DNA of 64,000 nt from Deltaproteobacteria bacterium (GTDB lineage Bacteria; Desulfobacterota; Binatia; HRBIN30; JACQVA1). A program made the position numbers and the translations under genes. Each line of letters starts with the position of its first letter. Position 1 is the first letter of the stretch. Shown here piece after piece: positions 1-64,000 of this stretch. The notes under the pieces were generated by a model. That model had not been told where the DNA came from. It worked only from the letters and a program-made list of their open reading frames with translations, and made no database searches. The stretch spans positions 1-64,000 of the forward strand of contig JACQVA010000147.1 of assembly GCA_016210005.1 (NCBI GenBank), given 5' to 3'.

Positions 1-64
1 CCCCAATGTACAGCGAGCCGTTCCGTTTGCTGGCCAGGAAGTAAACGCAGAACTGCTTGTCCAT
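1..64 (-). CDS. GIY-YIG nuclease family protein, N-terminal fragment (runs off left edge)
   Basis: Reading the minus strand from an ATG at position 64 gives 21 codons beginning MDKQFCVYFLASKRNGSLYI and ending at a glycine before the window edge. The spaced VYF and YIG triads with the intervening LASKRNG segment are the N-terminal hallmark of small (about 90-100 residue) GIY-YIG endonuclease-like proteins common in Proteobacteria. The catalytic Arg and Glu of the family would lie outside the window, so integrity cannot be judged. The gene starts 21 bases from a pair of palindromic repeats. No Shine-Dalgarno sequence is visible. Confidence 0.8.
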   Translation of the reverse strand, partial: MDKQFCVYFLASKRNGSLYIG

Positions 65-84
65 AGCGCCAAACGCCAAACTGG

Positions 85-133
85 ATTCCCGCCTTCGCGG
101 GAATGACGGCCCGCTTTCGCGGGAATGACGGCC
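85..133. repeat. REP-like palindromic repeat, two adjacent copies
   Basis: Positions 85-104 form a perfect hairpin, ATTCCCGC-CTTC-GCGGGAAT, followed by GACGG. A second, slightly shorter copy (CCCGC-TTTC-GCGGG, 110-123) with the same GAATGACGGCC tail follows at once. From experience, this type of GGATTCCCGC...GCGGGAATGAC element is dispersed in many proteobacterial genomes. Here it sits just upstream of the GIY-YIG gene start. Confidence 0.75.
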
Positions 134-170
134 ATAACACCGAACCACGTTACCCACAAATTTGTCGCGC

Positions 171-233
171 ACCCATGTCGATTTCGTTCTCATCGGCGGA
201 CTAGCGCTGACCCTGAGGGGTGGTACGCGGGGA
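171..233 (+). pseudogene. Possible remnant of an AbiEii/MNT-type nucleotidyltransferase
   Basis: One frame reads THVDFVLIGGLALTLRGGTR, which matches the N-terminal VDFVLIGG-x-A pattern of small nucleotidyltransferase-like proteins of the MNT/AbiEii group. The similarity stops after about 21 codons: the expected acidic metal-binding residues do not follow, and the frame soon ends. The whole 65-600 stretch has no intact gene. The call rests on one short motif, so it is tentative. Confidence 0.35.
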
Positions 234-478
234 CCCTCCGCGCAGTTCATGACCACTTCCCCTCTCTCGGAGCAGTCGCAGGAGCCGAGGCGGGACCCCG
301 GAATCCGCTGCGCGTTCCGGTGAGCGCCCCCCACTACGCAAAATCGGCTACGAAACCAAGCATAGGCGCGTCCGGAGACAAGTCGAAAGCCGGCAGCCCA
401 CGCGCCGTCAATGGCGCCATGAAGTCGAGGTGATTCACCCCCGCCAGCCGGGCCGCTTGGCCGAGGGCGCGGCGCGAG

Positions 479-541
479 GTGAACGTTTGCCTCGACTCCA
501 CGGTGCTGCTGCGCCTCGTGCTCAACCAGCCCGAAAGGGGT
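479..541 (+). pseudogene. Possible truncated VapC-type PIN-domain toxin remnant
   Basis: From a GTG at 479 the frame reads VNVCLDSTVLLRLVLNQPE, which resembles the first strand and helix of PIN-domain toxins (hydrophobic strand, a first acidic Asp, then the S/T-x-LL-x-L helix). After about 19 residues the resemblance is lost, and the frame runs as unrelated sequence to a stop at 629-631 that overlaps the next gene. The remaining acidic residues of a PIN active site are absent. It is most likely decayed debris. Confidence 0.4.
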
Positions 542-606
542 TGCGCTGAGGGTGGCGTGCCGGCGCAACTTCGCTATGATTGCGACACTGGCGGGAGGGC
601 CAGCGA

Positions 607-1275
607 ATGGACACCAAGTACACGGCACTAACATCGGAGCTGTACCACTACCTCGTTGATCACGGCACGCCGCGCGAGTCGGTGCTTACCGAGCTGGCGC
701 AGGAGACCGCTGAGCTCGGGCCGCTCAGCTTGATGCAGATCTCGCCCGAGCAGGGCGCGCTGATGACACTTCTAGTGCGCGCCATCGGCGCACGCTCGGC
801 CGTCGAAGTCGGCACCTTTACCGGCTACAGCGCCATCTGCATCGCCCGCGGCTTGGCCCCCGGCGGCCGCTTGCTCTGCTGCGACGTCAGTGACCAGTGG
901 ACCAGCATCGCCCGGCGCTACTGGGCGCGCGCCGGACTCGCCGACCGCATCGAGCTGCGCCTCGCCCCCGCACTCGAGACGCTGCGCGCGTTGCCCGTGG
1001 CGCAGACCATAGACTTCGCCTTCGTCGACGCCGACAAGCTCGCCTATCGCGCCTACTACGAAGAGATCCTGCAACGCCTGCGGCCCAACGGCCTGATCCT
1101 CTTCGACAACGTGTTGTGGATGGGACAGGTGACGGATCCGCACGACACCTCCGAGGACACCACCGCGATGCGCGCCTTGAATGATTTGCTGGCAGCCGAC
1201 CCGCAGGTGCAGACAGTCATGCTGCCGGTGTCGGACGGCCTGACCATCGTGCGCAAGCGGGCCACGGACGAGTGA
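607..1275 (+). CDS. SAM-dependent O-methyltransferase (caffeoyl-CoA OMT-like, Methyltransf_3)
   Basis: A 222-residue class I methyltransferase of the size and layout of the caffeoyl-CoA/catechol O-methyltransferase family. The SAM-binding motif I is VEVGTFTGYSAICIARGL. The metal-binding acidic segment is FVDADKLAYRAYYE, and the following LILFDNVLWMG is also typical of divalent-cation-dependent OMTs. I chose the ATG at 607 because GGGAGGG lies about 9 bases upstream and family members begin in this way; an upstream in-frame start at 580 would add nine unrelated residues. A TATGAT hexamer at 575-580 could be the promoter -10. The substrate cannot be told from sequence. The downstream aminotransferase gene is on the same strand after 112 bases. 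Confidence 0.88.
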   Translation: MDTKYTALTSELYHYLVDHGTPRESVLTELAQETAELGPLSLMQISPEQGALMTLLVRAIGARSAVEVGTFTGYSAICIARGLAPGGRLLCCDVSDQWTSIARRYWARAGLADRIELRLAPALETLRALPVAQTIDFAFVDADKLAYRAYYEEILQRLRPNGLILFDNVLWMGQVTDPHDTSEDTTAMRALNDLLAADPQVQTVMLPVSDGLTIVRKRATDE

Positions 1276-1387
1276 ATTCCGCCGTTGCCGCGAGAGCCGC
1301 AACAACCTCAGGCATGCGCCGGTCGCGGTGGCGGGTGCAACTGCGCCATCAGGTCGAGCCTGCAACCAAGCTCAGAGGAGAAACGCG

Positions 1388-2848
1388 ATGACTGACACCC
1401 GCCTGTACGCCATCTCACAATGGCCCGACACGGATGAGCTGATCACCAAGGGCAAACAACTGGTGGCCGAGCGGCCACGGCCGGTTCGGCGCGACCGGAT
1501 GCAGGACTACCTCAACTACTTTGAAACCCGCTGCGCGCGCTCCAAGTCCTCGACGGCGGAAGCCGCGAAGTACATCCCCGGCGGCGTGCAACACAACCTC
1601 GCGTTCAATTACCCCTTCCCGCTCAACATCGCGCGCGCCGACGGTGCCTATCTGTGGGACGTTGACGGCAATCGCTACATCGACTTCCTGCAGGCCGGTG
1701 GCCCGACGGTGCTGGGTAGCAACTACGCCCCGGTGCGCCAACGGGTCATCGAGGTCCTGAACCAGTGCGGGCCGGTGACCGGCCTGTTTCACGAGTACGA
1801 GTACAAGCTCGCCGAGCTGATCAACCGGCACATGCCGAGCGTGGAGATGTTTCGCATGCTCGGCAGCGGCACCGAGGCGTGCATGGCGGCCATCCGCGCG
1901 GCGCGCAACTTCACCGGCAACACCAAGATCATCAAGGTGGGCGGCGCTTACCACGGCTGGAGCGACCAGCTCGTATTCGGCACGCGCATCCCCGGTAGCG
2001 GCACGTTCGAGTCCGCCGGCATTCCCGAGAGTACGCTGCAACACACGCAGGAGTTCTACCCCAACGACCTCGACGGCGAAGCCGGCCTGCGCGCGCTGCT
2101 CGAACGCAACAAGTCGCAAGGCGGCACGGCGGCCGTCCTTGTCGAGCCGCTGGGTCCGGAAAGCGGCTCTCGCCCGGTGCAGCGCGATTTCAACGCGCGC
2201 GTGCGCGCGCTGTGCGACGAATACGGCGCGCTACTCGTCTTCGACGAAGTCGTCACCGGGTTCCGCATTGGACTCGGTGGCGCGCAGGGCTACTTCAACG
2301 TCAAGCCGGATCTCACGGTGTTCGGCAAGTGCGTCGCCGGGGGCTTCCCGGCAGCGGGCGGCGTCGGCGGTCGCGCCGACATCATGAAGACGTTCGCTGC
2401 CGGCATCGGTGGCGGGCAGCAGAAGACCCTCGTGGGTGGCACTCTCTCCGCGAACCCTTTGAGCGCGGCCGCGGGCTACTTCGCCATCCTCGAAATGGAG
2501 CGCACCAACGCGCCTATCCTTGCCGGACAAGCCGGCGACAAGCTGTGCGCCGGCCTGCGACAGGCGATCGACGCACTCGACTTGCCGTTCTTCGTATACA
2601 ACCACGGCTCCATCCTTCATCTCGAAACCCACGGCGTGCTGTTGCTCGACGTGAGCGATCCGGAGTTCTTTCCAAAACTCATGCAGCGGCGGAAGATCGC
2701 CGAGGAGATGGGCGCCGCGTACACCGCCGAGGGCATCATCACCCTCGCCGGCAGCCGGCTCTACAGCAGCATGGCCGACACGGACGAGGTGATCGAACAG
2801 GCCGTAGCCGGCTTCCGGCGCGTGCTGGAAAGCGTCGAAGGGGTGTGA
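1388..2848 (+). CDS. Class III PLP-dependent aminotransferase (glutamate-1-semialdehyde aminomutase-like)
   Basis: A 486-residue fold-type I PLP enzyme of the class III aminotransferase family. GSEACMAA-like phosphate-binding sequence (LGSGTEACMAAIRAAR) is followed by LVFDEVVTGFRIGLGGAQGY, carrying the cofactor-ring Asp. The Schiff-base lysine is in VFGKCVAGGFPAAG (about K314). The sequence resembles GSAM, but an N-terminal extension of about 40 residues makes it longer than HemL, so a dedicated aminomutase role in heme synthesis is unlikely. The start at 1388 has AGAGGAG just upstream. A second member of the family lies at 55246-56565. The neighbouring O-methyltransferase could act on the same unknown metabolite, but that is inference. 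Confidence 0.88.
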   Translation: MTDTRLYAISQWPDTDELITKGKQLVAERPRPVRRDRMQDYLNYFETRCARSKSSTAEAAKYIPGGVQHNLAFNYPFPLNIARADGAYLWDVDGNRYIDFLQAGGPTVLGSNYAPVRQRVIEVLNQCGPVTGLFHEYEYKLAELINRHMPSVEMFRMLGSGTEACMAAIRAARNFTGNTKIIKVGGAYHGWSDQLVFGTRIPGSGTFESAGIPESTLQHTQEFYPNDLDGEAGLRALLERNKSQGGTAAVLVEPLGPESGSRPVQRDFNARVRALCDEYGALLVFDEVVTGFRIGLGGAQGYFNVKPDLTVFGKCVAGGFPAAGGVGGRADIMKTFAAGIGGGQQKTLVGGTLSANPLSAAAGYFAILEMERTNAPILAGQAGDKLCAGLRQAIDALDLPFFVYNHGSILHLETHGVLLLDVSDPEFFPKLMQRRKIAEEMGAAYTAEGIITLAGSRLYSSMADTDEVIEQAVAGFRRVLESVEGV

Positions 2849-2993
2849 GCAAAGCTTGATGGGACAGCTCAAGCGGCCGCGAGGCGCACCACCCGCAGTT
2901 TCTTGCACCGCGGCTCTGCCTTCCAGAGGCCGTACTGGACCTGCTGATGCCGATTGCGCTTGAAAAACGACGACACACTGACAATTGTCGCAG

Positions 2994-5459
2994 ATGATGG
3001 CTATCGTACGCGCGCGATTGCTCGCGGCCCTTGTGGTCAGTTTCAGCGCGGTCGCGAGCCGCGCCGCGTTTGCAGAGCCCGTCGCTATCACGGCGAGTCC
3101 CGACGGGCCGTGTACGCTACGCGATGCCATCAGAACGGCGCAGAGCCGTACGCCCGCCGGCGGCTGCCCCGCCGGCAACGGCGTCATCGAACTGGCGACC
3201 AACGCCATATATCTGCTCACCGAAGTCGACAACGTCACGACCGACCTGGGCGTTGAGGCGCCCAATGGCCTACCGTCCATTACCGATATCGTCGTCATCA
3301 TCGGTAACGGCGCGACGATTGCCCGGAGCAACGATGAACAAACCCCAGCTTTTCGGCTTTTCCACGTCGCCGCGGGAGGCAATCTTACGCTCGTCGAAGT
3401 CACGCTTCGCAACGGGCGCACGCCCGATCAACTCAACGACTGCATTGGCCACGGTGGCGGGATTTTCAACGCCGGGGTTCTTACCTTGGTGAACAGCGGC
3501 GTAAGTGGCAACGCTACCGGGAGCGGCAGTGATGAGGGCGGCAGCGGCGGCGGCATCTTCAGCAGCGGCATGTTGACCCTCGCAAACAGCACCGTAAGCG
3601 ATAACACCGCGGGTGCAAAGGGCAGCGGCGATGGCGGCGGGATTTTCAGCAGTGGAACCCTGACGGCGGCGCACTGCACCATCAGCGGGAACCTCACCAG
3701 CAGGGGGGGCGCTGGTGGCGGTGCCGGCGGCGGCATGGCAAATTACGGCACGGCTACAATTGTCGATACCACAGTCGATCACAATGCCACCGGCTTCGGC
3801 GGCGCTGGCGGGGGCGGCGATGGCGGCGGCATCTACAACTTCGGCAGCCTCGCCCTGCGCGATAGCGCCATCAGCAACAACACAGCCGGTGGGAGCGACG
3901 ACGGCGCCTCCGGAGTGGGCGGTGGGATCGCAAATATGCGCGCGCTCATAGCGGACAAAATCACGGTGACCAACAATCGCGCTGGGTTTTGCGCCGGGTG
4001 CAGCGGCGGGAACGGCGGCGGGATCAACAACAGCGGCTCGATGACGCTGACCAATAGCACCATCGCCGCCAATGCGGCCGGTCTCACCGGCTTCGTTGAC
4101 GATTGGAGCGACGGCAGCGGCGGCGGCATCGCGAACGGAGGTGTCGCAACGCTCATTGCGTGTGAGATTCGCGACAACAGCACCGCCCTTACCGGAAGCG
4201 GTGGCGGGCTCAGCAACCAAGGAACGATGGACGTCAGCGGCAGCACCATCGTGGCGAATGCAATCCGTGACAGCCACGATAGGAGTCTTCCAGAGGGCAG
4301 ACGAGCCGGATCCGGCGGTGGCGTGTCCAATTTCGGCACCCTGAACATCGATAGCAGCATTGTGGCCGAAAACGCCGCGGGCGATCACCTCAGAGTCGTA
4401 GATGACGGCGGTGACGGCGGCGGGATTTACAACCTGGGCCAGACTAGGATCATCGACAGCACCGTTCGAAGCAACCGCGCCGGCAACGGTGACGGCAGCG
4501 GCTTCGGTGGCAGCGGCGGGGGTATCTTCAGCAGCGGCATCCTGGTCATCAGTAGGAGCACCGTCGCCGACAATGCCGCAGGCAACGCCTCCTACGGCGG
4601 CAATGGCGGCGGCATCGTCAACGCCGCACAGGCGGAGATCGCCGCGAGTATAATTGCCCGTAACATCGCGGGTGCCGGTGACCTTGCCGGTGACGGTGGC
4701 GGGATACTCAACTCCGGGACGCTCACCGTGACCAACAGCACGGTCAGCAGCAACCGTGCCGGCAACCGCACCGACTGGTCCGGCGGCGATGGCGGTGGCA
4801 TCGCCAACCGCGGCACGCTCACGCTCGCCAATGATACTGTCGTGGGTAACGCTGCCGGCGAGGATGGTGGCAGTGGCGGCGGCGTCGCCAGTGGCCCTGA
4901 GCCCGTCGTGCAAAACACCATCATTGCCGGGAATCTTGCCGACGGCGCCGGACCAGACTGCATCGGCACCGTCGCTTCCTCTGGCTACAACCTGGTTGGA
5001 GACGCCAGCGATTGCACCATCACCGGGGATCTCGCCGGCAACATCATCGGCGTCGATCCGCGGCTCGGGCGGCTGCAAAACAACGGCGGCGCCACGGACA
5101 CGCACGCGTTGCTCGCAGGCAGCCCGGCAATCGACGCGGGTGACCCGAACGGCTGCGCCGACGCGAGCGAAACACTACTCCACACAGACCAACGCGGCGC
5201 GCCGCGTTCCACCGGCAGCGATTCGCGCTGCGACATCGGAGCATTCGAGTTCGGCGCCACCCCTGCGCCGTTCGTCTGTGTCGGCGATTGTGACCGTGAC
5301 GGAACGGTGACTGTCGACGAACTTGTGCTCGGCGTCAATGTCGCGCTCGGTAACGCCCCTCTCGATGTCTGCGCTGCGGCGGACGCCAATGGCGACCGCC
5401 GCAACGACGTCGCGGAACTCGTGCGCAGCGTGAGCCACGCTCTCGCCCGCTGCCCGTGA
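2994..5459 (+). CDS. Secreted right-handed beta-helix repeat protein with C-terminal EF-hand (dockerin-like) module
   Basis: The protein has 821 residues. A signal peptide (MMAIVRARLLAALVV...AAFA) is followed by a CTLRDAI segment typical of CSLREAI-type polymorphic outer-membrane/adhesin proteins. About 20 glycine-rich beta-helix coils with recurring GGGI-x(2)-SG-x-LT and NSTVSDN patterns come next. A conserved end cap has LVGD, LQNNGG, HALLAGSPAIDAG and CDIGAFEFG. The C-terminus is a paired EF-hand module (CVGDCDRDGTVTVDELVLGV, then DANGDRRNDVAELV). Such modules recur in the secreted proteins at 40201-48628. It is probably cell-surface or extracellular. The start is uncertain: TTG 2985, ATG 2994 and ATG 2997 are in frame. 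No Shine-Dalgarno is visible, and the palindrome GACAATTGTC (2980-2989) lies just before the start. Confidence 0.88.
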   Translation: MMAIVRARLLAALVVSFSAVASRAAFAEPVAITASPDGPCTLRDAIRTAQSRTPAGGCPAGNGVIELATNAIYLLTEVDNVTTDLGVEAPNGLPSITDIVVIIGNGATIARSNDEQTPAFRLFHVAAGGNLTLVEVTLRNGRTPDQLNDCIGHGGGIFNAGVLTLVNSGVSGNATGSGSDEGGSGGGIFSSGMLTLANSTVSDNTAGAKGSGDGGGIFSSGTLTAAHCTISGNLTSRGGAGGGAGGGMANYGTATIVDTTVDHNATGFGGAGGGGDGGGIYNFGSLALRDSAISNNTAGGSDDGASGVGGGIANMRALIADKITVTNNRAGFCAGCSGGNGGGINNSGSMTLTNSTIAANAAGLTGFVDDWSDGSGGGIANGGVATLIACEIRDNSTALTGSGGGLSNQGTMDVSGSTIVANAIRDSHDRSLPEGRRAGSGGGVSNFGTLNIDSSIVAENAAGDHLRVVDDGGDGGGIYNLGQTRIIDSTVRSNRAGNGDGSGFGGSGGGIFSSGILVISRSTVADNAAGNASYGGNGGGIVNAAQAEIAASIIARNIAGAGDLAGDGGGILNSGTLTVTNSTVSSNRAGNRTDWSGGDGGGIANRGTLTLANDTVVGNAAGEDGGSGGGVASGPEPVVQNTIIAGNLADGAGPDCIGTVASSGYNLVGDASDCTITGDLAGNIIGVDPRLGRLQNNGGATDTHALLAGSPAIDAGDPNGCADASETLLHTDQRGAPRSTGSDSRCDIGAFEFGATPAPFVCVGDCDRDGTVTVDELVLGVNVALGNAPLDVCAAADANGDRRNDVAELVRSVSHALARCP

Positions 5460-5531
5460 GCATTCGGGCATTCGGTGTAATCTCAAGCGGTGACGACCTC
5501 GTGTGCCCGTCCCCGCAGGCATATCAGGCAT

Positions 5532-5648
5532 ATGAGAACGGCGAGTAGAAGCAAGGGGCCGAGCGCGGAGTCGCTGCGCGAGATTCCGGAGCTGGATTTC
5601 TCCAAGCTGCGTCGCGGCCGCAGAGGGAAGTGCAAGTTGGAGGGCTAA
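5532..5648 (+). CDS. Small ORF resembling an antitoxin N-terminus
   Basis: A 38-codon ORF encodes a basic peptide containing SAESLREIPELDFSKLRRGR. This recalls the start of small antitoxin-like proteins with an IPE-x-DFSK motif, which usually continue for another 30-40 residues. Here the reading frame ends early (RGKCKLEG). A 21-codon ORF (5648-5713, MIYERNPRARKALTGYAPEK) overlaps its stop codon and then overlaps the GTG of the sugar kinase by four bases. The pair could be a decayed toxin-antitoxin locus or small leader ORFs for the kinase. Evidence is limited to the motif. Confidence 0.35.
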   Translation: MRTASRSKGPSAESLREIPELDFSKLRRGRRGKCKLEG

Positions 5649-5709
5649 TGATCTATGAGCGCAACCCAAGAGCTCGCAAGGCGCTGACCGGCTACGCGCC
5701 AGAGAAACT

Positions 5710-7320
5710 GTGACCTCCCGCGACGCATGCATCCTCGCCGTCGACCTCGGCACCTCGGGCTCCAAGGCGGCGCTGGTGTCGGTCTCCGGTGCAGTGGTCG
5801 GCTGGGAGTTCGAAGCCGTCGAGACGCTGTTGTTTCCCAACGGTGGCGCCGAGCAGGATCCGCACGCTTGGTGGAACGCCTTCCTACAGGTCTCCAAGCG
5901 ACTCATCGGCAAGGGGCTGGTCGCGCCGGGGCAAGTCGTCGCGGTCTGCTGCAGCACGCAGGGCGAATGCACCGTCGCGGTCGACGCCGGCGGCCGGCCG
6001 TTGATGAACGCGATTCTGTGGATGGACATGCGCGGCGCGTCGCATCTCCAGCGCATCACCGGCGGCCCGATCCGGATCGCGGGCTATCATCCGCTGCGGC
6101 TGTGGCGATGGATTCGCTTGACCGGCGGCGCGCCCTCGCTCGCCGGCAAGGACCCGGCCGCGCACATGCTCTTCGTCAAGCACGAGCATCCCGACGTCTA
6201 TGAGCGGACATTCAAGTTCCTCAACGCGCTCGATTACCTCAACCTGCGGCTCACTGGCCGCTTCGTCGCCACCTCCGATTCCATCCTGACGTCGTGGGTC
6301 ACGGACAACCGCGACCCGTCGCACGTCGTCTACAGCGACGCGCTGCTGCATCGCTGCGGCATCGCGCGCGAGAAGTTTCCCGAGATCGTCAAGTGCACCG
6401 ACGTCATCGGTAGGCTGCGGCCGGAGGTGGCCGCCGAACTCGGGCTCAGCGCCGACGTCGCCGTGGTCGCCGGCGCGATCGACAACACCGCCGCGGCCGT
6501 CGGCTCCGGCGCCGTGCGCGACTACGAGGCCCACCTGTACGTCGGGACTTCGTCCTGGCTCGCAGCTCACGTGCCGTTCAAGAAGACCGACATTGTGTCG
6601 GCGCTGGCTGCGCTGCCGTGCGCCGTGCCTGGCCGCTACCTGCTTACGGCGTTGCAGGCCACTGCGGGCGGTAACTTGAGCTTTCTCCGCGATCGCATTC
6701 TCTATCACCGCGATGAACTGTTGCAGGAGGAAAAGGTCCCGGACGTGTACAAGCTCATGGATCGGATCGCCGAACGCACCCCGGCCGGCAGCAACGGGGT
6801 GATCTACGCGCCGTGGATCTACGGCGAGCGCGCGCCGGTTGACGATGCCAACGTACGCGCCGCCATCTTCAACCTGTCGCTGGAGAACTCGCGCGCCGAC
6901 ATCATTCGGGCGATGCTCGAAGGCGTGGCGCTGAACACGCGCTGGTTATTGCGGCCGTTCGAGAAGTTTCTGCGCCGGCAGGTGCGAGCGATCAACCTGG
7001 TGGGCGGCGGGGCCAACTCGCAGGTGTGGTGCCAGATCTTCGCCGACGTGCTTGACCGCCCCGTTCGCCAGATGAAGGAGCCGATCCAGGCCAACGTGCG
7101 CGGCGCGGCGTTCATCGCCGCGGTCGGACTGGGGCTGCTGTCGTATGACGACGTCCCCGAACGCGCGGCGTGCCAGCACGAGTACACGCCCACGCCCGCT
7201 CACCGCGCGCTCTACGACCGCTACTTCGACGAGTTCGTGCAGATCTACACCCGCAACAAGGCCATCTACCGCCGTCTAAACAGCACTCGCCGCGCCGTCG
7301 CAGCCAGATTGCCCCGCTAG
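5710..7320 (+). CDS. FGGY-family carbohydrate kinase (xylulokinase-like)
   Basis: A 536-residue sugar kinase of the FGGY family with the actin-like ATPase fold. The N-terminal phosphate-1 loop is LAVDLGTSGSKAALVSV, and a C-terminal adenosine/signature region reads INLVGGGANSQVWCQIFADV followed by VRGAAFIAAVGLG. Length and motifs fit xylulokinase (XylB) and close relatives. The sugar cannot be assigned, because no isomerase, transporter or regulator lies nearby. The start is GTG at 5710, four bases into the TGA of a tiny upstream ORF. The next 495 bases contain no gene. Confidence 0.85.
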   Translation: MTSRDACILAVDLGTSGSKAALVSVSGAVVGWEFEAVETLLFPNGGAEQDPHAWWNAFLQVSKRLIGKGLVAPGQVVAVCCSTQGECTVAVDAGGRPLMNAILWMDMRGASHLQRITGGPIRIAGYHPLRLWRWIRLTGGAPSLAGKDPAAHMLFVKHEHPDVYERTFKFLNALDYLNLRLTGRFVATSDSILTSWVTDNRDPSHVVYSDALLHRCGIAREKFPEIVKCTDVIGRLRPEVAAELGLSADVAVVAGAIDNTAAAVGSGAVRDYEAHLYVGTSSWLAAHVPFKKTDIVSALAALPCAVPGRYLLTALQATAGGNLSFLRDRILYHRDELLQEEKVPDVYKLMDRIAERTPAGSNGVIYAPWIYGERAPVDDANVRAAIFNLSLENSRADIIRAMLEGVALNTRWLLRPFEKFLRRQVRAINLVGGGANSQVWCQIFADVLDRPVRQMKEPIQANVRGAAFIAAVGLGLLSYDDVPERAACQHEYTPTPAHRALYDRYFDEFVQIYTRNKAIYRRLNSTRRAVAARLPR

Positions 7321-7815
7321 AGACTGCCCGGCGGCGGCCGCCGGCCCCTCGCGGCGATCAGCGCTCCCTAATCCAGCGCTAGCCGCCATCCACCTTGCCC
7401 CGCAATGATATCCGGAAACCAGCAGGGTGGGGAGCTGAAGCCAGCTGGAGACGGGCAGCCCTCAGTCCGCAGTGGGGACAACGCGACGGCAGAAGGCCGG
7501 CCGAGCCGAGGGTACGCCGTCTCCAGCCTTAGGCCGCCCGCCGTCAGCGCCGGATTCGGGAGATCTCCGGCGGTGTTGTGCAAGGGGCCCGGCCCTGCTA
7601 TAAGGCGACCTCCCTACCTGATTGTCCGGCGCGAGAATCCGGCCTCCTGGATCTCCGGCTCGCCTCCCGCACCCACTTTCAGATAGACTCGGCGGCGGCA
7701 ACAGGTGCTGTTGGCCGTGGGGCGTGGTCTCGTGAGTCCGCTGCGCCGGAACCCGACGAATGGGCGTCACACCAACTGGGCCGCCGCGGCGACCCCACAA
7801 CCAGGAGAGTAGAAC
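7321..7815. other. Intergenic region with structured repeats, no gene seen
   Basis: This 495-base stretch has no convincing coding frame on either strand. It contains an 11-base inverted repeat at 7444-7454 and 7517-7527, described separately. A second hairpin-prone GC segment lies around 7545-7575 (CCGGATTCGGGAGATCTCCGG). It ends with the AGGAGA ribosome-binding site of the RRM protein gene. Confidence 0.5.
7444..7527. repeat. Long imperfect hairpin (11-base perfect outer stem)
   Basis: GCTGGAGACGG at 7444-7454 pairs perfectly with CCGTCTCCAGC at 7517-7527. After a small internal mismatch, CCCTC (from 7459) can pair with GAGGG (ending about 7512). This makes a two-part stem around a roughly 40-base apical region. 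It could be a structured RNA element in the leader of the RRM gene or a palindromic repeat. It did not match any riboswitch or housekeeping RNA that I could recognise. Confidence 0.5.
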
Positions 7816-8133
7816 ATGGGCAAGAAACTGTACGTCGGCAATCTCGGATACGACGTCACCAACAAGGACCTGGAGGATCTGTTCGCACAGGCGGGCGCCT
7901 GCGAGTCGGCTGCGGTGATCAGCGACCGCTTCAGCGGCGAGTCCCGCGGCTTCGGCTTCGTGGAAATGGCCTCGGCTGCCGATGCGCAGAAGGCGATCCA
8001 GCAGTTCGACGGACAGCCGTTCAAGGGCCGCTCTCTCAAGGTCAACGAGGCGCGCGAGCGTGAGAACACCCGCGGTGGCGGCGGTGGTGGTGGCGGCGGT
8101 GGTGGGGGACGCGGCGGTTGGACCCGCCACTAG
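7816..8133 (+). CDS. Single-RRM RNA-binding protein with Gly-rich tail
   Basis: A 105-residue protein with one RNA recognition motif: RNP2 is LYVGNL (about residues 5-10) and RNP1 is RGFGFVEM (about residues 44-51). A glycine-rich tail with 12 consecutive glycines and RGGW follows. Bacterial RRM proteins of this type (Rbp family) bind single-stranded RNA and are often cold-induced. AGGAGA lies 8 bases before the ATG. It heads a same-strand run of small genes and a DEAD-box helicase, which suggests an RNA-remodelling role. The long structured upstream region may carry regulation. Confidence 0.93.
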   Translation: MGKKLYVGNLGYDVTNKDLEDLFAQAGACESAAVISDRFSGESRGFGFVEMASAADAQKAIQQFDGQPFKGRSLKVNEARERENTRGGGGGGGGGGGGRGGWTRH

Positions 8134-8191
8134 GCACAGCAGCCGGCGCCGGCCGGGCGGCCTTGCCGCCCGCCGCGCCCCTGGAGCACGC

Positions 8192-8539
8192 ATGTCATTC
8201 AATCACTTGCCGACCTCGAAGCCGGCCACCCGCCGCAGCAAGCAGGAACCGGTGTTTTGCGTTGGCTGGCGCGCCTTCGTCAACTGGCGGCACTCAGTCG
8301 GGCAGCCGCCAGCGCCGGTACCACTAGCGGACCAGCACGGCAATCCTTTGGCGAACGACCTGGCCGACGGCGAAGAGGTCGAAATCGTGGCTTGGCACCC
8401 GCGCGCGCGCGAGGGTGCCACCTACCAGGTCCGCCGTCTCGTCGATGGCCGTGAATGGTGGATCGCCGCGGTCTACTTGCGCCGCCAGCGCCACGTTGAC
8501 GCGAGCCACACCCCGCCGGCGGAGGCGCCGCGCCGGTGA
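8192..8539 (+). CDS. Small protein of unknown function (possible SH3-like fold)
   Basis: A 115-residue protein with no recognised family. Its middle reads as beta-rich: EEVEIVAWHPRAREGATYQV, then RRLVDGREWWIAAVYLRR. This resembles the N-terminal part of the 10214-10615 product (HVKVEAPW...AYRVRSRKRGVLFLAEAAL). Both could be small SH3-like barrels that flank the RNA helicase. The C-terminal 20 residues are probably disordered. The start ATG at 8192 has CTGGAG upstream. The next gene starts one base after its stop, so the two are probably co-translated. Confidence 0.65.
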   Translation: MSFNHLPTSKPATRRSKQEPVFCVGWRAFVNWRHSVGQPPAPVPLADQHGNPLANDLADGEEVEIVAWHPRAREGATYQVRRLVDGREWWIAAVYLRRQRHVDASHTPPAEAPRR

Positions 8540-8540
8540 C

Positions 8541-8948
8541 ATGGCCGATTCAGCGGCACGCCTGCACCTGCGCCGCGAACTCGAGGCGCACTTGACCCGC
8601 TTGGGTTACTCGTGCGCGATGAAGCGCAGCGCGCTGTATGTGCCCGAGATCGTCCGCGTCAGCCCCGTGCGCGGCCGGATGGTGTATGGTGAAACCGTGC
8701 TGCGGCGTGATCTGCGCAGCCGGCGCTGTCACGAGCGGTTGCGCTTCTTCTCCGAGCGGCGCACGCGGCGGCGCAGCAGCATCGTGTTCTTCATCGGAGT
8801 GGCGCAAGCCGACGAGCCGGCGCTCGAAGCCTTGCTGGAACAGCTCGATATCCGCAGCCACTCACGAGGCGGTCATGTCTACGTGGTGCCGATCGCGGCG
8901 CCGCAGCGTAACCAGCGGCGTGGCACCGCGCGCGCCAAAGCCGGCTGA
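8541..8948 (+). CDS. Small basic protein of unknown function
   Basis: A 135-residue protein that I do not recognise. It contains many arginines (VLRRDLRSRRCHERLRFFSE, then RTRRRSSIVFFIGV), consistent with nucleic-acid binding. A region near the C-terminus (EPALEALLEQLDIRS...GGHVYVVPI) reads as a helix-strand-strand unit. The ATG at 8541 is separated from the upstream stop by one base. It lies between the RRM gene and the DEAD-box helicase on the same strand. Confidence 0.65.
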   Translation: MADSAARLHLRRELEAHLTRLGYSCAMKRSALYVPEIVRVSPVRGRMVYGETVLRRDLRSRRCHERLRFFSERRTRRRSSIVFFIGVAQADEPALEALLEQLDIRSHSRGGHVYVVPIAAPQRNQRRGTARAKAG

Positions 8949-8989
8949 CTCGTAGACGCGCCGGGCCCGCGCCGGCGCTCCGGTACTAC

Positions 8990-9012
8990 GCGCCTCCCAT
9001 CACGGGAGGCGC
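8990..9012 (+). terminator. Hairpin before the DEAD-box helicase gene, no U-tract
   Basis: GCGCCTCCC (8990-8998), loop ATCAC, GGGAGGCGC (9004-9012) form a perfect 9-bp GC-rich stem. The sequence that follows (CTGACAAAG) has no T-run, so it is not a standard intrinsic terminator. Its place 31 bases before the helicase GTG means it could act as an attenuator or mRNA-stability element for a helicase that unwinds RNA. Confidence 0.5.
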
Positions 9013-9042
9013 CCTGACAAAGAGGAAAGGACCTCACTACTC

Positions 9043-10296
9043 GTGAATTCAGCAGTTGCAACCTTCGAACAGCTGCCGCTCTCAGCGGCAATGCGAGCCG
9101 CCTTGCAAGCGGCCGGTTATAGCACCCCCACCCCGATTCAAGCCGGCACCATTGCCCCGGCCTTGGCCGGACACGATCTCGTCGGCGCCGCTCAGACGGG
9201 GACGGGCAAGACCGCCGCCTTCATCATTCCGGTGGTCGAACGCCTGCACGCGGCCCGGCGCGGCGGCGAGTACGGCTGCGCCTTGGTGTTGGCCCCGACG
9301 CGCGAATTGGCCGAGCAGACCCACGGCTGGGCGCAGCGCCTGGGCTGCGGCTTGCCCACCGCACTGGTGGTCGGCGGCGTCGCCTACGGGCCGCAGATCA
9401 GCGCCTTGCGCCGCCGCCCGGCCATCATCGTGGCCACGCCGGGACGCCTGGTGGACCACCTCGAGCGCCGGACACTGGCGTTGGCACAGGTGCGCATCTT
9501 GGTGCTCGACGAAGCCGATCGGATGCTGGACATGGGGTTTCGCCCGCAGCTCGATCGCATCATGCAAACGCTGCCGGTGCCGCGGCAAACGCTGCTGTTC
9601 TCGGCGACGCTGCCGCCCGATCTCGGCGCCATTGCCCGAATGCATCTGCGCAGCCCCGTCCGGGTCGAGGCCGGCCGCCAGGCGCTGCCGCCGCAACGCG
9701 CGACCCAGGACGTGTACTTGGTCGCGCACGAGAACAAGACGCCGTTGCTGCTGTCCTTGATCGGCCAGAATGCCGGCAATGTGCTGGTCTTCGCCCGCAC
9801 CAAACATCGCACCGACCGCCTAGCCCGCAGCATCCGCAACGCCGGCCACGCGGTCGAGCGCCTGCACGCCGACCGCTCGCAGTCGCAGCGGCGCGAGGCC
9901 TTGGCCGGGTTTCGCAGCGGCCGCTACCGCATCTTGGTGGCCACCGACATCGCCGCGCGCGGCATCGACGTCGCCGGGATCGGCCGCGTGATCAACTACG
10001 ATCTCCCTCAAACCGCCGAGGACTACGTGCATCGAGTCGGCCGCACCGCACGCGCCGAGGCTGATGGCCACGCCTCGAGCTTCGCGGCCCCGGAAGAACG
10101 CGCGCAATTGCACGCCATCGAGCGCCACCTCGGCCGGGCGCTGCCGCGCCAGGCCCATGCCGACGCGTGTACCCCGACCGCTGCGGCTCCACCCCGCTTC
10201 AAGGAGGTTCACCATGGCCAAGAAAGAGCCGTTGCCCCGATTCGGTCCCGGGCAGTGGGTTACGATTCGCGATACCGGCGAGCACGTCAAGGTTGA
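9043..10296 (+). CDS. DEAD-box ATP-dependent RNA helicase (RhlE/DeaD-like)
   Basis: A 417-residue helicase with the full DEAD-box motif set: Q motif (TPTPIQ), motif I AQTGTGKT, Ia PTRELAEQ, Ib TPGRLVDH, II VLDEADRMLD, III SATLP, V ATDIAARGIDV and VI HRVGRTAR. The length is that of a core RhlE helicase with only a short tail. The start is GTG at 9043 with AAAGAGGAAAGG about 15-25 bases upstream. Its last 83 bases overlap the next gene (ATG 10214) in another frame, so the final roughly 25 residues are coded by DNA that also carries the next ribosome-binding site and start. It probably remodels structured RNA together with the RRM protein. Confidence 0.95.
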   Translation: MNSAVATFEQLPLSAAMRAALQAAGYSTPTPIQAGTIAPALAGHDLVGAAQTGTGKTAAFIIPVVERLHAARRGGEYGCALVLAPTRELAEQTHGWAQRLGCGLPTALVVGGVAYGPQISALRRRPAIIVATPGRLVDHLERRTLALAQVRILVLDEADRMLDMGFRPQLDRIMQTLPVPRQTLLFSATLPPDLGAIARMHLRSPVRVEAGRQALPPQRATQDVYLVAHENKTPLLLSLIGQNAGNVLVFARTKHRTDRLARSIRNAGHAVERLHADRSQSQRREALAGFRSGRYRILVATDIAARGIDVAGIGRVINYDLPQTAEDYVHRVGRTARAEADGHASSFAAPEERAQLHAIERHLGRALPRQAHADACTPTAAAPPRFKEVHHGQERAVAPIRSRAVGYDSRYRRARQG

Positions 10297-10615
10297 GGCG
10301 CCATGGTCGAGCGCGGCCGACGCCTACCGCGTCCGTTCGCGCAAGCGCGGAGTATTGTTCCTCGCCGAGGCCGCGCTCAATGAGGTAGCGGCGCATCCCG
10401 AAGCCCATCTTGGAAAGCACTGGAGCCGGTGCAAAGCCGCCGGCTGCGGCGCACCACTGACCCCCGATCTGCCGATTTGCGCGCGCTGCCATGGGCCGAC
10501 CTGTTACTGCAGCCGCTGTCAGTGTGCCCGGCCCGCCCCGTCTGCGCCGCGTACACGAGCCCGGGCCGCGCTCGCCAAACCTGCCGCCAGCAAGGCCGCC
10601 GCCGGTGGGCGGTAA
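10214..10615 (+). CDS. Small protein with C-terminal Cys-rich zinc-ribbon, unknown function
   Basis: A 133-residue protein. The N-terminal half looks beta-rich (GQWVTIRDTGEHVKVEAPW, AYRVRSRKRGVLFLAEAAL) and resembles the 8192-8539 product. The second half has eight cysteines in about 32 residues (CKAAGCGAPL...CARCHGPTCYCSRCQCAR), consistent with one or two zinc sites. An ideal AAGGAGG at 10201-10207 precedes the ATG although the region is still inside the helicase frame. This supports 10214 as the true start and indicates translational linkage to the helicase. Function is unknown; an RNA or ribosome partner role is inferred from context. Confidence 0.75.
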   Translation: MAKKEPLPRFGPGQWVTIRDTGEHVKVEAPWSSAADAYRVRSRKRGVLFLAEAALNEVAAHPEAHLGKHWSRCKAAGCGAPLTPDLPICARCHGPTCYCSRCQCARPAPSAPRTRARAALAKPAASKAAAGGR

Positions 10616-10618
10616 GCG

Positions 10619-12193
10619 ATGCGCGTCATCCTGGTGCACATTCGCGATCCGCAGTTCTACGCGCTGCCGACCGAAGGCCGCGCCCGGAGCGGCAACCTGC
10701 GGGTGATGGGCTTCCCACCGATCGGTATCATGTCGCTCTCGGCCGTGCTCAAGCGTGCCGGCCACGACTGCGTCATGTTCGATCAGGCCAACCCGGAAAC
10801 CCCCACCGCGACCATCATCGACGCTATCCGCCGGCAGCAGCCCGACCTCGTCGGGCTGAGCTTCTTGAGCACGACCAGCTACCCGTACGCGAAGATCCTG
10901 GCGCGCCAGATTCGCGCCGCCGATGCGCGCGTGCCGTTGGCCTTCGGCGGCGTGTTCGCCACCCTCAACGCCGAGCGGGTCAAACAACAGTGCCCGGAGG
11001 TGGACTTCGTCTGCCGCGGCGACGGCGAGCAGTTGATCCTCGATCTGCTCGAGCGCCGCGATGATCCCGGCGAAGTGGCGGGGCTGACCTGGGCCAAAGA
11101 CAGCGCGGTGGTTCGCAACCCAGACCGGCCCCTGGATCGCGCCCTCGACCAGTGGCCGTTTCCCGATCGCGAGAGTCTCCCGCTCGACTTCATCGAGTCG
11201 ATGCCGCTCGATGTGCCCGCGGTGCTGTCGCTCGAGCGCTTCACCACCATGCAGACCTCGCGCGGCTGCCCCTGGCGGTGCACCTTCTGTGACATCCCGA
11301 TCTTCAATGAAGGCAAGTGGCGCTCCCGCAGCCCACAACACGTGGTGGCGGAGTTCGAGCACTTGCAGCGGCAGGGCTACGGCACGGTCTATTTCGTCGA
11401 CGATCACTTCCTGTTGCAGCCGAAGCGGATCGAGGCCATCTGCCGGGGCCTGGCGGCCGCCGGGACCACCATTCAGTGGGGCTGCGAGGGCCGCGTCGAT
11501 TCGAGCGTGCAGCACCTCTTTCCGGCCATGGCCGAGGCGCATTGCCGCACGCTGATGTTCGGGATCGAGAGCGGCAGTCAGCCGGTGCTCGATCGCTTGA
11601 AGAAAGAGCAGACGCTGGCCGAGGTCGAAAGCGCGGTGACCAGCGCGAAGCGCGCCGGCATCGAGATCGTGCACGGTTTCTGCGTGGTCGGCATTCCGGG
11701 CGAAACCGTCGCCGACATGCGCGCCACCTTCGCCTTCGCGGCCAAGCTGCCGCTGGACACCTTCGCCTTCAACCGCTTGTGTGTCTACCGCGGCACGCCG
11801 CTGTGGCAGGAATACGTCGAGCGCGGCTTGGTCAACGACGATGCCGACTGGTACAAGTACTTCAAGTGTTCGGAGATCGACCCCACCTGTTTGCCGGGCG
11901 AGGTCATCAACGCTGAGCGCAATGCCGGGCTGCGGCGGCTCTTCGGCTACAAACTGATGCACTACCCGCTGCAAACCCTGCGGCTGCTGCGCCGCTTCAC
12001 CCGCCACATGAAGCTGCGCGACGTCGGCTACTTGATCATCAAGCCGTTTCTCGGCAACAAGAGCGGCCCGACCAGCAACGAAGTCTTGTCACGCACGGTT
12101 GAGCACGGTGCGCGCAAAGACGCGGCCGCCGCCCTCACCCAGGTGCCGGACGCCACCCCCGGCGGCGCCGATTTGCAGCTCCCGGCCTCATGA
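10619..12193 (+). CDS. B12-binding-domain radical SAM protein
   Basis: A 524-residue protein of the B12-binding/radical SAM (BchE-like) superfamily. The N-terminal cobalamin-binding-like Rossmann region runs to about residue 150 (MGFPPIGIMSLSAVLKRAGH, then DLVGLSFLSTT). The radical SAM [4Fe-4S] motif is C217-PWR-C221-TF-C224, and the barrel continues with VYFVDDHFLLQPKR, WGCEGRVDSS and FGIESGSQPVLDRL. The likely chemistry is radical methylation or ring rearrangement, but the substrate is unknown. It starts three bases after the zinc-ribbon gene. It converges with ppdK at 12240; the 46 bases between hold no clear terminator. Confidence 0.9.
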   Translation: MRVILVHIRDPQFYALPTEGRARSGNLRVMGFPPIGIMSLSAVLKRAGHDCVMFDQANPETPTATIIDAIRRQQPDLVGLSFLSTTSYPYAKILARQIRAADARVPLAFGGVFATLNAERVKQQCPEVDFVCRGDGEQLILDLLERRDDPGEVAGLTWAKDSAVVRNPDRPLDRALDQWPFPDRESLPLDFIESMPLDVPAVLSLERFTTMQTSRGCPWRCTFCDIPIFNEGKWRSRSPQHVVAEFEHLQRQGYGTVYFVDDHFLLQPKRIEAICRGLAAAGTTIQWGCEGRVDSSVQHLFPAMAEAHCRTLMFGIESGSQPVLDRLKKEQTLAEVESAVTSAKRAGIEIVHGFCVVGIPGETVADMRATFAFAAKLPLDTFAFNRLCVYRGTPLWQEYVERGLVNDDADWYKYFKCSEIDPTCLPGEVINAERNAGLRRLFGYKLMHYPLQTLRLLRRFTRHMKLRDVGYLIIKPFLGNKSGPTSNEVLSRTVEHGARKDAAAALTQVPDATPGGADLQLPAS

Positions 12194-12239
12194 TTGCCCA
12201 GCAGTTTCCGGGCGCATGAAAGCCGCGCGCGGCCGCCGC

Positions 12240-15146
12240 TCAAGCTTCGCTCTCGCTCTGGCTTGCGCTCAAGGCGGCGTGGGCCGCCGCCAGCCGCGCG
12301 ATCGGCACCCTAAACGGCGAGCAAGAGACATAGTCGAGCCCGATGCGGTGACAGAACATCACCGAGGCCGGGTCGCCACCGTGCTCGCCGCAGATACCCA
12401 GCTTCATCCCCGGCCGGCTCCGCCGTCCTTGCTCGGCGGCGATGCGCATCAGCACGCCGACGCCGCCCTGGTCGATCGATTCGAAGGGGTCCTTGGCATA
12501 GATCTCGAACTGGCCCACGTAGGGCACCAGGAAGCGCCCGGCGTCGTCGCGCGAGACCCCCAGCGTCGTCTGCGTCAGGTCGTTGGTGCCGAAGGAGAAG
12601 AACTCGGCCACGGCCGCGATCTCACCGGCGGTGAGCGCGCCGCGCGGGATTTCGATCATGGTGCCGACGGCATACTTGAAGCGCGCGCCGCTTTCCTGCA
12701 TCACCGCCGCCGCCACCCGGCGCACGATGTCGGCTTGCAGCTTCAGCTCTTTGACGTGACCGACCAGCGGGATCATCACCTCGGGTTCGACCTTGATGCC
12801 GTCGCGGCGGACGTTGGCGGCGGCCTCAAAGATCGCGCGCGCCTGCATTTCGGTGATCTCGGGGTAGATGATGCCGAGCCGGCAGCCGCGGAAACCCAGC
12901 ATCGGATTGAATTCATGCAGCGCCTCGACCCGCGCGCGCACGCGCTCGACGGCAATGCCCATCTGCGCCGCCAGTTCCGCCTGCTCCCCGGCCTCGTGCG
13001 GCAGGAACTCGTGCAGCGGCGGATCGATGGTGCGGATGGTCACCGGCTTGCCGTTCATCTCCCGGAAGATGCCTTCGAAGTCGCTGCGCTGTAGCGGCAA
13101 CAGCTTGGCCAGTGCCGCCCGGCGTTCAGCGGCTGATTCGGCCAGAATCATCTCGCGCATGGGTCCGATCTTGCCTTCACCGAAGAACATGTGTTCGGTG
13201 CGGCAGAGCCCGACGCCTTCAGCGCCGAAGGCCACCGCGTTGGCACACTGATCGGGCTGATCGGCGTTGGCGCGCACCTTGAGCTTGCGAGCGCGATCGG
13301 CCCACGTCATCAACTGCGCGTACTGCTGGAAGACCGGCGCGTCGGCCGCAGCCAGCGACTTGTCCACCAGCACCCGTACCACTTCGCTCGGTTCGGTGTC
13401 GATGTGGCCCTGGAAGACTTCGCCGGTGGTGCCGTCGATGGAGACGTCATCGCCCTCGCGAATGACCACTTCGCGCCCGTTTACCCGCAGCTCGCGGGCG
13501 CGGTAGTCGAGCAGCAGCGACTCGCAGCCGGCGACGCAGACCTTGCCCATTTGGCGGGCGACCAGCGCAGCGTGGCTGGTCATACCGCCGCGCGCGGTCA
13601 GAATGCCCTGCGCGGCGGCCATGCCGCTGATGTCTTCGGGCGAGGTCTCGATACGGACCAGGATGACTTTCTCGCCGCGGCTGGCGGCAGCCACGGCATC
13701 CTCGGCGTTGAAATAGACCTTACCGGTGGCGGCGCCTGGGCCAGCGTTGAGCCCCTTGGCAAGAAAGCGCTGCTCGCGCACGGCGCGTTCCTTCTCCGCG
13801 GCCAGGAACGTCGGACGCAACAGGTGGTTGAGCTGCTCGGGCTCGACGCGCAGCAACGCCTGAGGGGGCGTAATCAACCGCTCCTTGACCATATCGAGCG
13901 CGATCCTGATCGCGGCGGCACCGGTGCGCTTTCCCACCCGGCACTGCAGCATGTAGAGCACGCCCTGCTCGATGGTGAACTCGATGTCCATCATATCGCG
14001 GTAGTGCCGCTCGAGCGTGCGGCGCACTTTTTCGAGCTGCTGGTAGATACGCGGGTTCTCGTCCTCGAGCGCGGCCATCGGCAGTGGCGTGCGAGTGCCG
14101 GCCACTACGTCCTCGCCCTGGGCGTTCATCAGGAACTCGCCGTAGAAGATGTTCTCGCCCGTGGCGGCATCGCGGGTGAAGGCGACGCCGGTACCGGAAT
14201 CCGCGCCCATGTTGCCGAACACCATCGCCTGCACGTTGACCGCTGTGCCCCACGACTCCGGGATGGCGTTGAGCTTGCGGTAAGCAATGGCCCGGTCGTT
14301 GTTCCACGAACCGAACACCGCACCGATGGCACCCCACAGTTGCGCCTGCGGATCCTCGGGGAACTCGACGCCTTTGCGCTCGCGGATGGCGGCCTTGAAC
14401 TCGCCGACCAACTCGCGCAGATCACCGGCGCTCAGCTCGGTATCCAGCGTCACGCCGCGGGCGGTTTTCTTGCGGTGGAGGATCTCTTCGAAAGGATCGC
14501 TCTCGTCTTTCGACTGCGGCTTCAAGTCGAGCACGACGTCGCCATACATCTGCACGAAGCGGCGATACGAGTCATAGGCGAAGCGCGGATTGCCGGTGCG
14601 CTGGATCACCCCCGCGACCGTTTCGTCGTTGAGGCCGAGGTTGAGGATAGTGTCCATCATGCCCGGCATCGAGGCGCGGGCACCCGAGCGCACCGAAACC
14701 AGCAGTGGGTTGGCCGGATCACCAAAGCGTTTGCCGGTGGCGGTTTCGACCTGGGCGAGGTGCTTGGCGACCTCCTCGCGCAACGCCGGCGGGTAGCTGC
14801 GTTTGTGAGCGTAGTAGTAGGTGCAGACTTCGGTCGAGATGGTGAAGCCGGGAGGTACCGGCAGGCCGAGCCCGGCCATTTCGGCGAGGTTGGCGCCCTT
14901 GCCGCCGAGCAGCGCCTTCATTGCGGCCCCGCCCTCGGCCTGGCCGCCACCGAAGGCATAAACGAATTTCGGGTGTTTGCCGGAGCGAGCCGCGCGCGCC
15001 CCCGCAGGCTTCGACGCCTTGCGGGCCTTTCCCCGCACCGCCTTAGCCGCTGGCTTCCTGCCCGTGGCTTTGTTCGCCACCGGCTGGCCTTTCCTCTGCT
15101 TAGAACCCGTGCTCTTCTCAGCTCGCTTCTTCGCCGCAGGTGTCAT
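12240..15146 (-). CDS. ppdK: Pyruvate, phosphate dikinase with basic N-terminal tail
   Basis: A 968-residue enzyme that interconverts pyruvate + ATP + Pi and PEP + AMP + PPi. The nucleotide-binding domain begins KFVYAFGGG and includes [20 protein letters not shown]. The swivelling phosphohistidine domain has [20 protein letters not shown]. The C-terminal PEP/pyruvate barrel has [22 protein letters not shown] and [12 protein letters not shown] with the catalytic Cys. The first 60 or so residues are an unusual Lys/Ala/Arg-rich, histone-H1-like tail. The ATG overlaps the glyQS stop (ATGA), so it is translationally coupled behind recO-glyQS. It may serve gluconeogenesis or PPi-linked glycolysis. 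Confidence 0.96.
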
Positions 15147-16471
15147 ACCTCAATCCGTCGCCTCAGTTCGTCCACCAGGCGATCGATCGCAATGCGTTCC
15201 TGCTGCATCGAGTCACGATCGCGCAGCGTGACCGTGTTGTCCTGCATGGTTTGGTGGTCAACGGTAATGCCGTAAGGCGTGCCGATCTCGTCTTGGCGGC
15301 GATAGCGCCGTCCGATCGACCCGGCCTGATCATACTGCACCACCCAATGCTGCTTGAGCAGATCGAGCACCTGCTGGGCCTTCTCCGGCTGCCCGTCTTT
15401 GCGCAGCAGCGGCAGCACCGCGGCCTTAACCGGGGCGATCCGCGGGTGAAAGCGCAACACCGCACGAGTCTCGCCCTCGGCGACGTCTTCGTCGTAGGCA
15501 TCGACTAGGAAGGCCAACGTGGCGCGGTCGGCACCAGCGGCCGGCTCGATGACGTAGGGGACGAAGCGCTCTTTGGTTTCCTCGTTGTAATAGCTGAGCT
15601 CCTTGCCGCTGTATTCGGCGTGCCGCTTGAGATCGAAATCGGTGCGGTTGGCGATGCCTTCGAGTTCGGACCAGCCGAAGGGAAACTCGTACTCGACGTC
15701 GGCACAGCCCTTGGCGTAGTGCGCCAGCTCATCGGGCTGATGGTGGCGCAAGCGCAGCCGCTCGCGCCGAATGCCGTACTTGAGGTACCAGTTGAAGCGC
15801 TGGTCGAGCCAATGCTGGAACCAGTGGTCGTCTTCGCCCGGCTTGACGAAGAACTCCATCTCCATTTGCTCGAACTCGCGGGTGCGGAACAGGAAGTTAC
15901 CGGGCGTGATTTCGTTGCGGAACGACTTGCCGATCTGGGCGATGCCGAAGGGAATCTTCTGGCGCGAGCTGTTGAGGACGTTGAGGAAGTTGACGAAGAT
16001 GCCCTGCGCGGTCTCTGGGCGCATGAAGACGACGGCGGCGTCTTCCTCCACCGGACCCATGAAGGTCTTGAACATCAGGTTGAACTGCCGCGCCTCGGTC
16101 AGCTCGCCGCCGCACTCGCCGGGATGCTTCGAGGGCTTCTCCGGGCACTGGCAGTCCATCAGCTTGTCGGCGCGGAAGCGCTGCTTGCACTTTTTGCAGT
16201 CGACCAGCGGATCGGTGAAGCCGGCGATATGGCCCGAGGCTTCCCACACCCGCGGGTGCATCAAGATGGCGCAGTCGATGCCGACGATGTCGCAGCGGCT
16301 GCGCACCATATCGCGCCACCAGGCGTCCTTGACGTTGCGTTTGAGTTCGACCCCGATGGGGCCGTAGTCCCAACAGCTCGCCAGGCCGCCATAGATCTCG
16401 CTCGATTGAAACGTGAACCCGCGCCGCTTGGCGAGATTCACGACCTTTTCCATCGTTACGTTGGTTGACAT
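15143..16471 (-). CDS. glyQS: Glycyl-tRNA synthetase (alpha2 type)
   Basis: A 442-residue class II synthetase of the single-chain eukaryote/archaeal-like bacterial type. The start [20 protein letters not shown] is followed by the SSEIYGG region. A Cys cluster in the insertion (CKKCKQRF...CQCPEK...C) may bind zinc. Motif 2 with [16 protein letters not shown] and [20 protein letters not shown], then the WCR-like and C-terminal anticodon-binding domain ([17 protein letters not shown]), complete the protein. It charges tRNA-Gly. It lies between recO and ppdK on the same strand, an order seen in deltaproteobacterial genomes. A TGCTACAC sequence about 28 bases upstream of the ATG may be a -10 element. 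Confidence 0.95.
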
Positions 16472-16539
16472 CTGTGCCCACTAGAAGCGGCTCGGTGTAG
16501 CACGCGCTGCCGGGGGCGGCAACGTGGGGTGCGGCGCCG

Positions 16540-17304
16540 CTAGCGTCGCGGCGCGGTCAGGCTGGCAATCAAGCCCACCGACTTCAACGGCCGAGCCACG
16601 TGCAACGCCAACAGGCGTGCCAGCACTTGCGCCGCTTCGGCCGCTACCGGCGCCGGCAAACGCAGCGCGGCGGCTTCGCCCAGCGCGCTTTGCTTCAGCC
16701 GGCCGAGAGCGGCGATGGTGGCGCCCTCGAGCGGCAACCACGACCGCTCCGCCGACCGGCAAGGATCGCAAACGAAATCCCCTTGCAGTGGATCGAGAAA
16801 GACTCTGGCCGCATCCGCCAGCGGCCGGTGGCATCCCGCACAGGTCTCACAGTGGGGCTCGTAGCCGGCCAGCTGCAGCAGGTGGAGCTCGAAGGCACGC
16901 AGGAACGCGGCGGTGGCGCTGCCATGTTCCAAGGCGCTCAAGGCGCCGGCGAGTAGGTCGTAGACCTCGCTGACCGCATGACCCTCGCCCGTCAGTTGAT
17001 CCACCAGCTCGATGAGATAGCTGGCGTAAGCGAACTTCGCCGGCTCGGCGAACGCCGTTGCCGGCCCGAGCAGGTCGCAACTCTCCATGAACACCAGGCC
17101 GGCCGCCGGCCGGCTGCTAAAATAGACCCGCACGCGGGTGAACGGGTCGAGGCAGTTGGCAAAGCGCCGGCGCGAGTTCTTGGCCCCCTTGGCAATGCCC
17201 GTGAGCTTGCCGAAGTCGCGGGTCAAGAAGGTCACTATCTTGTCGCTCTCGCGGTAGACCCGGCTCCGCAGGATGACCGCCAAGCTGGCCTGCGCCGGCC
17301 GCAT
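16540..17304 (-). CDS. recO: DNA repair protein RecO
   Basis: A 254-residue recombination mediator that loads RecA with RecR and anneals ssDNA. An N-terminal OB fold (LAVILRSRVYRESDKIVTFL, GKLTGIAKGAKNSRRRF) is followed by a helical domain with a four-Cys zinc site (CETCAGCHRP ... FVCDPC). Length is normal for the family. I chose ATG 17304 over the TTG at 17313 because the upstream CTTAGT (17318-17313 on the minus strand) looks like a -10 element. That would put transcription start close to this ATG, without a Shine-Dalgarno. It is divergent from grpE. Confidence 0.92.
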   Translation of the reverse strand: MRPAQASLAVILRSRVYRESDKIVTFLTRDFGKLTGIAKGAKNSRRRFANCLDPFTRVRVYFSSRPAAGLVFMESCDLLGPATAFAEPAKFAYASYLIELVDQLTGEGHAVSEVYDLLAGALSALEHGSATAAFLRAFELHLLQLAGYEPHCETCAGCHRPLADAARVFLDPLQGDFVCDPCRSAERSWLPLEGATIAALGRLKQSALGEAAALRLPAPVAAEAAQVLARLLALHVARPLKSVGLIASLTAPRR

Positions 17305-17332
17305 GCACCGCAACTAAGCATCGGCCGCTCAC

Positions 17333-17362
17333 CTTGACAAGGGAATGGCCCGTCATTAGCTT
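17333..17362 (+). promoter_or_regulatory. Candidate heat-shock-type promoter for grpE-dnaK
   Basis: CTTGACA at 17333-17339 followed after 10 bases by CCGTCATTAG resembles the sigma-32 pattern CTTGAAA ... CCCCATTTA. The spacing is one base short of the usual 11-16. The same -35 could serve a sigma-70 promoter with a weak TAGCTT at 17357. No CIRCE inverted repeat was seen between recO and grpE. Confidence 0.4.
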
Positions 17363-17427
17363 CCGCCGGCTGCTGATCTGGCCCCACACAGTGGCCGCCC
17401 ATCCGCAACCCGACCACGAGGAGGAGC

Positions 17428-17988
17428 ATGAGTCCGGAGGATCAACCCAAGCCCGAGCCTCCCGACGCGCCGGCCCCTGAGTCCGAACTCGAACAGGTGA
17501 AGGCCGCGCTGGCGCAAAAGGAAGGCGAGGCCAAGGAGCATTACGACCGCTACCTGCGGGCGGCGGCCGATCTCGATAATTTCCGCAAGCGCTCCCAACG
17601 CGAACGCGCCGAGTTGATGCGCTTTGCCCAAGAACCGCTCATCCGCGACCTGTTACCGGTGGTCGACAATCTCGAACGCGCCGTCAGCCACGCGCAGGGC
17701 GGTGGCGACGGCCAGCAGCTGATCGAGGGGGTCTCCCTGGTACTGCTTGGTCTGCTCGACCTACTGGCCAAGCACGGCGTCGCCCGCATCGATGCCGGCG
17801 GCCAGCTCTTCGATCCAGCCCGACATGAAGCTCTAGCCCGAGTCGAATTGCCCGACGAGGAACCGAACCGCGTGGTGGAACAGTACCAACCGGGCTACCT
17901 ATTGCACGAACGGCTGCTGCGGGCGGCTCAAGTCACGGTTTCGGCCCGGCCCTGCAAGCCGGTTGCCAACGGCGAGAACGATGATTAA
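17428..17988 (+). CDS. grpE: Nucleotide exchange factor GrpE
   Basis: A 186-residue cochaperone that releases ADP from DnaK. An acidic, Pro-rich N-terminus (about 25 residues) is followed by a long coiled coil (ELEQVKAALAQKEGEAKEHY, DRYLRAAADLDNFRKRSQRE) and the beta-domain signature (FDPARHEALARVEL, VVEQYQPGYLLHERLLRAAQ, VTVSA). GAGGAGGAG precedes the ATG. It lies 48 bases upstream of dnaK in the same operon. hrcA is not present in the window. Confidence 0.96.
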   Translation: MSPEDQPKPEPPDAPAPESELEQVKAALAQKEGEAKEHYDRYLRAAADLDNFRKRSQRERAELMRFAQEPLIRDLLPVVDNLERAVSHAQGGGDGQQLIEGVSLVLLGLLDLLAKHGVARIDAGGQLFDPARHEALARVELPDEEPNRVVEQYQPGYLLHERLLRAAQVTVSARPCKPVANGENDD

Positions 17989-18036
17989 CCCCAGCCATGC
18001 CCGGCATGAAGCTGGCCACGAAAGCGAGGGCCTTAC

Positions 18037-19965
<1,929 letters not shown>

Positions 19966-19990
19966 CCGGCAGCACTCAGCCCATGGGCGC

Positions 19991-20030
19991 AAAAGCCCTC
20001 CCTCGACTGCGAGGGAGGGCTTTTGTATTT
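19991..20030 (+). terminator. Strong intrinsic terminator after dnaK
   Basis: AAAAGCCCTCCCTCG (19991-20005), loop ACTG, CGAGGGAGGGCTTTT (20010-20024) form a perfect 15-bp stem followed by a T-rich tract (TTTTGTATTT). The A/T flanks make it possibly bidirectional. It separates grpE-dnaK from dnaJ. Confidence 0.92.
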
Positions 20031-20107
20031 GCTGATTACCCTATCGGCGAGGCCTGATCTGCGATATGCGATGACCATTCCCCCGCGCTATACGATAAGC
20101 AATCCCA

Positions 20108-21223
20108 GTGGCCCAGAAACGTGATTACTACGAGGTGCTCGGTGTCAGCCGTAGCGCCAGCGAGGACGAGATCAAGAAGGCCTATCGCAAGCTCGCCCTC
20201 AAGCACCACCCCGATCGCAACCCCGGCGACAAAGCCGCGGAAGAGCGCTTCAAAGAGGCCTCCGAGGCCTACCAAATGCTGAGCGATGCCGACCGCCGAG
20301 CGCAGTATGATCGCTTCGGCCACGCGGCCTTCGAACAGGGCATGGGCCCGGGCGGCTTCGATTTCGCCGCCGCCGGGTTCGAGGACATCTTCAGTGACAT
20401 CTTCGGAGACTTCTTCGGCGCCAGCCGCGGGCGCGGCCGCACCCGCTCCCGCCGCGGCGAGGATCTTCGCTACAATCTCGACGTCAGCTTCGAAGAGGCC
20501 ATCTTCGGCGCCGATAAAACCATCTCGGTGCCTCGCCTGGTGGCCTGCGAAGCCTGCCGCGGTCAGGGCACCAAGGACGGTGCTGCCCGCTCCACCTGCT
20601 CCGCCTGCCGTGGCTCGGGACAGGTACGCTTCCAGCAAGGCTTCTTCACCATCGCCAAGACCTGCGGGCAGTGCAACGGCCAGGGCTCGATCATCAAGGA
20701 TCCCTGCCGCCGCTGCGGCGGCTCCGGGGTGGCACGAACAACCCAGACCCTCAGCATCAAGATCCCGCCCGGTGTCGACACCGGCTCCCGCCTCAAGCTG
20801 CGCGGCGAGGGCGAGGCCGGACTCAGCGGCGGGCCCGCCGGGGATCTTTATGTCGTCCTCAACGTCGGCGAGCACCCGCTGTTTCGCCGCCAGGAGAACG
20901 AGATCATTTGCGAGGTGCCGCTCAGCTTCCCACAAGCCGCACTCGGCGCCGAGATCGAGGTGCCGACGCTCGAGGGCAAGGTGAAGATGAAGCTCGCGCC
21001 CGGCACGCAGTCGGGCAGCGTCTTCCGCCTCAAAGGCAAGGGCGTCCCCGACGTTCGCGGCTACGGCCGTGGTGACGAGCTGGTTCGCGTCACCATCGAA
21101 ACCCCACGCAAGCTCACCGCTCGGCAACGTGAGTTGCTCGAGGAGTTCGCCAAACTCAGCGGCGAAGACGTGCAGCCGATGACCAAGGGCTTCCTCGATA
21201 AGGTCAAGGAAATGTTCGGTTGA
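20108..21223 (+). CDS. dnaJ: Chaperone protein DnaJ (Hsp40)
   Basis: A 371-residue type I J-protein that delivers substrates to DnaK and stimulates its ATPase. The J domain has HPD at residues 34-36. A G/F-rich linker follows ([16 protein letters not shown]). There are four zinc-binding CxxCxGxG repeats ([32 protein letters not shown]), then the C-terminal substrate domain. The start is GTG with no Shine-Dalgarno. A TACGAT hexamer at 20091-20096 lies 11 bases before it, so it may have its own, possibly leaderless, promoter downstream of the dnaK terminator. Confidence 0.96.
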
Positions 21224-21270
21224 GCCTTGCCCCAGGGGCCTCCGCACGAATGGAAATTGGGAGACCGGAG

Positions 21271-22941
21271 ATGAGCGATGCACGACCGGCCAGCTTCCCG
21301 CAGCCGGTCCCGCGCGCGCCGGTTCCTCCGCGCTGTGCCGCTCCGCGATCGCCGCGTTGGCCGGCGTGGTTGGTCTTAGCTGCTCTCTTCACCGGCTGTT
21401 CCCCGCTCAACCAGCCCGCGCCAGCCACGGCTCCGGCCGTATTCACCCGCGCCGAGAACGCCTTGCAGCGCGGCGAGTACGAACGCGCGATCGATGCCTA
21501 TCGCAGCTTCCTGCGGCAACCTACGGACGAAGCCTACGTCCCGCGTGCCTGGTACAAGGTGGCGCTGTGCCAGTACCGCCTCAAGGACTACCGCACGGCG
21601 CTCCAAACCCTCGATGAGTTGGCCGCCGGCTATCCCGCCAAGACCTGGCCGCAGGCCGAAGCGCTGCGCGGCGATGTGCATCTGGAACTCGACAACCGCG
21701 TCAGCGCGCTGCAAGCCTGGGCCGAGGCTTGGCGCGTGGCCGGCGAGCCCGAGCGCGCCGCTTTACGCCGGCGCTTCGACCGCACCATCGAAACGCTCGG
21801 CGAGACCGAACGAGCGCGCGCGCTCGAGCTGATTGCCGAGCCGGCGATTCGTGACTGGATCGAACGCCCCCCCGTACCCCCCGTACCCGCCGCCGGCACC
21901 CCGGCAGCGGCGCCGGGCCGGGCGCCGGCCGGCGTGCGCATCGGCTGCCTCTTGCCGCTCAGCGGCCGTTACAAGGAGTTCGGCGAGCGCTCGCTGCAGG
22001 GCATTCGGCTGGCGTTCGGCAGCGAACGCGATCGGCTGGTGGTCAAAGACACTAGCAGTGATCCAGAGGCCGCCGGCGCCGCCGTGGCCGAGCTGGCCGG
22101 CCGTACCGACGTGGTTGCCGTCATCGGCCCCTTGCGCGGCGAGGTCGCCGCCACCGTCGCCGCCTTGGCCGAAAGCGCGCGCCTGCCGCTGCTGCTGCTG
22201 GCCCAGCGCGAGGGGCTGACCGGCCGCTACGTGCTGCAGGCGGCGATGACACGCACACAGCAGGCCGAGGCGCTGGCGCGCCAAGCCCTGCGGCAGAGCT
22301 GGCGCCATGTCGCTGTGCTCGCGCCTGACGACAGATACGGCCGCGAGTTCACCGCCAAGTTCCGCAGCGCGCTCGAACACGGCGGCGGCCGGGTGACCTG
22401 GGCGGACACCTACGATCCGCGCCAGCGTGACGCCAGCGCGCCGATCGCGCGCGCCCGCGAGCGCCACGCGCAGGGTACGATCGAGGCCGTCTTCGTCCCC
22501 GACTCCGCTGCTGCCGCCACCGCCATCGGCACCGCGCTGCGCTCAGCCATCCCCGAGATCGCGTTGCTTGGCACGCACGAGTGGTATGACCCGGAGGAAT
22601 TGGCGCGCGCCCAGCTCAATGGCGCCCTGCTCGTCACCGGCTTCTTCCCCGACAGCTCGCGCCCGGCCGCCCGCTTGTTCGTCGAGGCCTTTCGCAAGCA
22701 GCACCAGGCCGTGCCGGACATCTTCGCGGCGCAGGCTTACGACGCGGCGGCGCTGTTGCGCGAAGTGCTGCAGCGCGGCGCCACCAGCCGCGAAGCCGTC
22801 GCCGACACGCTGCGCGGCCTGGAGCACGTCACCGGCGCCTCCGGCGAGCTGCGCGTGCGGGACGGTAATGCCACCCGAGCGCTCTATCTGCTGCGCCTCA
22901 ACGCCGGCAAGCTCGAAGAAGTCGAGGCGGGCGAGCCATGA
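21271..22941 (+). CDS. LpoA-like lipoprotein (penicillin-binding protein activator family)
   Basis: A 556-residue predicted lipoprotein with a lipobox LFTGC (Cys43) after a basic, Pro-rich leader. An N-terminal TPR-like region follows (ALQRGEYERAIDAYRSFLRQ, YKVALCQYRLKDYRTALQTL). A periplasmic-binding-protein type I fold begins RIGCLLPLSGRYKEFGERSL and includes VVAVIGPLRGEVAATVAALA and IALLGTHEWYDPEEL. This two-part layout is that of LpoA/LppC, which activates peptidoglycan synthases from the outer membrane in gammaproteobacteria. A generic branched-chain-amino-acid-type receptor is the alternative. I chose ATG 21271 because GGGAGACCGGAG lies upstream; in-frame starts at 21220 and 21250 exist. 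Confidence 0.82.
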   Translation: MSDARPASFPQPVPRAPVPPRCAAPRSPRWPAWLVLAALFTGCSPLNQPAPATAPAVFTRAENALQRGEYERAIDAYRSFLRQPTDEAYVPRAWYKVALCQYRLKDYRTALQTLDELAAGYPAKTWPQAEALRGDVHLELDNRVSALQAWAEAWRVAGEPERAALRRRFDRTIETLGETERARALELIAEPAIRDWIERPPVPPVPAAGTPAAAPGRAPAGVRIGCLLPLSGRYKEFGERSLQGIRLAFGSERDRLVVKDTSSDPEAAGAAVAELAGRTDVVAVIGPLRGEVAATVAALAESARLPLLLLAQREGLTGRYVLQAAMTRTQQAEALARQALRQSWRHVAVLAPDDRYGREFTAKFRSALEHGGGRVTWADTYDPRQRDASAPIARARERHAQGTIEAVFVPDSAAAATAIGTALRSAIPEIALLGTHEWYDPEELARAQLNGALLVTGFFPDSSRPAARLFVEAFRKQHQAVPDIFAAQAYDAAALLREVLQRGATSREAVADTLRGLEHVTGASGELRVRDGNATRALYLLRLNAGKLEEVEAGEP

Positions 22942-23030
22942 TCGTGCGCCGCCGCCGGCTTGACGCTGCAACCCACTGTGGCTCAAGATGACCAACACCT
23001 GGCCGAACTTGTCGGTTCCGAGCTGATCTG

Positions 23031-24020
23031 ATGCCGCTGCCGCGTGCCCAAACACTCAAAGCCCTCGGTGAGTTCGGCTTCCTCGATCGGCTGCTGCCGA
23101 CCTTGGGACGCCGGCGAGATGTCATCGTCGGGCCGGGCGACGATTGCGCGGTGGTACGCTGCGGCTCGCGGCGGCTGCTCATCACCACCGATGCACTAGT
23201 AGAAGAGGTCCACTTCGAGCGCGGCTGGCTGACGCCCGTGCAGCTGGGGCGGCGCAGCCTCCTGGTCAATCTCAGCGACATCGCGGCCATGGGTGGCCGG
23301 CCGACCGCTTGCGTCATCAGCGTGGGCGTGCCGCCGAATTTTCCGGTGCGGGATTTGTTGGCAATCCATAACGGCATCAAATCCGCGGGGCGTGCCGCCG
23401 GTGTGGCAGTTGTCGGCGGCAACGTCACCGGCGCGGCACACCTGTTCATTTCGGTCACGGTTCTCGGCGAAGCCGGCCGGCGCATCATCACCCGCGCCGG
23501 CGCGCGCGCGGGCGATGAGATCTATGTCACCGGCACGTTGGGTGACGCCGCTCTCGGTGTGCGGCAGCTGCGCCAGGGCCAGCGCACCGGCGTCGCGGTG
23601 CGGCGCTACCGCGAGCCGCAAGCGCGGCTCACTGCCGGCGCGGTGTTGGCCCAACACAACCTCGCCTCAGCTATGATCGACATCAGCGACGGCCTGCTGC
23701 AAGACCTCGGGCACATCGCCGCGGCCAGCCGCTGCGGCGCTGTGGTCGAGGTCGATCGGCTGCCATATGCGAGCGCGCTGCGGCGCCTGCCGCCGGCGCA
23801 AGCCCTGCAGCTGGCGCTGCGCGGCGGTGACGACTATGAACTCCTCTTCATCGTGCCGGCGCGCCGGGTTGCGGCACTGGAGCAATTGCGCCGGCGGCTG
23901 GGCTGCCGCGTGACCCGCATCGGCCGCTGTCTTCCCCGGCGCTTCGGCGTCGAACTCGAAGGCGCCGGTCGCGAAGTGCACGTCCGCGGTGGCGGCGGCT
24001 GGGACCATTTTGCCTCATGA
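23031..24020 (+). CDS. thiL: Thiamine-monophosphate kinase
   Basis: A 329-residue AIR-synthase-fold kinase that phosphorylates thiamine phosphate to thiamine diphosphate. The start region has FGFLDRLLP. It is followed by [10 protein letters not shown] (Mg/ATP-binding acidic pair), [19 protein letters not shown], the [12 protein letters not shown] loop, VVGGNVTGA, and [13 protein letters not shown] near the C-terminal half. Length is normal. No other thiamine gene is nearby. It lies 89 bases after the lipoprotein gene and just upstream of larB. Confidence 0.93.
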
Positions 24021-24045
24021 CCCAGGCTTGGCCGCGCTGACCTTG

Positions 24046-24810
24046 ATGAACCCCAATCGCTTGCGAGAGCTGCTGGAACAAGTCCGCCACGGGGCGCTGA
24101 GCCCTGACCAGGCGCTGGTACAGCTCAAGGGAATGCCGTTCGAGGACCTCGGCTTCGCCAAGATCGACCATCACCGCGCGCTGCGCAAAGGGTTTCCCGA
24201 AGTGATCTTCGGCGCCGGCAAGACCGCCGCGCAGATCGCCGAGATCGCGCTGCGCCTGGGCCAGGGCGAGCAGAACGTGCTGATCACGCGGCTGGAGGCG
24301 GCGACCGCGGCGGCGGTGTCGGCGGCGCTGCCCGAGCTGCTTTACAACGAACACGCGCGGGTGGCGACGCTGCTGCGCCACCCGGTGGAAATCACCGGGC
24401 GCGGCACGATTCTCGTCGTCTGCGCCGGCACTTCCGACCTGCCCGTTGCCGAAGAGGCGGCGCTGACCGCCGAGCTGCTCGGCAACCGTGTCGAGCGCCT
24501 CCACGACGTCGGCGTCGCCGGTATCCATCGCTTGCTCGCCCGGCAGGAGTTGCTCAACCGCGCCAGCGTGGTGATCGTGGTCGCGGGCATGGAGGGCGCG
24601 CTGCCGAGCGTCGTCGGCGGGCTAGTCGGCGTGCCCGTGATCGCGGTGCCGACCAGCATCGGCTACGGCGCCAGCTTCGGCGGCCTGGCCGCCTTGCTGG
24701 CGATGCTCAACTCGTGCGCCGCCGGCATCACGGTGGTGAACATCGACAACGGCTTCGGCGCGGGCGTGGCCGCCAGCCTGATCAACCGGGCGGTCGCCGG
24801 GGACAAGTAG
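24046..24810 (+). CDS. larB: LarB-family nickel-pincer cofactor biosynthesis protein
   Basis: A 254-residue protein of the PurE-like LarB family, which carboxylates and hydrolyses nicotinic acid adenine dinucleotide in making the nickel-pincer nucleotide of lactate racemase-type enzymes. The family N-terminus is present ([20 protein letters not shown], then [20 protein letters not shown]). The PurE-like domain has [66 protein letters not shown] and [10 protein letters not shown]. The ATG at 24046 matches the family start; an earlier in-frame start at 23989 overlaps thiL. No larA, larC or larE is in the window. Confidence 0.9.
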
Positions 24811-24826
24811 CGCACCGGCGGCTGCG

Positions 24827-27800
24827 CTACAGCCAGCGCAGCTCTCCACTGGCGGTGAGCAGTAGTCCCAACTGCAATCGCCGCCCCTGCAAACGGCCGC
24901 TACGCTCGAGCGCGCGCCCGTACAGCCGCAGCTGTTCGGCGTAAGTCGGATACACGCTCGCTAGCGCGCCGGCTTGCGGCTGGTCGGACTTGAAGTCGAT
25001 GACGGCGGCGGCCTGCGCCGAGAGCGCCAGCAGATCAATGAAGCCGCCGAGCAGCCGGCCGGGCTGGCGGTCGTAGACCGGGTATTCGCAGCACAGCTGC
25101 CAGCCGGCCGTGGCAGTGATGCCGGCGGCGCGCAGCGCGGCGAGGGCGCGTTCGACGTCCGCGACGGCTTCGTCAAAGTGTTCGGTGCAGTGCGCCTGGG
25201 CGGCGGCCACGGCCGCTGCCGGGCGCGGCGCCGGCTGTGATCCCGAAAGCACCAGCTCGAGCGCGCGGTGCACGACGATGCCGAACTGTGCCCCGAAGCG
25301 CGCGCCGCCGGTCTTGCGCGCACGCTCGGTTTCCGCGTCGTCTGGCGGATCGGCGAGTTTGGCCGCAGCCGTCATCGGCGCCGGCGCGGCTACCGGTCGC
25401 GCGGCGGCGGCGAGATCGGTCCGGAACTCGGCGGCGCGGGCGTCGAGCTCGGCCTGCAAGGCTTGGTCGGCGCAAATCTCCGCGGCGGCGGTGCTGTCGG
25501 CTCCTTGCGCCCACTCGGGTACGGTGTCGGGCTGGAAGCGGGCGAACTCGCGGAGCTGTTCCTGCGCCGCGCCCTCAGCCAGCGCCTTGTTCGCATAGGG
25601 CAGCCGATCACTCTTAGTGAGTGGCAGCGGCAACACCAGCAGATCGCGCGCGCGGGTGGCGGCAACGTAGTACATGCGCCGCCGCTCCGACTCGCCGAAC
25701 ACTTTCTCGCGCTCGATCAGCCCGCTGCCCGGCGGTTGCTCGACGGCCATCGCCCCGAGATTGAGCGCCCAGCCGGCGCCGTCACGCTCGACGCGCCACA
25801 ACCCACCGCCGCGATCGCTGAGGGTCTGAAACCCGTCCCACAAGATCACCACCGGAAACTCCAGCCCCTTGGCCTGGTGAATGCTCATCACCCGCACCGC
25901 CTCATCGCCCAACGGTTCCGGCGCATCGAGGAACACCGGGGCTTCGGCCCAGGTGCGCACCAACGCAGTCGCCACGTCGTAATCGACCCCCGCCAGCGCG
26001 GCCCGGCGCTCCAGTTCCCAGGCGACCTCGTACAACGCCGCCAGGATCTGCCGGCCGTTGCTCCCGGTGACGACCGCGCGGCCAAGCGCGGTGCGCTCGA
26101 TCAGGTCGCGGGCGGTGGCCCCGGGGGAGCGCTGCCAGCGCTGGCGGCGCAGCTCTGCGATCAGCGCCTGGGCCTCGCCGCAACCCACGCTGGCTGCCCC
26201 TGCCGCCCCGGCGCTGGCGTTGCCGGCGAGGCCGGCCACTAGGTCGTCGCCGTCGAGCGCAAAGAACGGCGTGCGTAGCAGCGCCGCGCGCGCCACCCCG
26301 TCGTCGGCGTCGGCCAGGGCGCGCAGCCCGAGCAGGTACTGGCGGACCAGGGGATGGCTGAGGAACAGCACTCCGCCACGGGCGCTGTATGCGATCGCCA
26401 GTGCGTCGAACTGCTCCAATAACAGGCGGAGATTCGTGGTCACACAGGCGAGCACGGCGATGTCACCGGGGCGCAGCGGCCGCCCGGCTCCGCTGTCGGG
26501 GTCGCGCACGCTGGTGCCGGCGGCGAGCAGGTAGCGGACGTAGCGCGCCACCGCCATGGCTTCGAGCGCGCGGCCGTTACCCGCCAGCAGCGCCGCGCCG
26601 CCGGCCCCGGCGTAGGGCAGGGTATGGACCGCGGCGCCCGCGGGCGCCACCCGCGGATCGGGTGCGAGGTCTTCGTAACGTGCGCGCCCGCTGCCGGCCT
26701 CGACCGGGTTGTCGCCTTCGCGCCCGAGGAGCTTGGCCAACTGGCCGTTGAAGAACTCGATCAGGTCAGGGCGGCTGCGAAAGTTGGTGTCGAGCCGCTG
26801 CTCGAAGGCGCCGCCGGCGCGCAGCCGCTGCGCCGCGCGGTCGTACATCACGATGTCGGCGCGGCGGAAGCGATAGATCGATTGCTTGGGATCACCCACG
26901 ATCGTGAGCTTGCCGGAAACCAGCCGGGCCTGGTCCCAGCGGTCGGCGTCGGTGCCGTCTTCGCAGAGAAAGAAAACGATCTCGCACTGCAGCGGATCGG
27001 TATCTTGGAACTCGTCGACGAAGAGGTGATCGAACAGCCCCTGATAAAAGCCGCGCGCGCTGCGGTCGGTGCGCAGCACTTCGCGCAGTTTGACCAACAA
27101 GTCGAGGTAGTCGACGACTTCGTGCTCGTCCTTGACGCGTTCGTACATCGCCCGCAGCACAGGGAAGAGGCGAACCAATCGGATCACCAGCCAGCGCTGC
27201 GGGCCGCGCAACTGCTCCGCCAGGCTGCCGGCCTTGTGGTTGTCCGGGCGCACGGCGCTGTAGATCGACCAGCCCAGGGCGTCGTTGTTGAAGTCACGCT
27301 GCTTGTAGAGCGAGCGGCCGCGCCCGGCCTGCTGGACGATGTGGAAGGCTTCGGCGCCATCGTCGGGATCACGCATCGCGTGCAGCCGTTGCAGGGCGTG
27401 ACCGAGCCGGCGCAGCCGGTTGTGGCCGAAGCTGTCGCCGCGCATCTGGGCGAGCATCTGGACCAAGCGATCGACCGCCGCGCGCGCCGCGGCGGCGCCG
27501 GGATCGGGAATCGGGGGCAGGGCGAAATCGACGTCGCGGGTGTCGATCATGCTCGCCAGCACGGCCTCGACCGAGGGCAGCGGCCCGTAAGCGTTCTCGG
27601 CGCGCTCCATTTGCAAGCCGGCGCGCGCGGCGGCGCGCAGGGTTTCGGCGGCTTCGCTGATCAACGCGGGGGCGAGCGGGGCGGCGCCGAGCGCGGCCGC
27701 CAGGTTGCCGGCCTCTGCCGCCCGGCGCAGCCGGCTGAAGGTCTCGCGCACCAGCTCGGAGGTATCTTCGACCAAGGCATACGCCGGGCTGAGCTTGGCC

Positions 27801-28180
27801 TCGACCGGCCGCAAGCGCAGCAAGCGGTCGGCAAAGCCGTGAATGGTGCCGATGAAGGCGGCGTCGAGGTTGGAGATGGCATCACGCAGCCAGGCGGCGC
27901 GCTGATCCGCAGTACGGGCTGCCTGTTCGAGTTCGCGCAGCAGCTGCTCGCGCAAGCGAAAGCGCAGCTCGCCGGCAGCACGGCGCGTGAAGGTGATGGC
28001 CGCTAGCCGCTTGATCGCAAGCGGCGGTACCGCCTGAGCGCGCGGCGCCAGCAGCTCGACGGCGCGATCGATGATGGTCTTGGTCTTGCCCGTGCCGGCG
28101 CCGGCCAGCACCGCCACATTGCGCGCCCGTTCGGCGACGATGGCGGCGCGGGCGGCCTGGTCAGCGATCGCCTTCATCAT
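24827..28180 (-). CDS. addA: AddA-like UvrD/Rep helicase-nuclease
   Basis: A 1117-residue superfamily 1A helicase fused to a C-terminal RecB-type nuclease. Walker A is AGAGTGKT at residues 26-33, and motif Ia-like AITFTRRAAGELRFRL follows. Walker B is FVDEFQDTDPLQCEIVFFLC, and later motifs are IVGDPKQSIYRFRRAD, NFRSRPDLI and VMSIHQAKGLEFPVVIL. The nuclease core is GFIDLLALSAQAAAVIDFKS, with the D and K of PD-(D/E)XK. With AddB it should resect double-strand breaks for recombination. I chose ATG 28180 (MMKAIADQAARAAI); the longer frame upstream is antisense-like sequence inside addB. It overlaps the end of addB by 20 bases. Confidence 0.92.
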   Translation of the reverse strand: MMKAIADQAARAAIVAERARNVAVLAGAGTGKTKTIIDRAVELLAPRAQAVPPLAIKRLAAITFTRRAAGELRFRLREQLLRELEQAARTADQRAAWLRDAISNLDAAFIGTIHGFADRLLRLRPVEAKLSPAYALVEDTSELVRETFSRLRRAAEAGNLAAALGAAPLAPALISEAAETLRAAARAGLQMERAENAYGPLPSVEAVLASMIDTRDVDFALPPIPDPGAAAARAAVDRLVQMLAQMRGDSFGHNRLRRLGHALQRLHAMRDPDDGAEAFHIVQQAGRGRSLYKQRDFNNDALGWSIYSAVRPDNHKAGSLAEQLRGPQRWLVIRLVRLFPVLRAMYERVKDEHEVVDYLDLLVKLREVLRTDRSARGFYQGLFDHLFVDEFQDTDPLQCEIVFFLCEDGTDADRWDQARLVSGKLTIVGDPKQSIYRFRRADIVMYDRAAQRLRAGGAFEQRLDTNFRSRPDLIEFFNGQLAKLLGREGDNPVEAGSGRARYEDLAPDPRVAPAGAAVHTLPYAGAGGAALLAGNGRALEAMAVARYVRYLLAAGTSVRDPDSGAGRPLRPGDIAVLACVTTNLRLLLEQFDALAIAYSARGGVLFLSHPLVRQYLLGLRALADADDGVARAALLRTPFFALDGDDLVAGLAGNASAGAAGAASVGCGEAQALIAELRRQRWQRSPGATARDLIERTALGRAVVTGSNGRQILAALYEVAWELERRAALAGVDYDVATALVRTWAEAPVFLDAPEPLGDEAVRVMSIHQAKGLEFPVVILWDGFQTLSDRGGGLWRVERDGAGWALNLGAMAVEQPPGSGLIEREKVFGESERRRMYYVAATRARDLLVLPLPLTKSDRLPYANKALAEGAAQEQLREFARFQPDTVPEWAQGADSTAAAEICADQALQAELDARAAEFRTDLAAAARPVAAPAPMTAAAKLADPPDDAETERARKTGGARFGAQFGIVVHRALELVLSGSQPAPRPAAAVAAAQAHCTEHFDEAVADVERALAALRAAGITATAGWQLCCEYPVYDRQPGRLLGGFIDLLALSAQAAAVIDFKSDQPQAGALASVYPTYAEQLRLYGRALERSGRLQGRRLQLGLLLTASGELRWL

Positions 28181-31100
28181 CCGGCCCCTGCTGCCGCAGT
28201 TGAATGAACGCCGCCAGCTCGGGCGAGAGCGGCGCCGCCAGCAGCTCGGCGGCGCCACGCCCGGGTGCGCCGTCGCCGCAGGCCGAGCGCAGCGGACAGT
28301 AGCTGCAATCGGACACCTGTGTCGTCCGCGGAAACACCCCGGCTGCAAGTAGCCCGCGGGCGACGCCGAGCCACTCCCCGGTCTGCACCCGCAGCTGCTT
28401 GAGCAGCGAATGCTCGAAGGCGCGTTCGGGCTCGTGTCCGGCCTGAGGGTGAACGTAGGCCGCGTGGCTCACACGCATCGGGGGCGAATGCCTGTCCATC
28501 ACCAGGGTGTACAGGCCGATCTGCAGATCGCGAGTGGGGTTGAGTGGTTCTTCGATGAGGTCGTGCAGCCGGCCGGTCTTGAGATCACGCACCGACCAGG
28601 TCGAGTCGGGCAGACGGTCCACCCGATCGATCTGGCCGGTGACATAGAGCGCCCCCCCCGGCAGCGCGAGCGGGATCGGCTCCGGGTCGCCAAAGGGCAT
28701 TTCGGTGTCGCCGAACGTCCGCCGCGGCATGCGCCATTCGATCTCGGCCAGCAACGCGAGCTGCTGCCGCAGGCGCTGTTCTTCGCGCGCGACGGCGTCG
28801 TGACCGCGCAACGGGTACTCATCGCCCCAGGCGGCGAACTTCTCGCTCGCGATTTCCCTCGCGCGGTCGCGCCAGTGCTCGAGGCTGCCTTCGCGCGCGC
28901 ATACGGCTGCACCGTGGGCGCGGAAGAAGGCCTCAGCGGTGGCGTGAAACAACGAACCATAGGCGTCGGCCGCGATCGTGTCGGTCGACGGCCGGCGCGC
29001 CGGCTGATCGAGGTGGAGAACGTACTGCAAGAGAAAGCGGTGCGGGCACTGTAACAAGGTGGTCAATGCCGAAGCGGAGATCGGACGCGCGGCGCTGAGG
29101 CCGGGAACCGGCAGGGCCGACCAGGTTGCGGCCGTGATGCTAAGCGCGCCGTTGTCGGCGGCGGCCAGCGCGCGCGTGCGATCCAGGCGGGTGGCCGCGC
29201 CGGTGCACCAGCCCGCGGGTACGCGCCAAGCGCTGCCGGTCGAGTGCGGCGCGCAGCTGAGCAGGGCCCGCGCCTGCGCGGCGCGGGCGGCGTAGGTACG
29301 GCGCGCGCCGCGCCCGGGGCTGAAGTAGTCCGCCCGCAGGCGGGCGGCGTTGGGGACATCGCCGTCGCTGGGCGACTGCGGGCGACGCGCCAGCGCAGCG
29401 GCGATTTCCAGCATCATTCCCGAAACCTCGCGCTCGCTGCGGTCCACCCATTGGCGGGCAACCGACAGCGCCAGCCGTTGGCTGGTGCCGCTGACTACGC
29501 GCACGAATGCATGCACGTCTTCGAGTACGCTGTCCTCCAAGCGCGGAATCACCACTTGTGGATGTTCGCGCCGGAGCTGCTCCTCCAGCAGCATCCGGAC
29601 CTCGTTCGGCACGATCGGATCGTCGTGCGGGGTGCGCGGCACGATGCCTTCGGCCAGCCCGAGGATGCGAGTGGCGCGAAAGGCGATGCCGGCGGCGGCC
29701 GCGGCGGTGCCGATGAACAGGCGCGCCTCGCCGAAGCGGCCGTAGGGTACGCGCGTGCTGCGCAGCGCCTCGAGCAGATAGGCGAGGGCGGCGAAACCAC
29801 ACACGGCGTCGGCGACTGCGTCGGCCAGCACCGGGGCTACGGCTTCGCTGAGTATGGCCAGGCAGTCTTCCGGCTGGGGGGGCACGCGCAGGTGGGTGGT
29901 GAAGAACTCCTGCGTAGCCGGCCACAGCCGGCGCAGCCCGGTGCCGTCGATGGCCATGGCCGCCAGTTGCTGCAGCGCCGCCAGTGCCGGCAACAGCGGC
30001 TCGACCTCGGCCAGCCAGCGTTCACTCTCGCGCCGCGTGTACAGGTGTTGGCGTTTTTCCGCTTCGCCCGTAGGTGTGGCCGGTAGCTCCGCCAGCAGCC
30101 GCTGCAAGCAGGCGCGCCGTCGCTGTAACCGCGGCAACCATTCGAGCGCGCCCGCCGCGTCGCCCGGGCTGCCGCCGACGATGCCCGCACCGTACACGAT
30201 CTCCGCCACCCGCGACGGGCTCAGCCGCCGGGGCTCGTCATCGCTGCGCCGTAGCGCCCGCACCACCGGGATCATGGCTTCGGTTTCGAGGCCGGCAAGC
30301 AGGGCGTGCAGTAGGGCACTCAGGCGCAGGCCCGCGGCCGTGTCCCGCAGCGGCACGCCGCCGGCGACATAGGCCGGCACGGTGTCTGAACTCCACAAGT
30401 TGCGAGCTTGCGCTTCGCCCTCTGCACTGGCGGTCTGCGGCGCTGCGGTGCCGAGGCGTGCCAGACGGTCGAGCAGGAGCCGCGCGTGCGGATCGAGCGC
30501 CGGGACGATTACGGCGATCGACTCCAGCGGTGTGCCGAGGGCGATTTGCTCGCCGACCCAGAGCGCTGCGGCCTCGACCTCGTCTTCGATAGCGGGGTAC
30601 TCCTCCAGATCGACCGAGCCGTCGGGTCCGTTTGAGCGCGGGCGATCGGGGTTGGCCACCAATTCGGCCGGCGCGAATGCGAACTGGCGCACCAGCGCGA
30701 GTTCGTTGACCGACAATCGCTCGACCTCGCCGAGCGGCAACGCCAGCTGCTGCGGGCCGGGCGCGCCGCGCGAGGAACTTCGCGGCGTTTGCGGCCCGGG
30801 TCGAGTAGCGGCTCGCGGCAAGAGTGCCGTGCCCGTGCTGATTGCTGGCGTGCTGGTGATCAGCTGGCGCCAGCGCTGCGTACCGGCTCGCAGCGGGCGC
30901 GCATCGAGAAAGAGCACGGAGCATGCGGGCAAGGCGGAGAGGAATTGGAGCAATGTCGCCGTCGGCGACGAGGTGACGAAGGCAGCCACCCGCCCGAATG
31001 GCGCCGCCAGCAGCGGCGCTGCGCGCACCACCGTCGCGGCTTCTACCAGCAAGCGCGCGGTGCTGCGGCGGGCGGCAAGATCGAGGTCCGCTGCCGCCCA

Positions 31101-31592
31101 GACCGCGGCAACGTCGTGCAAGCGGCGCGCGCTCAGGGCGTCGGTTGCGCTCAAGTCGCGCGCCGCCTGCTCCGTCATTGCCGCGCTCAGCCCGCTGCTG
31201 TCGAGGTCAGCAATCACGCGCGCGAAGGCGTCCGCGTAGCCGCGGCCCGAGCGCAGCTGGTTCGCGTCGAAGTATCGGAGCCGGTCGCGCAGGGCACCGG
31301 AGTCGAAGCACTGATGGATGCGTAGCCGGCGGACCATCTCCCAGCCCGGCTCGCGCACCTGGCCGGAGCGCGCCAGCAGCTCGCGCGCCAACGCGGCAGC
31401 TTCGAGAAAGCGTACGCCGGCCAGCCGCCCGGTCTCTTGGCGTTCGTGCGCCAGCGCCCGGCGCAGGGCGTGAGCCCGCGCCGACGAGCACAACACGGTT
31501 GCAGCACTGGTGATATCGTCAGTGCTGGCCGGCAGCCAGGCGGCGAACCAGTCAACCGCTGCTGCCACTGTCTGCACCGAGCTGAATTCCAC
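28161..31592 (-). CDS. addB: AddB-like helicase/exonuclease subunit with Fe-S nuclease domain
   Basis: An 1143-residue partner of AddA. The inactivated helicase-like region has no clear Walker A at the N-terminus. The C-terminal nuclease has the Fe-S-cluster arrangement of AddB: one Cys in LLQCPHRFLLQYVLHL before the nuclease core and three in CSYCPLRSAC near the end. The catalytic core reads ALYVTGQIDRVDRLPDSTWS, then VRDLKTGR. In family members, these four cysteines bind a [4Fe-4S] cluster that staples the nuclease domain. The gene precedes and overlaps addA on the minus strand, the usual addBA order. An inverted repeat separates it from the upstream membrane protein gene. Confidence 0.9.
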   Translation of the reverse strand: MEFSSVQTVAAAVDWFAAWLPASTDDITSAATVLCSSARAHALRRALAHERQETGRLAGVRFLEAAALARELLARSGQVREPGWEMVRRLRIHQCFDSGALRDRLRYFDANQLRSGRGYADAFARVIADLDSSGLSAAMTEQAARDLSATDALSARRLHDVAAVWAAADLDLAARRSTARLLVEAATVVRAAPLLAAPFGRVAAFVTSSPTATLLQFLSALPACSVLFLDARPLRAGTQRWRQLITSTPAISTGTALLPRAATRPGPQTPRSSSRGAPGPQQLALPLGEVERLSVNELALVRQFAFAPAELVANPDRPRSNGPDGSVDLEEYPAIEDEVEAAALWVGEQIALGTPLESIAVIVPALDPHARLLLDRLARLGTAAPQTASAEGEAQARNLWSSDTVPAYVAGGVPLRDTAAGLRLSALLHALLAGLETEAMIPVVRALRRSDDEPRRLSPSRVAEIVYGAGIVGGSPGDAAGALEWLPRLQRRRACLQRLLAELPATPTGEAEKRQHLYTRRESERWLAEVEPLLPALAALQQLAAMAIDGTGLRRLWPATQEFFTTHLRVPPQPEDCLAILSEAVAPVLADAVADAVCGFAALAYLLEALRSTRVPYGRFGEARLFIGTAAAAAGIAFRATRILGLAEGIVPRTPHDDPIVPNEVRMLLEEQLRREHPQVVIPRLEDSVLEDVHAFVRVVSGTSQRLALSVARQWVDRSEREVSGMMLEIAAALARRPQSPSDGDVPNAARLRADYFSPGRGARRTYAARAAQARALLSCAPHSTGSAWRVPAGWCTGAATRLDRTRALAAADNGALSITAATWSALPVPGLSAARPISASALTTLLQCPHRFLLQYVLHLDQPARRPSTDTIAADAYGSLFHATAEAFFRAHGAAVCAREGSLEHWRDRAREIASEKFAAWGDEYPLRGHDAVAREEQRLRQQLALLAEIEWRMPRRTFGDTEMPFGDPEPIPLALPGGALYVTGQIDRVDRLPDSTWSVRDLKTGRLHDLIEEPLNPTRDLQIGLYTLVMDRHSPPMRVSHAAYVHPQAGHEPERAFEHSLLKQLRVQTGEWLGVARGLLAAGVFPRTTQVSDCSYCPLRSACGDGAPGRGAAELLAAPLSPELAAFIQLRQQGPDDEGDR

Positions 31593-31636
31593 CGGGCTCC
31601 CCCGCCAACCAGTGAACGTTTCACGCGCAGCCGCGC

Positions 31637-31679
31637 CGCCGCCTCAGATGCGAACCGCGACGCACCGCCTGAGGCGGCG
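31637..31679 (-). terminator. Inverted repeat between the methyltransferase gene and addB
   Basis: CGCCGCCTCAG at 31637-31647 pairs perfectly with CTGAGGCGGCG at 31669-31679 across a 21-base loop. It begins one base past the stop of the membrane protein on the minus strand. No T-run follows, so it would be a non-canonical terminator or a stem protecting the upstream transcript. Confidence 0.5.
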
Positions 31680-32210
31680 TCATATTCTCCCCCGTAGTCG
31701 CGGCAACCAGCGCGGTACACGCCGGCAGTAGGCGTCGTACGATTCGCCGAAACGCGCGCGCAACTCCGGCTCTTCGATCAACACCACGCCCAAGTGAGCA
31801 GCCAGCGTGCACAGCGCGGCGTAGAGTGCTAACCCCACGCCGGCAACGTACAACGCTTCGCCCCAGATGACCGACAGCTCGGCAGCCATGATGGGATTGC
31901 GCACCCAGGCGAACGGCCCGCTGGTAACCAGCAGGCGCGGTGCATCGAGTGGAAACGGCGTGCCGCGCCCGCGCCGGCTGAAGAGATCCAAGCATACCGC
32001 CCAGACCACCACGCCGCCAAAGAAGAACAGACCGCCGCCACCGGCCCTGAGCCAGCCCGGCAAAGCGATCGCGGCCGGCAACAACCAGTGCGCCGCCCAC
32101 GGTAAGGCGACCATGAAGAGCAGAAAGAACAGGCAGGCGTTGAGCAGCGACTTAGCCCACAAGGCCGCCGTGCTGCGGGTGGTACTCGGGCGAATGCCTC
32201 GGTTAGCCAC
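31680..32210 (-). CDS. Isoprenylcysteine carboxyl methyltransferase-like membrane protein
   Basis: A membrane protein of about 176 residues in the ICMT/PEMT family. Two N-terminal hydrophobic segments (LLNACLFFLLFMVALPWAAH, then LFFFGGVVVWAVCLDLF) precede the SAM-binding signature GPFAWVRNPIMAAE (the family GPY-x-x-VRHPMY pattern with Asn for His). Another membrane segment follows, and the end reads EEPELRARFGESYDAYCRRV. Bacterial members methylate unknown lipids or small substrates. The start is uncertain: GTG 32210 and GTG 32237 are in frame, and neither has a Shine-Dalgarno. An unusual short ORF lies just upstream. Confidence 0.82.
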   Translation of the reverse strand: MANRGIRPSTTRSTAALWAKSLLNACLFFLLFMVALPWAAHWLLPAAIALPGWLRAGGGGLFFFGGVVVWAVCLDLFSRRGRGTPFPLDAPRLLVTSGPFAWVRNPIMAAELSVIWGEALYVAGVGLALYAALCTLAAHLGVVLIEEPELRARFGESYDAYCRRVPRWLPRLRGRI

Positions 32211-32217
32211 GACGCGC

Positions 32218-32277
32218 TCACCCCAGAAGGTGGGCACGGCCGACCCGCGCGCGGCTGAGGCGCCGGTTGAGTTCCAT
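32218..32277 (-). other. Possible 19-codon leader ORF with TATAAG promoter
   Basis: On the minus strand TATAAG (32289-32284) sits 6 bases before an ATG at 32277 that opens a 19-codon frame (MELNRRLSRARVGRAHLLG). Its stop is 8 bases before the GTG of the methyltransferase in another frame. It could be a leaderless leader peptide coupled to that gene. It could also be the true N-terminus of that gene, broken by a frameshift or sequencing indel. Confidence 0.25.
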
Positions 32278-32289
32278 GGTGCCCTTATA

Positions 32290-32528
32290 GCGCATCTGCC
32301 GGTGCCGCTGTCTAGCGGTCTGTGGGAGAAACGAAGCGAGGAAGCGATTCGCGGATGGAGGCAATTCGCGGAAGGCATTTTGCCTGTGGCCTCAGCCCGC
32401 CGCTCGCTAGAGTGCTCGGGTGTGGAGTGCGGGAGCTGGCTCCCGCTCCGGAGCGTTCGTGCTTTCTCTTGGGCGCGCCGCAGGGCGCGTCTCGAAGCAC
32501 GGGCGGTTTTTCAACGGGCCGTGAGGGC
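32290..32528. repeat. Intergenic stretch with perfect 18-base palindrome
   Basis: No gene was seen. GCGGGAGC-TG-GCTCCCGC at 32429-32446 is a near-perfect palindrome. A GCGCGCCGCAGGGCGCG stem (about 32470-32486) follows. ATTCGCGGA occurs twice (32348 and 32363). This looks like repeat-rich intergenic DNA downstream of the cytochrome operon, where the stems may also stop transcription from it. Confidence 0.4.
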
Positions 32529-33782
32529 CTATGGGGGCGTCTTACGCAAGCTCTCGCGGTTAATGAACGCGATCAGGTCGGCCATTTCCTGTCCGTCCAA
32601 GTGCGGCCACCGAACTCCGCGCTCGGCCATTTGACTGAGCATGGCCGGCCCGTACCGCCACATGACATGGGCCATGAGAATGGGTGACGCGTTCCCCTTG
32701 ATCGGACCCAGGTTCGGCCCAGTGCGGCCGCCCGCGGTATCGTGAATGGCGTGGCACATCACGCACTGCTTTGAGAAGAACACCTTGCGCCCCGCGTCCG
32801 GGTCGCCCTCGCTGAGGAAATACCGTCGAGTCAGCAAGTAAGTCGTGATGTCCGCCATCTCCTGCGCCGTGAGGTCCACGGCGGTCAGATTCCGCCTGCG
32901 AATCTCTTGCTGCATCTTCGGGGCGTGATTCCACATCCGCGTGGCAATACCCGACAAGCTGTTTGCCAGCTCGGTTCTCAGCAAGTCGGGCCCGACTCCC
33001 GGCGCGCCGCCCATCGTGTGGCAGGAGCCGCAACCGCGCGCTTCGAACAGCTTCTCCCCCCGCGCCGCGGAGCCAGGCTCGATGTACTCCTTCGCCTCGC
33101 CCGCCGTCCGGGAGCGAATATAGGCGACGATGTTATTCAAGTCTTGGCCGCTGAACTGCGGCCAAGCGATCCCCATGGATGCCATCCTCTCCTTCATCTC
33201 GGTGGCATGTTTCCACATCTTTTGTGCCCACACGACCGGGTTGACGAAGCGGGTCCACTTGGCGAGATCGGGCCCGACTGTTCCGCCCTGCGCGTCGATG
33301 GAATGGCAGGTATCGCACTTGTGCTTGGCCAAGAGGCTCTTGCCCTCAACCGGGTCGCCCGGCTCGTCGGCGTACCGAATGAACAGCAGGAAGGCGAACA
33401 AGTGGCTCATCTCCTCGGGCGAGATGGGGATCAGCCGGATCCCGCCTTCCTCCATCTTCTCCCACATGCGCGGCACGTGGTTCCACATCGTCGCCGCGAG
33501 CTGGCCGGCGGTAACGTGCCCGAAAGCCCGGGTTCGCCCTAGATCCGGTCCGACCTCCCCACCCTCGCCCCACACAGCATGACAGCGCATGCAGTTCTTC
33601 TCGCGGAACAGCTCCCAGCCCATCTCCGCGTCGCCGGTGAAGATCTTCTCTTTGGCCTCGCGGGCGACCCGACCCAATTCCTGCTCGCCCGAGTTGGGTT
33701 GCGGCTCCACATCCTGGGCCAACCCTGGCCTCACCAGGACCGCCGGTGCAAGGAGGAGAAGGGCGACGAGGACCGCTCTCAT
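32529..33782 (-). CDS. Tetraheme cytochrome made of four tandem c-type domains
   Basis: A 417-residue exported protein. A signal peptide (MRAVLVALLLLAPAVLVRPG) is followed by four class I cytochrome c-like units. Their CxxCH motifs are at about residues 64 (CMRCH), 156 (CDTCH), 251 (CGSCH) and 340 (CVMCH), spaced 89-95 residues apart. Each unit has a GPDL or GPNL turn and a conserved MW-(N/K/R)-x segment (MWNHVPRM, MWKHATEM, MWNHAPKM, MWRYGPAM) that could supply the distal Met. I chose ATG 33782 because it overlaps the stop of the NrfD-like gene (ATGA) and opens a signal peptide. As the last gene of the operon, it is the likely electron acceptor or donor for the membrane complex. Confidence 0.92.
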   Translation of the reverse strand: MRAVLVALLLLAPAVLVRPGLAQDVEPQPNSGEQELGRVAREAKEKIFTGDAEMGWELFREKNCMRCHAVWGEGGEVGPDLGRTRAFGHVTAGQLAATMWNHVPRMWEKMEEGGIRLIPISPEEMSHLFAFLLFIRYADEPGDPVEGKSLLAKHKCDTCHSIDAQGGTVGPDLAKWTRFVNPVVWAQKMWKHATEMKERMASMGIAWPQFSGQDLNNIVAYIRSRTAGEAKEYIEPGSAARGEKLFEARGCGSCHTMGGAPGVGPDLLRTELANSLSGIATRMWNHAPKMQQEIRRRNLTAVDLTAQEMADITTYLLTRRYFLSEGDPDAGRKVFFSKQCVMCHAIHDTAGGRTGPNLGPIKGNASPILMAHVMWRYGPAMLSQMAERGVRWPHLDGQEMADLIAFINRESLRKTPP

Positions 33783-35188
33783 GCCAGACCTCCCTCGGTC
33801 GCAGCAACGGTGATGCCGCCGCGCGCTGCGGCGTCCTGGGCTGGTAGATCGGGCAGATAACCCGCGACCCGTTCCGTCAACTCCTTCGTGGCGTTCATCC
33901 GACCTTCCTGGATTTCCCAGATGGAAACGATCGGGAAGAAGCGAGTGAACAACACGTAGAGCAGGATGAAGAAGCAAAAACACCCGGTGAGGATGGACCA
34001 CTCGACCCAGGTGGGGTGGTAGATGCCGCGGTCCAGCGGCAGGCGCGGGTTGGAGACGGTGGGCACGACGATGACGAAGCGTTCCAGCCACATGCCGATC
34101 GTGATGGCGATCGAGGCGACGACGGTGCCCGCAACCGTGCGGGTCTTCCGCCGCGTGAGGATCATCATGGGAATGACGAAGCAGCAGGCGAACATTGTCC
34201 AGAACTGCGGCGAGTACTTGCCGGAAACCTTCGACCACCACACCGCCATGTGGATGGGCTCGGCCCCGTACCAGGTTGTCAGATACTCTGCGAACGTGAA
34301 GTAGAACCACAGCAAGGTCATCACCAGGAGCAGGATGCCGAGGTAGTCGAAGTGGACCTGCTTGAGGTAGCCTTCGAGGTGATAGGCCCAGCGAATGATT
34401 GCCATGGCGATGATCAACGCGGCGATGCCGCTGAAGATGGCGCCGACGACGAAGTAGGGACCGAAAATGGCGGCGTGCCACATGGGTTGGAGCGTCATGG
34501 CGAAGACGAACGACACCACGGTGTGCACGGAGACCGCGATCGGAATCACGATCACCATGAGCACGCCGATGCCTTTTTCGAGGAGGCGGTGCTGCCCGGG
34601 CGTGCCTTGCCACCCGAGCGCGAGGATGCGGTACAGCCAGCGTCGCCGGTTCGCTTGGTCGCGGAGAATGGCGATGTCGGGAATCAGCGGCAGGTACAGA
34701 TAGATGGTGCTGCACGTCAGATAGACGCTGATGGAACACACGTCCCACAGCAGCGGCGATTGGAGGCGCCCGTGCGTGACGACGAAGTAGGCGCGGTCGG
34801 GACGGCCGAGGTCGAAGATGACGTTGCTCACGCCGAAGACAATCACCATCACGGTGATCACCTCGGCCGAGCGGGTGATCGCCCGCCGCCACTCGGCGTT
34901 GGCGAGTCGCAGGATCGCGGAGATCAGTGTGCCCGCGTGGCTGATGCCGATGAAGAACACGAAGTTGATGATGTAGATGCCCCAGTAGACCGGCCGGTTC
35001 ATCCCCGTCACGCCGAGGCCGGTGCGCACTTGATGAATGTAGGCCGTCGCGCCGAGGGCGATGCCGGCGAGCAGCACCCCGACGACGAACCAGAAGCGTG
35101 GGTTGGATTCGACGATCGGCTTGACCAGCGCCCAGTCTGGGCCGAGCGGATCGGTGGGCCTGGGCATATGCTTGTGGTGTGAGTTCAC
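33779..35188 (-). CDS. ActC/NrfD-like quinone-interacting membrane subunit
   Basis: A 469-residue polytopic protein with about ten hydrophobic segments, of the NrfD/PsrC superfamily. The segments around NFVFFIGISHAGTLISAILR, RAITRSAEVITV, LQSPLLWDVCSISVYLTCST and FGPYFVVGAIFSGIAAL match the longer ten-helix ActC/QrcD type rather than the eight-helix NrfD type. This family exchanges electrons with menaquinone or ubiquinone on the periplasmic side and has been proposed to move protons. The start is GTG 35188, overlapping the stop of the Fe-S subunit (GTGA). Its ATGA stop couples it to the tetraheme cytochrome. Confidence 0.92.
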   Translation of the reverse strand: MNSHHKHMPRPTDPLGPDWALVKPIVESNPRFWFVVGVLLAGIALGATAYIHQVRTGLGVTGMNRPVYWGIYIINFVFFIGISHAGTLISAILRLANAEWRRAITRSAEVITVMVIVFGVSNVIFDLGRPDRAYFVVTHGRLQSPLLWDVCSISVYLTCSTIYLYLPLIPDIAILRDQANRRRWLYRILALGWQGTPGQHRLLEKGIGVLMVIVIPIAVSVHTVVSFVFAMTLQPMWHAAIFGPYFVVGAIFSGIAALIIAMAIIRWAYHLEGYLKQVHFDYLGILLLVMTLLWFYFTFAEYLTTWYGAEPIHMAVWWSKVSGKYSPQFWTMFACCFVIPMMILTRRKTRTVAGTVVASIAITIGMWLERFVIVVPTVSNPRLPLDRGIYHPTWVEWSILTGCFCFFILLYVLFTRFFPIVSIWEIQEGRMNATKELTERVAGYLPDLPAQDAAARGGITVAATEGGLA

Positions 35189-35877
35189 TGGCCGCGCCCC
35201 TCTCGCAAGTAGACAACTTTCGGCTCTGTCCCCAGATCTTCCATGAGCCGAAAGGCCCGCTTGGAACGCGCCAGCTTGGAGACTTCAGTGTCTGGATCTT
35301 GGAGGTTGCCGAATACCATCGCTTTGGTGGGGCATGCCTCGACGCAGGCGGGGGTGTATTCGCCCGGCAGCAGATCCCGGCCCTCCGCCTTCGCGGTGTC
35401 GCGCGCCTTCATCAAGCGATGGTTGCAGAACGTGCACTTTTCGACCACGCCCTTGTAGCGGACGGAGACGTCGGGATTGGTGCCATCCCGATAGGGATCG
35501 GGCACGTCGGGTGGATACCAGTTGAACTGGCGCACGGTGTAGGGGCACGCGTTGGTACAGTACCGGCAACCGATGCAGCGCGAGTAGACCTGCCCGACGA
35601 TCCCTTCCGACTCACTGAAAAACGTCGCGCCAACGGGGCAGACCTTGATGCACGGCGGATGTTCGCAGTGCTGGCACATCATCGGCAGCAGCGTGAGCGT
35701 TGTGTGGGGGTACTCCCCTTCGTACAGCGGCATCATGTCGATCCATCGAATGGAGCGGCTCTCGCCGGCGAGTGTCGGAGTCGATGGGGGCACGTTGTTC
35801 TCCTGATGACAGGCGGTGACACATCCCTGGCACGCCGTGCACCGATTGAGATCGATCACCATCCCCCAGCGGGCCAT
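35185..35877 (-). CDS. Four-cluster ferredoxin-type iron-sulfur subunit
   Basis: A 230-residue DmsB/PsrB-type electron-transfer subunit with cysteine sets for four Fe-S clusters: CTACQGCVTAC (from residue 13), CQHCEHPPCIKVCP, CIGCRYCTNACP and CTFC ... CVEACP. It has no signal peptide and would be exported folded with the Tat-targeted molybdopterin subunit. I chose ATG 35877 (MARWGMVIDLNRCTAC) because AGGAGA lies 7 bases upstream and because it falls ten bases after the stop of the upstream gene. It should wire the catalytic subunit to the NrfD-like membrane subunit. Confidence 0.94.
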   Translation of the reverse strand: MARWGMVIDLNRCTACQGCVTACHQENNVPPSTPTLAGESRSIRWIDMMPLYEGEYPHTTLTLLPMMCQHCEHPPCIKVCPVGATFFSESEGIVGQVYSRCIGCRYCTNACPYTVRQFNWYPPDVPDPYRDGTNPDVSVRYKGVVEKCTFCNHRLMKARDTAKAEGRDLLPGEYTPACVEACPTKAMVFGNLQDPDTEVSKLARSKRAFRLMEDLGTEPKVVYLREGRGQ

Positions 35878-35887
35878 CCCGGTCTCC

Positions 35888-38179
35888 TCAGGCCAGACGC
35901 TCGAGGCGCACAAACGTCGGCTCCCGCCGCACGCGCCGCACATCGCTGCCGGGTTCCGTCTTGACCAGACGCAAGGGGTTGGTGCCGATCCCCGCCGCGT
36001 AGCGCCCGCCGTGCACCCGTCCGCCACCCGAATGAACGGCGATGACATCGGGCCGAATGCCCGGGGACACGCGCACCCGAACGGTCACCTCGCCGCGGTC
36101 GTTCTTGATCTTGATGCTATCACCCTGTGTGAGGCCGAGATGCTCGGCGGTCTTGGGATTGATCTCCGCGCTGGTGACCCAGCTCATCTGCCACAGCGGC
36201 GACCCGAGGTCCTGCAGGTACGGCAACGATCCACCGCCGCGGGTAGTCAGCGTCAACTCCGGATACACGTACAATAAGAGCCGGCCGGCTTCGGGGCTCT
36301 CCACGCCGCTGGGAACCTGCGACTTGGTCGAGAACTCCGCGGCCTGCAGGTTGATCCGGTGATCTGCAGGCGGAACCACCCGCCGCCACTCGCCATAGTA
36401 GTAGGCGGGATCCCACCAGCCGCCGTGTGCTTCCATCTCTGCTTGGAGCTCTTGCGCGGTGTGATAGGAGACCGCGCGCCAGCCGCTGCGTTCGAGCAAC
36501 TGCGTCCACGTGGAGCGATGGCGGCCCGAGAACGAGTCGCCGACGCCGGAACGAAGCAGCAGCTCGATCCGGTCCTTCGTGACCTCGTCGTAGCTCTGCC
36601 ACGGAAACTGCTGGGCAACCCGCCCACCGACGGCCTTGGCCAGGGTGAGCACGACATCCGCCATGTTGCGCGAGTCGGCGCGCGGCTTTGCCGCCGGCGG
36701 GCTGGTCGAGACGACCGGCTGGCCGCTGCCGTCGACCGTGAGGTGATCGCAGCGCCGCTCCAGCCATAAGCTGCTCGGCAGGACGAGGTTCGCCAGGGCG
36801 GCCGTGTCGTTCATAACTGCCGACGCCGACACCACGAACGGGATCTTGCGCAGAGCCTCTGCGAGTCTGTCGCCCTCTGGGCTGCTGAAGACGGGATCGG
36901 CCTCGTGCACGAAGCAGACGTCAATGGGCGGCGACTTGGATTGCAGCACCCATTCGGTCAGCTCCTCGACGGTGGGAGAGCGATGCGCTCGGACGCTCCC
37001 GTCGGCGGGCGGCCCGGCGGGTTCGTCGAGGTCGTCGAAGGGGGCGCGCCGCGCGAGCAGGACTCCGCCGGGAACGTCGATGGCCCCCGCGATGGCATTG
37101 AGCGTGTGCACCGCGATGGCGTCGAACGTCTGGAAGGACGTGTCCCCGTGAAAGGGCCCGATCGCCAGCGGACGCCGGGCGGAGCCGAAACGACGAGCGA
37201 CACGGATGATCTGGTCCGAATCCGCACCGGTCAGCTCGGCCACTCGCTGTGGCGGGAATTCACGCAAGATCCACGACCGAATACCGCTATGCTGGACACC
37301 CGCCTCGTCGGTCCAGTCCTCCAGCCCGGTGACATGGTCGCGCAGGAACTCGCTCCTGGAGTAGCCTTCCTTGATGAGCATGTGGGCGATGCCGAGGGCG
37401 AAGATGCCGGCGGTGCCGGGACGGATCGGCAGCCACTCGTCCGCCTTGCCGCCGGTGACACCCAGACGCGGCCCCGCATGAGCGAAATACCCGCCGGCCG
37501 AGCGCATGTCGGCGAAGCTTCGGTGCAGGCTCATGGTGTTCGACGACGATTCCAGCAGCCCGCTGTCGAGCGACAGCAGAACCTCCGCATTCGCGAGGTC
37601 ATAAACGAGCCGCCCGCTCGTCCCGTGCATCTGTTGGAGAACCTCTTCCATCGCTTGCTCGGCCGGCGACTTCATGTCGACAACCCAGGACGAGCCTGCC
37701 GCACGGGCCAGACGCCCCAGCAATTGAGAGGTAATGTCCTGACCGTCACCGCGGATCACCGCCACGCGACCAGGGCTGACGGCGACGGCTTGCAGCCGAC
37801 TGGCGACGCCATTGATCGCCTCGCCCCACGAGATCCGCGCCCAGCCGCCGATGACGCTGCGATCGCGCTGCAGCGGACCCGCCAGACGATCGGGATCGTA
37901 GTACAGCTGAAGGCTCGCCGCGCCGCGTGCGCACAGGCCGCCGCGGTTGGTGGGGTGGAAGGCGTTGCCGGACACGGTTACGGGCTGACCGTTCACCAAC
38001 CGCACCCGTAGACCGCAGCCCGACGAACACAGCTGGCAGATGCTGTTGGCCCACGACTCTTCCCTGGCTAGGATCAGCGGCGCCGGGCGCGTCGGGTTTG
38101 AACAACCCAGCAGGGGACCGAAGCTGATGAGCGTCGCGCCGCCGACGCCGCCGAGCAGGAACTCTCTTCGGTTCAGCAT
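35888..38179 (-). CDS. Tat-exported molybdopterin oxidoreductase-family subunit (ActB1/QrcB/PsrA-like)
   Basis: A 763-residue member of the DMSO-reductase superfamily. The N-terminus has a twin-arginine motif (NRREFLLGG) and a possible lipobox (FGPLLGC, Cys26). An intact FS0 cluster set follows (Cys48, 51, 55 and 83: CQLCSSGC ... GGLCARG). The segment where the metal ligand is expected reads VLLSLDSGLLESSSNTMSLH; it contains serines but no Cys, so Mo/W binding is uncertain. C-terminal dinucleotide-binding features are present (INPKTAEHLGLTQGDSIKIK). The gene lies between the pentaheme cytochrome and the Fe-S subunit. In alternative complex III and Qrc complexes the homologue has lost the metal, while PsrA-type enzymes keep it. 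The substrate cannot be stated. Confidence 0.9.
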   Translation of the reverse strand: MLNRREFLLGGVGGATLISFGPLLGCSNPTRPAPLILAREESWANSICQLCSSGCGLRVRLVNGQPVTVSGNAFHPTNRGGLCARGAASLQLYYDPDRLAGPLQRDRSVIGGWARISWGEAINGVASRLQAVAVSPGRVAVIRGDGQDITSQLLGRLARAAGSSWVVDMKSPAEQAMEEVLQQMHGTSGRLVYDLANAEVLLSLDSGLLESSSNTMSLHRSFADMRSAGGYFAHAGPRLGVTGGKADEWLPIRPGTAGIFALGIAHMLIKEGYSRSEFLRDHVTGLEDWTDEAGVQHSGIRSWILREFPPQRVAELTGADSDQIIRVARRFGSARRPLAIGPFHGDTSFQTFDAIAVHTLNAIAGAIDVPGGVLLARRAPFDDLDEPAGPPADGSVRAHRSPTVEELTEWVLQSKSPPIDVCFVHEADPVFSSPEGDRLAEALRKIPFVVSASAVMNDTAALANLVLPSSLWLERRCDHLTVDGSGQPVVSTSPPAAKPRADSRNMADVVLTLAKAVGGRVAQQFPWQSYDEVTKDRIELLLRSGVGDSFSGRHRSTWTQLLERSGWRAVSYHTAQELQAEMEAHGGWWDPAYYYGEWRRVVPPADHRINLQAAEFSTKSQVPSGVESPEAGRLLLYVYPELTLTTRGGGSLPYLQDLGSPLWQMSWVTSAEINPKTAEHLGLTQGDSIKIKNDRGEVTVRVRVSPGIRPDVIAVHSGGGRVHGGRYAAGIGTNPLRLVKTEPGSDVRRVRREPTFVRLERLA

Positions 38180-38185
38180 GGCCGG

Positions 38186-38680
38186 TCACCTGTGGCAGTG
38201 GATGCAATCTTGCGTCGCGCCACGCGTCCGATGGCACGCGAGGCACCAGTCCATGCTCTGCGTCACGAGCGGATAGGATGCCGGCACCGCGAGACTCGCC
38301 ACCGCGCCGTGGCACTGCCCGCACTCGACTCCGGCCACGGCCACGTGTCGGCGGTGCGAGAAATAGACGTGGTCAGGGAGCTGGTAGATACGTCGCCACG
38401 GAATCTCCTCCCCCTTATCCGCGTACTGCCGCACTTTTTCCTCTTCGGGGCTGTCCGTGAAGGCCGCCAGATGGCACATCATGCACGTGTCCTTTGTTGG
38501 CACGGTGGCTGCGGCCGCTTTCTCGACCGACTGGTGACACGCATCACACGCGAGGCCCTTCTCGATATGGGCCTTGTGACTGAACTGAATCGGCTGGACG
38601 ACAGCCGGCGGCAAGTCGCAGGCGCCGAGCAACAGTCCAGCCGCCAGCAGCGAATGTACGCGCGTCACTTGGAGGAGCAT
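38186..38680 (-). CDS. Pentaheme c-type cytochrome lipoprotein (ActA/QrcA-like)
   Basis: A 164-residue protein with a lipoprotein signal (LLAAGLLLGAC, Cys21) and five CxxCH heme sites at about residues 45, 66, 120, 146 and 159 (CDACH, CMMCH, CGQCH, CLACH, CIHCH). Additional histidines in SHKAH and SHRRH could be distal ligands, as in cytochrome c7/c3-type folds. ActA of alternative complex III is a pentaheme cytochrome and QrcA is hexaheme. Position (first gene of the operon) and heme count fit an ActA-like role. The next gene starts 6 bases after its stop. Confidence 0.93.
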   Translation of the reverse strand: MLLQVTRVHSLLAAGLLLGACDLPPAVVQPIQFSHKAHIEKGLACDACHQSVEKAAAATVPTKDTCMMCHLAAFTDSPEEEKVRQYADKGEEIPWRRIYQLPDHVYFSHRRHVAVAGVECGQCHGAVASLAVPASYPLVTQSMDWCLACHRTRGATQDCIHCHR

Positions 38681-38860
38681 CCTTTCACGATCGGCATGGA
38701 TCTCCTGCGCTCCCCGCGCGCTCTCCGCGAGTTCTCGCTCGATTCCGCGGGCGCATGGCAGTCACCTCCGGCGCGCAGACACAGCATGCGCGATGCCACC
38801 GCCGGATGCCGCGGGACCAGACGCTCCACGAGCGACGCTAGGATCGAGGCCGCCGCTGTG

Positions 38861-38899
38861 CCTGACAGATCGCGTCAGCGCACCTGACAGAAAGTCAGG
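38861..38899. promoter_or_regulatory. Two adjacent CTGAC...GTCAG inverted repeats upstream of the cytochrome operon
   Basis: CTGAC-AGATCGC-GTCAG (38862-38878) and CCTGAC-AGAAA-GTCAGG (38883-38899) share the direct repeat CCTGACAG, 22 bases apart (about two helical turns). They lie about 180-220 bases upstream of the first gene of the minus-strand cytochrome operon. This arrangement is what two bound regulator dimers would need. No regulator gene is nearby. Confidence 0.4.
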
Positions 38900-39151
38900 C
38901 GGGCGGCATGATGACCTGGAGAGCAATGCCCCCACGTCTGCGACGTGGACCCTTGGGGTGAAACTCGGCAAGAATTACCGGACATGGCTGAGGGACGAAG
39001 GGCGTGTTTCAGGTCAGGGAGGCGACCGGAGACAGTACCTCCCTCTCCCCGCGTTTTTTTGTGGGGAGAGGGAGCAGAGCCGCAGAGATGCGGGGAGCGG
39101 CAGGCGAAGCGATGCCGGGAGAGCGATGGCGCCGAGACAGCGAGTTTCGGG
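38900..39151. repeat. Intergenic region with a 12-bp stem hairpin
   Basis: No gene was seen. CTCCCTCTCCCC (39039-39050) pairs perfectly with GGGGAGAGGGAG (39063-39074) around a T-rich loop. The sequence lies downstream of engB on the minus strand. Palindromes of this CCCTCTCCCC/GGGGAGAGGG type are often dispersed intergenic repeats. It may also serve as an engB terminator, although no T-run follows the stem. Confidence 0.55.
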
Positions 39152-39787
39152 TCAGCGGACCTGGGTTGCTCGCGGCTTCTCTCGACGCTCGGTCGAGTGT
39201 TTCGGCGGGTCGCCGGCACCGGCCGCCTGTTCGATCGCCTGCCACAGGCGATCGAGGCCGTCGCCGCGATGCGCCGACACCAGGTGCAGGTCGAGGCCGT
39301 CGCCGTGGCGCAGTGCCGCAGCCTGTCGTGCTGCTTCACTGCGAGTGATCTTATCGGACTTGGTAGCCGCCACAATGGCCGCGATCCCGTGCGCCGCCAA
39401 GAAGTCGAGTAGCTGTTGATCCTCGTGCGCCAAACCGCGGCGAATGTCGATGATCACCACGACCGCGCGCAATGCCGGCCGGCGTGTGAGGTAGTCTTCG
39501 ACCAGCTGACGCCACTGGTCCTTCACCGCCAGCGGTACGCGGGCGAAGCCGTAGCCGGGCAAGTCAACCAACACCAGCGCTTCGTTGACGACGAAGAAAT
39601 TGAGCTGCTGGGTGCGCCCGGGCGTCTTGCTGACGCGCGCCAGCTTGAGGTGACCGGTAAGACGGTTCAGCAACGATGACTTGCCGACGTTGGAACGGCC
39701 GGCGAAGGCGATCTCCGGCCAGCGATGGTGCGGCAGGTGAGCCACGTTGGTGGCCGCGGCAAGAAAACGAGCACGGGTCGTGAGCAT
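39152..39787 (-). CDS. engB: Ribosome biogenesis GTPase EngB (YihA/YsxC)
   Basis: A 211-residue TrmE-Era-EngA-EngB-type GTPase needed for late assembly of the large ribosomal subunit. G1 is GRSNVGKS (residues 30-37), G2 lies in VSKTPGRTQQLNFF, G3 is LVDLPGYGFARV, G4 is ATKSD and G5 is near HLVSAHRGDG. A basic C-terminal tail follows. Length is normal. It stands alone between two long intergenic regions. Confidence 0.95.
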   Translation of the reverse strand: MLTTRARFLAAATNVAHLPHHRWPEIAFAGRSNVGKSSLLNRLTGHLKLARVSKTPGRTQQLNFFVVNEALVLVDLPGYGFARVPLAVKDQWRQLVEDYLTRRPALRAVVVIIDIRRGLAHEDQQLLDFLAAHGIAAIVAATKSDKITRSEAARQAAALRHGDGLDLHLVSAHRGDGLDRLWQAIEQAAGAGDPPKHSTERREKPRATQVR

Positions 39788-40200
39788 GACAGGGGCGAGG
39801 TGTAGCAGTCAACTCGCCCCAGGACCAGCGCTGGACCAGCGCCCCGCCGCCGGCGCGACGCGGCGACCGAAATGCCGGAAGGGATCACGGCCGGCGGTGG
39901 ACGGTTACGCCGCGAAACCATGGGCGGGCAGTGGTCGAAATAACGTTCCGCGAACGTCTTGCTCACAGCACAAGAAGTACGCGCCGTGATAGGCGCGACA
40001 GGCGCGGCCGAGAACTCAGGCCCGCCCTTGCCGGATGCTTGACCATTGCGCCGCAGCGCGCCGGTGAGGGTTAGGGTTGCTTGGGTGACGCCAAGCGGGC
40101 GCGGGCTTCACGCGCCCTGCTCAAGGGTGGCAGACATGCAACCATACTCCCGACGGATTTGTCGCACCCCCAGACGGCAACCGAGATGCCGCCGCGATCC
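39788..40200. other. 413-base intergenic region, nothing recognised
   Basis: I see no convincing gene, RNA or strong hairpin here. On the minus strand upstream of engB, TTGACT and TGCTACAC (about 39800-39815) are possible promoter pieces. The direct repeat GGACCAGCGC occurs twice near 39820-39840. Confidence 0.4.
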
Positions 40201-43200
40201 TTACGGCCTCAGCCGGAAGAACAAATGCACGCCGTGCACGGTGGCCTGGTAGAGTGTACCGTCGCGGCGCAGGTCGGGTGCGGGAATCCCGCGCACCGTT
40301 CCGATGCCCGGATCTTCACCGTACACGAGCGGCGGCGTGAGGTGCTCGGGCGAGCCGATGGGCACGGACAGCTTGACGCTGAAGAGCTCGCGCCTGTTGG
40401 AGCCGTTCACATCGGAAACCTCCGCCACCGACATGCCGGTCACCGGACAGCAGGGGTCGTACCAGGCGGGGTTCCAACGGATCGTCGGCCGTGCGGGATT
40501 GCCCGAAAGGCAGACGGTGGCCGCATCGGGATGGCTGATCCGCAGGTTATATTCGCTGGTGAAATCCGCCTCGCCGAGGGGGATCGTCGTGACATAGCGG
40601 TACGGGGCGCCTTGGACTATGTCGAACCAGACCAGATCGCTCTGGCACTCGTCGTTTGCGCGGTACATGTAAGTGACACCAGTCCAGTTGCTGGAGACGA
40701 CGCCGGGGTAGCGGATGTTGTAGCGGAACGACGTCGTAGCCAGGCCGAGCTTGGCGACGCTGATGATGACGTCGCCGGTTGGGACTCCGGTGATCTCGAA
40801 CTTCCCGTTGATGTCGGTTAGCCCTTCGCCCACCAGCTGCCGACTCGGGTCCAAGACCGACACCCTGGCAGCGGGGACATACCCGTCCGCCTGCAATCCC
40901 GCATACTTGACGTCCCCGGTCACACCCGTTAACGGCGTCGGCGTGCGCGTCCGCGTCGCAGTGCCTCCGGGTGCGGTCGGGGTCGGTGTGGCGCTGGGTA
41001 CGATGGCCGTGGGCGCCGGCTCGACGAAGAACTCCAACAGGTTCGACGATGCGCTGTTGCCGCCCTCGTCGAAGGCCTCGGCGCGGGCATAGAGATGGCC
41101 GTCGCTGAAGGCCTCGGCGCGCTTGAGGCTCAGCGTCCACTGGCGCGAACACGAGCCGGTGCGCCCGCACGGCAGCTCGGCGGGAAGATCGAGCGTGCCC
41201 GCGGGCTCGCCCGTTGCCGTCAGGACGATTCGGGTGAGCGCCCCGGTGTCGGTGGCGGTTGCCTTGAACTTGATGAAGCCGCCGGCCCGGAGATCGCTCT
41301 CCACCGTGCTGAGCGACACCGCCGGCGCGCCCGTATCCGCCACCGTGATCGCCAACGGCGCGATGGTGTCGGCAACGAAGGTATCACTGTCAGTTAGCGC
41401 TTCTGCTCGAATGCGTGCCGTGCCGAGACGTTTGGCGAGCACGGTGACGATGCCCAGCTCGGGATCGTCTTGCTGGATTTCGATCGCGTCGCTGTCCGTC
41501 CGCCATTGGTACTTGAAGCCCGACCCCGGCGAACTGGGGATGTCGCCGATATTGGGCTGCGCGATCGCGGTGCAGAGCGTCGATTGCCGATTCGCCGGAT
41601 CGCTGGAGAACTCGATCTCCGTCCGGCCGCAGGCGATCACCAGGCCCGTGGCCGCGCTGGCGATCTGGATCTCCGAGGGCTCCTCGCTTTCGAGGGTGCC
41701 GACCCGGACCTTGACGTCGTAGTGGTCGGGCGGCACCAGCGGGATGGTTACACGCGCCCGTTCTGCGTTGAGCGGCGCCCGCGGCGCCGACGCCTCGATA
41801 CGGTGCACGCCCGGCGGCGGCGGATTGGAGACCTGGCGCGTGAACAGCGCCCGCCCCGTGCACCCGAGCGTGCCCCGCACTAACAGCGAACGCGCCTCGC
41901 GCGAGGTGGCGGGCTCGCTCGGGACGTCGAGTAGCTCGGGTTGAATCGCGCTGCGCAAGCCGCCCAGGCCGATCAAGCCGCTGAGCTCCGAGTACGTGAA
42001 GCGGATCGGCCCGCAAAGGCCGACGCGGTCGGGGATACGATAGTCGTAGAAGCCGTCACCCGAATCCTCAGGACTGCGATGGATCAGGCCGCGGCCGAGA
42101 TCCATGATCAGATCGTCCTCTTCGAACAGGCCGAAGCTCTTGTGGAACACGCGGACCGAGCCGCCGGCGGTCGGGTAGTTGCGGGCGTTGCCGGCGGCGT
42201 CGCTGAACGCGACCTTGGTCACCATGCCGATCTTCGCCTCGACTCGATCGCCCAGCGCTTTGAGTTCATCGGCGAGGATCGTGCCGAGGCGCGCCATCTC
42301 GGCGCGGGCTTGGTCGAAGGCTGCGGCCACCAACGGATCGAGCGTGCGCTTCAACCGGCCGGCGGCATCGAGAACGCGGGACAGCTCGGCGTACACCTCG
42401 GCGGCGCGCTGCAGCTTGTCGCGCTCGCTGATGGCCGTGCTCACGAGATCGGGCAGCAGCGCCTTCAATCGCTCCGGCAGGCCGGAGGATTCGATGGCAT
42501 GATCGAGCGCGGCCCAGCCTGCATGTTCCGGGTCACGCAACAAGGCCGCGAACTGCCGCACTGCACTCTGATACGCCTGAATCTGGTCACGGATCAGGGG
42601 AATGAGGGCAATGATGTTGGCCGCTGTTCCCTCCTCGGCTGCGCCCCCTTCGCCCAAAGTTTCGAGGTCCAGTGCGAGCAGCAACTCCGAGCTTTGATCG
42701 ACCACATCGAGCGTCCCTGCCGCGTTGTCGACGACGCCGATGCTCTGTTCGGCACTCACTGTGATTCGCAGCGGGGGACCCGCAACGTCTCCCGCCAGCA
42801 CGACCGCGTCGGTCGGGCCGGGTTCCATCTCCGGCACGACGACACGCAGCGCGCCGGTTCCTTCCCGCCCGATGACCTCGGCTTCGACGCCGTTGAAGGC
42901 GACGCGATCGAGAGCCTCGTTGGCGCCGAGATTGACCACGTCGACGAGAACCACCGAGAAGGGCCAAATGGCCGGCGCCGTCACCGGGCGCACTGCCGTC
43001 GCGCGCGGCGCCGATGGCGGGGGCGGACACTCGCCGAAAATGCAGCCGGCCGTGCACTCGAGGTCGGCGGTGGTGATGCGACCATCGCGATTGCAATCGT
43101 CGTTGCCGCACGCGCCGGCGCCGGCCACGGCGCGCGCGGCGGCGAGCAGATCGGCCGCTACGACGTCGATGCTACAGTCGCTATCGCCGCGCGGATAGAA

Positions 43201-46200
43201 GTCGCGGTCGTCGGGGTCGACGGTTGCGGTCGGTGTGGGCGAGGGCACCGTCGCGGTCTTGCTCGGCGTCTGCGTGATCGTCGGCGTCGGCATCGTCGCC
43301 GTACGCGTCGGAGTGCGTGAGCGCGTCGGAGTGGGAAAAGTGGGCGTCTTGGTTGGAGTCCGCGACGGCGTGTGCGTGCGCGTCGGCGGCACCGTGGCGC
43401 CCGGGGTCAAGCTCGTGACGGTGAAGTCCGCGCTGGCGGTGTTGTTGGCCTCGGCGGTCTCGGGCACTTCGTCGACAAAATCGAGGTCCCACTGCAGCGT
43501 ATGACCCCCGGGGTTGAACTTCAGACCGGCGCCGCACCAATGCGTGACGCGCGCGGAGGTGGTCGTGTAGGTCGCGCGGCACCACTCGAACCCGCCCTCG
43601 CGCGCCCGCAACTGCACCGTGACCGGCTCGGTCGCGCCGCTGATGCTCCAGGTGAAATGGGCGAAGACGCGCTCGTCCTGCGTCGCCGTCGTGACTTCGT
43701 CGCCGCTGTTGGCCCCAGTGCGCAGGAACGCCCGCTCGGCGATCAGATCGACTTGTGCGGCCGCGGTCGCCGTGCTGGTCTCGGCGATGTTGTTGCCTTC
43801 GTCGGTCTCGCCGACCGTGTTGTCGTAGTCGATCTCCCAGCGCAGCGTGTGCGCGCCCGGCAGCACGCGCCAGTTGCGCTTGCACGACGAAGTGTAGGCG
43901 TCGCCCGTGGCGGCGGTGTGCTGGCACGAGCACAACACGGCGCCGTCGAGCAGTGCGCGCTGGTTCACGGCCACCGGCCCACCGGTTCCGGTCACACGCC
44001 AGTCGGCGTGCGCGTACATGCGCTGGTAGGGTTCCGGCGTCGTGATGTCGCTGCCGCCCGCGGCGCTGGCCGAGCGCCAGTAGGCGCGCTCGGCGGCGAG
44101 GTCGACCGTGCCGCTGCTCCAGGTGGTCGAGGCCGAGTTGTTGCTCTCGTTGGTTTCCGGCACGGCCCCGGTGTGGTCAACATCCCAGCGCAGCGTGTGC
44201 GTGCCTGCCGTCGCCGTCCAACCTTGCGTGCACCCAATCGTATAGAGGCCCGGCCCTTTGTCGACACTCCCGGCACAGAACTGGGTGCCGTCGAGCGAGG
44301 CGCGAACCGAGATGCTGGTCTGGCGGTCGGGACCGACGACTTGCAAGTCGAAGTGGAAGTAAACGGTTTGCCCGGTGCTCGGCGTGACTACTTCGACGCC
44401 GGCGTTGCTCGCGGTCTTCAGAAAGGCGCGCTGGGCAACGAAGTCGAAGCCGTTCGAACTGGCCCAGGTCGCCGAGGCCGAGTTGTTGCCTTCGTCGCTT
44501 TCGCTGACGCGGTGGTCGTAGTCGAACTCCCAACGCAAGGTGTGGGTACCCGAGGCCACGCGCCAGCTCGCGTTGCAGAAGATGACGCCGCCCTCACCGC
44601 CTGAGACCTCGAACGACGCGGTGCAGAAGGTCGTGCCGTCGCGCACGGCACGGGCGGAGATCGTGATCGGACCGCCGCTGCCGTCGACCCGCCAGTCGGC
44701 GTGGAAGTAGACGTTCTGGCCGATGGTGGGGATGGGCAACTCATCGCCGGCATCTTGCCCGGTGCGCAAGTAGGCGCGCTCGGCAACAACGTCCAGCGCC
44801 GCACCACCGCCGTTGGCGGGCGCGGCCGTTCGCTTGATTATACCGGCGTGCTCGGGGCGGGGCTCGGTCTTTGCGCTCGGGCGCCGCACGACCCCAATCC
44901 CGCCAGCGCCGGCCGCTCCGGCCTCTGCGGGCGGACCCGCACTCGCCGCGCCGCCGGCGATCGGCGCAGTAGTGCAGTCGCCGGGCAGTACTTGCAGCGC
45001 GGCATCGAGGTCAATGCGGGGTATCGTCACCCCATTGCGCGGATCGGCGACGGGGACGCCGCTGCTCTGGAGTAGCGTGAGGATCGAGTCGACCGTTGCG
45101 CTCGGATTGGCTTGCCGCAACACCGCCCACGCGCCGGCCACGTGTGGCGCCGCCATCGAGGTCCCCGACGAAAACCGAAAGCCGCCGCCGAGGGCCGCTG
45201 AATTGATGTGGTCGCCGGGCGCCAACAGGCTCAGAAACGCCGCCGAGTTCGAGAAGCCCGCAATCGTGTCCGACTTGGTAGTGGCACCGACGCTCACTGC
45301 GCTCGACACGCAGGCGGGGGTGCCGAGGCCGTCGGTGTAGAAGCTGTTGCCGGAGGCCGCCACGGCGGCGATGCCGGCCGAGCGCAAGGTGTCGATGATG
45401 GCTTTGTAAGCAGCCGAGTCATGGTCGCAGGTTGCCTGCGAAGTGTATTTCCCTCCCGACAAGCTCAGGTTGGCGGCGGCGATCGCGTAGGTTGTTCGCA
45501 GCGCATACACATGTTCGAGCGCCGCGATAACATCGGAGACAGTGGTGCGATAGCACGGGTCTTCACCGGTACCTTCGCATTCGCTGCCTGTCATCCGGGA
45601 GAAGACCTGGATCGCGACAATTGAGGCGTCGCGGGCGACGCCGGCGAAATCGGGGCCGCTACCCGCCGCAATACCCGCCACGTGCGTACCGTGATTGCAG
45701 GTCAGCGGACCGTCGCAGGGGACCGCTGCACCCGCGCCCGTCTGCGTGGTTGCGCTGTTGGGACAGAGGGACTTCTTCGAGAAGCATGCTTCGGCGACCA
45801 CCTTGCCGCTGACAAACGGATGCGTGCTCTCGACGCCGGTATCGAGGATCGCGACAGTCTGGCCCGCGCCGGTCAGGCCGTCCTGCCACGCGATGTCGCC
45901 GCCGAGGAGCGGGACGCTTTCGACGAGTGCCGGATCAAGCAGTGCATCTTCGGTGATCGAAGAAACCTCAGGCTGCGCTGCGAGCGCAGCTAGCCCGTCC
46001 GGCGTCGCTTCGAGCGCCAGGTACGCAATGACCTCGAACTGACGAACCAGCCGGTATGATGCCGCGGGCAGATTGGCGAGTACCCCATGCTGTGCTCGGC
46101 GGATGCGGGCACGTTGATCGGCGATAGCCGCGGCGCCGCGAACGTATCCCTCGGGTTGCGTTGCCGCGGCCAGGCCCACAATCACCGGCGCCGTGCCGTG

Positions 46201-46320
46201 TTGCGCGGCGCGTGCACGCAGGTCCGGCCGTACGCGCGGCTCGGCCGCCACACTCACGATCGGACCCGGCAACGCCAGGAACAGCGCGCTGGCACGGATG
46301 AATGCTTGCCACGGCCGCAT
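40201..46320 (-). CDS. Giant secreted subtilisin-like serine protease with CARDB repeats and Thr/Pro linker
   Basis: A 2039-residue multidomain exported protein. A signal peptide (about 1-26) and an inhibitor_I9-like propeptide precede an S8 protease domain with a full triad: D160 in VAILDTGVESTHPF, H210 in NHGTHVAGIAAG, S388 in SGTSMAAPHVAG and oxyanion N325 in AASGNS. About residues 510-955 hold four CARDB-like repeats (AERAYLRTG ... HTLRWEFDYDHRVSES). A Thr/Pro linker and a dockerin-like EF-hand segment (SDCSIDVVAADLLAAARAVA) follow. Then come an IPT-like domain, a helical stretch (ERLKALLPDLVSTAISERDK), Ig-like regions and a carboxypeptidase-regulatory-like domain near the end (LTDINGKFEITGVPTGDVII). 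It is likely a surface or extracellular protease. Base composition matches its neighbours. Confidence 0.93.
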   Translation of the reverse strand: MRPWQAFIRASALFLALPGPIVSVAAEPRVRPDLRARAAQHGTAPVIVGLAAATQPEGYVRGAAAIADQRARIRRAQHGVLANLPAASYRLVRQFEVIAYLALEATPDGLAALAAQPEVSSITEDALLDPALVESVPLLGGDIAWQDGLTGAGQTVAILDTGVESTHPFVSGKVVAEACFSKKSLCPNSATTQTGAGAAVPCDGPLTCNHGTHVAGIAAGSGPDFAGVARDASIVAIQVFSRMTGSECEGTGEDPCYRTTVSDVIAALEHVYALRTTYAIAAANLSLSGGKYTSQATCDHDSAAYKAIIDTLRSAGIAAVAASGNSFYTDGLGTPACVSSAVSVGATTKSDTIAGFSNSAAFLSLLAPGDHINSAALGGGFRFSSGTSMAAPHVAGAWAVLRQANPSATVDSILTLLQSSGVPVADPRNGVTIPRIDLDAALQVLPGDCTTAPIAGGAASAGPPAEAGAAGAGGIGVVRRPSAKTEPRPEHAGIIKRTAAPANGGGAALDVVAERAYLRTGQDAGDELPIPTIGQNVYFHADWRVDGSGGPITISARAVRDGTTFCTASFEVSGGEGGVIFCNASWRVASGTHTLRWEFDYDHRVSESDEGNNSASATWASSNGFDFVAQRAFLKTASNAGVEVVTPSTGQTVYFHFDLQVVGPDRQTSISVRASLDGTQFCAGSVDKGPGLYTIGCTQGWTATAGTHTLRWDVDHTGAVPETNESNNSASTTWSSGTVDLAAERAYWRSASAAGGSDITTPEPYQRMYAHADWRVTGTGGPVAVNQRALLDGAVLCSCQHTAATGDAYTSSCKRNWRVLPGAHTLRWEIDYDNTVGETDEGNNIAETSTATAAAQVDLIAERAFLRTGANSGDEVTTATQDERVFAHFTWSISGATEPVTVQLRAREGGFEWCRATYTTTSARVTHWCGAGLKFNPGGHTLQWDLDFVDEVPETAEANNTASADFTVTSLTPGATVPPTRTHTPSRTPTKTPTFPTPTRSRTPTRTATMPTPTITQTPSKTATVPSPTPTATVDPDDRDFYPRGDSDCSIDVVAADLLAAARAVAGAGACGNDDCNRDGRITTADLECTAGCIFGECPPPPSAPRATAVRPVTAPAIWPFSVVLVDVVNLGANEALDRVAFNGVEAEVIGREGTGALRVVVPEMEPGPTDAVVLAGDVAGPPLRITVSAEQSIGVVDNAAGTLDVVDQSSELLLALDLETLGEGGAAEEGTAANIIALIPLIRDQIQAYQSAVRQFAALLRDPEHAGWAALDHAIESSGLPERLKALLPDLVSTAISERDKLQRAAEVYAELSRVLDAAGRLKRTLDPLVAAAFDQARAEMARLGTILADELKALGDRVEAKIGMVTKVAFSDAAGNARNYPTAGGSVRVFHKSFGLFEEDDLIMDLGRGLIHRSPEDSGDGFYDYRIPDRVGLCGPIRFTYSELSGLIGLGGLRSAIQPELLDVPSEPATSREARSLLVRGTLGCTGRALFTRQVSNPPPPGVHRIEASAPRAPLNAERARVTIPLVPPDHYDVKVRVGTLESEEPSEIQIASAATGLVIACGRTEIEFSSDPANRQSTLCTAIAQPNIGDIPSSPGSGFKYQWRTDSDAIEIQQDDPELGIVTVLAKRLGTARIRAEALTDSDTFVADTIAPLAITVADTGAPAVSLSTVESDLRAGGFIKFKATATDTGALTRIVLTATGEPAGTLDLPAELPCGRTGSCSRQWTLSLKRAEAFSDGHLYARAEAFDEGGNSASSNLLEFFVEPAPTAIVPSATPTPTAPGGTATRTRTPTPLTGVTGDVKYAGLQADGYVPAARVSVLDPSRQLVGEGLTDINGKFEITGVPTGDVIISVAKLGLATTSFRYNIRYPGVVSSNWTGVTYMYRANDECQSDLVWFDIVQGAPYRYVTTIPLGEADFTSEYNLRISHPDAATVCLSGNPARPTIRWNPAWYDPCCPVTGMSVAEVSDVNGSNRRELFSVKLSVPIGSPEHLTPPLVYGEDPGIGTVRGIPAPDLRRDGTLYQATVHGVHLFFRLRP

Positions 46321-46390
46321 TACACCGCGAACCTAATCTCCCTGCCGCCGTTCAGCTCCTTCCCGACTCTTCACCGCTGCGCGCGCCTCC

Positions 46391-48628
46391 TCAACTCGCC
46401 GGGCACTCGTACAGGCGCGGGTCGGTGCAGGTGGGGAACTGCTCGTCGACCGTGCCGTCTGCCCCGAGGTCGACTTCGACACCGCCGCTGGCGGTATACC
46501 GGACCTGGTCAGCGCCGGCGGTGCTAATGACCTCGACCGTACCCGCCTCGGGGCAAGGCGTCTCGCCGGTCAGATTCAGCGGAACACTGGTCAAGAAAGT
46601 CACCGTGCCGCCGAAACAACCCGAGGTGACATCGCCGGAGATCTCGACCTGGTTGACGCCGGAGGTGGCGTCGTTGATGATCTCGAAGTTGTCGTAGGTG
46701 GCGTCGAAGGACGTCCCTCCGCTGGTGAACTCAATCCCGCCTTCAACCAGCATCGAGTACAGCACCGGCACGCACTGGCCATCATTGCTGTATTGATCGA
46801 CGGTAATGGTGATCGTGGTGCCGGCGAAAGCCGCGGTGGTGGAGTTCAGGGTATTGCCACCGGCATCCTTGGTGACCACCTCCATGGTGCCGGTGAGCTG
46901 GAGGCTCACGACATTGTAGTAGCACTCGGCATCGGAGCCGCCGAGTTCAACCGTGCCGCTGACGTTGGTGAAAGTGGCGGTGGTGCTGCCCGCGGCGCCC
47001 TGCGCCCCAACCGTCAGGCTCGGGATGCTGAGGGCCAAGGTGTCGAGGCTTTGGAAACCAAAGCAGCTCTGCCCTGGTTGGCCGGTGGCGTTGATCGTGC
47101 CGCCGAACAAGAGGGTTGCACCGGTGCTGGTGCTGATCGCGCAATTATTCAGGGTTACCCCGTAAACCGGCGCAGTGAAGGAAGGCGGAAAGCCGACGAT
47201 GTCTTGGTCACAAGTCAGCTGTCCGCCCCCACCCGCCGGGCAATTGAACGGCAGGTTGATGAAGGTTGTGGCGGCCCCGGCCGAGAGACTGAAGTGGCCG
47301 AGCAGGGCCGAGATGATCTTCGGAATCACAAGCAGTGCGGTCGAGGTGGTCTCGACCGTCCCGGCGGCGCGCCGGGCCACGCTCGGCGGGCTGGTCGGGG
47401 TGGCGGTCGGTTCCGGAGAGACTTCCCCGGTCGCGGTCGGGGTCGCGGTGATGGCAACGCACGCGCAAATGCAACCCTCGGGGTCCGAGCACTGTTTCAC
47501 CGTATCGGGCGGGCACGGCGTGGCGCTCGGGCAGCGCGTTGGTGTTTCCGTCGGCGTCTGGGTTAGTGCCGGCGTGTTGGTGGGCGTCCCTTCGGGCAAG
47601 GTACCGGTGGGTGTCGCCGTGGCCTCGGGATGATCCGTGTTGGTCGGTGTTGGCACCGTGGTCACGGTTTCGGTGGGGGTGGCGCCAATCGCCGCGCAGC
47701 CGTTGAGCGCCGCGTTCACCGCCTTCACCAGTTCATCGACGGTGACCTCGCCGTCGTCGTCGGTGTCGAATCCCGGGCAGCCGCTGAGTTCGGCCGTGCC
47801 CAAGGCGATGTTGACGCCTTTGACCAACTCATCGACCGTGACTTCGCCGTCATCGCCGCAGTCGCCGATGCAAGGGCCGAGCGTGGGAGTGGCCGCCGGT
47901 GTGCCAACGGTCGCGGTGGCAGTGGGGGTAGGCGTTCGCGTCGGCGTCGCGGTGAGTTCTGCGGCCGTGGTCGCGGTGGCAGTAGCGACCGCGCTGGTGG
48001 CGGTACGGGTGGGCGTGTCTACCGGCTCGCCGCTGCTCTGGCAGAGGCCGGATCGGCAGCGATAATTGCCGGTGCAGTCGTTGTAGCTGCAGTCGGTATC
48101 GTCCGACTTGGGTGGGCCGTCGCACTCGCCGGTTTCGGAGTTACAGCTAGAGCAGTCGCCGTCGCACGACTCGACGTAGTGCATGCAGTTGCCGTTCTCG
48201 GGGTTGCAGATGTTCATCGTGCACTCGTTGCCGTCACCGTCGTCGTCGCACATGACGAAGTCCGTCGGCATGCAGGCGCCGAAGAAGGTGCATTGGGCGG
48301 CGGTGAGGCATTTCTCGAGCAAGGGGATGGTGCACGCGGTGCCGGCGGGTTTGAACGATGTGCCGACGCAGCCGCCTGCTTGGCACGTGCTCGAGTTGCT
48401 GCACGAGTTGCCGTCGTCGCAGGCGGTGCCGTCGGCCTTCGGGGTACCCCGGCAGCTGCCGTCGGGCTGGCAGACGCCGGAGCCGGCCACCATGCACTGG
48501 TCGTCGAAGTCCTCACAGGCTACTGCTATGGCCAGGCGCGGGGCGAGCCCCCCGCCACTCGCGACCATCAGGACGAGCAGAGCTGACGGCAGCAACGATT
48601 CCGAACGCATTGCACAGCGGCGCACCAT
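46391..48628 (-). CDS. Secreted Cys-rich protein with paired EF-hand module and Thr/Pro linkers
   Basis: A 745-residue protein. A signal peptide follows MVRRCAMRSESLLPS. A Cys-rich region of about 160 residues comes next, with DGTACDDGNSCSNSSTCQ-type repeats. A Thr/Pro linker leads to a paired EF-hand module (CIGDCGDDGEVTVDELVKGV, then GFDTDDDGEVTVDELVKAVN). A second Thr/Pro linker with embedded cysteines is followed by a C-terminal beta-rich domain of about 320 residues that I do not recognise. AGGAGGGACC precedes ATG 48628, which fixes the start over upstream in-frame codons. The EF-hand module is nearly the same as that ending the beta-helix protein at 2994-5459. It is probably an extracellular, calcium-stabilised surface protein. 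Confidence 0.87.
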   Translation of the reverse strand: MVRRCAMRSESLLPSALLVLMVASGGGLAPRLAIAVACEDFDDQCMVAGSGVCQPDGSCRGTPKADGTACDDGNSCSNSSTCQAGGCVGTSFKPAGTACTIPLLEKCLTAAQCTFFGACMPTDFVMCDDDGDGNECTMNICNPENGNCMHYVESCDGDCSSCNSETGECDGPPKSDDTDCSYNDCTGNYRCRSGLCQSSGEPVDTPTRTATSAVATATATTAAELTATPTRTPTPTATATVGTPAATPTLGPCIGDCGDDGEVTVDELVKGVNIALGTAELSGCPGFDTDDDGEVTVDELVKAVNAALNGCAAIGATPTETVTTVPTPTNTDHPEATATPTGTLPEGTPTNTPALTQTPTETPTRCPSATPCPPDTVKQCSDPEGCICACVAITATPTATGEVSPEPTATPTSPPSVARRAAGTVETTSTALLVIPKIISALLGHFSLSAGAATTFINLPFNCPAGGGGQLTCDQDIVGFPPSFTAPVYGVTLNNCAISTSTGATLLFGGTINATGQPGQSCFGFQSLDTLALSIPSLTVGAQGAAGSTTATFTNVSGTVELGGSDAECYYNVVSLQLTGTMEVVTKDAGGNTLNSTTAAFAGTTITITVDQYSNDGQCVPVLYSMLVEGGIEFTSGGTSFDATYDNFEIINDATSGVNQVEISGDVTSGCFGGTVTFLTSVPLNLTGETPCPEAGTVEVISTAGADQVRYTASGGVEVDLGADGTVDEQFPTCTDPRLYECPAS

Positions 48629-48746
48629 TTGGTCCCTCCTGTCCGGCACGGTTACGGCATGCTGTCTCACAGCGGTGCCAAAGCGTCAAGCGGCATTTGG
48701 AGTTGAGCGCGCACCCGCAGCCCCTTGCACCGCCGCCAGCAGCCCG

Positions 48747-48752
48747 CATAAT
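48747..48752 (+). promoter_or_regulatory. -10-like CATAAT just before the MBL-fold gene
   Basis: CATAAT ends 6 bases before the GTG at 48759 and there is no Shine-Dalgarno between them. This is consistent with a leaderless transcript that begins at or near the start codon. Confidence 0.45.
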
Positions 48753-48758
48753 CCAGGC

Positions 48759-49676
48759 GTGCGCACAAAACCCGCCTGGCGGACCGCGTCTTGTCGGTTA
48801 CACCTGCTGCCGCTGCTGGCGCTCCTGGGTTTGGCCGCGCCGGTAAGTGCGGAGGTGCCCTTGCCCGCGCAGATGCTGGCGCCGGAGCGCTGGGCTGACG
48901 ACAACCTGGCGGTGGGCTACATCGGCCACGCCAGCGTGCTGATCAAACTCAGCGGCACGTTTATCCTGACCGACCCCACTTTCAACGATCGGGTCGGGGT
49001 CAGCATCGGGCCTCTGACCATCGGCCCCCAGCGGCTGGTCAAGCCCGCGCTGGCGCTGGAGCGGCTACCGCACCCCGCGGCGGTACTGATCAGCCATCCG
49101 CACTTCGACAGCCTCGACCTACCCAGCCTGCGCCGGCTGCCGCGCGCTACGACGCTGATCGCGCCGCCGCAGTGTAGCGATTTGCTTGGCGACCTCGGCT
49201 TCGAGCGCTTGATCGAACTCGGGTGGGGCGAACGGGTGACGGTGGACGGGGTGACGATCGAGGCGGTGGCGGTGAACCACTGGGGCAAGCGCGTACCCTG
49301 GGGCCAGTGGCGCGGCTACAACGGCTACCTCTTGAGCAAAGCCGGCGTTAATGTGTTGTTCGCCAGCGACACGGCGTACACGCCGAGCTTCGCTCGCTTT
49401 CGCCAGCACGGGCCGGAGTTGAGCGCCGCGATCTTCGGCAACGGCGCCTATGACCCGTGGATTCGCAATCACGCCAGCCCCGAGCAGGTGTGGCAGATGT
49501 TTCAGGAGTCCGGCGCACGCTTCCTGATCCCGATTCACTGGGACACCTTTCGCCTCGGCCGAGAGCCGGTCGGCGATGCCATGCGCCGCCTGCTGCTGGC
49601 CGCCGGCGCGCAAGCCGACCGCATCGTGATTCGCGCCATCGGCGCCGAGTGGTCGTGGCGCCACGAGGCGCCGTAG
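48759..49676 (+). CDS. Exported MBL-fold metallohydrolase (NAPE-PLD/UlaG-like) with altered metal motif
   Basis: A 305-residue protein with a signal peptide (LHLLPLLALLGLAAPVSA) followed by a metallo-beta-lactamase fold: VGYIGHASVLIKLSGTFILT, DPTFNDRVG, VNHWGKRVPWG, FASDTAYTPSF and FLIPIHWDTFRLGREP. These features match the NAPE-PLD/RomA group. The usual HxHxDH motif reads H113-P-H115-F-D117-S118, so the sixth-position His that normally binds the second metal is Ser. The start is GTG 48759; longer in-frame forms have no coding character before it. It is divergent from the Cys-rich gene. Confidence 0.87.
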   Translation: MRTKPAWRTASCRLHLLPLLALLGLAAPVSAEVPLPAQMLAPERWADDNLAVGYIGHASVLIKLSGTFILTDPTFNDRVGVSIGPLTIGPQRLVKPALALERLPHPAAVLISHPHFDSLDLPSLRRLPRATTLIAPPQCSDLLGDLGFERLIELGWGERVTVDGVTIEAVAVNHWGKRVPWGQWRGYNGYLLSKAGVNVLFASDTAYTPSFARFRQHGPELSAAIFGNGAYDPWIRNHASPEQVWQMFQESGARFLIPIHWDTFRLGREPVGDAMRRLLLAAGAQADRIVIRAIGAEWSWRHEAP

Positions 49677-49875
49677 CTACGCGGTGCGGCAGGGACCTTC
49701 GTGCCGACGCGAAGGGACCGGCCCCTGCGATGGTTGTGCGGAAGGATGCGGGACAACAAGGCTGGTGCTGGCCTTCGGGCTTGCTTGCAATGGATTCCCT
49801 CAGCCTGACCCGCTCCCTGGGGTAAGAGGGAGCCTAGAGAACCCGTCGCGGACCTTACAAGCCGGCGTACTGCGC

Positions 49876-51927
49876 TCACAACCCGAAGGTACGGGTCGGA
49901 GTCCGCGTCGGCACTCGGGTAAGGCTGGGCGTGGGGGTAACCGAGGGCCGGCGTGTGAAGGATGCGGTCGGCGTCACGCTGGGCCGGCGGGTAGCTGTGC
50001 GCGTCGGTGAAGCTGTCGGCGTGCGTGTGTTCACGACCACACCGCCTGTGGGCGTGGCGGTAGGCCGGCGCGTGGCCGTGCGCGTGGGTGTCACGGTCTT
50101 AGTTGCGGTTGGGGTGCTCGTCCTCGTCCGAGTCGGCCTGCGGGTATTCGTCCGGGTCGGCGTCGGCGTACGCGTCGGCGTCACGGTTTTCGTTGCGGTT
50201 GGGGTGCTCGTCTTCGTCCGAGTCGGCCTGCGAGTATTCGTCCGGGTCGGCGTCGGCGTGCGCAACGCCGGCGGAGTCCCAGTGGCCGTGGCGGTGCCGA
50301 GCACGGTGGGGGTATCGGAGGGTGTCGGAGTTGCACTGGGGGTATTGCTCGGCGTGCGTGTTGCGGTTGCCGGCGCAGTGTTGGTGATCGTTGGAGTGGC
50401 GGTACGAGTCGGCGTCGGAGTGATGGTCGGGGTGCGGGTGGGCGTGCTAGTGCGCGTGGCCGTACCGGTCTTCGTCGGGGTGCGGGTCTTTGTCGGTGTG
50501 GCGGTACTGGTTGGTGGGACCGTGTTGGTTACCGTCTTCGTTGCCGTCGGCGTCTTCGTCGAGGTGCTGGTGCGCGTCGCGGTGCCGGTTTTCGTCGGGG
50601 TGCGGGTGATCGTCGATGTCGGGGTGAGGGTAGGGGTAGCGGTAGCGGTGGAAGTCGGCGTCGGCGTGAACGGCGGAGACACACCATTGCTCAGCAGCAC
50701 CGATACTGAGGCCGCGTGGCTAGCATCGGTATCGAGCACCGCGAGGTCATCGTAGCCGTCGCCGTTGAAGTCCGAAGCCACCAGCGCCTCCGGCTCAAGT
50801 CCGGTCTGGATACGGGTAATCGTGGAGGCGAAGGTCGCGTCGCCGTTACCCAGTCTGATCATCACCTGATCGGAGCCGGCGTCGGTGACGGCGATATCGA
50901 GGATCGCGTCGTGGTTGAAGTCGGCTAGGGCAATTGCAGTGGGGAACGCACCAAACGTATACACAACCGCCGGCGCGAACGCCGCCGTGCCGTTGCTCGT
51001 GCTGGTGTTGCGCAGGATGCTGGCCGTACCGTCCGAGTTCAGCACCACCAAGTCGAGCTTGCCGTCACCGTCGAGGTCGCCGCCACTGAGCGAAAGCGGC
51101 GCCAGCCCGGCCTCGAAGAGCGCTGCCGCACCGAACGGGGTGCCGACCACAGCCGCCGTGTTGAGGTGGATTGCCACCGCGTTCTCGCCCTGCAGGGCAA
51201 CCGCCAAATCCGGAAGCGCGTCGGCATCGAAGTGGCCCACCACCGCTGCCACCGGTATCGACACGCCCGGATCCTTCGGTGTCGATCCGGTGCCGAGCAG
51301 TGGCGTCAGCCGCGTCAGCGACGTCGCTGTCCGCTTGAACAGCGTGAGGTAGCCGGTGAAAGAGTCGCCCACGACCAGATCGACCCAGCCATCGCCGTTA
51401 AAGTCCGCGACCGCGGCCGAGTCGAAAGAGCAGGGCTGCGGCGGGATGTAATTCTCGCCGCAAGGCGGCCGCGCCGGGAAAAACGGTCGCAGCGTCAGCG
51501 CTGCATTCTCGTACACCTGCACCAGCGGGAAGAAGCTTAGCGAGAGCGAGTCGGTACCGACCAGCACCAAGTCGGCGGCGGTGTCCGGCGGCGCGATCGG
51601 CCCTGCTGCGATCGCGCTGATGTCCAGCACGCCACCGCTCAAGGTCAGCTGCAAGTCCGCCGGTGCCACCGGCGGCTGCGCCGCGAAGGTACCGTCACTC
51701 TGGCCCAGGAAGAGGTTGAGCCAGTTGATACCGTCGACATCCATGCTCGGCACCACCAAGTCCGGCGTCGAATCGGCATCAAAGCGGCCGGCGGCCAAGC
51801 CGAAAGCGTACGGCGCCCCATTCAACGAGTACGTCCGCCGGGCGCCAAAAGAGGCCGGCGCCGGCGTCGCCGAGGCCACCCCAACCAGCACCAGCACCAC
51901 TGCCAGCAGGTATGCAATCCGAGACAT
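49876..51927 (-). CDS. Secreted FG-GAP/VCBS repeat protein with long Thr/Pro tail
   Basis: A 683-residue protein. A signal peptide ([20 protein letters not shown]) is followed by about six FG-GAP-type blades with calcium-binding DxDxDGxxD-like loops ([48 protein letters not shown]), probably a beta-propeller. The last 250 or so residues are Thr/Pro/Arg low-complexity sequence ([20 protein letters not shown] type), a likely O-glycosylated stalk, ending RTFGL with no domain after it. I prefer ATG 51927 to ATG 51936 because a TATAAG -10 (51944-51939) would put transcription start past 51936. Confidence 0.88.
50090..50269. repeat. 90-bp tandem duplication inside the Thr/Pro tail
   Basis: Two consecutive 90-base units (from 50090 and 50180) are almost identical. 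On the minus strand they encode two 30-residue Thr/Pro/Arg units. The period is a multiple of three, so copy-number change would keep the frame. Confidence 0.75.
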
Positions 51928-51938
51928 CACGGCCATCG

Positions 51939-51944
51939 CTTATA
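51939..51944 (-). promoter_or_regulatory. -10-like TATAAG before the FG-GAP gene
   Basis: TATAAG on the minus strand lies 8-11 bases before GTG 51930 and ATG 51927, with no Shine-Dalgarno between. A start site about 7 bases downstream would give a leaderless mRNA. Confidence 0.45.
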
Positions 51945-52290
51945 GCTGAGGCGCAGCGCAGAAGTCACGAAAAAAATCCCGGCACGCAAAACCCGCAACT
52001 TGGCGAATGCTGTGTCGGAGCGATGGCGGCCGCGAAGGCACTACGCGGCGCCGCCCAGTTGCCGCGCGCCGGCCGCGCCATCGCCGCGGCAGCCCGTCCT
52101 GCCGAATGAGGAATGAGATAGAGCAGCAAGGGTCATAGGGGTTTTCCCGTATGACGTTGACAGCTGTCGCTCTCATGTTCTTAGGTGTCTACAACGAGAC
52201 GCAGGGTGGGGCACGGTTGACACGATTACCGGCTTCAACCAACTCGCCCAGAAACGGGCTTACTTAACGAGAGACGAAGGAGGCTCAGTC
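51945..52290. promoter_or_regulatory. Intergenic region with TTGACA elements and a palindrome
   Basis: No gene was seen in these 346 bases, and they are less GC-rich than the surroundings. TTGACA occurs at 52157-52162 and 52217-52222. The first overlaps the palindrome GACAGCTGTC (52159-52168), a possible operator. AAGGAGG about 8 bases before ATG 52291 is the ribosome-binding site for the next gene. The -10 hexamers are weak. Confidence 0.35.
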
Positions 52291-52626
52291 ATGGCAGGTG
52301 AATTTTCTGATCTTGAGAAACGTGTCTTCTTGCAGATGCTCTACTTTGGGACGACGGATGCTCCAGGTGACGATGTGAACCCGTACGACTCCGTGTCGGT
52401 GTTCCTAACCAGTACGGTTGGCTCGTTGCGGTGGGGGATCGACCAGCAGGTGCGGCAACGGTCGAAAGCTCGGTTTGCCTTTGCCTTCTCCCGAATCCTG
52501 GTGGCTTATGAGATCACTAACCTCGACGAGAGCAAGATTGCTGATTCGCTAGGAGATGACACCCGCACCAATATGCAGGTCGTTGACGGTTGGGTTGCCG
52601 TGTCGAAATTTCCACCCCGACCGTAG
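52291..52626 (+). CDS. Protein of unknown function
   Basis: A 111-residue soluble protein with no recognised family. It has a mixed sequence (MAGEFSDLEKRVFLQMLYFG, then DDVNPYDSVSVFLTSTVGSL) without signal peptide or membrane segment. AAGGAGG before the ATG makes expression likely. It is followed after 44 bases by an exported protein gene on the same strand. The two share a lower GC content than their neighbours and may form one transferred unit. Confidence 0.6.
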   Translation: MAGEFSDLEKRVFLQMLYFGTTDAPGDDVNPYDSVSVFLTSTVGSLRWGIDQQVRQRSKARFAFAFSRILVAYEITNLDESKIADSLGDDTRTNMQVVDGWVAVSKFPPRP

Positions 52627-52670
52627 AATCTGGCGAAAACCGCTTGGGTGCAAGATGAAGAGAGGACAAC

Positions 52671-53918
52671 ATGAAGGCCATTGAGAATGGGATCCTGCGA
52701 CTTGGTCCGGCATGGGCGCTGCTCGTCGTTCTTGGCACTAGCACTGTCGCCCGGGCAGATAGCGCCGGCTCGGACGGTATCGTCCTGTTTGATTCGCGAG
52801 ACCTGAGCGTATCGCTGAAGGCTCTCGACCAGGACAAGGGCAATGTGGGGATCGACTACAAACTTGCGCTCAAGAAGAACCTTACGGAGGTCGATCTCAA
52901 GAAAGCGCTGCCGGCACTCGATGACTGGTTGGACTTCACGAGCCGCACCTCACTCGATATTCGGAGTGACGGCTTCTTGACCGTCACCTCGCGCGAGAAC
53001 AGAGCCAACAGCATCCTTAGCCAAGCAAGCCTGACGCTCGCACCACTGTGGCGCATTGAACGAAAAGCGCCGGCAGCGGCTCCCGGTGCCGGCGGCATCG
53101 CGGGGGTCGTGGCAGCTGTCCAAGCCTGCTTCACCCAGGACGACTATGCCAAGTTGCAACACAACTATGGTGCGGAGCTTGGCAAATTCCTGGCCGTACC
53201 CGGGGTTGCGCTTCAGGTCGCAAACGGGCTGCAATGTCTTATTATTCCCGACCATCTCGAGCGCTACCGCGACGACCTGGGCGGTGCTTACGAGGAGATT
53301 GTCGCAAGGCTGCCACCCAACGGAATCGAGAAGGTCCTGGACGAGTTCCGGCGCATGCGCCAACGCTACGATTCCCCGCTCTGGATCGACGGGAACCTTC
53401 ACTTCAAACACGAAGCGACCCAGGACTTCGACGATTACGATCTTGCCGGTGGCGCTGGGATATCCATCACGACCGTATATCTGAGCCAACTGCTCGATCT
53501 GCCTTTCGGCCTTCTGAGGTCGGGAAAGAACAACGGCTCCAGGCAGCTCGACGTGTCCTTGTCCTACGACTACGTTGGAAAGATGGATCAGACCGGCAGA
53601 GCAACCGTCCGCGGTGATGACACGGAGGCGAACCGACTGAACGCGAGAGCGGAGTGGGAGACCGGTATCCTACGAAGTGAGCGACTGTCACTGGTCTACG
53701 ACGCGTACTACGAGTTCGATGCGCCACCGTCGGTTCGACAGGGCGGAAAAGATTATGGAGCGTTCTTCCTCGCCAAGCTGGAACACCTGCTTTTCGAGTA
53801 CAAGGACGCGAAGACCCAGGTGGCATTGATCTACACGAATGGCGAGTTGCCGCCCAACTTCGAAGGCGGTTCGGTCCTCGGCGCGGGGTTTTCTTTGTAT
53901 TTTCCGCCGGGCATGTAG
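52671..53918 (+). CDS. Exported protein of unknown function, possible outer-membrane beta-barrel
   Basis: A 415-residue protein with a signal peptide (LGPAWALLVVLGTSTVARA) and no recognised family. The N-terminal third alternates polar and hydrophobic residues. The last third does so strongly, with aromatic ends (LDVSLSYDYVGKMD, RLSLVYDAYYEFDAPP, AGFSLYFPPGM) as in beta-barrel strands. A central helical region carries two widely spaced cysteines (AAVQACFTQDDYAKLQHNYG and NGLQCLIIP). AGAGAGGA lies before the ATG. It may be linked in transcription to the 111-residue gene upstream. Confidence 0.65.
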   Translation: MKAIENGILRLGPAWALLVVLGTSTVARADSAGSDGIVLFDSRDLSVSLKALDQDKGNVGIDYKLALKKNLTEVDLKKALPALDDWLDFTSRTSLDIRSDGFLTVTSRENRANSILSQASLTLAPLWRIERKAPAAAPGAGGIAGVVAAVQACFTQDDYAKLQHNYGAELGKFLAVPGVALQVANGLQCLIIPDHLERYRDDLGGAYEEIVARLPPNGIEKVLDEFRRMRQRYDSPLWIDGNLHFKHEATQDFDDYDLAGGAGISITTVYLSQLLDLPFGLLRSGKNNGSRQLDVSLSYDYVGKMDQTGRATVRGDDTEANRLNARAEWETGILRSERLSLVYDAYYEFDAPPSVRQGGKDYGAFFLAKLEHLLFEYKDAKTQVALIYTNGELPPNFEGGSVLGAGFSLYFPPGM

Positions 53919-54033
53919 GCTGCGTATATCGCCGCGGTCAGTCGTAACGCCCTTCCCTCCGACGGAGGATTCGCGCTATAGCCCGGGCTGCGCGCTGTGG
54001 CCGCCAGGTCTCGAAGGTGGCGCGGCGGCGGGG

Positions 54034-55212
54034 ATGGATCAGGCGATGAACGCGGACATCAGCTTCGTGCAGTCGGAGCAAGCACTGCATGAAGAGGCGA
54101 TGCAGCAGAGCGGGACCGGCGACTTCGGCGACTGCTCCTATCTCGAAGGCATGCGGGTGGTGCTGGCGGCATACGACGGTGAGGCCAAGTTTCACCCCGC
54201 CGGCCGCCAAGCGGCGCGCGCTACTCTGGTGCAGGCGCTGAAGACGCGGCTGCGCTCGCAGCAGTTATTGCAACAGCACGCGGCCGTGCTCACCCGCGAG
54301 ATTCGCCGGCCCGTCATTGTGCTCGGGCTGGTGCGCACCGGCAGCACCGCCCTGCACCATCTGCTCGGGCAGGACCCGGACATCAACGTGCTCGAATACT
54401 GGCTGGCGGCGCATCCGCAGCCACGTCCGCCGCGCAGTCAATGGCGCGACTTGCCCGACTTTCAGGAGTCGGCCGCCGAGATCGAGGGCATGTACGCCTT
54501 CGACCCGTCGCTACGCGGCGTCCACCTCATGGCGCCCGACTTGGCCGAGGAATGCCGCCACCTGTTGGCGCAGAGCTTCACCGACGACGCCTACGAGGTC
54601 AACGCGACGGTGCCGAGCTACACCAAGTGGTACGAGAACGGGCACCACCGCGCTGCCTACCTGCGCCATCGCGATCTGATCAAGCTGATCGGCTCGACCG
54701 CCCCCGCCGATCGCCGCTGGATTCTGAAGTATCCGGTGCACATGAAGCACTTGGGCGCGCTCCTCGAAGTCTACCCCGACGCCTGCATTGTGCAGACCCA
54801 CCGCGATCCGTCGCGGGTGCTGGCGTCGTACATCGACCTCATCGCCGGCTTCCGGGCGATCTTCGAGCAGGACATCGATCGCGCCGCCATCGGCCGGGAG
54901 CAACTCGAAGTCTGGGCCGCGGGCTCCGAGAGAGCCATTGCCGTGCGCCGTGAGCACCACCCCTCGCAGTTCTTCGATCTCTACTTCCACGAGTTCGTCG
55001 CCGACCCGATCGGCTCGGTACGCCGCATCTACGAGCGCTTCGGTCTGTCGCTCTCCGCCGCCGCCGAAGAGCGCATGCGCCAGTGGCAGCAATCAACCCC
55101 GGAGGGCAAGCACGGCAAGCGCCATACCATGGAGGACGTCGGCATCACCCGCGCCGAGGTGCTCGACCGCTTTGCCGCCTACATGAAGTATTTCGACCTC
55201 AAACCCGAGTAA
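54034..55212 (+). CDS. PAPS-dependent sulfotransferase family protein
   Basis: A 392-residue sulfotransferase-fold protein. The 5'-phosphosulfate loop is VIVLGLVRTGSTALHHLLGQ (about residues 95-114). RRWILKYPVHMKHL and the 3'-phosphate-binding segment IVQTHRDPSRVLASYIDLIA follow. The family transfers sulfate from PAPS to hydroxyl or amine groups; the substrate here is unknown. The chosen ATG 54034 begins MDQAMNADISFVQSEQAL. The longer frame from 53839 overlaps the previous gene and is not coding-like. A class III aminotransferase follows after 33 bases, which suggests a joint pathway. Confidence 0.87.
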   Translation: MDQAMNADISFVQSEQALHEEAMQQSGTGDFGDCSYLEGMRVVLAAYDGEAKFHPAGRQAARATLVQALKTRLRSQQLLQQHAAVLTREIRRPVIVLGLVRTGSTALHHLLGQDPDINVLEYWLAAHPQPRPPRSQWRDLPDFQESAAEIEGMYAFDPSLRGVHLMAPDLAEECRHLLAQSFTDDAYEVNATVPSYTKWYENGHHRAAYLRHRDLIKLIGSTAPADRRWILKYPVHMKHLGALLEVYPDACIVQTHRDPSRVLASYIDLIAGFRAIFEQDIDRAAIGREQLEVWAAGSERAIAVRREHHPSQFFDLYFHEFVADPIGSVRRIYERFGLSLSAAAEERMRQWQQSTPEGKHGKRHTMEDVGITRAEVLDRFAAYMKYFDLKPE

Positions 55213-55245
55213 GCAGCCCGCGGCCATGCTCTTGTGGGTAGGCCC

Positions 55246-56565
55246 ATGACTTCAGCGACACCGCCCCTGCGCTTTACCCGTAAACCGCGCAGCCAACACG
55301 AGGCGCGGCTGCTGGCGCTGACCGAACGTTTGCTCCCGACCGGCGTGCGCAACGCCTCGATGTCGCCGCAGTACGCCATGGTGATCAAGGAGGCCCGCGG
55401 CGCGCGCATCGTTGATTGCAGCGGTAACGAGTACATCGACTACCTGCTCGGCTCGGGTCCGCTGCTGCTCGGGCACGCGCACCCGGCAGTGGTGGCGGCG
55501 GTGCGCGCTCAGCTCGAGCGCGGCAGCAGCTACCTCATGGTCAACGAGCCCGCGATCGAGCTCGCCGAGCAGATCGTGCAGCTGGTGCCGTGTGCCGAGG
55601 CGGTGTGCTTTCACAGCAGCGGCTCCGAAGCCGTCTTCTTCGCCTTGCGGCTGGCTCGTGCCTACCGGCGGCGCAACAAAATCCTCAAGTTCGAAGGCGG
55701 CTTCCACGGCATGAGCGATTACGCGCTCATGAGCAATCAGTGGACACGCACGCCGCGCGACTATCCGGCGGCGGTGCCGAACTCGGCGGGAATTCCGCCC
55801 GCCGTCGCCGAGCAAGTGCTGATCGCGCCGTTCAATGACGGCGAAACCACCAGCGCCCTCATCGAACAGCACCGCGAGGAGTTGGCCGGCGTGCTGATCG
55901 AGCCGTTGCAGCGCACGATTCCGCCGCGGCCAGGATTCCTGCAAGCGCTGCGCAGTATTACCGCCCACTACCGGATCCCGTTGATCTTCGATGAAGTCGT
56001 TACCGGCTTTCGGCTCGCACTCGGGGGCGCGCAGGAATACTACGGCGTCATCCCGGACCTGTGCGCGTTGGGCAAGAGCATCTGCGGCGGGCATCCGCTC
56101 GGGGTCTTGTGCGGCAAGGCTGAAATCCTGGACCTGGCTCGGCCCGAGCGACTCGGCAGCAGCGAGGCGGTCATGCTGACCGGCACGTTCAGCGCCAACC
56201 CGATCTCGGCCAGTGCCGCGCTCGCCTGTATCAACGAGCTACGCGCGCCCGGGTGCTACGATCGCCTGGCGGCCAAAGGCCGGCGCCTCATGTGTGGCTT
56301 GCAGCAGCAGCTCGACGACGCCGGCATTCCCGCCCGGGTCTGCGGCGAGCCCTCGGTCTTCCAGCCCTGGTTCACCAGCAGCGAAATCACCGACCACCGC
56401 TCCACGCTGACTGCCGACTGGCAGCGCAACCTCCACTTCATCGACCACCTACTCGACGCCGGAGTGGTCAAAGCTCACGAGAAATTCTTCGTCTCGACGG
56501 CACACTCCGACGAGGACATCGACCAGACGCTGGCGGCTTGCGCGTTCGCGGTAGAACGTTTGTAG
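55246..56565 (+). CDS. Class III aminotransferase / glutamate-1-semialdehyde aminomutase-like
   Basis: A 439-residue PLP enzyme of GSAM size. It has GNEYIDYLLGSGPLLLGHAH, a phosphate-binding segment FHSSGSEAVFFALRLAR, LIFDEVVTGFRLALGGAQEY and the Schiff-base lysine in LCALGKSICGGHPLG (about K277). The sequence resembles HemL-like aminotransferases that are not in heme operons. The start ATG 55246 is preferred to GTG 55234; neither has a strong Shine-Dalgarno. It follows the sulfotransferase gene and is a paralogue of the enzyme at 1388-2848. Confidence 0.9.
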   Translation: MTSATPPLRFTRKPRSQHEARLLALTERLLPTGVRNASMSPQYAMVIKEARGARIVDCSGNEYIDYLLGSGPLLLGHAHPAVVAAVRAQLERGSSYLMVNEPAIELAEQIVQLVPCAEAVCFHSSGSEAVFFALRLARAYRRRNKILKFEGGFHGMSDYALMSNQWTRTPRDYPAAVPNSAGIPPAVAEQVLIAPFNDGETTSALIEQHREELAGVLIEPLQRTIPPRPGFLQALRSITAHYRIPLIFDEVVTGFRLALGGAQEYYGVIPDLCALGKSICGGHPLGVLCGKAEILDLARPERLGSSEAVMLTGTFSANPISASAALACINELRAPGCYDRLAAKGRRLMCGLQQQLDDAGIPARVCGEPSVFQPWFTSSEITDHRSTLTADWQRNLHFIDHLLDAGVVKAHEKFFVSTAHSDEDIDQTLAACAFAVERL

Positions 56566-56598
56566 TCCGGGCGATCTCGCTGAGACGGCGGTCTTCCC

Positions 56599-57381
56599 TT
56601 ACCGCTCCAGCCGAGCCCGCCAGCCGTCGGGAAGCGCAATTGACGGGTCGAGGCACAGCGGTGAGATCGCCACCGCACCGCTCTGGACGGCGGCGATGTC
56701 ACCGCCCGGCCTGATGTCTTCGAGCGAGCTAAAACGGTGGAGGTAGTCACCTTCCGGGCCCGGCACAAACAGCCGCCCGTAGCGGCAGCGCGTCACCTGC
56801 GTCACCACACGCGCCGACTTGACCGTTGCCTCTGCCGGCATGTTCACGGAGAAGCAGTCGATGCCGGGCGGAAACTCCCGCCCGAGTAAGTCCGCCACCA
56901 CCTCGGCCGCGATCTCGGCCATGGCCTCCACACGCGAACCGAGCAGCTCCGCCCGGTGCGCACCGCTCAGTCCGTAAGCGTCGGCCGGAACTGCCATGGA
57001 AAACGCCACCGCGGGCAGCCCGGCGATGGAAGCCTCGATCGCGGCCCCGACGGTCCCACTCGACCACAGAAACGCGGTGCCATAATTGAGCCCCAGATTC
57101 ACGCCCGAGACGACTAAGGCCGGGCGCTCGCGGTGCAGCGTATGTACCGCCAGGTTGACGCAATCGGCGGGCGAGCCGCTGACGGTGTCGATGGCCAGGC
57201 CGTCGCGCTCGACCCGGCGCACCCGCAGCGGCTCGAAGCGGCTGATGGCTTTAGCGATCCAGCTGCGCTCGCAGTCGGGAACGATAACCCTGACCGTACC
57301 CAGCCTGGTCAGAGCCCGTGCCAACGGCACCAGCGCAGGCGAGTCGATCCCGTCATCATTGGTTAGCAGTAAGGTTGCCAT
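56599..57381 (-). CDS. surE: 5'/3'-nucleotidase SurE
   Basis: A 260-residue SurE-fold phosphatase acting on nucleoside monophosphates and short polyphosphates. The metal-binding TNDDG is at residues 7-11. The second metal-site loop SGVNLGLNYGTAFLWSSGTV has Trp-Ser where YSGTV is usual. AAIEASIAGLPAVAFSMAV and CFSVNMP follow. It converges with the aminotransferase gene. GCTAAC lies about 10 bases before the ATG and there is no Shine-Dalgarno, so the mRNA may be leaderless. Confidence 0.93.
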   Translation of the reverse strand: MATLLLTNDDGIDSPALVPLARALTRLGTVRVIVPDCERSWIAKAISRFEPLRVRRVERDGLAIDTVSGSPADCVNLAVHTLHRERPALVVSGVNLGLNYGTAFLWSSGTVGAAIEASIAGLPAVAFSMAVPADAYGLSGAHRAELLGSRVEAMAEIAAEVVADLLGREFPPGIDCFSVNMPAEATVKSARVVTQVTRCRYGRLFVPGPEGDYLHRFSSLEDIRPGGDIAAVQSGAVAISPLCLDPSIALPDGWRARLER

Positions 57382-57518
57382 GGCGCCGTGTTAGCATCTC
57401 GCCCCCGGCCTCGGAAGCCGAACCGGCAAGCCGCACCACGGCCGAACTGCCTGACCCGGCCGGCACCTCGATATCGCCCCGATCTCCGTACGGGTTGGCA
57501 GCCCCAGGCGCCGCTTTA

Positions 57519-57701
57519 CTAGTGTTTGTGTTCGATCTTCTTGCCGTAGCTGACCTCGCCCTTGTCTACGCGGAGCGAGAAGCCACAGTCGGGGTTGATA
57601 CACACCCAGGCTTTGAAAAGGACGGAGGCGCCTTCTTGGCCGTAGTCAGACAGTGGAATCAAGATTCCACTGCTGCATTTCTGGCACTTAGGAAACTCCA
57701 T
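57519..57701 (-). CDS. Small zinc-ribbon protein
   Basis: A 60-residue protein with CxxC (FPKCQKCSSG) and CxxxxC (AWVCINPDCGFSLR) pairs 27 residues apart, as in a rubredoxin-like or zinc-ribbon fold. Its C-terminus is Lys/His-rich (GKKIEHKH). It has no other recognised domain. GGAGG lies 6 bases before ATG 57701. A good promoter lies upstream (57759-57787), so it is probably well expressed as a single gene. Function is unknown. Confidence 0.78.
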   Translation of the reverse strand: MEFPKCQKCSSGILIPLSDYGQEGASVLFKAWVCINPDCGFSLRVDKGEVSYGKKIEHKH

Positions 57702-57758
57702 CAACCACCTCCTTTTCGCAGCGACCCCCGGGTTGGTCGCGACCCACCACGGGCGGCG

Positions 57759-57787
57759 ACTCTATCCAAACACCCCTGCGAAATCAA
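57759..57787 (-). promoter_or_regulatory. Sigma-70-type promoter for the zinc-ribbon gene
   Basis: On the minus strand TTGATT (57787-57782) and TAGAGT (57764-57759) are separated by 17 bases. This gives a start near 57752 and a leader of about 50 bases that includes the GGAGG site. Confidence 0.55.
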
Positions 57788-57841
57788 GGCAGTATACGAA
57801 TCCGACCGAATCCGCCAGAGCCGCCCGGGGCCATGGTAATG

Positions 57842-57862
57842 CTCGACACAGTCGAGTACAGT
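57842..57862 (+). promoter_or_regulatory. Inverted repeat and -10-like element before the membrane protein gene
   Basis: CTCGAC-ACA-GTCGAG (57842-57856) is a perfect inverted repeat. It is followed at once by TACAGT (57857-57862), which ends 7 bases before GTG 57870. A regulator bound to the repeat would block RNA polymerase. No Shine-Dalgarno is present. Confidence 0.4.
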
Positions 57863-57869
57863 TTGTGCC

Positions 57870-58466
57870 GTGACTGAGGATCTCGCGCCGCCGGCGGCCA
57901 CGGTCAGCACGTTCGGGCCACCGATCGCGCCGGCAATACCGGCGGTGCGCTTGCTGGGGGCCGGGTTCCTGTCTCGCGCCAATCTCGCGGTCGGGTGGAG
58001 CCTTTCATGGCGGGTCGGACTCGCCAATGGCCTCGTCTCCGGGGCATTGGCGGGCGCTCTGCGCCTGGCGCGCGGCTCCGTCACCCCAGACCTGGCCGAT
58101 CGGCTAGCACTGGCGGCAGCAACCACTGTAGCCGGCCTGCTGGTTACGGACTGGGCTGGTCGCCGCATCGCTCGGCGCCGCTACGGTTTGGTCATCGATC
58201 GCTTCGTCGGCTGGGCCATCACCTGGCGCGAGGGGGTGGCCGGATTGGCGTGGGCATCGGCCGCGGGCGTGGTGATTGCGGCTGCGGTTATCTCGATCCA
58301 TCTGGCAGTAGGCGGCGAGGCGGCACGAACGCTGACCAAGGCGGTGTTGGTGCTCTGCCTGCCCGGTGCGATCGTGCTGGCAGTCGCCGGCGGCGGGTGG
58401 GCCGCGCATCGGGTGTTTGCGCACCAGCGGGCGGCCGCGACCGGCCCACCCGCCGCGGCGCCCTGA
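57870..58466 (+). CDS. Small integral membrane protein of unknown function
   Basis: A 198-residue protein with about four hydrophobic segments (GLANGLVSGALAGAL; LALAAATTVAGLLV; GLAWASAAGVVIAAAVISIH; AVLVLCLPGAIVLAVAGGGW) and basic loops (AGRRIARRRYG). I do not recognise a family. It starts with GTG and probably has a leaderless transcript. The CoA-transferase gene starts 49 bases after its stop. Confidence 0.7.
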   Translation: MTEDLAPPAATVSTFGPPIAPAIPAVRLLGAGFLSRANLAVGWSLSWRVGLANGLVSGALAGALRLARGSVTPDLADRLALAAATTVAGLLVTDWAGRRIARRRYGLVIDRFVGWAITWREGVAGLAWASAAGVVIAAAVISIHLAVGGEAARTLTKAVLVLCLPGAIVLAVAGGGWAAHRVFAHQRAAATGPPAAAP

Positions 58467-58515
58467 TCGCCGCAGCGCGAGACGAGGGGAAGGAAATAGA
58501 CGGAGAAGCGCGGCC

Positions 58516-59850
58516 ATGCGGACACAGTCGCGGGCGGAACTTGAACAGCTGTACCGGGAGAAGTGCTGCTCGGTGTCGGCTGCGGTCAAACGCATCCGGC
58601 CGCGAGATACCATCGCTGCGCCTATTGCCAGCGGGCAGCCGGCGGCCTTTCTCGCGGGCCTGGCCGAGCGCGACGATTTCGAGGATCTGACGATCTTTAC
58701 CGGTCTCATCATCGAACCCTACGCCGTACTGCAACAACCCGGGGTGCGTTTGATCAGCGGTTTCTATGGTCCGATCGAGCGTATGCTCAAAGCCGCGGGC
58801 GCGCGCATCGACTACTTGCCGGCCGATTTCCTCGGTTGGGAGCGCTATGCCCGCCTGGCCAAGCCGCGCGTGGTGGTCTCCGCGCTCGCCGCCATGGACG
58901 AGCGCGGCTTCTTCAGCTTCGGGCTTCATGCCGGCGCCTCCTTTAACGCCTTCATCGAGGCGGCGCGCGACCCCGAGCGGCTGGCCATCGGCGAGGTCTA
59001 TCGCGACATGCCCCGGGTGCTCGGGCTCGGACGCTACGGCGGCCATCGCATCCACGTCTCGGAGATCGATTGCCTCATCGAATCGGACCGCTCCGTCTTC
59101 GAGCTGCCAGAGGTGCTGCCGGCCGAGGAGGACCGCATTATTGCCGCGCAGGTCGAGTCGCTGATCGAGGACGGCGCGACGCTGCAATTCGGCATCGGCG
59201 GGGTCCCCAACCTGGTCGCCACGTTCTTGGCCGAAGGGCAAAAGGGGGATTTCGGAATCCACTCCGAGATGATCGTGGACGGCATCATGCAGCTGCACCA
59301 GGCGGGCAAGATCACCAACCACAAGGGCATCTACGACGGCTTTTCGATCGGCACCTTTGCCGCCGGCAGCCGCGCGCTCTACGACTGGATGGCGGACAAT
59401 CACCAGGTCCGCCTGTTGCCGGTGGCGCAGGTGAACGACCCCGCCGTAATCCGCCAGAACCGGCGCATGACGAGTGTCAACGGCGCCCTGGCGGTTGACG
59501 TGTCGGGTCAAGTCATGGCCGACACCATCGGCTCGCGCCAGTACTCCGGCGTCGGCGGTCACGAGCTGTTCGTAATCGGAGCGCACGACAGCCCCGAAGG
59601 GCGCAGCATCATCTGCCTGCACTCGACGGTGCAGCTGAAAAGCGGAGAGCGGGTATCGACCATCGTCCCCGCTCTCGCCGCCGGCACCCGCATCAGCACG
59701 CCGCGCCACCACGTGCAGTACGTCATCACCGAGCACGGCATCGCCAATCTCTCGATGCTGACGGATCGCGAGCGGGTCGAGGCTCTGGTCGCCATCGCCC
59801 ATCCCGATTTACGCGCGCAACTGCGGCGCGAGGCGAGTCAGTCGGCGTGA
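58516..59850 (+). CDS. Acetyl-CoA hydrolase/transferase family CoA-transferase (4-hydroxybutyrate CoA-transferase-like)
   Basis: A 444-residue class I CoA-transferase of the AcCoA_hydrolase family. The first domain runs from IRPRDTIAAPIASGQPAAF, and the glycine-rich loop LQFGIGGVPNLVATFL marks the second. FGIHSEMIVDGIMQL carries the likely catalytic Glu region. VSGQVMADTIGSRQYSGVGG and YVITEHGIANL are C-terminal family signatures. It moves CoA between short-chain acyl groups, and the preferred acid cannot be read from sequence. CGGAG lies about 10 bases before the ATG. The stop overlaps a possible GTG start of the next gene. Confidence 0.92.
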   Translation: MRTQSRAELEQLYREKCCSVSAAVKRIRPRDTIAAPIASGQPAAFLAGLAERDDFEDLTIFTGLIIEPYAVLQQPGVRLISGFYGPIERMLKAAGARIDYLPADFLGWERYARLAKPRVVVSALAAMDERGFFSFGLHAGASFNAFIEAARDPERLAIGEVYRDMPRVLGLGRYGGHRIHVSEIDCLIESDRSVFELPEVLPAEEDRIIAAQVESLIEDGATLQFGIGGVPNLVATFLAEGQKGDFGIHSEMIVDGIMQLHQAGKITNHKGIYDGFSIGTFAAGSRALYDWMADNHQVRLLPVAQVNDPAVIRQNRRMTSVNGALAVDVSGQVMADTIGSRQYSGVGGHELFVIGAHDSPEGRSIICLHSTVQLKSGERVSTIVPALAAGTRISTPRHHVQYVITEHGIANLSMLTDRERVEALVAIAHPDLRAQLRREASQSA

Positions 59851-59903
59851 ACCAGGCCCGCGGGCCTTCTCGTGCAAGGCGGCCCGTGCTAGGACTCACC
59901 ACC

Positions 59904-60647
59904 ATGAACCGCCAGCGAGACCTCGGTGGCGCTGCGCCTCAGGCCGCCCCGCTGCCGCGCTCGCGCCTGTTGTGGCTACCGCTGCTGTTGGCGCTGCTCG
60001 GTTGCGCCGGCCGCTCACATCACCCGCACGGTGCGACTCACGGCCACGGGGCGCACGACGCCACCGTCCGCCATTCCTTCGAGGACGTTGAGCACTGGAA
60101 GGCGGTCTTCGACGACCCGGCCCGTGATGCCTGGCAGCAACCACGGGCGGTGGTGGACGCGCTCGGCATCATGCCCGGCATGTGCGTGGCCGATATCGGG
60201 GCCGGCACCGGTTACTTCAGCCGCTACCTGTCTACGGCGGTGGGCGAAAACGGTAGCGTGCTGGCCGCCGAGCCCGAGCCGAATCTGCTGGGCCACCTGC
60301 GCCAGCGTGCCGAGACCGAAGGCAGCGCCAACCTGACGCCGATCTTGGCCTCGTTCGACAACCCGCGGCTACCAGCCGGCGCGGTCGACTTGGTCTTGAT
60401 CGTCGACACCTTCCATCACATCGATGACCGCCTGAACTACTTCCGCCGCCTGCAGCGCGCGCTCAAACCCGGCGGCCGCGTTGCCATCGTCGACTTCAAG
60501 AAGGAGGAGGCGCCGGTAGGACCGCCGGTCGAGCACAAGCTCGCGCGCGAACAGGTCGTCGAGGAATTGCAGAGGGCGGGTTATCAGCTGCTCGGCGAAC
60601 CCGTGCTGCTGCCGTATCAGTACGTGCTGATCTTCGCCCCGCGATGA
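59904..60647 (+). CDS. Predicted lipoprotein with a SAM-dependent methyltransferase domain
   Basis: A 247-residue protein. A hydrophobic leader ends in a lipobox LALLGC (Cys34), followed by a His-rich patch (residues 39-51). A class I methyltransferase domain then has motif I VADIGAGTGYFSRYLS (about residue 96), a DLVLIVDTFHHIDD motif, LKPGGRVAIVDFKKEE and a C-terminal LLPYQYVLIFAP strand. Predicted export of a SAM-binding enzyme is odd, because SAM is cytoplasmic. ATG 59904 is preferred because it sets the signal peptide; GTG 59847 overlapping the previous stop is the alternative. Confidence 0.83.
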   Translation: MNRQRDLGGAAPQAAPLPRSRLLWLPLLLALLGCAGRSHHPHGATHGHGAHDATVRHSFEDVEHWKAVFDDPARDAWQQPRAVVDALGIMPGMCVADIGAGTGYFSRYLSTAVGENGSVLAAEPEPNLLGHLRQRAETEGSANLTPILASFDNPRLPAGAVDLVLIVDTFHHIDDRLNYFRRLQRALKPGGRVAIVDFKKEEAPVGPPVEHKLAREQVVEELQRAGYQLLGEPVLLPYQYVLIFAPR

Positions 60648-60668
60648 TGGACCAGCCGCGGCCAATGT

Positions 60669-60674
60669 TATAGT
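60669..60674 (+). promoter_or_regulatory. -10-like TATAGT just before the amidase gene
   Basis: TATAGT ends 10 bases before ATG 60685, with no Shine-Dalgarno between. This is consistent with a leaderless transcript. Confidence 0.5.
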
Positions 60675-60684
60675 CGCCTCGGCC

Positions 60685-61563
60685 ATGCGCACCGCCGACT
60701 CCACCCCGGTCGTCGTCGCTTTGGTGCAGATGCGCTGCGCCGAGGATACCGCCGCCAACCTCGCCACCGCCCTGGCCCGCATCGCCGAGGCGGCGCAGCG
60801 GGGGGCGCAGATCGTTTGCCTGCCGGAGCTGTTTTGCTCGCGCTATTTCTGCCAGAGCGAGGAGCACAAGTTCTTCGCGCTGGCCGAGCCCATTCCCGGC
60901 CCGTCGACCACGGCGCTGAGCCGGGCCGCGGCGCAGCACGGCGTGGCAATTGTCGGCTCGCTGTTCGAGTGCCGGGCCCCAGGGCTGTATCACAACACCG
61001 CCGTCGTATTCGATGCCGACGGCAGCCTGGCGGGCGTCTACCGCAAGATGCACATTCCGGACGATCCGCTTTACTACGAGAAGTTCTACTTCACTCCCGG
61101 TGATCTAGGCTTTCGGAGCCTGGCCACACGTTACGCCAGCGTCGCCCCGCTGGTGTGTTGGGATCAGTGGTACCCGGAGGCGGCGCGGCTGGCGGCGCTC
61201 GGCGGCGCCCAAATCCTCTTCTACCCGACGGCGATAGCTTGGCACCGAGAGGAGAAGGCCGAGTTCGGCAGCGCGCAGCACGATGCCTGGCAGACGATGC
61301 AGCGTAGCCACGCCATCGCCAACGGCGTCTTTGTGGCCGCAGCCAATCGCGTCGGCCACGAGGGTACGCTCGAGTTCTGGGGGGCGTCGTTCATCGTCGA
61401 TCCGTTCGGCCGCGTGCTGGCGCGCGCCGATCACGGCAGCGAGGAAATCGTGCTCGCCCGTTGTGACCTGGCGCTGATTGCCGAGACCCGCCAGCACTGG
61501 CCGTTCTTGCGTGATCGCCGCATCGACGCTTACGGCGACCTGGTCAAGCGTTACCGCGACTGA
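60685..61563 (+). CDS. aguB: Carbon-nitrogen hydrolase, N-carbamoylputrescine amidase-like
   Basis: A 292-residue nitrilase-superfamily hydrolase with the Glu-Lys-Cys triad in place: E48 in VCLPELF, K121 in VYRKMHIPDD and C158 in PLVCWDQWYPEAAR. The segments YEKFYFTPGDLGF, WDQWYPEAARLAALGGAQI and HAIANGVFVAAANRVG are characteristic of AguB. That enzyme splits N-carbamoylputrescine to putrescine, CO2 and ammonia in polyamine synthesis from agmatine. Its usual partner, agmatine deiminase AguA, is not in the window, so the exact substrate is less certain. Confidence 0.9.
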   Translation: MRTADSTPVVVALVQMRCAEDTAANLATALARIAEAAQRGAQIVCLPELFCSRYFCQSEEHKFFALAEPIPGPSTTALSRAAAQHGVAIVGSLFECRAPGLYHNTAVVFDADGSLAGVYRKMHIPDDPLYYEKFYFTPGDLGFRSLATRYASVAPLVCWDQWYPEAARLAALGGAQILFYPTAIAWHREEKAEFGSAQHDAWQTMQRSHAIANGVFVAAANRVGHEGTLEFWGASFIVDPFGRVLARADHGSEEIVLARCDLALIAETRQHWPFLRDRRIDAYGDLVKRYRD

Positions 61564-61650
61564 AGCTCGTCGGCCGGCTGGCGGTGATCGGCGCGCGGGT
61601 AGCAACCGCTTCTTGTCGCTCCGGCTTCGTCATGGTAACGCCAAGCCGCC

Positions 61651-62922
61651 ATGTTGGACATCAGACTAATTCGCGAGCGCTCGGATTTCGTCAAAGCCGA
61701 GCTAGCCAAGGTGGGCTTTGCCGCTGCCGCCATTGACGAGATTCTCGCCACCGACAAACAGCGGCGCGAGTTGATCGCACAGTCCGAGTCGCTGCGCGCG
61801 CAGCGCAGCGAGACTTCGCGCACCATCGGCAAGCAGGCACCGGCAGAGCGCGAGCGCCTCAAGGCCGAGATGCGCGCCCTCGGCGAGCGTATCGCCGCTT
61901 TCGAGCAGCAGCTCGCCGAAGTCGAGGCGGCGTTCACCGCCCGCATGCTCGAAGTGCCGAACTTGCCTGATCCCAGCGTGCCGCTCGGTCAGGATGACCG
62001 CGACAATACCGTGCTGCGCAGCGAGGGCGAGCCGCGTGCCTTCGCTTTCACCCCCAAGCCGCATTGGGAGCTGGGTCCTGAGCTCGGCATCCTCGACTTC
62101 GATCGTGGCGTGAAGCTCTCGGGCTCGCGCTTCTACGTTCTGCGCGGCGCCGGCGCCGCCTTGCAGCGGGCGCTGATCCAGTGGATGCTCGAGCTCCACA
62201 CCCGTGAGCACGGCTACACCGAGATCTATCCGCCCTATCTGGTCAAGCAAGAGTGCCTGTACGGCGCCGGACAGCTGCCCAAGTTTGCGGACAACATCTA
62301 TCACGACCTCGAAGATGATCTGTGGATGGTCGGGACAGCGGAGATTCCGGTCACCAACCTCCACCGCGACGAGGTGCTCGCCCCCGGCACGCTGCCGCTA
62401 TCGTACGTTGCCTACAGTGCCTGCTTTCGGCGCGAGAAGATGTCGGCCGGGCGCGACGTGCGCGGCATCAAGCGCGGCCACCAGTTCGACAAAGTCGAGC
62501 TGTACAAACTGACCGAGCCGAGCCAGTCCGCCGCCGCGCTCGAGCAGATTCTCAGCGATGCCAGCGAGGTCGCCAGCCGGCTGGAGATTCCTCATCGTGT
62601 CATCAGCATCTGCAGCGGCGATCTCGGCTTCGTGGCCGCCAAGAAGTACGACATCGAGTTGTGGGCACCGGGGTGCGGCGAGTGGCTCGAAGTCAGCTCG
62701 TGCAGCAACTGCACCGACTTTCAAGCCCGGCGCACCAATATCCGCTTCCGCTCCGCGCCCAGCGCCAAGCCCGAGTTGGTCCACACCCTCAACGGCTCCG
62801 GCCTGGCGCTGCCGCGGGTGCTAATCGCGGTGCTCGAAAACTACCAGCAAGCAGACGGCAGCGTGGTAATACCCAAGGTGCTGCGGCCGTTCATGGCCGG
62901 CCGCGAGCGCATCACCGCGTGA
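61651..62922 (+). CDS. serS: Seryl-tRNA synthetase
   Basis: A 423-residue class II synthetase. An N-terminal antiparallel coiled coil that grips the tRNA-Ser variable arm (about residues 30-100, ELIAQSESLRAQRSETSRTI) is followed by the catalytic domain. Motif 1 is near LQRALIQWMLELHTREHGYT, motif 2 is YVAYSACFRREKMSAGRDVR with GIKRGHQFDKVELY, and motif 3 is LNGSGLALPRVLIAVLENYQ. Length is normal and no Shine-Dalgarno is evident. Confidence 0.97.
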   Translation: MLDIRLIRERSDFVKAELAKVGFAAAAIDEILATDKQRRELIAQSESLRAQRSETSRTIGKQAPAERERLKAEMRALGERIAAFEQQLAEVEAAFTARMLEVPNLPDPSVPLGQDDRDNTVLRSEGEPRAFAFTPKPHWELGPELGILDFDRGVKLSGSRFYVLRGAGAALQRALIQWMLELHTREHGYTEIYPPYLVKQECLYGAGQLPKFADNIYHDLEDDLWMVGTAEIPVTNLHRDEVLAPGTLPLSYVAYSACFRREKMSAGRDVRGIKRGHQFDKVELYKLTEPSQSAAALEQILSDASEVASRLEIPHRVISICSGDLGFVAAKKYDIELWAPGCGEWLEVSSCSNCTDFQARRTNIRFRSAPSAKPELVHTLNGSGLALPRVLIAVLENYQQADGSVVIPKVLRPFMAGRERITA

Positions 62923-62945
62923 GGCGATCTGCCACAGGTGAGGCG

Positions 62946-63218
62946 ATGGACTGGAAACTCATTACCGCCGCGTTTGGCTCGATCTTCTTGGCCGAACTGG
63001 GCGACAAGACTCAGCTGGCCGTAATTACGCTTGTGGCCTCCTCGGGGCGCCCCTGGAGTGTGTTCTTGGGTGCGAGCGCGGCGCTAGTAAGCGTGACCTT
63101 GCTGGGTGTCGCAATCGGTGCCGTGTTCGCCGAAGTGTTGCCGCTGGTGTGGCTGCGCAAAGCGGGCGCGCTCGCCTTTGTGGCCATCGGCCTGGCCATG
63201 CTGTTCGATTGGCTGTGA
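62946..63218 (+). CDS. Half-size TMEM165/GDT1 (UPF0016) membrane transporter
   Basis: A 90-residue protein with three hydrophobic segments and one copy of the family signature ELGDKTQLAV (from about residue 18). Full-length GDT1 proteins, which transport Mn2+ or Ca2+, contain two such repeats in about 200 residues. Single-repeat forms are thought to work as dimers. AGGTGAGG precedes the ATG. It follows serS by 23 bases, and no second half-gene is next to it. Confidence 0.85.
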   Translation: MDWKLITAAFGSIFLAELGDKTQLAVITLVASSGRPWSVFLGASAALVSVTLLGVAIGAVFAEVLPLVWLRKAGALAFVAIGLAMLFDWL

Positions 63219-63263
63219 TCCGGCCGGATGAGGTGCGGGGGCACGCCGGCTCCAGCTAACGCG

Positions 63264-64000
63264 CTACTCTTCGTCCGGCAGCGGGCGGTCGGGGGCGTCG
63301 TAGTCGGCACCGTCCTCGCCCGCCTCCACCACGTCTTCGGTGGTGGCCGGCTCTTGCCACGGCACGCGCTCTGCGGGCGGCAGCTCGCCCGGCGCGCGGT
63401 CCTCGCGTTGCCACGGGGCTTGCTCAATGCGCACGCGATCGACCACCGCCGTCAGACCCATTAGGTCAGTGACCGTGTGCAGCAGGATCTGGTGCTCGGC
63501 GGCGCTGGGAACGTCGCCGTCTAGGTATAACACCCCGTGGCGGCAGACGATCCGAAGCTCGTCGAGGTCCAGTCGGCCATCGGCCACCAGCTGGGCGCTG
63601 ACGGCGTCCTGCAACTCGTGGTCGCTCAGCAGGGCGTATTCCGGCGGCAAGTCGGCCCGTGCCGGAGGCTCGCTCTCAGGCTCCGCGGCCGCCGCTGCCG
63701 GCGGCCTCCGCCCCAGGGCGCTGGCGCAGGTGATGCAGAGCGCCGCGGCGGGCAGCACACGCAGCCGCGCGGCGGCAATCGGCTGAGCACATTGCGTGCA
63801 GATGCCGTACCGGCCATCGGCGCAGCGAGCCAGCGCCCGATCGATGTCCTCGACTTCGGCTTTGGCGCGCCGGTCGAGCCGGTCGAGCAGCCGGGTGAGG
63901 CGCTCGTCTTGCGCGCACTCCTCGAGTTCGCTCTCGCGCATAGCTTCGAGAGTGGCTAAGTCGGCTTCCGTATCCGCGACCTCTTTGAGCAACACGCTGC
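63264..64000 (-). CDS. DksA/TraR-type zinc finger fused to a BON domain (5' end outside window)
   Basis: At least 243 residues are visible, and the frame remains open to the right edge. The N-terminal coiled coil (EADLATLEAMRESELEECAQ) and the C4 zinc finger CADGRYGICTQCAQ ... LCITCASAL are DksA-like; DksA-family proteins bind RNA polymerase or act as general regulators. After an Ala/Pro/Glu linker comes a BON domain (LSDHELQDAVSAQLVADGRL, GVLYLDGDVPSAAEH). The C-terminus is acidic. BON domains are usually found in exported, membrane-associated proteins, so the fusion is unusual. The true start lies beyond 64000. Confidence 0.87.
   Translation of the reverse strand, partial: SVLLKEVADTEADLATLEAMRESELEECAQDERLTRLLDRLDRRAKAEVEDIDRALARCADGRYGICTQCAQPIAAARLRVLPAAALCITCASALGRRPPAAAAAEPESEPPARADLPPEYALLSDHELQDAVSAQLVADGRLDLDELRIVCRHGVLYLDGDVPSAAEHQILLHTVTDLMGLTAVVDRVRIEQAPWQREDRAPGELPPAERVPWQEPATTEDVVEAGEDGADYDAPDRPLPDEE

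Follow-up and report, generated by a model that had tools for sequence, protein, structure and literature searches.

A conserved five-gene operon of the ACIII-Qrc superfamily that carries a four-domain cytochrome c

ACIII and Qrc are built from similar parts and run in opposite directions, and what sets the direction is an unsettled question. A five-gene operon in a 64,000-nucleotide stretch of contig JACQVA010000147.1 (the whole stretch is hereafter the window) bears on this question. Does it encode a quinol:cytochrome c oxidoreductase, a complex that reduces quinone, or a working Mo/W enzyme? The genes, in the order of transcription, are as follows.

38186..38680, minus strand: gene A, pentaheme c-type cytochrome lipoprotein, ActA/QrcA-like, 164 aa, with five CXXCH motifs and the lipobox LLLGAC
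35888..38179, minus strand: gene B, Tat-signal protein of MopB fold, QrcB/ActB1-like, 763 aa, with the twin-arginine motif NRREFLL and Pfam matches to Molybdopterin and Molybdop_Fe4S4
35185..35877, minus strand: gene C, Fe-S subunit, QrcC/ActB2-like, 230 aa, with 16 Cys in four cluster motifs
33779..35188, minus strand: gene D, NrfD/ActC-like quinone-binding integral membrane subunit, 469 aa (Pfam NrfD, E=3e-34)
32529..33782, minus strand: gene E, four-domain cytochrome c with a signal peptide, 417 aa, with Cytochrom_C repeats and four CXXCH motifs

A sequence-only reading of the window had described these five genes as coupled by overlaps or gaps of 10 bases or less, and all of them were found at the coordinates above. 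Running from 38680 to 32529 on the minus strand, they are separated by gaps of 6 and 10 bases and then joined by two 4-base overlaps. Gene E is contained in the list of open reading frames as an overlong frame of 895 aa, and its start is most likely at 33782. The GC content of the operon (0.648) is close enough to that of the remaining window (0.670) to give no sign of a foreign insert, and a promoter and terminator scan of the operon gave results at chance level. The adjoining genes encode other functions. Downstream lie a phospholipid-methyltransferase-family gene and a gene whose sequence we take to be AddB-like, and the upstream neighbour is, presumably, an EngB-type GTPase, a name also read from the sequence. 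No equivalent of actD or actF is found among these window neighbours, as had been noted. Also upstream, at 40201-46320 of the minus strand, the translation reads as a subtilase-like protein of 2039 aa, in which domains are repeated and linkers are rich in threonine and proline.

The same gene order, which the sequence-only reading had suggested looking for in other genomes, is widespread. We scanned 395 genomes of the phylum for the four-domain cytochrome, which revealed further families whose loci were then read. Among the loci read, the A-B-C-D-E order is present in 19 genomes from nine families, the present genome and 18 further ones, and a recurrence of this extent argues that the arrangement is not due to chance. 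A close form of the operon is found in 4 of 147 other genomes of the class. The closest relatives with an identical gene order are G097 (the Glo_18 MAG, whose locus is the same contig and was counted once), G096, G093 and G098; L036, a locus among the closest relatives, has 55-83% identity per subunit. Multiheme cytochromes (c554-type and 13-heme) adjoin the operon in the four closest relatives. The window operon has housekeeping neighbours with no partner cytochrome alongside, and a search of the present genome for such flanking multiheme cytochromes yielded weak matches to one of them only.

Whether subunit B could be catalytic depends on its metal site. In an alignment with ArrA, PhsA, QrcB and ActB, the position at which ArrA and PhsA carry the Mo/W ligand Cys is occupied by Ala173 in gene B, a residue that is none of the metal ligands Cys, Sec, Ser or Asp. 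None of the five window-clade members has the ligand Cys, nor do the remaining loci of A-B-C-D-E order or any ActB or QrcB row. The Mo/W site is thus lost in gene B, insofar as cofactor content can be read from the ligand residue. This loss, shared by relatives of the same order and by ActB and QrcB, disfavours the second option of the sequence-only reading, namely a genuine Mo/W enzyme feeding quinone. We consider a substrate-oxidising Mo/W enzyme in subunit B highly improbable, even though the best PDB neighbours of B, both by fold (predicted model, mean pLDDT 83.6) and by sequence, are the catalytic ArrA and PsrA, and even though its FS0 motif is intact (C48-X2-C51-X3-C55-X27-C83). Gene B has its closest clades in ActB and QrcB, neither of which holds the cofactor, and most QrcB proteins scoring over the NCBIfam cut-off, like ActB of the present class, have a full set of FS0 cysteines too. 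FS0, which had been put forward as a distinguishing feature, is therefore indeed intact but cannot serve as a diagnostic, because QrcB and ActB have it too.

Two other loci of the same genome touch on this subject. A second A-B-C-D-type operon (L037, 8149-13864 of contig C225) encodes a MopB protein that keeps the Mo/W-ligand Cys (DHESLCTTG), in an ACIII-Qrc clade that is otherwise free of this ligand; the Cys is missing in its nearest relative, in G008 (47%), and in the other class relatives aligned. It may be a functional enzyme from near the origin of ACIII and Qrc, or else a regained site, and this paralogue is arguably of more interest than the window operon. On contig C22 (L042, 5561-12663) lies an ACIII cluster consisting of a pentaheme ActA, a 932-aa fused ActB, ActC, a monoheme ActE-like protein and an ActF-like protein. 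The fused ActB scores 648 bits to 6lod_B and has intact FS0 cysteines, which are lacking in the solved ActB1 chains aligned.

We found that the resemblance to ACIII and Qrc pointed out from the sequence reflects a relationship. In a careful tree of the catalytic-type subunits, ActB, QrcB and all relatives fall into a single clade (100/98), next to which stands that of ArrA. The window clade is sister to ActB (100/96) and lies outside both ActB and QrcB (each 100/100), so the phylogeny of the 763-residue subunit, proposed earlier as a check, places it inside neither. Approximate placement is all that should be read from this, since AU tests allow alternatives, rejecting neither a clade of the window with QrcB (p=0.32) nor one of types I-IV all together (p=0.35), and since the gene D tree groups differently; the position as sister to ActB is not fixed. 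Sequence comparison thus supports membership of the operon in the ACIII-Qrc superfamily, outside the clades of ActB and QrcB.

The curated families point towards Qrc for three of the subunits. Qrc families are the top matches of genes A, B and C, and no ActB model is among the NCBIfam matches of the operon proteins, yet every score is below the equivalog cut-off: 94 bits (E=7e-27) against 180 for QrcA, 324 bits against 440 for QrcB, and 281 bits (E=8e-84) against 400 for QrcC. Gene A also matches ActA chains of ACIII in the PDB (8k9e_A, E=7e-29). The contrast drawn earlier between a pentaheme subunit here and a hexaheme in Qrc does not hold, because the QrcA homologues examined also carry five CXXCH motifs, and we rejected heme number as a discriminator. 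Gene C keeps all 16 Cys, as QrcC does, whereas ActB2 has Thr at the column of position 104 (four ActB2 domains of the class aligned).

These likenesses favour a reading in which the complex runs in the Qrc direction, with a periplasmic cytochrome donating electrons through E and A and the C-D module reducing menaquinone. The AU test that leaves a window and QrcB clade unrejected fits it, as does Asp126 of subunit D, which aligns with QrcD Asp120, and iron-oxidiser ACIII-like clusters have been proposed, in the part of the source available, to hand electrons to quinone (PMC4643136). We nonetheless regard this direction as unlikely, on account of subunit D. Gene D matches ActC (6f0k_C) with E=6e-78 over 400 residues and reaches only 49 bits against NCBIfam QrcD, with an equivalog cut-off of 570. 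The D70 and Y110 residues reported as essential in QrcD (PMC13059093) are F76 and I116 in gene D, and the gene D tree separates it, together with ActC, from QrcD (100/100), the window protein grouping with relatives that accompany four-domain cytochromes (97/98). Of the residues named for the half-channels and quinol pocket of R. marinus ActC (PMC5928083), gene D is identical at 14/14 in the cytoplasmic half-channel, 4/6 in the periplasmic one and 6/9 in the pocket. Three pocket residues differ, two of which are charged in ActC (His139, here Asp126, and Asp253, here Val228). As these two charges differ and Asp126 matches its QrcD counterpart, the pocket by itself would be compatible with either direction. 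Membership of the operon in Qrc proper was rejected on subunit D and on the scores under the NCBIfam cut-offs.

Domain alignment divides gene E into four tandem class-I-like domains with one CXXCH each, in agreement with the tandem four-domain terminal cytochrome seen in the sequence-only reading. The CXXCH motifs and Met106/196/290/381 are invariant in 18 homologues. The model has a mean pLDDT of 84, and in a fold search its best match was at E=0.01, with no structure of the same four-domain layout. The gene is often present in two copies per operon among the A-B-C-D-E loci; in families f5 and f24 (L079, L120, L121, L162, L163, L170), two adjacent four-domain cytochrome genes follow subunit D. 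In ACIII the heme wire of ActA continues into ActE (PMC5928083); in F. johnsoniae, aa3 activity does not require ActE (PMC8552683).

The latter result is consistent with an arrangement that would fit either direction, in which the complex consists of A-D and E, co-transcribed by chance, is a soluble carrier apart from it. So are the signal peptide of E without any membrane anchor, its number of one or two copies per operon, and the paralogue that accompanies another NrfD system on contig C12. However, E overlaps D by 4 bases and directly follows it in 19 genomes, and we find a separate carrier rather doubtful. The paralogue (L041, 8322-13183 of contig C12; 36% identity) has as neighbours an NrfD, an Fe-S protein and two cytochromes, one with four hemes and one with a single heme. 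No MopB subunit is encoded there, and the locus represents a second use of the four-domain cytochrome, with an NrfD module.

On balance, the combined findings make it reasonably probable that the product of the operon is an ACIII-like quinol:cytochrome c oxidoreductase with a MopB scaffold and with E in place of ActE. Of the two functions first suggested, this is the better one, the Mo/W enzyme feeding quinone having failed at Ala173. We infer assembly into one complex, its direction, its energy coupling, the role of E and the acceptor. The ActC-like subunit D would oxidise (mena)quinol at the periplasmic face, and the electrons would travel by way of first the Fe-S subunit C and next the five hemes of lipoprotein A to E, in which four heme domains would stand in for the single heme of ActE. 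E may relay or store electrons for periplasmic cytochromes and periplasmic multiheme partners. Subunit B, of MopB fold and devoid of a Mo/W centre, would serve as a scaffold, perhaps with one [4Fe-4S] cluster (FS0) retained. Since a fused-ActB ACIII is also present in the genome, the window complex probably serves a second acceptor route, other than that of the fused-ActB complex. More tentatively, the operon could represent a third branch of ACIII-Qrc, common across the phylum, that combines ActC-type and 16-Cys QrcC-type modules with a loss of Mo/W independent of that in ActB and QrcB and with a four-domain cytochrome as a hub to extracellular or multiheme acceptors.

With ActC-type and QrcC-type features mixed, the window branch is natural material for the question of direction. 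New in the present analysis are the distribution of the arrangement, the clade-wide loss of the metal ligand and the combination of an ActC-type D with a QrcC-type C; the four-domain cytochrome variant, previously the subject of a single brief mention, is now seen in at least nine families, in some cases as two copies. For annotation, such clusters should be treated with caution as neither Mo enzymes nor a canonical complex III.

Compared with known systems, the window operon shares with ACIII (actABCDEF) the pentaheme A, an ActB without Mo/W and an ActC with matching half-channel residues. It differs in its split B, in the lack of ActD or ActF, in its four-domain E, in the 16 Cys of C (Thr at one position in ActB2) and in the intact FS0, the solved ActB1 chains aligned being without those cysteines. 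The split ActB, the missing actF and the tandem cytochrome, noted earlier as marks of a distinct complex, are all present but fall within published variation of ACIII. In the portions of the sources available, ACIII lacking some of ActD, ActF and ActE are described (PMC12342949, PMC8552683), iron oxidisers have split ActB1/ActB2 with the same FS0 spacing, CX2CX3CX27C, in ActB1 (PMC4643136), and the act clusters of Nitrospirales lack ActF and ActG and likewise have B split in two (PMC12342949). The clusters described for these two groups include actE, and a four-domain cytochrome is not reported in those portions (PMC4643136, PMC12342949). The closest precedent is ACIII-like cluster 4 of the MBNT15 bacterium SHF-111, mentioned in one sentence in 2022, with ActABCD plus an ActE-like protein with four hemes, not one (PMC9386147), which thus shares the A, B, C and D genes and a four-heme gene with the window. 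Family f43 loci (L164, L166, L169) show A-B-C-D-E together with a counter-oriented FeS-NrfD-multiheme operon, fitting that description, and f43 may therefore correspond to MBNT15; its MopB is only about 28% identical to that of the window. Qrc (QrcABCD) has a multiheme A, a Mo-free B, a 16-Cys C and four core subunits in identical order, but D of the window is not QrcD and the qrc loci retrieved contain no four-domain cytochrome. ArrAB and PsrABC share the MopB fold of subunit B and are its nearest solved structures, whereas in the window the ligand Cys is lost and the pentaheme A and cytochrome E are added. With split-ActB, ActF-less and four-heme ActE-like variants all published, the architecture is already on record, though biochemically uncharacterised, and the window operon appears to encode a recurring variant of it, a real and conserved member of the ACIII-Qrc superfamily.
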